From the IMG/VR virus record IMGVR_UViG_3300023084_000123, positions 1 to 24,625 of that record: 24,625 nt of DNA; one strand, written 5' to 3'. Shown piece after piece: positions 1 to 24,625 of the stretch (position 1 is its first letter; each line of letters opens with the position of its first letter). The position numbers and the translations under genes are program-made. Below the pieces are notes generated by a model. That model was not told where the DNA came from, did no database searches, and was given only the letters and a program-made list of their open reading frames with translations. The DNA is from a virus.

Positions 1-1509
1 ATCGAGGTAGGGGGTAGCCTTAAAGCGTTGTCTGAGTATTACGAACTTGGTGCGAAGGGTACGGAAGTTATCAATGCGCTAGCTAAACGCCGTATAGATT
101 TTGATGACGAAAGCCTAGCGAGGTATGCCGAGTATTGCATACAGGACGTAGAGCTAACCGCCAAGCTATTCCAAAAGCTAGCACCACAACTGAACGTCAC
201 CGAGCTTAAACTTATCGACGCAACAATAAAGATGTTTAGTGAACCCGCGCTAGAACTAGACCTTGATGTTCTGGGTGCGCACCTAGAGGGAGTACAGAAG
301 AAGAAAGAAATCTTGATGGCTAAGATCGAAGAAGATAAGAAAGCCATCATGAGTAACCCGAAGTTTGCTGAGCTACTACGTAAGCGTGGGGTAGTCCCTC
401 CTATGAAAGTTAGCCCGACTACTGGCAAAGAAACCTACGCCTTTGCTAAATCTGATGAAGAGTTTAGAAATCTACTAGAGCACGAGGATGAGTACGTCCA
501 AGCCCTTGTAGCGGCTAGGTTAGGAGTAAAGTCCACCATAGAAGAAACTAGAACCGCACGCTTAATCAACATAGCTATGCGTGGAAAGCTACCCATACCA
601 CTACGTTACTACGCGGCTCACACCGGAAGGTGGGGTGGAGATGACAAGGTGAACATGCAGAACCTACCACGCAACTCCCCACTTAAAGATGCTATCTGTG
701 CGCCCGAAGGTTACACAATGGTCGACTGTGACTTATCGCAGATTGAAGCACGTACCCTTGCATGGCTAGCAGAACAGAACGACTTAGTTGAGGCGTTCGA
801 CAGGGGTGACGACGTTTACAAGATTATGGCTAGTTCTATATATGGAAAGTCAGTAGAGAGCATAGATAAAGACGAACGATTCGTTGGTAAGACTACGATT
901 CTTGGCGCAGGTTACGGCATGGGGGCTTTGAAGTTTCAGACACAACTAAAAAACTTTGGTGTTGAACTAGACGAAGATGAATGTAAGCGTATCATTAGTG
1001 TGTACCGAGAAACCTATCCTTGGATTCCTATGCTCTGGCGAAGTGCGAACGATGCGCTAGAAGGGATTATGGATGGAGCAGGAGCGACACTAGGTAAGTG
1101 GGGCGTGCTATCTGTGGAAGCTAAAGGTATACGCCTACCGAATAACCTATTTATTCAGTACCCCAACCTGAGAAGACAAGAAAATGAAGAAGGTAGAACC
1201 GAGCTTGTATATGACACACGCAGAGGTAAGACGCTTGTACCTAACCGTATATATGGTGGGAAAGTTATCGAGAACGTGTGTCAAGCTCTGGCGAGAATCG
1301 TCATTGGGGATCAACTACTTAAGCTGGGTAGACGATATAAAGTTGTTATGACGGTACATGATGCTATTGCTTGCATCGTACCAAATGCAGAAGTTGAAGA
1401 AGCAAGGAAATTCGTGGAGGCAACAATGAGGGAGCGACCCACATGGGCACAAGAGCTACCCCTTGATTGTGAATCCGGTGTTGGTAAAACGTATGGGAGT
1501 TGTAAATGA
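1..1509 (+). CDS. Family A DNA polymerase, C-terminal part (5' end outside window)
   Basis: Replicative phage DNA polymerase of the PolA family. The reading frame is open from base 1, so the gene begins upstream of the window; the TTG at 28 is an internal codon. The first ~50 residues are the end of a 3'-5' exonuclease domain (YCIQD, the YxxxD Exo III motif, about 133-147). The palm and fingers follow: motif A VDCDLSQIEAR at 721-753, motif B with Arg 877-879, Lys 889-891 and Tyr-Gly 913-918, and motif C VHDAI near 1357-1371. The position equivalent to E. coli Pol I Phe762 is Leu (codon 901-903). Motif C reads HDA rather than HDE, which is common in phage enzymes. The catalytic Asp residues are present, so it should be active. 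Its stop TGA overlaps the ATG of the next small ORF. Family assignment is secure; whether extra N-terminal domains exist cannot be seen. Confidence 0.96.
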   Translation: MEVGGSLKALSEYYELGAKGTEVINALAKRRIDFDDESLARYAEYCIQDVELTAKLFQKLAPQLNVTELKLIDATIKMFSEPALELDLDVLGAHLEGVQKKKEILMAKIEEDKKAIMSNPKFAELLRKRGVVPPMKVSPTTGKETYAFAKSDEEFRNLLEHEDEYVQALVAARLGVKSTIEETRTARLINIAMRGKLPIPLRYYAAHTGRWGGDDKVNMQNLPRNSPLKDAICAPEGYTMVDCDLSQIEARTLAWLAEQNDLVEAFDRGDDVYKIMASSIYGKSVESIDKDERFVGKTTILGAGYGMGALKFQTQLKNFGVELDEDECKRIISVYRETYPWIPMLWRSANDALEGIMDGAGATLGKWGVLSVEAKGIRLPNNLFIQYPNLRRQENEEGRTELVYDTRRGKTLVPNRIYGGKVIENVCQALARIVIGDQLLKLGRRYKVVMTVHDAIACIVPNAEVEEARKFVEATMRERPTWAQELPLDCESGVGKTYGSCK

Positions 1510-1685
1510 TTGTTGAAGATTGGAGCGGGTATTTCATTTTAGTTAAGAAGCATCTAAGTGAGGTGCAAGAACTTATGAACGCAAAGAAGTACAGCGAGGC
1601 ACGTAAGAAAGCCATGGACTTATCAATAGACGGACATCTCATGCGTCAGGCTATCACACTAGAGGAGGAGAAATGGAATCGGTAG
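1506..1685 (+). CDS. Small hypothetical protein, 59 aa
   Basis: An open frame of 59 codons starts at an ATG that overlaps the polymerase stop (ATGA) and ends at TAG 1683-1685, 13 bp inside the methyltransferase gene. Without it the stretch 1510-1672 would be an unusual gap in very dense coding. The product is charged and predicted helical: it starts MIVEDWSGYF and continues with a Lys/Glu-rich amphipathic segment (EVQELMNAKKYSEARKKA). I do not recognise a family. The ATGA overlap argues for translational coupling to the polymerase, and its 3' end carries the Shine-Dalgarno sequence of the next gene. It may be a real small phage protein or simply a coupling leader; expression is unproven. Confidence 0.62.
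   Translation: MIVEDWSGYFILVKKHLSEVQELMNAKKYSEARKKAMDLSIDGHLMRQAITLEEEKWNR
1662..1670 (+). promoter_or_regulatory. Shine-Dalgarno site for the methyltransferase-like gene
   Basis: GAGGAGGAG lies just upstream of ATG 1673, inside the preceding 59-codon ORF. Depending on register the spacing is 4-7 nt. It supports 1673 as the start of the next gene. Confidence 0.6.
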
Positions 1686-2284
1686 GGGACTACGACTTTA
1701 CACAAGACTGGTTTGAGTGGGCTGTACCCGTATGGACTAAGCTGTTTACCAATCTACCAAAAGATCGTAAGCGAGACATGCTTGAGATAGGTAGCTACGA
1801 AGGTAGGTCAGCAGTCTGGTTAATCGAAAACGCCCTTGTAGATAACGGCCTACTGCATTGTATAGATACGTGGGAAGGAGGAGAGGAACACAAAGCCCAA
1901 GGTGTAAACATGAGCGAAGTCGAAGCTAAGTTTGATTTCAATATCGAAAGCGCTAAGGCTGTAAACCCAACAGTACAGGTATTTAAATATAAGGATTTTA
2001 GTTATCGTGCGTTGGGTGCGTTGGCTAGCAAGTACAACAATAGCTTTGATTTTATATACATAGACGGTTCACACCAAGCGGCTGATGTGTTGTCGGATGC
2101 TTGCATGGCGTTCCACCTGTTACGGGTAGGTGCGTATATGTGTTTCGATGACTACTTGTGGGACACGAGGATACCGCAACTACAACGACCGAAGATGGCT
2201 ATTGATGCTTTCGTAACTATATTTGAGCCACGTATAAGAATCGCCCATATCGGGTATCAATACATAATACAAAGGATGGCGTGA
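1673..2284 (+). CDS. Class I SAM-dependent methyltransferase-like protein
   Basis: A 203-residue protein with the order of a small Rossmann-fold methyltransferase of the Methyltransf_24 type. Motif I is EIGSYEGRS (residues 38-46), the glycine-rich SAM loop. A strand ending in CIDTWEGG (about 62-70) supplies the acidic post-I position. FIYIDGSH (about 127-134) is the motif IV-like strand and loop, and GAYMCFDDYLW follows. No target-recognition domain or DNA-methylase motif (DPPY/NPPY) is present, so it is not an ordinary adenine or cytosine DNA methylase. The substrate could be a sugar, a small molecule or a protein. It follows a strong GAGGAGGAG ribosome site, and its stop TGA overlaps the ATG of the glycosyltransferase, so the two are probably co-translated and may act on one product (inference). 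Fold call good, substrate unknown. Confidence 0.82.
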   Translation: MESVGDYDFTQDWFEWAVPVWTKLFTNLPKDRKRDMLEIGSYEGRSAVWLIENALVDNGLLHCIDTWEGGEEHKAQGVNMSEVEAKFDFNIESAKAVNPTVQVFKYKDFSYRALGALASKYNNSFDFIYIDGSHQAADVLSDACMAFHLLRVGAYMCFDDYLWDTRIPQLQRPKMAIDAFVTIFEPRIRIAHIGYQYIIQRMA

Positions 2285-3045
2285 TGGAGGAAAAGATACC
2301 GTCAATCATGATTGCTACTCCCATGTACGGAGGTATGTGTAGTGGCAACTACATGGTGAGTATGCTTGGTGCAGTACAGAAGTTAAAAGAATTTAAGATG
2401 CCTGTGTATTTCTCACAGATATCAAACGAGAGCCTTATACCTAGAGCGAGAAACGAATTGGTTCGTAAGTTTCTAGATGGTGGGCACGACTACCTTATGT
2501 TTATTGATGCTGACATAGGGTTTCACCCCATGGCTATACCGGAACTTATAGCCGCTGATAAAGATATTGTATGCGGTATTTACCCAAAGAAAGAAATCTA
2601 TTGGGGTGCAGTAGAGAAAGCGGCAAAGGCAGGGAAAGATAACCTGATCGACTATTCTGGTGCGTTCGTGTTCAACATGGTAAAGAACGAAGATGGTTAT
2701 GTTGAGACCGATGACATGGGGGTTCTTGAGGTTAGGCATGGTGGCACAGGCTTCATGCTAATTAAACATGAGGTATTTGAAAAACTTAAACCTTACGTAC
2801 CTACATACAGAGTATCGTCTTATCGAGACCCAGAAACAAACGAGTATGTAAAGCCCTTAACTTACGAGTTCTTTGCTACAAGCATTGACCATACTGGGGC
2901 ATTGCTATCTGAAGACTACCATTTCTGCGAGTTGTGGCGAAAACATGGAGGTAAGGTACACGCCCATCCGTTTATAAAGCTAGAGCATGTAGGTACTTAT
3001 GTTTACGAGGGCGATATTGTTAAATCAGGAGGAAACTTAAAATGA
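2284..3045 (+). CDS. GT-A type glycosyltransferase-like protein
   Basis: A 253-residue cytosolic protein resembling family 2 nucleotide-sugar glycosyltransferases found in phages. The N-terminus IPSIMIATPMYGG forms the first beta strand of the nucleotide-binding fold. RNELVRKFL and YLMFIDADIGF follow, with the metal-binding DxD at D75-A-D77. A GGTGFMLIK segment and LSEDYHFCELWRKHGG (ED as candidate catalytic acid) complete the usual order. ATG 2284 is preferred to GTG 2281 because AAAGGA at 2271-2276 is then 7 nt away and the ATG overlaps the previous stop (TGATG). It has no membrane segment. It sits between a methyltransferase-like gene and a DUF3310 gene, overlapping both. Possible roles are modification of phage DNA bases, of virion protein or of host surface glycans; the sequence does not decide. 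Confidence 0.82.
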   Translation: MEEKIPSIMIATPMYGGMCSGNYMVSMLGAVQKLKEFKMPVYFSQISNESLIPRARNELVRKFLDGGHDYLMFIDADIGFHPMAIPELIAADKDIVCGIYPKKEIYWGAVEKAAKAGKDNLIDYSGAFVFNMVKNEDGYVETDDMGVLEVRHGGTGFMLIKHEVFEKLKPYVPTYRVSSYRDPETNEYVKPLTYEFFATSIDHTGALLSEDYHFCELWRKHGGKVHAHPFIKLEHVGTYVYEGDIVKSGGNLK

Positions 3046-3281
3046 CCGAAGCAAACAAGAGACAGGTCGGTGGCGACCACTATATGAATATGGGTGTACA
3101 GCCATGGAGAGCTATGGAGTCTTGGATGACCGATGAGCAGTTGATCGGGTTCATGATGGGTAATGTGATTAAGTACGTAGCCAGATGGCAGGACAAGAAC
3201 GGCATCGAGGACTTACGTAAAGCGTCTCATTATCTGGAAAAGCTGATCGAGGTGGAACTCAAACGGGGTGAGGATAAGTAA
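3042..3281 (+). CDS. DUF3310 family protein
   Basis: A 79-residue protein matching the DUF3310 (SaV-like) family common in phages. It begins with the hallmark QVGGDHYMNMGVQPW near the N-terminus, followed by GFMMGNVIKYVARWQDKNGIEDLRKASHYLEKLI, a helical core with conserved N, K, Y, R and HYL positions. The ATG overlaps the glycosyltransferase stop (ATGA), indicating translational coupling. Members have often been annotated as nucleotide kinases, but no P-loop is present, so that label should not be used; the molecular role is not established. Its stop codon abuts a 21-bp tandem repeat, and it is the last gene of the first transcription block. Confidence 0.9.
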   Translation: MTEANKRQVGGDHYMNMGVQPWRAMESWMTDEQLIGFMMGNVIKYVARWQDKNGIEDLRKASHYLEKLIEVELKRGEDK

Positions 3282-3321
3282 AAGGTACGTCTTGCGACCA
3301 AAAAGGTACGTCTTGCGACCA
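3280..3321 (+). repeat. Perfect 21-bp tandem direct repeat, two copies
   Basis: Positions 3280-3300 and 3301-3321 are identical. The core is AAAAGGTACGTCTTGCGACC followed by A. The first copy begins inside the DUF3310 stop codon. Each copy can form only a weak hairpin (GGT/ACC plus CGT/GCG with one bulge), so it is not a convincing terminator. It lies about 50 bp upstream of a candidate promoter and could be a tandem protein-binding site. Confidence 0.9.
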
Positions 3322-3367
3322 CAAAAAAAGTGCCATAAGTACATACTAAGTCCGTTTTTTAGATTAA

Positions 3368-3383
3368 CTTGTGGTATAACAAG
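3368..3383. promoter_or_regulatory. Inverted repeat over the -10 element (possible operator)
   Basis: CTTGT (3368-3372) and ACAAG (3379-3383) are perfect inverted 5-bp arms around GGTATA, centred exactly on the -10 box. This could be an operator, but arms of five bases can occur by chance. Confidence 0.3.
3372..3380 (+). promoter_or_regulatory. Candidate extended -10 promoter for the nuclease-helicase unit
   Basis: TGGTATAAC matches the extended -10 form TGnTATAAT except at the last base. No good -35 hexamer is found 16-18 bp upstream; the sequence there is an AT-rich run ending in TTTTTT. The element resembles TGGTATACT in the stronger promoter at 5942-5950. Expected transcription start is near 3387, giving a short leader before ATG 3411. 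Confidence 0.5.
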
Positions 3384-3410
3384 CGTATCTGACACTACAC
3401 AAGGACGTAC

Positions 3411-4079
3411 ATGACCACCGCTTGGAGTTATTCATCAATTAAAACTTTCGATCAATGCCCTAAAAAGTATTACCACTTAAAGATATTAAAGGATATAAAA
3501 GACACTGGGAGCGAGGCGACTATCTACGGACAGCAAGTACACAAAGCCGCAGAGGATTACATCAAAGACGGCGTGCCTATACCGGAGAAGTTTGCCTACA
3601 TTAGAGGAGTAGTAGAAGCACTAGGAAGAAAGGAGGGAGAGAAGCACACAGAATTAAGACTAGGCGTTAAGAGACTTGATGAGGGTTACGAGCCTTGTAA
3701 GTTCTTAGGTAAGGATGTCTGGTGGCGCGGTATCGCTGACTTGGTAATTATTGACGGTGATACTGCGTATTCTGTGGACTACAAGACAAGTAAGAATGCT
3801 AAGTATGCGGATGTGAAGCAGTTAGATTTGGTTGCTGGGGGGATATTCACACACTTTCCACAGGTAGATAAGATCAGATCCGCATTGATATTTCTAGTAA
3901 GTAACGACGTTATAAAGAAAGATCACTACCGAGAACATATGCACAACTACTTATCCACATTTGATCCACTGTTAGATAGGTTAGAAATAGCTGAGGAATC
4001 AGGGGTTTGGAACGCTAAATCAGGGCCGTTATGTAGGTTTTGCCCCGTGGTATCATGCGAACACCACCCCAATAACTAA
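3411..4079 (+). CDS. PD-(D/E)XK nuclease, Cas4/RecB-like with probable Fe-S cluster
   Basis: A 222-residue nuclease of the PDDEXK_1 type. SYSSIKTFDQCPKKYY at the N-terminus is the typical opening motif with Cys16. H44 lies in QQVHKAAEDYI. The active site is D110 (GIADLVII) with D123-Y-K125 (VDYKTSK), followed by the QLDLVAGG helix that corresponds to the QxxxY motif of the family. The C-terminus has C208-x2-C211-x4-C216. Together with Cys16 these four cysteines match the layout of the 4Fe-4S cluster of Cas4 and AddB nucleases. The likely role is a DNA end-processing exonuclease in phage recombination or replication. It is not a CRISPR adaptation gene here, as no cas neighbours or array exist. 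It is the first gene of a unit with a basic HNH-like protein and an SNF2 helicase, with AAGGA six bases before its ATG. Confidence 0.9.
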   Translation: MTTAWSYSSIKTFDQCPKKYYHLKILKDIKDTGSEATIYGQQVHKAAEDYIKDGVPIPEKFAYIRGVVEALGRKEGEKHTELRLGVKRLDEGYEPCKFLGKDVWWRGIADLVIIDGDTAYSVDYKTSKNAKYADVKQLDLVAGGIFTHFPQVDKIRSALIFLVSNDVIKKDHYREHMHNYLSTFDPLLDRLEIAEESGVWNAKSGPLCRFCPVVSCEHHPNN

Positions 4080-4088
4080 GGAACTGTT

Positions 4089-4385
4089 ATGGCTAGAAAC
4101 TACGATAGAGAATACAAAAAATACCAAGGCACTGAGGAACAGAAGAAAAATCGAGCGATGCGTAATGCAGCTAGGCGCAAAGCACTAAAGAACGGTACGG
4201 TTAAAAAGGGGGATGGCAAAGATGTGGCACACAACAAAGCTATATCCAAAGGTGGTACAAATAAGCATGGTACTAGAGTCACTTCTGCTTCTGCTAATCG
4301 TAGCTTTGATCGTAATTCAAGGAAGGGTCTAGTATCCGAAACAAGTCCGAGGGAGCGAAAACGGCGTGGAAATAATAAACGATAA
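4089..4385 (+). CDS. Small strongly basic protein with HNH-like motif
   Basis: A 98-residue protein in which about 30% of residues are Lys or Arg, so nucleic-acid binding is likely. The centre KDVAHNKAISKGGTN (residues 44-58), followed by RVTSASANRSF (63-73), mirrors the beta-beta-alpha layout of HNH endonucleases (H48, SKGG, N70). The third metal-binding His is not evident and there are no zinc-binding cysteines, so it may be a minimal or inactive HNH-derived protein. Start: ATG 4089 with AAGGA at 4078-4082, overlapping the nuclease stop. Its end overlaps the SNF2 helicase gene by 20 bp. Alternatives are a plain DNA-binding or packaging accessory protein. Gene confidence is high, enzymatic activity uncertain. 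Confidence 0.75.
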   Translation: MARNYDREYKKYQGTEEQKKNRAMRNAARRKALKNGTVKKGDGKDVAHNKAISKGGTNKHGTRVTSASANRSFDRNSRKGLVSETSPRERKRRGNNKR

Positions 4386-5919
4386 AGCATTACTTATACG
4401 CACAAGACGACCAGAACTAATCACAGAGCGAATCGAAAACAGCAAGATAATCAGTCAGGAGGGAGACATTTTTAATATCGCCATCAAATGGGGTTTTCAG
4501 GAATCCCAAGAGTTGGCACGCCTACGAGTTAGGAACGTGCCGTCGCCAATGAAACGAGACTATGAGTGGACAGGGAAATTCCAACCCTACAACCACCAAC
4601 GTGATACAGCATCGTTTCTCACACTTAACAAGAAAGCATTTTGTTTCAACGAGCAAGGTACTGGTAAGACAGCATCAGTTATATGGGCCGCTGATTACCT
4701 GATGAAACTAGGACTTATACGTAGAGTGCTAGTCATATGCCCCCTATCAATTATGAAGTCGGCGTGGCAGGAAGACTTGTTTACGTTTGCTATGCACCGT
4801 GGTTGTAGTGTGGCTCATGGTACATCAGACGCCAGAAAGAAGATCATCAACGCTGGGTCAGAGTTTGTCATTATTAACTTTGATGGTGTTGGCGTAGTTG
4901 AGGAAGAGATAAAGAAAGGTGGGTTTGACCTGATCGTGGTTGACGAAGCTAACGCTTACAAGAACCCACAGACTAACCGTTGGAAGATACTAAAGCGCAT
5001 CACAGAAAAGCCAGAGTGGTTGTGGATGCTTACTGGTACGCCAGCAGCCCAGTCGCCAGTAGATGCGTTCGGTTTGGCACGGCTAGTCAACCCACAGAAA
5101 ACACCGAAATACTACGGGCAGTTCAGAGATCAGGTGATGTACAAGGTCTCGCAGTTTAAATGGGTACCTAAATCTAATGCGAAGGATACGGTGCATAAAG
5201 TATTGCAACCCGCTATTCGGTTTGAGAAAGATCAATGTCTCGATTTGCCAGACGTTACGTTTGTAGATAGAGAAGCACCACTTACTCCACAGCAAACCAA
5301 GTATTACAACAAGCTGAAAAAGCTAATGGTCATGGAGGCAGGCGGTGAGCAAGTATCTGCTGTCAACGCGGCGACTAACTTAAACAAGTTGTTGCAGATA
5401 TCTGGTGGTGCAGTTTACTCAGACGAGAAAGAAGTTATTGAGTTTGATGTCTCTAATCGTATCAACGTAATCCTAGAGGTTATTAACGAGGCATCACATA
5501 AGGTATTGGTGTTTGTTCCTTTTACTCATACGATAGAACTACTAAAGAATCAGCTAGAGAAAAACAAAATCACGTGCGAAGTTATCAATGGTGCGGTGCC
5601 ACTAAACAAAAGGTCAGAGCGAATCAAAGACTTCCAAACCAAAGATGATCCTCGCGTATTACTAATCCAACCGCAAGCCGCTTCTCATGGTTTAACTTTG
5701 ACGGCGGCGAACACAATCATTTGGTATGCACCAGTGACTAGCGTAGAGACTTACCTACAAGCCAATGCACGTATTGATAGGCCAGGTCAGAAGAACGCTA
5801 TGACCATAGTGCACATCAAAGGGAGCGAAGTCGAGAACCGATTGTATTCTATGTTGCAAAACAAAATCGGTACTCACTCAAAGATCATTGATCTTTATCG
5901 ACAAGAAATATCAGAATAG
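4366..5919 (+). CDS. SNF2-family (SF2) DNA helicase/translocase
   Basis: A 517-residue superfamily 2 ATPase. The first ~75 residues are the phage-type N-terminal segment ending in WTGKFQPYNHQRDTA (Q-motif-like). The P-loop is NEQGTGKT with K101. Motif II is VVDEANAYKNP (D193-E-A-N196) and motif III is MLTGTPAAQSP. The C-terminal RecA-like lobe carries VLVFVPFTHT, LIQPQAASHGLTLTAA (motif V) and QANARIDRPGQ (residues 465-475, motif VI with both Arg fingers). All core motifs are intact. The start is GTG 4366 with GGGAG at 4351-4355; the next in-frame ATG would remove the conserved N-terminus. Likely role: ATP-driven DNA remodelling or branch migration with the adjacent Cas4-like nuclease (inference from context). 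Confidence 0.94.
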   Translation: MEIINDKALLIRTRRPELITERIENSKIISQEGDIFNIAIKWGFQESQELARLRVRNVPSPMKRDYEWTGKFQPYNHQRDTASFLTLNKKAFCFNEQGTGKTASVIWAADYLMKLGLIRRVLVICPLSIMKSAWQEDLFTFAMHRGCSVAHGTSDARKKIINAGSEFVIINFDGVGVVEEEIKKGGFDLIVVDEANAYKNPQTNRWKILKRITEKPEWLWMLTGTPAAQSPVDAFGLARLVNPQKTPKYYGQFRDQVMYKVSQFKWVPKSNAKDTVHKVLQPAIRFEKDQCLDLPDVTFVDREAPLTPQQTKYYNKLKKLMVMEAGGEQVSAVNAATNLNKLLQISGGAVYSDEKEVIEFDVSNRINVILEVINEASHKVLVFVPFTHTIELLKNQLEKNKITCEVINGAVPLNKRSERIKDFQTKDDPRVLLIQPQAASHGLTLTAANTIIWYAPVTSVETYLQANARIDRPGQKNAMTIVHIKGSEVENRLYSMLQNKIGTHSKIIDLYRQEISE

Positions 5920-5921
5920 TA

Positions 5922-5936
5922 TTTGACTTTGTCAAA
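5922..5936. promoter_or_regulatory. Perfect inverted repeat over the -35 box (candidate operator)
   Basis: TTTGAC (5922-5927) TTT GTCAAA (5931-5936) is a perfect 6-bp inverted repeat with a 3-bp centre. It contains the -35 hexamer, so a dimeric repressor bound here would block RNA polymerase. It has no T-tract and sits upstream of the predicted transcription start, so it is not a terminator of the new transcript. Confidence 0.5.
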
Positions 5937-5950
5937 CTAGCTGGTATACT
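5923..5950 (+). promoter_or_regulatory. Sigma70-type promoter with extended -10
   Basis: TTGACT (5923-5928) and TATACT (5945-5950) are separated by 16 bp, and TGG immediately precedes the -10 box, giving the extended form TGGTATACT. Predicted start is near 5957, leaving a leader of about 27 nt with AAGGAGG. It should drive the six-gene replication unit 5984-10798. Confidence 0.82.
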
Positions 5951-5971
5951 TGTAATTTCCTACAACACAAG

Positions 5972-5978
5972 AAGGAGG
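5972..5978 (+). promoter_or_regulatory. Strong Shine-Dalgarno sequence
   Basis: AAGGAGG lies five bases before ATG 5984. It is the best ribosome site in the window and fixes the start of the first gene after the promoter. Confidence 0.8.
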
Positions 5979-5983
5979 TTCTT

Positions 5984-6265
5984 ATGGCGACTAAGACGTC
6001 AGTTGTATTGCTTGATGAAAAAAGAAAACCGGCTGTTAGTAAGTCTGCTGGTTACATGGAGCGAGAGTCTACTGCGTGTTTCAAGTTAGGTTCTATTTTA
6101 TTCGTACCTACTTACGTTCAATCGAAGATGGGCATTGTTGAATACGTAGGGCCAAGTGCTTCTACTGAAAACAGCAGACGCTTTACTGAGCTTGAGCTTA
6201 GACGTATGGGTGCTCATCGAGTATCAGAGTTTCTATGGAAGAGGGCTTGGATAGATGGAAGATAA
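5984..6265 (+). CDS. Hypothetical protein, 93 aa, first gene after the strong promoter
   Basis: A 93-residue soluble protein of no family that I recognise. The first ~25 residues are basic (MATKTSVVLLDEKRKPAVSK). A beta-rich middle follows (ACFKLGSILFVPTYVQSKMGIVEYVGPS), then a charged helix (RRFTELELRRMG) and an aromatic end (FLWKRAWIDGR). No cysteine pair, membrane segment or catalytic motif stands out. It is translated from an ideal AAGGAGG site about 34 nt downstream of the -10 box, and its end overlaps the next gene by 11 bp. First position after a strong host-type promoter is where phages often put host-takeover or regulatory proteins, but that is only positional inference. Confidence 0.8.
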   Translation: MATKTSVVLLDEKRKPAVSKSAGYMERESTACFKLGSILFVPTYVQSKMGIVEYVGPSASTENSRRFTELELRRMGAHRVSEFLWKRAWIDGR

Positions 6266-6653
6266 CATCGGAGCAGAGCAGTACGTAGCCGCATACAAGA
6301 AAATACGTGAGGCTATAAAAGAGAAAGAGAGTGCTTTTAAACAAGAGATAGCTGACCTGAAGGAGAAGCAGCAGATCCTTAGCACCAAGCTACTTGAGTT
6401 TTGTAATGAGCACAATCTGGATAGCATCAAAACCAGCGAAGGTACTGTATCTCGTAGGGTCATCACCAAGTTCTGGTGTAGTGACTGGGATCAGATGCAC
6501 ACCTTTATTAAAGAGAACGACGCTATGCACCTACTAGAAGCTAGGTTACATCAGGCTAATCTTAAGCAGTTCTTACAAGATAACCCTGACAAGATGCCTA
6601 TTGGGTTGCAGAGCAATAGTGAATATGCAGTATCAGTCCGTAAACGAAGTTAA
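6255..6653 (+). CDS. Hypothetical coiled-coil protein, 132 aa
   Basis: A 132-residue protein. Residues about 8-50 are strongly charged and helical with heptad spacing (KIREAIKEKESAFKQEIADL), predicting a coiled coil. A compact domain follows with LDSIKTSEGTVSRRVIT, aromatic residues (FWCSDWDQM) and an EARLHQANLKQFL helix, and the end is basic (SVRKRS). The layout, helical N-terminus then a strand-rich 'SIKTSEGTVS' segment, is reminiscent of siphophage Gp157-type proteins and of small proteins often placed beside phage single-strand binding or recombination genes, but I cannot assign a family. ATG 6255 overlaps the previous gene, and the putative ssDNA-binding gene starts 15 bp after its stop. 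Possibly an accessory to that protein (inference). Confidence 0.8.
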   Translation: MEDNIGAEQYVAAYKKIREAIKEKESAFKQEIADLKEKQQILSTKLLEFCNEHNLDSIKTSEGTVSRRVITKFWCSDWDQMHTFIKENDAMHLLEARLHQANLKQFLQDNPDKMPIGLQSNSEYAVSVRKRS

Positions 6654-6668
6654 TCTCAAGGAGAACAA

Positions 6669-7565
6669 ATGGGAAACGTAGCAATCTTTAAAGATAAAAC
6701 CGCAGTTGCTAACACAAGCAAGCGAGAGCTTAGTGAACTGTCCAAGTCGCTAATGAAGAAATCAAGTGTCACTAATCGACGCTTGCAAGTACAACCAAAC
6801 GGCACATTCAAACGGGTCATCAACGGAGAGCAAATAGGTAACGCCGTGCGTGGTGAAGTCAATGTGATTATCGTTCACATGCTAGAAAATGTGTCACGTA
6901 TCTATTACAAAGAAAAGTTTGACCCTAAGAAAGAAGCCACATTACCTAACTGTTGGTCAAACATTGGTGACAAACCAGAGGCAGCGGCATCAGATAAACA
7001 AAGTGCTACATGCCTTACATGTCCACAGAACGTTAAGGGTTCTGGTGAGGGTGGTAGTGGTAGAGCATGTAGATTCCAACGTCGTGTATCTGTGATTCTT
7101 GAAGGCGATGAAACTGGTGCTGTGTACCAACTTAATATCCCTGCTAAGTCTCTATTCGGCAAGGGTGTTGATAACGTACATCCGTTCGAGTCATACGTGA
7201 AATACCTACTCGCTAACAACGAGAGTATTGATAATGTGATTACTAACGTAGCTTTTGATCCTAACGCAGACACGATGGAACTTGTGTTTACTCCTATGCG
7301 GCATGCTACTGATGGTGAGTACGAGTTAGTTAGGCAGGCACAAGCATCACCAGAAGCTAAAATGTACACCGCCATTACTGTGGCACAAGCAGATGGAGTT
7401 ACAAAGAAACCTAAAGAAGAGCCAAAGGTACAGCGTTCTGATGAGCCAGACGACGAGGATGAAGTAATTGAAGAACCTCAAGTCCGTGCAAAGAAGCCAG
7501 CTGAAGAAGCACCGAAGCCAAAGAAAGATGCCGCAGAAATCGTAGACGAGTGGTTGACTGAGTAA
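6669..7565 (+). CDS. Putative phage ssDNA-binding protein with four-Cys site
   Basis: A 298-residue protein. The N-terminus carries the peptide KRELSELSKSLM (residues 18-29), identical to one in the primase-helicase. The body has a strand-rich core (TFKRVINGEQIG, EVNVIIVHMLENVSRIYY). Four cysteines follow, C95-x19-C115-x2-C118-x15-C134, within CLTCPQNVKGSGEGGSG and RACRFQRRVSV, probably a zinc site as in T4 gp32-like proteins. AVYQLNIPAKSLFG and a YVKYLLANNE helix come next. From about residue 240 the chain is a disordered, alternately acidic and basic tail ending DEWLTE, as in many SSBs. Position next to the primase-helicase and in one unit with it fits an SSB role. The function is inferred, not proven; other possibilities are a replisome scaffold or recombination mediator. 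RBS AAGGAGA precedes ATG 6669. Confidence 0.6.
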   Translation: MGNVAIFKDKTAVANTSKRELSELSKSLMKKSSVTNRRLQVQPNGTFKRVINGEQIGNAVRGEVNVIIVHMLENVSRIYYKEKFDPKKEATLPNCWSNIGDKPEAAASDKQSATCLTCPQNVKGSGEGGSGRACRFQRRVSVILEGDETGAVYQLNIPAKSLFGKGVDNVHPFESYVKYLLANNESIDNVITNVAFDPNADTMELVFTPMRHATDGEYELVRQAQASPEAKMYTAITVAQADGVTKKPKEEPKVQRSDEPDDEDEVIEEPQVRAKKPAEEAPKPKKDAAEIVDEWLTE

Positions 7566-7795
7566 TGGGCTACGGTTACAGCATACGGTTGATACAACTC
7601 AACAAAAGTGCCGACCGAAAGCTGTTAGGTGTTCGCTTGGGGAAACTGTGTATTAAGCATGACTTACCAGTTTCCTCGGTGGCTTCTAAATTGGGTGTGA
7701 GTAGACAGACAGTTTATAACTGGTTCATTGGTGCTACTCAACCCAAACCGGCTTTTGCTTCGCGTGTAGAAAATTTAATTAACCGCCTTAAATAA
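7565..7795 (+). CDS. Small helix-turn-helix DNA-binding protein
   Basis: A 76-residue protein with one XRE/Cro-like HTH in the second half: DLPVSSVASKLGVSRQTVYN (about residues 33-52), where VASKLGVSRQTVYNW is a textbook turn and recognition helix, then GATQPKPAFASRVENLINRL. The N-terminal ~30 residues form another helix. Its ATG overlaps the preceding stop (TAATG), and it lies 11 bp before the primase-helicase gene. Embedded in a replication operon, it may be an autoregulator of that unit (the inverted repeat over the -35 at 5922-5936 is an obvious test site) or an origin-binding protein. Family call is good; target is inference. Confidence 0.85.
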   Translation: MGYGYSIRLIQLNKSADRKLLGVRLGKLCIKHDLPVSSVASKLGVSRQTVYNWFIGATQPKPAFASRVENLINRLK

Positions 7796-7806
7796 GAGAG
7801 CGACTT

Positions 7807-10629
7807 ATGGATCTACTTAATACAGTACAGCCGTCCACTGGGTGGTTTTGCGTATTAGGTATAAAAGAAGACAAATCACCACAACAACATCTGGTACAGA
7901 CAAGAGAGGAAGTAGATGAAATCGTTAAGGATCTTGTTGCTGATAATTGGAATGTATTTTTTGCAGTTGCCAAGTTTGCAACAGGGGAAAACCGTAGAAA
8001 AGAAAATGTCCAGTTACTTAAGTCTTTTTGGGTAGACATAGATTGCGGTGAATCTAAAGCTGTAGTTAATCCTGATACCGGCAAACCCGCTGGTTATATA
8101 GATCAAGCTACCGGACTGACCGCACTTAAAGAGTTCTGCGAGAAGATAGGATTACCTGACCCAATCGTAGTTAATTCTGGTAGAGGCATACACGCATACT
8201 GGCCTTTGCTTGAGGAGTTAACACGGCAGGAATGGGAACCTGTAGCACGTAGGATTCGGGATTTATGTGTAACTCATAACTTTTATGCCGATGGCGCAGT
8301 TACAGCTGACGCGGCTAGGATTCTTAGGGTACCTAACACTTATAACTTTAAAGACGATACTCCTAAAGAAGTAACCATATTGGAGGAAGCAGAACCCACA
8401 TCTATTGTGGATATGCGCGAGTTATTAGGTGTAGAGGAAGGGCTAGAAGAAGCGCCAAAACGAGAGTTGTCTGAACTAAGCAAGTCTCTGATGGCTAATT
8501 ATTCTTCTTCCTTCACTAAGATCATGGTGCGTAAGGATAGCTGTCAACAGCTTATAAGTTGTTATAAAGATCGTGCGACCCTTTCGGAGCCTAGATGGTT
8601 TAACGCATTGGCGATAGCTAAGTTTTGTAGTGATAAAGACAAAGCTATTCACAAGCTATCAAAAGACCATCCAGACTACGACCCTGCTACTACAGAGGAA
8701 AAGATTGAGCACATCAAAGGCCCACATGGTTGCGTGGAGTTTGAGAAGTCAAACCCAGGTGGTTGTGAAGGCTGCCCACACAAGGGGCTTATTACATCGC
8801 CAATACAGCTAGGCAAACAAATCCTAGAAGCGAACGAGGAAGACAATACCGTAGTAGTCGCCAGTGAGGAGGAAGGGGAAGAAGATGAAGTCCATGTTAT
8901 TCCTAAATATCCAGACCCTTACTTCAGGGGCAAAAACGGGGGAGTATACCTGAACCCCTTGGATGAAGACGAAGAGCCCATATGTATATACGAGCATGAC
9001 TTATATGTAGTTAAACGTATGCGCGATCCAGATCGTGGCGACATGGTGGTTATCAAGTTACACCTGCCTGCGGATGGTGTGCGTCAGTTTGCGATTGAAG
9101 CTGCGTTGATGTCGAAGCTATCGGACTTAGCGTCTGAGTTAGCTAGGCATGGGGTTATAACTTTGGGAAGAAAGAAATCAGAACTAGTAGCCATGTATAT
9201 AGCTGGTATGACTAGGCACTTACAATATACAAAGAAAGCGGAGGTTATGAGAACACAGTTTGGATGGGCTGATAATGACAGCAAGTTTATTTTGGGCGAT
9301 AGAGAGATTACAGCTAATGGTATTTACCATAGCCCTCCATCACACGTAACAGATCAACTCGCAAGTATGATACATAAAGCGGGTTCGTTTGATAGGTGGA
9401 AAGAGATATGGCATCTGTACGGTAGAGAAGGTATGGAGTCTAAAGCGTTTGCCGCGCTAAGTGCGTTCGGTTCGCCCCTTTACAAATTTACTGGGCATAG
9501 TGGGGGCATGCTTAGTTTGGTAAACCCAGAGTCTGGTACAGGTAAAACAACAGTCTTACATATGATTAACAGCGTGATCGGAGACCCTAAAGCACTATGT
9601 GGGCAACCAAAGGACACACTCAACGCGCTGTATATGAAGATGGGTATATTGAATAATCTTTGCTATACACAAGACGAAATTACCAATATGCCAGCTAAGA
9701 CTCTATCGGATTTTGTATATGGTCTTTCGCAGGGTAAAGGTAAGGATCGTCTTACTAGTCATGCGGAGTTAAGGCGCAATATATCTATTTGGAATCAGAT
9801 AGGTGTTACTACATCAAACTCTCCTGCAATAGATAAGTTAGGAGCGTTAAAGGCTTCTCCTGATGGCGAACTCATGCGGATTATAGAATACACAGTACAC
9901 CCAGATACCGTTATAGATGTAGAGGTAGGTAAGCAGGGGTTTAGTATAGATTTGATGCGCAACTATGGTCATGCAGGGGAAGTGTATTTCCAGTACCTAG
10001 TTAGTAACCTAGAAGAAGTTAAAGAACTACTAACTCACGTACAGAGAAAGTTTGATAAAGAACTTAAGTTAACCCAGCGGGAAAGATTCTGGTCTGCAAT
10101 GGCAGCAGCTAATATAGCTGGTGGAATAATAGCTAAGAACGTAGGGCTGATTGAATGGGACTTGGCGCGTCTGTATAAATGGACTTGCGATATGATTCAA
10201 GACTTACGGCAGGAAGTTAAGCCCCCTACAACTAATGGCTTTGCGATACTTGGTGACTATTTAAATACTTATATCAACAATACATTAGTCTGTGATGATG
10301 GGCTTGACCAACGTAGCAATATGAATGCGTTGCCTAGAATGCTACCTAAGAATGAACTACTCATACGTATGGAGCCAGATACAAACAAAGTTTTTGTTAC
10401 TACTAAACACTTCAAAAAATACTGTGCGGATAACCAAATATCGTATAAAGAAACTATAAACTTACTAAAAAACGAAGGTTACTTTATAGGTAACATGAAC
10501 AAACGCCTGTCGAAAGGCATGAAGATAACCACGCCAGCAGTTAGTTGTTTGTGTTTTGACATTAGCGATAGCGAGATAGCACAAAACATTATAGATAGCG
10601 AAGATGATAATCGAGAAGGTGCAGTATGA
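7807..10629 (+). CDS. Primase-polymerase (AEP) fused to SF3/D5-like helicase
   Basis: A 940-residue replication protein. Residues ~1-210 form an archaeo-eukaryotic-type primase: SFWVDIDCG with D77 and D79, NSGRGIHAYWPL with H129 (sxH motif), and DAARILRVPNTYNF with R171/R174. A linker follows that contains KRELSELSKSLM (218-229), the same peptide as in the putative ssDNA-binding protein. Residues ~305-325 hold C..F....GGCEGCPHK, a likely zinc element of primase C-terminal regions. An acidic linker leads to the ATPase: Walker A ESGTGKTT (K580), Walker B YTQDE (D623-E624), then GLSQGKGKDRLTSHAELR and VTTSNSPAI (sensor-like Asn), as in D5/DUF927-type SF3 helicases. It should synthesise primers and unwind DNA at the phage fork with the family A polymerase. 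All key residues look intact. Confidence 0.92.
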   Translation: MDLLNTVQPSTGWFCVLGIKEDKSPQQHLVQTREEVDEIVKDLVADNWNVFFAVAKFATGENRRKENVQLLKSFWVDIDCGESKAVVNPDTGKPAGYIDQATGLTALKEFCEKIGLPDPIVVNSGRGIHAYWPLLEELTRQEWEPVARRIRDLCVTHNFYADGAVTADAARILRVPNTYNFKDDTPKEVTILEEAEPTSIVDMRELLGVEEGLEEAPKRELSELSKSLMANYSSSFTKIMVRKDSCQQLISCYKDRATLSEPRWFNALAIAKFCSDKDKAIHKLSKDHPDYDPATTEEKIEHIKGPHGCVEFEKSNPGGCEGCPHKGLITSPIQLGKQILEANEEDNTVVVASEEEGEEDEVHVIPKYPDPYFRGKNGGVYLNPLDEDEEPICIYEHDLYVVKRMRDPDRGDMVVIKLHLPADGVRQFAIEAALMSKLSDLASELARHGVITLGRKKSELVAMYIAGMTRHLQYTKKAEVMRTQFGWADNDSKFILGDREITANGIYHSPPSHVTDQLASMIHKAGSFDRWKEIWHLYGREGMESKAFAALSAFGSPLYKFTGHSGGMLSLVNPESGTGKTTVLHMINSVIGDPKALCGQPKDTLNALYMKMGILNNLCYTQDEITNMPAKTLSDFVYGLSQGKGKDRLTSHAELRRNISIWNQIGVTTSNSPAIDKLGALKASPDGELMRIIEYTVHPDTVIDVEVGKQGFSIDLMRNYGHAGEVYFQYLVSNLEEVKELLTHVQRKFDKELKLTQRERFWSAMAAANIAGGIIAKNVGLIEWDLARLYKWTCDMIQDLRQEVKPPTTNGFAILGDYLNTYINNTLVCDDGLDQRSNMNALPRMLPKNELLIRMEPDTNKVFVTTKHFKKYCADNQISYKETINLLKNEGYFIGNMNKRLSKGMKITTPAVSCLCFDISDSEIAQNIIDSEDDNREGAV

Positions 10630-10798
10630 CATTGACTGGACTAAGTTTAAGCGGGGGACATCATTCTTTATCCCCTGTTTGAACCCAGTGCAAGCCAGAC
10701 GTAGCATACTTGAAGTCACTAAACGCTTGAAATATAAGGTTTTATTTAAGGTCGTTATCGAGGACGGAGTGAGGGGTTTACGGATTTGGAAATTATAA
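10604..10798 (+). CDS. Small hypothetical protein, 64 aa
   Basis: A 64-residue basic protein starting MIIEKVQYDIDWTKFKRGTS, followed by FFIPCLNPVQARRSILEVTK and ending GVRGLRIWKL. The pattern (strand, FxxGTSFFIPC, helix, then basic strand) looks like a compact alpha/beta fold that I believe recurs in phage genomes next to replication genes, but its function is unknown to me. The ATG lies 26 bp inside the primase-helicase gene, so it is probably translationally coupled; no clear ribosome site precedes it. It is the last plus-strand gene before the terminator. No catalytic motif is visible. Confidence 0.75.
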   Translation: MIIEKVQYDIDWTKFKRGTSFFIPCLNPVQARRSILEVTKRLKYKVLFKVVIEDGVRGLRIWKL

Positions 10799-10885
10799 GT
10801 AGAATTGGGCTTAGCTATACATCTTCCTCCGTGTAGCATTACGGATTACAGATTCGCTCCTGTGGTTCGTTCTCTTGTGTTGTGG
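10799..10885. other. Short non-coding gap before the terminator
   Basis: This stretch contains no convincing ORF, tRNA or promoter. A 9-base word TTACGGATT occurs twice nearby (about 10779 and 10840), which is weak. It separates the rightward replication arm from the leftward virion arm. Confidence 0.6.
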
Positions 10886-10917
10886 ACCCCCTAGTGAAAG
10901 CTAGGGGGTTTTCTTTT
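10886..10917 (+). terminator. Strong intrinsic terminator of the replication arm
   Basis: ACCCCCTAG (10886-10894) pairs perfectly with CTAGGGGGT (10901-10909), giving a 9-bp stem. The loop is TGAAAG, where a T-G wobble would close a GAAA tetraloop. TTTTCTTTT follows directly. Read on the minus strand the hairpin is not followed by a T-run, so it mainly stops plus-strand transcripts. The stop codon of the leftward giant gene (10916-10918) lies at the end of the T-tract. Confidence 0.93.
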
Positions 10918-13900
10918 ATTCCTTGTAGCTTTTGCCAGCTTTCTTAGCGCGACGCTGTATCATTTCTGCTTCTTCCTGACTAACTCCACTGCGTCGTTTT
11001 GGATCATTTGCTTCATCTATAAGCTCTTTATTTATATCCTCTATAGTTTCGTACACAGGTAGTTTAGCCGTTGGATACTTATCGTTGTGTACGTTTATAG
11101 CAGCCAGTATTTTAGCTCTTTCAGCCATGATTGTTTCTTCACTGGTTCCAGGGCGAGCTATTCTTAGATGCTTCAGCTCTCTCATATTATCTTTAAGTTG
11201 TCTTCTTAAGTTAGTTCTAGATGCTCTAGCTTCTCCAAGTACACGGGTCATACGAAGTTCAGCATCTCTACGCTCGGAAATTTCTAATGGTTCTCTACCT
11301 ATAACGCGCATAAGCACTTCTTTGGTAGTCACATCTTCTGGAGGTCTAACTAAATTTTTAGTGTCTTTGTCTACCTCACCAACTTTAGCAAGGCGGTATG
11401 CTTCTGACGCGTCTTTAATATTAGGCAATGTATTTTTGAGCCCCTCTGCCATATTTCCCAAAGCCCTATCAAAATTACCTCTTACTAAGTCTGTACCTAC
11501 CTTTTCTACGAACGTACTAAAGTCTAATAATCTATCGTAACCAACACCTAGGAAAGAATCCGCTAACGATCCAAGTCTACCTCGCATGTCTAACGAAGCG
11601 GTGGGAGATCCATACAGACTAGGAGCTATCATGCTATCCATATTCAACATAGCTGCAAAGTTATAGCCAGTCGCCGTATCAATAACGCCATTAGTAAGCA
11701 TTAGTCGTAATTTTTCATTACCTACATTTTCAGGTAGCCACACTTCTTTCATCCACAGGGTAAAGTCATCTCTGTATATTGGGTCTCGTGTCTTTTCTGT
11801 GGGATCATCTTCGTCCATTTCGTTCAGTATCGCATTTATGATACTGGTAACGAGTGTGTAACCCATAACCCCCGTAGTGCCAGCAGTCAAAGCAGTTAAC
11901 GCAGAAAAGCTCATCAACTTTGTAAACGCTGCTTTTCTTTCTGCGGCTGGTAAATGTCTGATACCGCCAAGAGACATGGCTAAATTTCTAACCACGAACG
12001 CTATCGCTTGTAATCTAAAACTTTGAAGTCTAGAAGCGTTTCTAGCTAAGAACCCACCGACACCGCCAGCAGTTACAAGTTTATTAAACGCTTTATTAAA
12101 CCGGCTGTAGTCAAAAGCGATCTCTTTTGTATCTAGTTTAGCCGCTTCAAATATCTCTATTACTTGTTCTTCATTTAGCTCTATAGGTTTGCCATCTCTT
12201 TTAAGAGTTTTAACTTTAGCTTTATAGGCTTCTTCGACAGCAGCTAGATAAACAATCTCTCTAACGTGCCTCTCTGAATATCTAAATGGGAACGAAATTA
12301 ATTTACCTAACCTCCGCATACCGTTCTTAATAGGCGTAGTAGGCTGACCAATAGAACTCTCTGTAGGCGCGTAACCAGCAGACAAAAACTGCTCTAGGTA
12401 GTTAGTGCCAAACAGCCCCCTATTATTTGCATACTCATACGCTGCTTTTAAGAAAGGATTATTTTTTACTCTAGCTAAATTGCCTAGCGATCCAACCGCA
12501 GTATCTAACGATGTTTCGTTTATGTTATCAGCTGTAATGCTACCAGTAGCAATCTGTTGTGCGCCCTTACCTAGTGCTAAATAAGTACCTAGCGATTTTA
12601 AAGCGCCAAGGCCATACTTCTGAACTAAAACAGCCGGAGCAAAGGTAGCTAGTACGTTATAGTTTTGAATAGCTGTATCGACACCTAGCAATGAGGTATA
12701 GAAAATAGATTGTCCACTTAAATTTTCTAGCTTGCGTAAGAGTTCACTCTGTGGCTCTGGAGAAAACTCAGATTTAGTTCGTTGCTCTAGCTCGTCAATT
12801 ATTTTGTTAATTCGTACCTGATATGGTTGCCCTTTTACAGCATCTCTAGCTTGACTCAATACTAGCTCAGCATCTCGTTTCCTTCTTAATCTAGGCAACT
12901 GTGCAGAAGCAGCGCCCATGTAAAAACTAAATGCTCTAGCTTGATCGTAGCTATAACCAGGTGTTGCTTTTCGTTTAGCCAGTCGTGTGCGTAAGTCTCT
13001 ATCAGGCAACGTGGTCAAGTAAATATTTAGGATCTGATCCTTAATCTGCTCAACAACGTCAATAGTGTCTGTACTACCTAGTTTCTTAGTCTTTAAGTCT
13101 TCTAAGCTAGTGTATAAAGTACCAAGTAGATTGTCTGTATTCTCGTAAGTGTCACGCAGTTCTCTTCTATTGTTACCTATAGATATATTTGCTTCGTCAG
13201 GAGTTAAGCCTTGTGCTTGCATGTCTCTTTCAACCTGCATCCTAAACGCATCTCGCTCGGCTTCTTTTTCAAACGTCCACAAACCTTTATCTGGTCCGTC
13301 TGTTACTTTTATCCAGTAATCTCCAAATCTTAACAAAGGAAAATACACACCTTCGTCTCGAATCTGCTGGTACATCTTTTTAATCTTTGCCTCTACCTCT
13401 GACAATTCTTTTTCAGATATACCTAATTTTTTGATATTGCTAAGTTGTATCTCTTCGTTTCTGTTAAGCATGTCGGCATATACGTCACGTACCTCTTTAT
13501 ATATCTTGTGACCTTCAGCTTCTGCTCGTGTATCTGGTGAACCGGCAATTTGTTTGGTCCGTTTCATTTTGCCCAGTAGTTCCCATCTGGAATACACCGA
13601 CCGCATGTCTTTTGTTCTGCCGTCAATAGTAGACTGTATATCAGCTTTCTCAGCTTCAGTTAGGTTCTTGTCTGTTAAATCTTTTCGTAGTGCGACTAAA
13701 GCGGGGTCTTTTTGTATCGCCTCGACAATCGACTTATATTCTGACGGGTCAAACCTAATAACCGTAGAATCAGTCATTACTTCTTGTAGCAATCTACCAC
13801 CTACTGGGCTACCAAGAATAAACTCAGACAACTTATCGTATGTCTTTTGCCCAAGCTCAAGTATCTCTTGCCGTTCAAAGTTTAAACCGTCAATTTGCTT

Positions 13901-16900
13901 ATCAAGCCCGTCTGCTAGAGTGTTAAGACTTTTAATATTAGATTTTCTTAAAACTTCAAAAAGCGTAAACGTATCAGAAGACAGCAGTGCAGCGCCTAAT
14001 GTTTTATCGCCAAGCACGCTACCTAAATTCTTACCAGCAAACTCAGCGCCATCTTTACCTACATTATTATCTACGGATATGAACCCTTGATATACCTCTG
14101 TAAACGTTTGTGATGTTTCTGCATTCTCTAGTTTACGTTTTAATCTGTTTAGCAGGATTTCTGTATTTCTCCTGTTCACCGACCCCATTTTTTCGCCAGT
14201 CTCCATACCCTCAAGCGGAACTGCGGTACGTTCATAGAGCTCAGCGTCACTTAGAATATATTCTAAACCTCGCACTAAACCGTTATCTCGGTTGTAACCT
14301 GGGCCAAGAATATCTAAGATTGCGTTAACAAACTCAGATAACCACCTCTTAGCTTTACCCACCCAGCCTTTATCTTTTTCACTAGCCTTAACTAATAAGT
14401 CAGACCCATTAACCGCCCACCATTCACTAGGGTCAGTCTGACTATAAAACTTTAAAGACTCGGCATTAGAATCAAATATTGGGATTAGGTCACCTGGTTG
14501 CCTTGCCAAGTTTGACAGTTTTTCTACTTCTTTAATTAAAAGATCTGGGTTGTTACTAAGGTCTGGGTATTTTTGTATACTTTTTTGTGCAGCTTCTATA
14601 ATAGCTGGGCTTATATTTCGTAGTTCTACAGCAGAAGCTACAACCGTTCTAGCACGTAAATCACCCTCGTGCGCCAAGATAATAAGCTCATAAACCGCTC
14701 TTTTACCCTGCACCTTTCGCAAGTTTAAGTCTTGGGTTATGGCACGTTTTAGTTCACCAGCTGTATACACCCCTTGTTTTGCGTCATTAATATAACCATC
14801 AATAATTTTATTTTCTTCTGCTGTGAGGTCTGCGATTGTTGTATCTATTTCTTTGCGCCATTCATCGCGTATCGCTTCTCTTATATCATTAGGTAGAAAT
14901 TGCTCAGCACGGTGTAGTAGTTCATGGATACCGGCGCTAACGCTGTCAGTCCTATTTGTAAATAGGTATATAGTGCGCATAAAACCGCCAACATCAGGAT
15001 CTTTTGCACTACTAAAGAAAGCACCTTGAGCACCTGTTTTTGTCGCGCTTAGAGCATCTTTTTTGCTATCTATTTCTAACGCGAGGTTGTCTGCCAACCT
15101 TGGATTTTTTTCTAGTACCCATAGTAAAGCTCTATACGCTTTGTTGGCTGTTGTATTTGAGTTGGTGTCTTCTATGGCTTTAAGTAGTTGCTTCCTGATC
15201 TTAGAGTAATTTTTCCTACTTTCTCCACGAGGAATAACGTTTGTAGCTACTACTCTACGTCCAGGCTTACCATCAATCTGTTGCGTATCCATAACTACGT
15301 TGCCGTAGATGTTTCTAGATATGGTGCCTAGACGTTGTAAAAACTGTGCCTGACTAACTTGGGACGGTGCAACACTTTCTGCTTGTAGCTCTTTCTTAGC
15401 TGCGGCGATTAGTTTCTTAGCTGCTGCAACAGCATCGTTTCTCGTTGTGCCGACTACTGCTAGATTTTCGTAAGTAACATCTAAGAGTGGACCTTGGTCT
15501 TCTAGCACCCATAATGGCGCATCTCTCTCACCCGCTGGAGTTCGCACATCCCTAACAGCAACTTCAAGTCCGGTTTCGTTGTCTGTAATTACAGTACGCT
15601 GATTTGACGAGTCAATATCCATACCAGGACGACCCACATTTTCATTGCGCACAGTAAAGCCTGTTTTCTTGGGCGCTGGTTTTGCTTCTACTTCTGGCTC
15701 TTTTGCAGGAACTTCTTCAGGTTTTGTAGCTAAGTTACGCAACCTTTCTTTAACGCGATCAAACGAGGTATTTATATTTTCTTTTACCTCAGGGGTAACT
15801 CTTTTTGCCATGCGAGCAAACGTGTCATCTTTTAGTTGCTCTAATTGCTCAGTATATGTTTTACGTGGCGTAACCTCTGTTTCAACTTCTTCAGTTACTT
15901 CTACGTCGGAATCACGTGTGATATTTTTCTCTACGGTTTTAGTGTCAATCTTTCCTAAATCTCTAGCGACATCACCTAAACCAACTTGTTTTATATTTTT
16001 ATACCTATCCGTTTTAGTCTTTACAGGCTCATCTGTGTTCTTTAACTTATCTCTAGCTTCTTCGACTACTATTTTTTCTTCTGGAGTAGTTAAATCTAAA
16101 GTCTTTTTAGGCGCAGCTTTTTTAGCTTTTGGTTTTTTCGTTGGTTTTGCAACGGGTTCTGGCACGCGGACAGCGGCTTCGTCGTCAAACTCAGATACCT
16201 CTAAATCTAACTCTTGTTGTCTAAGAGGCGACGTATCTTCTGGTTCTTCAGCAACCTGTGTGTCATCCAACCAAATAATACGTTCCTGTTTTTGTTTCGC
16301 GCTAAGTTCTGGTCTATCTAAATCTAGCTCTAATTGATCTCCAGTAGGGGATCTCCTAACACCTTCAGAAACATCTAACCTACGCTGCATATCTTTAACA
16401 GCTTGTGGCACTCTACTAGGTGTTGCCTCATCTAATGCGTCAGAAAGTTGAGCTTCTTCTTGGTCTTTCGCGGCTGTTTGTTCTACGTTTTCTTGTGCTT
16501 CAAACTCTACTTTTTGTGTGGCGTCCGATTCTACGCCTTGAGCTTTGTCAATAACGTATTGGTAAACTAAAGCATCTATTTCCTCTCTAGATGCACCTTT
16601 TGCAAGTGAGTTGGCTACTGCATTTTTAAGTGGTTCTAAGTCTATACCCGCAGTTATTGTAGGATCTATGTCTTTTACCGCAGCGCTGATAATGTTCTCC
16701 GCCTGCCTAGCTCTAGACAAACTATTGCGTGTGGCTACTATATCTACCGGAGCTGTAATACCTTCTCCTAATGCCTCTAAAGCAAGCTCACCCATTTGGG
16801 CTTCTTCGCCTACCGCTTCCGCCGCTTGTTTCGCACCTAATGCGCCCCCTGTTCCTTGTATACCAAATTGAGTAGCTACATCGGCAGTAGCAGCAACGGA

Positions 16901-17944
16901 AGGAGATTTGATAAATTTAGAGAATGGGGAAAACCCTACAAACGTCCCAGCAATAGCATTGGCAGGAACCTCGGCAACGGTTTTATCCACCGCATACTCT
17001 CTTGCTTTTTCCACGTCTCCACCAAATTTTTTAAGTCCTTCCATATAGTTTGGACCTAAAGCCCCAAATACTACAGATGTAGACGCTAGTGAAGAACCCC
17101 CTGTAGCGGTACCAATAATTCTACTTATAGCTGGACGTAGAAATTTAGCAGCTGTTTTTGCAGCAAGAAACCCTGCACCACCACCAGCGGGTAAAGCAGC
17201 TAGTACCGCAGGTAACTGCTCTCCAAAAAAGTTGATAGCTGCGGTTGGGTTGCGTAGAAAAAAGCCAAGCATTTCTTTAGCCGCCGCAGTAAAAGATCCA
17301 CCTTGTGCATCCGATGCTTGGGTAGCAAGCTGTATAGCTTCAGCAATACGTGGGTCAGACGCCATAGCGTCGTATTCTTCTTGTGCTTGTTTTAAGTTAA
17401 GTGCGCTCTGCTCGGTACCTTGAATCATGTCTGCCAAGGTGTACCAAGTAGTCATTAACCGCTGTGCACCCTTTTGCATCGAGCTTCGGAAGGTTACTTC
17501 ATCATCTCTTAGGGGCATACCCAGTTCAAAGTTATTTCTCTCAAACTGGTCGAGCAAGCTCTCTTCGCCTGATCTGAGTTTGTCGTTTTCTTCTTTTACA
17601 AAATTCCAAAACCTATCAGGTTGTGTTTCTTCAGGCCCTTCTTTTTGTAGCGCATCGGTAAGAAGCTCGGCATCAGGGAACTGACTTATAAAACCTTCTG
17701 CCGCTATACGGTCAGGAAACTCGTAAGTTTCACCATTTAACCTAACATCTGTTGCTAACGTAGGTGATTCTTTTTCGGTAGGGGTAATATTTGTAGTTGG
17801 AGTGGGTAAGTCTAGTGGTTCTTCAACTACAGCCTGTTGTGGGGTTTGCAAGGTGCCCCCATACTCAAGCATAAAACCTCTAGCATTTTCTTCTGAGGGA
17901 AAAGCATACTGGTTTCCGTTTGGATGCTGAACGACATACTCCAT
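10916..17944 (-). CDS. Giant internal virion/ejection protein with zincin motif
   Basis: A 2342-residue protein, last of the virion cassette. Two ~27-residue repeats open it (NG..Y.FP....A.GF, residues 9-34 and 70-96). Residues ~225-290 are Gly/Ala-rich and hydrophobic (PAVLAALPAGGGAGFLAAKT). Residues ~430-760 are charged and low complexity, presumably disordered. HELLH at 1007-1011 (GIHELLHRAEQFLP) is a zincin metalloprotease motif. A long helical region follows, with hydrophobic stretches near 1750-1790 and 2010-2040 (SALTALTAGTTGVMGYTLVT) and a Lys/Arg-rich C-terminus. This is the style of phage 'large polyvalent' proteins. Length, position after gp14/gp15-like genes and membrane-active segments suggest the counterpart of T7 gp16, ejected into the cell envelope (inference); I see no lytic transglycosylase motif. 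ATG 17944 is preceded by AAAGAAG, 12 bp after the upstream gene. Confidence 0.87.
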   Translation of the reverse strand: MEYVVQHPNGNQYAFPSEENARGFMLEYGGTLQTPQQAVVEEPLDLPTPTTNITPTEKESPTLATDVRLNGETYEFPDRIAAEGFISQFPDAELLTDALQKEGPEETQPDRFWNFVKEENDKLRSGEESLLDQFERNNFELGMPLRDDEVTFRSSMQKGAQRLMTTWYTLADMIQGTEQSALNLKQAQEEYDAMASDPRIAEAIQLATQASDAQGGSFTAAAKEMLGFFLRNPTAAINFFGEQLPAVLAALPAGGGAGFLAAKTAAKFLRPAISRIIGTATGGSSLASTSVVFGALGPNYMEGLKKFGGDVEKAREYAVDKTVAEVPANAIAGTFVGFSPFSKFIKSPSVAATADVATQFGIQGTGGALGAKQAAEAVGEEAQMGELALEALGEGITAPVDIVATRNSLSRARQAENIISAAVKDIDPTITAGIDLEPLKNAVANSLAKGASREEIDALVYQYVIDKAQGVESDATQKVEFEAQENVEQTAAKDQEEAQLSDALDEATPSRVPQAVKDMQRRLDVSEGVRRSPTGDQLELDLDRPELSAKQKQERIIWLDDTQVAEEPEDTSPLRQQELDLEVSEFDDEAAVRVPEPVAKPTKKPKAKKAAPKKTLDLTTPEEKIVVEEARDKLKNTDEPVKTKTDRYKNIKQVGLGDVARDLGKIDTKTVEKNITRDSDVEVTEEVETEVTPRKTYTEQLEQLKDDTFARMAKRVTPEVKENINTSFDRVKERLRNLATKPEEVPAKEPEVEAKPAPKKTGFTVRNENVGRPGMDIDSSNQRTVITDNETGLEVAVRDVRTPAGERDAPLWVLEDQGPLLDVTYENLAVVGTTRNDAVAAAKKLIAAAKKELQAESVAPSQVSQAQFLQRLGTISRNIYGNVVMDTQQIDGKPGRRVVATNVIPRGESRKNYSKIRKQLLKAIEDTNSNTTANKAYRALLWVLEKNPRLADNLALEIDSKKDALSATKTGAQGAFFSSAKDPDVGGFMRTIYLFTNRTDSVSAGIHELLHRAEQFLPNDIREAIRDEWRKEIDTTIADLTAEENKIIDGYINDAKQGVYTAGELKRAITQDLNLRKVQGKRAVYELIILAHEGDLRARTVVASAVELRNISPAIIEAAQKSIQKYPDLSNNPDLLIKEVEKLSNLARQPGDLIPIFDSNAESLKFYSQTDPSEWWAVNGSDLLVKASEKDKGWVGKAKRWLSEFVNAILDILGPGYNRDNGLVRGLEYILSDAELYERTAVPLEGMETGEKMGSVNRRNTEILLNRLKRKLENAETSQTFTEVYQGFISVDNNVGKDGAEFAGKNLGSVLGDKTLGAALLSSDTFTLFEVLRKSNIKSLNTLADGLDKQIDGLNFERQEILELGQKTYDKLSEFILGSPVGGRLLQEVMTDSTVIRFDPSEYKSIVEAIQKDPALVALRKDLTDKNLTEAEKADIQSTIDGRTKDMRSVYSRWELLGKMKRTKQIAGSPDTRAEAEGHKIYKEVRDVYADMLNRNEEIQLSNIKKLGISEKELSEVEAKIKKMYQQIRDEGVYFPLLRFGDYWIKVTDGPDKGLWTFEKEAERDAFRMQVERDMQAQGLTPDEANISIGNNRRELRDTYENTDNLLGTLYTSLEDLKTKKLGSTDTIDVVEQIKDQILNIYLTTLPDRDLRTRLAKRKATPGYSYDQARAFSFYMGAASAQLPRLRRKRDAELVLSQARDAVKGQPYQVRINKIIDELEQRTKSEFSPEPQSELLRKLENLSGQSIFYTSLLGVDTAIQNYNVLATFAPAVLVQKYGLGALKSLGTYLALGKGAQQIATGSITADNINETSLDTAVGSLGNLARVKNNPFLKAAYEYANNRGLFGTNYLEQFLSAGYAPTESSIGQPTTPIKNGMRRLGKLISFPFRYSERHVREIVYLAAVEEAYKAKVKTLKRDGKPIELNEEQVIEIFEAAKLDTKEIAFDYSRFNKAFNKLVTAGGVGGFLARNASRLQSFRLQAIAFVVRNLAMSLGGIRHLPAAERKAAFTKLMSFSALTALTAGTTGVMGYTLVTSIINAILNEMDEDDPTEKTRDPIYRDDFTLWMKEVWLPENVGNEKLRLMLTNGVIDTATGYNFAAMLNMDSMIAPSLYGSPTASLDMRGRLGSLADSFLGVGYDRLLDFSTFVEKVGTDLVRGNFDRALGNMAEGLKNTLPNIKDASEAYRLAKVGEVDKDTKNLVRPPEDVTTKEVLMRVIGREPLEISERRDAELRMTRVLGEARASRTNLRRQLKDNMRELKHLRIARPGTSEETIMAERAKILAAINVHNDKYPTAKLPVYETIEDINKELIDEANDPKRRSGVSQEEAEMIQRRAKKAGKSYKE
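14912..14926 (-). other. HELLH zinc-metallopeptidase signature codons
   Basis: The minus strand reads CAT GAA CTA CTA CAC, coding His-Glu-Leu-Leu-His at residues 1007-1011 of the giant virion protein. HExxH is the zinc-binding helix of zincins. The third ligand cannot be assigned by eye. Confidence 0.7.
17657..17920 (-). repeat. Two N-terminal protein repeats of the giant gene
   Basis: Residues 9-34 and 70-96 share the pattern N-G-x-x-Y-x-F-P-x4-A-x-G-F, ending in L-x-T or L-L-T. They are separated by a Pro/Thr-rich linker. They are related at protein level only and look like a small strand-helix module repeated twice. Confidence 0.65.
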
Positions 17945-17956
17945 ATGCTTCTTTCT

Positions 17957-19927
17957 TTATTTTGGTTCTTTTTTCGTACCGCCAAATCTACCAGCCGCAG
18001 CGTCAGGATCATTAGGATCATAAGGTTCTTCACCTAGTGCTTTAGCCAGTTTAGGATTTTGGAACAATACGTAATTTCTCAACCAGGATCGGGCTCCTAC
18101 CTCTCCTTTTTCTGCTTTTATTTTTGCATATTTCAGACCTAAAGGTGTGTCGGTTTGTGCGTTAAACATAGCGTCATAGTTTTGCATCAGCGTATCCAAC
18201 TTTCCTTCGTATTCCACCTCAGCTTTTTGCTGGTTTAAACGTTTCGCTTGTTCGGCAACTGGGTCATATGCTGCTTCTTCAATAGCCATACGAGTTAACT
18301 GTTGGTCAGTCTTACCTTTAAACCTTGAATCTCCTTGCTCCCTAAGAGCTTTCATGTTTTGCAGTGTGTAGTCTATTTTGTCAAGATCAGCTGGCTGTTT
18401 ACTAGAATACAGGCCAGCAACAGTTCTTTGAGTTGCAGCAGACTGATCCGCGATGTACTGCTTAAGCCCCATTTCTTCGTTAGCCATACGAGCTTGAAGT
18501 TGTAGCTTTCTTTCGCCAGTAGCTTTTTCAGAAGCAATCTTAAGTAGGTTGATTTTCTCTTGTCGCTTAGCGACTTCGTTAAGAGCGAGTTTTTCTTGAG
18601 CGTCCTTAGTTCTAGCAATAGCCGCTTTAGATGCTTCTTTAATGCTTGGTATCGTACCAGCCCCAGCTTCGCCCGCAGCTTGTAAGAAGTATGGAGAATC
18701 TGATGCCGCCATACGGAAACCAAACTCAGCAAGGGAGGTGTACAAGTCATCACGCTTTGCTTTATCCGCAGCTTCAGCTTCACCCTTAAGGAACTTCTCG
18801 TATGTGTCATCTGCTTCGCCAAGCCGTCTTTCAAGTGCGTTCATCTCTGCATCAGTAGTATCTTCTGGGGCAACAATCTCTTCAAATACTGCTGCTGGTC
18901 CCTCTGCCTTCACCGCTGGCCTATCTAGTGGTTTTTCAGGGATAGGTGGGTTATTTAGTATGTCTTCAATTGACATTTTGGGTCTGTCCGTTGGCACCAC
19001 AGGACCTCTACGTTCTGGCCCAAAATTAGTTTGCACTGGAGGCTCTAAAACGTCATCAGACTCAAATGATGGCTTAAACATATCTGGTTGTTCTACAATT
19101 GGGGCTGGTATAGCTGAAATTCCAGCAGTAGGATCTGGCACCACAGGGTCTCTACGTTCTGGCGTAAACTCTGGACTAATAGGATAACGTATAGCCAGAG
19201 GGTACTCCTCAAGTTTTTGAACCGCTCTTCGTTTCAACTCATCTCGTGATATTTCACCATCTCTATATTGTTTTTCGTACGCTCTTAAATACATATCGTA
19301 TTCGTCTTGCTGTGCTTTTTGACTCGTGTCTGTCCTTTCTCCGTCGTCTTCTCTTAAATCTAGACCTGCCAAACCAGCAAACTCATCCTGAGACATACTA
19401 AATGTAGTAGGTAAATCTCCAAGCAATCTATCTGATTCTGCTTGTAGCCTAGGCACTACGTTTTGATTGTAGTCTTGTAGCTTCTTAAATCTTTCTCTTT
19501 CTAGCCGTGCTCTATCTTCTTCAGACATACCACCAGACACTCTGTCGCCAGTAGCAAATGCAACCAACCCACCGCCAGCAGCTGAAGGCATCATGTTAGG
19601 GTTTGTTGGAATCTGGTTTACTCCAGCTATACCAGGTCTAGGAGCCATCTGTTGTTGCATAGCCGCCATTTGAGGGGCTTGGGGTGTAGCGCCTAGAGCT
19701 TGTTGTGGCCCTTGCATAGGAGCGAAGGTTTGCTGTGCTACTGTCTGTTGAGGAACTTGTTCCTGTGCCTGTGCCCCTCTCATACGATCAATAAACATCC
19801 CAGCCAACACCGCAGCTGTAGGATCAAGCAAGCCCATCTGAGCCGCTTTAGCTATTTTCTGTTTGTTCCCGCCGTATTCTTTAGCGATGTCTTCAGGAGC
19901 TTGTAGATTGTATGGTTTAGTTTGCAT
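17957..19927 (-). CDS. Putative internal virion protein, 656 aa (gp15 position)
   Basis: A 656-residue virion-type protein. Residues 1-50 are conserved-looking (YGGNKQKIAKAAQMGLLDPT, then AAVLAGMFIDRMR). A Gln/Pro/Met-rich tract runs to about 115, then AAGGGLVAFATGDRV (about 116-130). A long charged linker (~130-370) contains the repeated PERRxPVVP. The C-terminal third is helical and coiled-coil-like (AAIARTKDAQEKLALNEVAK and following, Ala/Lys/Glu-rich) and ends in a basic tail (FGGTKKEPK). No enzyme motif was found. ATG 19927 follows the upstream stop by only 3 bp, with TAGGGGC as possible ribosome site. Order in the cassette matches T7 gp15; assignment as an ejection-machine protein is inference from synteny and composition. 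Confidence 0.8.
   Translation of the reverse strand: MQTKPYNLQAPEDIAKEYGGNKQKIAKAAQMGLLDPTAAVLAGMFIDRMRGAQAQEQVPQQTVAQQTFAPMQGPQQALGATPQAPQMAAMQQQMAPRPGIAGVNQIPTNPNMMPSAAGGGLVAFATGDRVSGGMSEEDRARLERERFKKLQDYNQNVVPRLQAESDRLLGDLPTTFSMSQDEFAGLAGLDLREDDGERTDTSQKAQQDEYDMYLRAYEKQYRDGEISRDELKRRAVQKLEEYPLAIRYPISPEFTPERRDPVVPDPTAGISAIPAPIVEQPDMFKPSFESDDVLEPPVQTNFGPERRGPVVPTDRPKMSIEDILNNPPIPEKPLDRPAVKAEGPAAVFEEIVAPEDTTDAEMNALERRLGEADDTYEKFLKGEAEAADKAKRDDLYTSLAEFGFRMAASDSPYFLQAAGEAGAGTIPSIKEASKAAIARTKDAQEKLALNEVAKRQEKINLLKIASEKATGERKLQLQARMANEEMGLKQYIADQSAATQRTVAGLYSSKQPADLDKIDYTLQNMKALREQGDSRFKGKTDQQLTRMAIEEAAYDPVAEQAKRLNQQKAEVEYEGKLDTLMQNYDAMFNAQTDTPLGLKYAKIKAEKGEVGARSWLRNYVLFQNPKLAKALGEEPYDPNDPDAAAGRFGGTKKEPK
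18993..19163 (-). repeat. Internal near-identical 27-bp direct repeats
   Basis: Positions 18993-19019 and 19137-19163 agree in 25 of 27 bases (GGCACCACAGG, two differing bases, then CTCTACGTTCTGGC on the plus strand). They encode PERRGPVVP and PERRDPVVP in the linker of the 656-residue protein. The similarity at DNA level suggests a fairly recent internal duplication. Confidence 0.8.
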
Positions 19928-19930
19928 TGT

Positions 19931-20932
19931 TTAGCCCCTACCCATTAAGTTATACATACCAAGACCCGCTAGTCCTAGACCACCTATCTGAGATGCTATT
20001 GATGGGGGTGGTGCGTATGTTGTTGCTGTCGATCCAAGCTGTACCGGTATACCTCGCATCAAGTTACTGAAGTACCCCAGCTGCTCCATCGGATAGTCAC
20101 GTTGTGCCAAGAAGTCAGCATATGCTTGGTCGAGTTTCTGTTGTTGCAACCCTCTTTCTTCTTGCCCAACTGCGGCTTGTGCCTGTAGTTTCTGAAGTTG
20201 TGCAGCTTGTGCTGATTGGCCTATATCACTTAGTGTAGCTCCAGCTTGTGCAGCTTGTTGTGCACCTTGTAGTCCAGCTTGTTGGCCTTGTATACCTGTT
20301 TGTAACCCTTGTAGTCCAAGAGTTGCCCCGAATTGTTGCGCTTTTTGTGCTTGGTCAAACGCACTCTGTAGCCCTCTGGCTCTAATATCACCAAGTTGCT
20401 GACCAAGATTTCTTTCGCGTTCTGTCTGAGCTAGTAGTTGTCTCGCACCGCCATATGTACCTTGTCTAGCCGCCCCTAGGTTTGCACCCAGCTGAGCTTT
20501 TTGTGCTTCTCTAACAGCTTCTCTTTGCTGCACGTCAACAACTTGATCCATGTAAGGAGACATATATGCTTGCATAGCGGCTGGACTTGTAGCCATCTGC
20601 TCATATTGTTGTCCAGCACCCGCACCAATTGCACCTAATCCAGCAGCTGTTTGCCCAAACCCTAGTGATTGTTGCCCACCAGTTGTAACCATGCCTGCAC
20701 CCTGTTGAAACTCAGGGCGTTGTTGCATCCCTAATGCTTCTTGTTGTGCGGCAGTTTGTGCGCCAGTAAACCCAGCAATACGTGGATCTTGGTATTCTTG
20801 GTAAGGCCGATAAGACTCAGCCTGTGCACGCTGCATAATGTCTTCAAAATACGGACGCGCATATTCAGGTAGGTTACTTTGGACTACCTCTTGTTTAGTC
20901 GGTGCTGATGGTTGTGGACTGCCCTTACCCAT
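19931..20932 (-). CDS. Gln/Ala-rich internal virion protein, 333 aa (gp14 position)
   Basis: A 333-residue low-complexity protein dominated by Gln, Ala and Gly. The N-terminus has LPEYARPYFEDIMQRAQAES and YQDPRIAGFTGAQTAAQQEA, a recognisable opening of many marine and freshwater phage virion proteins. The centre contains GANLGAARQGTYGGARQLLA, and about residues 190-265 a run of short quasi-repeats (GLQTGIQGQQAGLQGAQQAA). The C-terminus is Gly-rich and hydrophobic (IASQIGGLGLAGLGMYNLMG). Amphipathic helices with a hydrophobic end suit a membrane-active ejection protein like T7 gp14, and it lies between a gp13-like and a gp15-position gene. ATG 20932 overlaps the GNAT-like gene by 8 bp. No sequence identity to T7 gp14 can be claimed by eye. 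Confidence 0.8.
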   Translation of the reverse strand: MGKGSPQPSAPTKQEVVQSNLPEYARPYFEDIMQRAQAESYRPYQEYQDPRIAGFTGAQTAAQQEALGMQQRPEFQQGAGMVTTGGQQSLGFGQTAAGLGAIGAGAGQQYEQMATSPAAMQAYMSPYMDQVVDVQQREAVREAQKAQLGANLGAARQGTYGGARQLLAQTERERNLGQQLGDIRARGLQSAFDQAQKAQQFGATLGLQGLQTGIQGQQAGLQGAQQAAQAGATLSDIGQSAQAAQLQKLQAQAAVGQEERGLQQQKLDQAYADFLAQRDYPMEQLGYFSNLMRGIPVQLGSTATTYAPPPSIASQIGGLGLAGLGMYNLMGRG

Positions 20933-21368
20933 TTATATCTCCTAAACCTGTTTCTGCTACAGGTAATTCATATGTATTCCATAACGGTTTGTGACCGTCT
21001 GATCTAAAAATTTTAGCCCACCCTGGCCTACCAGTAGACTCAATTCCATCACATTTAGTATCAAAAGCCCATTTCTGCAACAGTTCTAACATAGGCTTTT
21101 TCCACGCTTCTAACTCTACTCCCCCTGTAAATACCATATCTAAATACTTCTTTCGGGGGTATTGCCTAATACTTGTAACTACTGCGCCTTTAATGCCTGT
21201 TTTATCAAATGCAACCCAGAGTGTGTAATCATAGTCTGTAATGCAATCTAATATATCTTCAACTTCGTACCGCCCGTATGTATAAATAGCGGCTTTCTTT
21301 AAATGTGGCCTGACTTGGTCCCATAACTTTACTACATGCTCTGTAGGTACCATGGAAACTTTCATCAT
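20925..21368 (-). CDS. GNAT-fold internal virion protein, T7 gp13-like
   Basis: A 147-residue protein with the layout of the acetyltransferase-like phage internal virion proteins. It has VKLWDQVRPHLKKAA near the N-terminus, YTLWVAFDKTGIKGAVVTSI (paired strands of the GNAT core), DMVFTGG, then LLQKWAFDTKCDGIESTGRPG and the typical terminal strand. The classical acetyl-CoA loop (Q/RxxGxG/A) is not clear: RQYPRKK occupies the place after the fourth strand, so catalysis is doubtful. Family members sit in the gp13 position of podoviruses. ATG 21368 overlaps the upstream stop (ATGA) and a second ATG follows at once; the first gives the tighter coupling. Its end overlaps the next gene by 8 bp. Confidence 0.78.
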   Translation of the reverse strand: MMKVSMVPTEHVVKLWDQVRPHLKKAAIYTYGRYEVEDILDCITDYDYTLWVAFDKTGIKGAVVTSIRQYPRKKYLDMVFTGGVELEAWKKPMLELLQKWAFDTKCDGIESTGRPGWAKIFRSDGHKPLWNTYELPVAETGLGDING

Positions 21369-22654
21369 GCTGTAGCTGTAAGTCCTTTCAATAGTTGATC
21401 TGCACCAGATGGCTTACCACGATCGGCGCTCTGTCTTGCTTTGTGTACATTATCCATAAGAGCATACAACTTACGTGCTCCTGCGTCAGAAGAACCGTTA
21501 CCTATTTCAGATACAGTCCTAGCATCCAGCACAAACTCTCCATCTGCTAATCTTGCTGGCTGATCGTTACCTATCATAGCCGGTATACTATCACTAGTCC
21601 CATCGCCGCCCCCTTGCAAGTAACGTCCAGCGGCCATCATATAACCACCATCAGCAGCAGTACGCACCGCAGGGTATGGGTTAACACGGTCGAAGTATCT
21701 AAACTCTTCCCCAGACCCACGTAATATATCGTCTCCACCTCTAAACCTTACATTGCGCTCAGCTGGCAAATATGGACCTTCGTAGTTGTAATCTTCTTCC
21801 TCAGCCATAGCCATTTCTGGTTGGTCAAAAGCACCCGCCCTGTACGCCATACCCCCTATAGTACCTAGTCCACTAGCTAAAGCGCCTTTTTTACCCATAA
21901 CATTTAGGTACTCACTACCAAACTGCTTAAGCCCACCTTCTTGACCTAATGCGTCTAGACCATAACCAGCTTTACTAAATGCGCTTGGGACTCTATCCAT
22001 AGGCACGACGGAAGGGGATATTGTCGTAGTTAACTGATCTTGTAGCTGTCTTTGTGTGGCGAGCTGTTGCAACGTTGGTTGTTCAACCCCACCAAAAGGA
22101 GTAGCCCCAGGACCACCACTAAATTGCATCCCTGAAAAACCTGTTGCAGGCTGTTTTAAAGATTGCGTTGTTAAATTTTCACCCAATGTGGCACTAGGAT
22201 TAAAGTATTTTGGCGTGGGCGCTACAGTTTTCTCGACTATATCTATAGGTGCTTGGTTTGCCGCCGCAGCGGTAGCTTGCTCCGCTCCCATATTTTGTAG
22301 CGAAGTGCCCATACCAGCACCACCATAAGCTCCTAGACCAGCTAATAAACCACGACCAAGGTCTTTAGTTCTCAATGCTTCAACACCGCCAACCAATAGC
22401 CCAGCTGCCCAAGGCTGCATACCTGGAACAAAACTTAGCCCTACACCAGCAATAGTTGGGAGGAACGCTTTGAATGTATCACTTAGAAACCCAGCTTCTG
22501 GCAGTCCTGTTTCTGGGTTAATTGTAAGAGAGCCACCCTTTGCCATAGCTAGTGCCTGTAAGCCCTGCACCTCACTTGGTGTCATGTGGACTAGCATTTT
22601 GTCTTCGCCACGTCCTCTGGCTGCTAAATTTTGGGCTATCGCTGGAGTATTCAT
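21365..22654 (-). CDS. Gly-rich virion structural protein, 429 aa
   Basis: A 429-residue protein of a type common in aquatic phage virion cassettes. The N-terminus has LVHMTPSEVQGLQALAMAKG followed by GSLTINPETGLPEAGFL. Residues ~60-120 are hydrophobic and Gly-rich (LPTIAGVGLSFVPGMQPWAA; GRGLLAGLGAYGGAGMG), possibly membrane-active. The C-terminal module is distinctive: GGGDGTSDSIPAMIG, then PARLADGEFVLDARTVSEIG and GARKLYALMDNVHKAR. That module recurs in many phage tail or internal proteins but has no known activity to me. Just before it, AADGGYMMAAGRYLQGG resembles AAGGGLVAFATGDRVSGG of the 656-residue protein. No enzymatic motif. AGGA precedes ATG 22654 in the 36-bp gap after the jelly-roll gene. 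Confidence 0.82.
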   Translation of the reverse strand: MNTPAIAQNLAARGRGEDKMLVHMTPSEVQGLQALAMAKGGSLTINPETGLPEAGFLSDTFKAFLPTIAGVGLSFVPGMQPWAAGLLVGGVEALRTKDLGRGLLAGLGAYGGAGMGTSLQNMGAEQATAAAANQAPIDIVEKTVAPTPKYFNPSATLGENLTTQSLKQPATGFSGMQFSGGPGATPFGGVEQPTLQQLATQRQLQDQLTTTISPSVVPMDRVPSAFSKAGYGLDALGQEGGLKQFGSEYLNVMGKKGALASGLGTIGGMAYRAGAFDQPEMAMAEEEDYNYEGPYLPAERNVRFRGGDDILRGSGEEFRYFDRVNPYPAVRTAADGGYMMAAGRYLQGGGDGTSDSIPAMIGNDQPARLADGEFVLDARTVSEIGNGSSDAGARKLYALMDNVHKARQSADRGKPSGADQLLKGLTATA

Positions 22655-22690
22655 AACAATATTATCCTAGAAAATTAAGCGTTTGCCTAC

Positions 22691-23335
22691 CTATGGTGCG
22701 GCGGCAATAGTAAATCCGTCTTTATTAGAAATAAAATTAACCGCTATAACTGCTGACGGTATACCTGGGTATGGGCTAGATGCAGCTTCTGGATCAAAAT
22801 ATAAGTCTGTATCATTAGTAGCCCACATCAACTCTATATATTCATTAGCATTTAGATCAATATTAAAGTTCCAGTTAGCTTCTAAATGCCCGTTATTCAT
22901 GTCAACTGTATATGCGTGGGCAGAATAACCGATATCCGTGCCGTTTTTACGTATCCAAACTTGTGCTTCTTTTTGGCTAGCGCTGTTACTCCATAGCTGC
23001 CCAGAGAACTGAAAGTTATATATTCCGGGTTTTGTCACAGTAAATGTCGTACCACCTGTGCCACTAACTGCAATACCATTCTGAAAGTACGTGTTACCAA
23101 ACTTTAACTTATACGCGGTGTTTATAGTCGCAGCAGTTTGTTGTGTTGTATCGTAGTATAACGCAGTGGGTATGTTTAACTGCCAACCCCCTAATGTGTC
23201 TCCTAATGCGGTTAAGTCGCCATCGAGACGGTTAAAATACAGACGTAGAACATCAGCAAAAGCGTTTTGAGCTGAAGCCTCATAAGAAGCGCTAGCGTTA
23301 GGTAAGGCCGGTGCTCTTACTTTAAAGAATGGCAT
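22691..23335 (-). CDS. C1q/TNF-like jelly-roll virion protein, candidate receptor-binding
   Basis: A 214-residue protein. Residues 1-50 are a short N-terminal anchor with helix (QNAFADVLRLYFNRLDGDLT). From about residue 75 the pattern is that of a C1q/TNF-type beta sandwich: FTVTKPGIYNFQFSGQLWSN (the GxYxFxF strand), AQVWIRKNGTDIGYSA, HLEANWNFNIDLNANEYIEL and MWATNDTDLYF, ending in a hydrophobic strand (SAVIAVNFI). Such domains trimerise and often bind receptors in phage tail fibres or spikes. It follows the tail nozzle gene with a 1-bp overlap, which fits a tail appendage. Alternatives are a decoration protein or a fibre cap. Confidence 0.75.
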   Translation of the reverse strand: MPFFKVRAPALPNASASYEASAQNAFADVLRLYFNRLDGDLTALGDTLGGWQLNIPTALYYDTTQQTAATINTAYKLKFGNTYFQNGIAVSGTGGTTFTVTKPGIYNFQFSGQLWSNSASQKEAQVWIRKNGTDIGYSAHAYTVDMNNGHLEANWNFNIDLNANEYIELMWATNDTDLYFDPEAASSPYPGIPSAVIAVNFISNKDGFTIAAAP

Positions 23336-24625
23336 TAACGTCTTCCATCCGGTCTGACATCTATACGTGGGCTACCTAACTGCCAATTAACCCCTAACCC
23401 ATCAGAACTCAACTTCAAAGCCATTTGTCTAGCGCGGGCGCGAATAAATATCTGGTCTGTGTACACTCCAACAGAAGACTCTACAACGTTCTTGCTATCT
23501 GCCACATCTGACTGGAACGTAGCTCCTGGGAAATTACGTGGTCTTACTTGGAATGTAACTTCAGGTTCTTCTACATCTGACCCAGTAAAGTTTAGATCTG
23601 GAATAATACGGCGGCTAAGCATAAATTGGTCGCCATCACCAAGATCAAAGTCAGAAGACTGAATATACGCGGACATAGCCACTCCATTTGCATCGGTTCC
23701 GTACTCATGGAAGAAAATATCTCCTTGTGCGTCATCTTGTTCTGTCGCTACACCTTGTGGGTAAGGTCTTAACGGGCTATCTAACCAAGCAGTGCGTACC
23801 ATAGTGCCGTAGTACCAGATTTTTTCAAGGTGGTTATAAACAACATACCTGTCGTTCCAGTTTGATTGTCCGCTTGGGTAGAACCACCAGACCTCGTTAT
23901 AACCTTCATTAGTGCCACATACAATCTGGTCTGCCTGTGTTCTATTCATATCAGTGAATACGTATTCCCGAACCTCACAAGGCAACGTCTCAACCCTACC
24001 AGTGTAAGCATAGAACTTATCGTGTCCCATCCAGAACACTTGGTTATTAACAGCCACACAAGCACGAGGAGAAATAATAGATATATTGTCAGCCAATTCC
24101 TGCAAGCCAAACACGTCAGTAGTGCCAAGGAACTGTAGCGAGTAAAGCTGACCTTCAGTCCAGACTAGAATCTCCTGTCTGGTAGCTAGCGCCCTAACGA
24201 TACGCGAACCACGAGAAACCCTAATAAATCCAGCACTATTGGTAACTTCTGGAGTCCAGTTAGTTGGATCGTCCTGATTCGCCCAACGGATAAGTAGTAA
24301 GTCTTGATCCCCGCCACCGTATGGAGTGCACCCAAATGCCAACAAATGCTTATCGTTCTGAGATACCAAAGTTTGCATTGCTATTGCGGGTACATCGGTA
24401 GCGCCGGACAAAGACGAAAGTAGAACAGCACGGGTACCAAGAGCCGTACCAGGATCTAAGTTAGACCCACGCTCCCAATAATAAACAGCTCCGTTTCGAA
24501 TATTAGCGACTAGATCGTTATCGAAGTTATCAAGCCACCAGTCACGTTGTGCCAAGTCAACAGGCTGTGTAGAACCAAGACCCCAGTAACTTCTACCCCA
24601 TGTACCTGTTCCCCAACCATAACCT
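23335..24625 (-). CDS. Tail nozzle / DNA stabilisation protein (5' end outside window)
   Basis: At least 429 residues are in the window; the frame is open to the right edge, so the gene starts outside it and the TTG at 24555 is internal. The visible N-terminal part is Gly/Trp-rich (GYGWGTGTWGRSYWGLGS), then AQRDWWLDNFDNDLVANIRN and GAVYYWERGS. These are typical of podovirus tail proteins of the P22 gp10 (Phage_stabilise) and T7 gp12 class. Blade-like repeats follow with W and Y strands (ILVWTEGQLYSLQFLG, VFWMGHDKFYAYTG, EVWWFYPSG, KIWYYGTM), consistent with a beta-propeller. It should close the tail tube and hold the packaged DNA. It is the first virion gene of this strand visible here, just upstream of the jelly-roll gene. 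P22-like versus T7-like naming is not decided by eye. Confidence 0.8.
   Translation of the reverse strand, partial: GYGWGTGTWGRSYWGLGSTQPVDLAQRDWWLDNFDNDLVANIRNGAVYYWERGSNLDPGTALGTRAVLLSSLSGATDVPAIAMQTLVSQNDKHLLAFGCTPYGGGDQDLLLIRWANQDDPTNWTPEVTNSAGFIRVSRGSRIVRALATRQEILVWTEGQLYSLQFLGTTDVFGLQELADNISIISPRACVAVNNQVFWMGHDKFYAYTGRVETLPCEVREYVFTDMNRTQADQIVCGTNEGYNEVWWFYPSGQSNWNDRYVVYNHLEKIWYYGTMVRTAWLDSPLRPYPQGVATEQDDAQGDIFFHEYGTDANGVAMSAYIQSSDFDLGDGDQFMLSRRIIPDLNFTGSDVEEPEVTFQVRPRNFPGATFQSDVADSKNVVESSVGVYTDQIFIRARARQMALKLSSDGLGVNWQLGSPRIDVRPDGRR

Follow-up and report, generated by a model that had tools for sequence, protein, structure and literature searches.

The tail of bacteriophage T7 gp2.5 uses the polymerase gp5, and the T7 tails are not known as sequences that co-evolve in register. 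The acidic C-terminal tail of T7 gp4 reaches basic patches on this polymerase (PMC12593628), the N-terminal domain of T4 gp32 docks on the neighbouring gp32 molecule's core (PMC12893549), and the BRC repeats of BRCA2 imitate the RAD51 oligomerization motif FxxA (PMC12606624). For the peptide pair described here, the gp32 arm is the nearest precedent. The N-terminal (B) domain of gp32, with its LAST motif, is a short basic arm preceding the OB-fold core of a phage single-stranded DNA-binding protein (SSB) with an acidic C-terminal tail, a layout that the putative SSB described below would share, and a second copy of the LAST residues also exists, in the core of gp32 itself. That second copy lies in the same protein and contacts ssDNA, whereas the one reported here lies in another protein, is longer and co-evolves in register. 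The T7 tails would share with the present case that the SSB and the primase-helicase of one replisome reach a partner by flexible peptides, but they are C-terminal and acidic, while the peptides described below are internal or N-terminal, basic at their start and sequence-specific.

The window (the whole stretch of viral DNA that was analysed, 24,625 nucleotides) holds a phage replication cassette coding for PolA, a RecB-like nuclease, an SNF2-type helicase, a Gam-like protein of 132 aa, a putative SSB, an HTH protein and a primase-helicase. The features relevant to this work are the following:

Left end of the window: PolA (family A polymerase), truncated by the window's left end, part of the replication cassette
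6669..7565, + strand: putative ssDNA-binding protein, 298 aa, with an N-terminal arm, an OB-like core with conserved Cys, an acidic tail and a short terminal helix
6720..6755, + strand: motif copy 1, KRELSELSKSLM, SSB residues 18-29, in the N-terminal arm
6735..6764, + strand: short helix at copy 1, residues 23-32, predicted by AlphaFold with modest confidence
6777..7388, + strand: folded core of the putative SSB, residues 37-240 (AlphaFold; weak OB-fold matches)
7404..7562, + strand: acidic C-terminal tail of the putative SSB, predicted by AlphaFold as mostly disordered, with a terminal helix at residues 288-297
7565..7795, + strand: HTH protein, 76 aa, between the SSB and primase-helicase genes, found in 116 of 117 window-like phages
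7807..10629, + strand: primase-helicase, 940 aa, with an AEP-type PrimPol domain, a hinge, a Cys-containing helical domain and DUF927
7807..8436, + strand: AEP/PrimPol domain, residues 1-210 (Foldseek match to cyanophage S-2L PrimPol 6zp9_A, E 7.5e-9)
8458..8493, + strand: motif copy 2, KRELSELSKSLM, primase-helicase residues 218-229, in the hinge
8473..8496, + strand: short helix at copy 2, residues 223-230, predicted by AlphaFold with modest confidence
8500..8841, + strand: helical domain with conserved Cys (probable zinc site), residues 232-345
8956..9774, + strand: DUF927 helicase/ATPase domain, residues 384-656 (Pfam PF06048, E 7.7e-28)

The primase-helicase has both the AEP fold and the DUF927 domain that characterize an AEP PrimPol/DUF927 primase-helicase, and the closest solved structure to its PrimPol domain is that of the cyanophage S-2L enzyme. 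The product of 6669-7565 matched only proteins of unknown function in PHROGs, had no match in Pfam, and its model had none in Foldseek at E<=0.001. The core of the AlphaFold model is beta-rich, and VIA-align gave weak OB-fold matches to phiC31 gp3 (Z 8.3), to the BRCA2 OB (Z 5.5) and to T4 gp32 (Z 4.6, a weak fold match with no sequence homology shown). These weak fold matches suggest an OB-fold-like core, and the SSB identity is a reasoned guess. Kinship with phiC31 gp3 was considered and set aside, as a fold match alone, with neither a sequence match nor a twin peptide in the phiC31 primase.

The first-pass annotation had reported that the same 12-residue peptide occurs in both proteins and that seven of its twelve codons differ between the copies, with two Ser positions switching between AGY and TCN codons and 26 of 36 bases agreeing; each of these statements was confirmed on recounting. 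With a per-site match probability of 0.059, about 5e-10 exact 12-mer pairs are expected from composition, and the longest common word in 5000 shuffles of both proteins was 7, which excluded a chance origin. Both copies had also been placed outside the folded domains, and the single-chain AlphaFold models, run with 91- and 92-sequence alignments, agreed. The SSB copy precedes the core, which begins at residue 37, and lies in a low-confidence arm (mean pLDDT 68 for residues 21-30); the other copy sits in the hinge between the PrimPol and Cys-containing domains (mean pLDDT 58 and 71 for residues 211-220 and 221-230, with neighbours above 90). Both are thus short conserved peptides within low-confidence segments, pLDDT ranging from 54 to 77 around the SSB copy and from 58 to 71 around the hinge copy, and neither AlphaFold nor Pfam supported assigning the motif to an ordinary folded domain in the two proteins. 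Entropy dips at the R, S/T, L and K of the motif, and the surroundings are variable. Weaker similarity flanks it, upstream (IFK in the SSB, GVK in the hinge) and downstream (RRI in the SSB, F-x-K-I in the hinge), and could mean that the docking segment is longer or that an old duplication took place.

Scans of viral contigs yielded 199 loci with both genes, 148 of them distinct once duplicates were removed (117 window-like, 26 similar to Rhizobium phage RHph_TM3_14A and 5 similar to Pseudomonas phage Rollin). Both copies were kept in nearly all of the 117 distinct window-like phages, with the consensus R-x-x-[ST]-x-[LF]-[AGS]-[KQ]-x-[LMF]; every call had Ser or Thr at its position 4. The peptide varies among these phages, and the two copies drift together: window-like pairs include GRRMTALGQQI in the SSB with RRGLSALGQAI in the primase-helicase (L063), ERKTALGELLKD with KRVSPLAELLKD (L078), ERELSEFAKA with EREISEFAKA (L055) and NSELSELAKS with KAEMSELGKA (L068). 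The remote Rhizobium-like lineage has a different peptide, of ELSAGI type, which again matches within each phage (TDELSAGIQSS with TSELSAGIDIS in L086; PNSAFAALNPEAESLADGIGS with PNAAFAALSPQADQLGTGVAA in L177). In the equally remote Rollin-like lineage, Rollin itself and most of its relatives carry a [LIV]P-x-HL type, also matching within the phage (SALPAHLQ with GAVPEHLR in L154; AGASNVNMIAATGTGGGQ with AGAADVNIIAATGAGLAQ in L156). The match is weak or absent in some relatives (L057, L148, L175, L179 and L157). When the whole record of the Rhizobium phage was scanned, the best match was its own primase-helicase hinge; in Rollin and Effie the best matches were other proteins, so the Rollin case is argued from position and from relatives. 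In Thermoanaerobacterium phage THSA-485A, the comparison of the SSB arm with the primase-helicase was not significant (best segment 32, next 28).

Match scores were compared between the two proteins of one phage and those of other phages of its clade, across 80%-identity clusters. Own-phage pairs scored higher in the two large clades (40.9 against 32.9, and 31.0 against 25.0), an excess reached in 0 of 10000 shuffles in each; for the four Rollin-like clusters the difference (38.8 against 31.4) was not significant. Since these shuffles ignore kinship, two controlled tests were added. Swapping partners between phylogenetically independent sister phages lowered the match (Wilcoxon p 0.008 for 36 pairs and 0.04 for 12 pairs; sign tests alone, p 0.06 and 0.38, the main clade giving 18 against 9 with 9 ties for the former). 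Sister pairs closer than about 0.2 were uninformative, and at 0.4 or more, a cut-off picked after the data had been seen, 14 of 17 non-tied pairs were positive. The second test relied on a tree of the 117 window-like phages, for which both proteins were used with the motif removed. In-register changes shared a branch in 41 cases where 28 were expected (p 0.002), and 18 of these changes were to the same residue against 4.0 expected, which none of 2000 null draws reached; a single profile served to call the motif in both proteins, so that similar windows may have been favoured, and the SSB call of L203 was shifted. A contig found after these statistics (L293) pairs ALPPSKLGQQI with RLPPSPLAQMI, with LPPS in both copies. 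Loss of one copy, or independent divergence of the two, had been named beforehand as outcomes that would speak against a docking motif; what was found was retention and covariation in the homologues, as the sister swap, the same-branch changes and L293 attest. The co-evolving peptide pair is, at the level of sequence, real and unusually clear.

Neighbouring genes could come to share a peptide by recent duplication or gene conversion, and the weaker similarity that continues on either side of the motif would agree with this. Copies that had been converted or made recently should still agree in their codons, and a codon test separates these processes from selection on the protein. With synonymous codons randomised by codon usage as the expectation, identical residues had identical codons in 249 of 654, 45 of 121 and 11 of 36 cases, against 230, 45.6 and 15.3 expected, and 46 Ser positions switched between AGY and TCN codons from one copy to the other. 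Since codon identity was no higher than codon usage predicts, these results indicated selection on the protein in both copies, as had been proposed from the window, and ruled out gene conversion or recent duplication as the cause of the present identity, leaving that explanation a negligible probability. An ancient duplication may have given rise to the motif; it would not explain its present upkeep.

No third carrier of the motif was found in ten near-complete or large phage sequences, where the motif pair scored 39-58 and the next best match at most 27, in a different protein each time. The clients are therefore the SSB and the primase-helicase. The same motif occurs in more than one client and is under protein-level selection, as expected of a short linear docking motif (SLiM) with several clients. 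From these comparisons it is likely that we are dealing with one docking peptide in two copies fitting one receptor site. The SSB-like protein would present one copy on its flexible N-terminal arm, and the primase-helicase the other in the hinge between its PrimPol and zinc-helicase parts; both copies would fit the same receptor surface, so that a change in that surface would require them to change alike. The peptide would bind a protein, and the two copies would share, and could compete for, one site. Direct self-pairing of the peptide, between two arms as well as between arm and hinge, would require the sequences to match and would yield identical in-register changes with no receptor at all. 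However, the predicted helix has about ten residues and at most one hydrophobic stripe, a length that would not give a stable pair unless avidity helped, and the ELSAGI peptides of the Rhizobium type are unlike a zipper; self-pairing thus appears very unlikely.

The docking idea of the first-pass annotation stands, the motif being conserved, co-varying and outside the folded domains, whereas its suggested partners, the family A polymerase or a host replisome protein, have so far gained no support; no PolA column block tracked the motif changes among the 16 phages that could be tested. A co-change scan over the SSB, primase-helicase, SNF2, Gam-like, HTH, nuclease and PolA proteins singled out only the motif positions as tracking the motif, apart from a weak co-change excess in residues 251-345 of the primase-helicase (11-13% of columns at p<0.05); with nine informative branches this is a weak negative. 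The SSB core showed no excess, not even in its C-terminal helices, the expected place of a gp32-like site (mean z -0.22 for residues 215-245). A hub among the other replication proteins of the phage, with PolA, SNF2 and the Gam-like protein as candidates, might bind both peptides. This would account for two copies without further carriers. Each of the nine large window-like contigs searched, like the Rhizobium phage, has genes for PolA, SNF2, a RecB-like nuclease and a Gam-like protein alongside the pair; PolA is encoded in the window as well, and T7 gp4-gp5 offers a precedent (PMC12593628). Since no column block in these proteins tracks the motif, with PolA testable in 16 phages, such a hub is a possible but rather doubtful explanation. 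Docking of both peptides on a host replication protein, with a host shift changing both copies at once, would explain concerted changes without co-varying phage columns, as well as the wholesale replacement of the peptide between lineages; the genome scan for hosts, however, gave one match, a short MAG contig doubtfully binned as Actinomycetota, and we consider this unlikely.

In Xp15-type phages the primase belongs to another, unrelated family and no matching peptide was found in it, yet the SSB arm persists, in the form [IL]P-x-[HY]L. Since the arm is kept without a match, it probably has a further role besides matching this primase-helicase, as judged from these phages. Its retention next to an unrelated primase fits a role belonging to the SSB itself.

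Among receptors for the shared docking peptide, the core of a neighbouring SSB molecule was ranked first, as a tentative choice, because of the arm retention in Xp15-type phages and the precedent of the gp32 N-domain; by analogy with T4 gp32, such a site may fit as well as PolA or a host partner, or better. PolA, clearly less probable, came second because of the T7 precedent (PMC12593628), a host protein ranked a little below it, and the primase-helicase itself is an improbable receptor. Were the SSB core the site, the arm would dock on the neighbour's core and link SSB molecules into cooperative arrays, in the manner of the T4 gp32 N-domain. The primase-helicase hinge would imitate the arm and plug the enzyme onto the SSB-coated strand. 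That the hinge is a molecular imitation of the self-docking SSB arm, the two copies having kept matching each other while the peptide changed repeatedly in at least three phage lineages, is a reading we put forward only tentatively. The BRC repeats follow the logic proposed for the hinge, imitation of the self-association peptide of a DNA-binding filament protein, but differ in proteins, fold and kingdom, so that the analogy is one of logic alone.

Shared docking motifs are known as a general kind; for these proteins none was found described in the open-access literature, the scope of our search, in agreement with the first reading of the window. Bench work usually uncovers, one at a time, the flexible peptides by which replisomes are held together; here one came to light from sequence alone, through its presence in two proteins that evolve in step. 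This yields a defined 10-residue motif, more than 100 natural matched pairs and mismatched controls from sister phages, and offers a test of the coupling between SSB and primase-helicase in a large group of phages from the environment, most of whose replication proteins are annotated as 'hypothetical'. Scanning for own-pair against sister-swapped matches could reveal such docking peptides in other phages.

In the window-like phages, 117 distinct relatives carrying both genes, the gene for the putative ssDNA-binding protein (SSB) was adjoined by a gene for a 132-aa protein in 116 genomes, and a 76-aa helix-turn-helix (HTH) gene lay between the SSB and primase-helicase genes in 116 of the 117:
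Window 6255-6653: gene for the 132-aa protein, with a match to PHROG 13900, 'minor head protein'
Window 7565-7795: 76-aa HTH gene

No HTH gene was found between the two genes in the Rhizobium phage. The 132-aa protein was also encoded in the replication cassettes of Xp15, KPP25, Rollin-like and Rhizobium phages, and it was weakly matched by Mu Gam. The 'minor head' label looks wrong for this protein, which more probably acts at DNA ends or in replication. Virion proteins are probably encoded by a minus-strand open reading frame of 2342 aa and by the frames of 656, 333 and 429 aa that follow it:
Window 10916-17944, minus strand: 2342-aa open reading frame

Two loci from other phages:
Rhizobium phage locus, 8138-11221: primase-helicase, gene EVB41_076 of MN988472.1
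Thermoanaerobacterium phage THSA-485A locus, 4315-5052 and 5387-7879: SSB-family gene and DUF927-protein gene

EVB41_076, annotated as 'putative integrase protein', is the homologue of the window primase-helicase. In THSA-485A, an SSB of the same family as that of the window is partnered with a DUF927 protein containing a CHC2 zinc finger in place of the PrimPol domain, and the flexible N-terminal arm of this SSB showed no significant twin in that protein.

The motif was less conserved in the SSB than a tripeptide at its extreme N-terminus, which was near-invariant (entropy 0.09 at I6 and 0.0 at F7):
Window 6684-6692: I-F-[KT], SSB residues 6-8

For the SSB encoded at window 6669-7565, the top solved-structure match of the core model was the recombination directionality factor phiC31 gp3 (9teh_I; Z 8.3 over 151 residues, close to noise level). 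If this match is real, the directionality factor would share a phage SSB-like fold.
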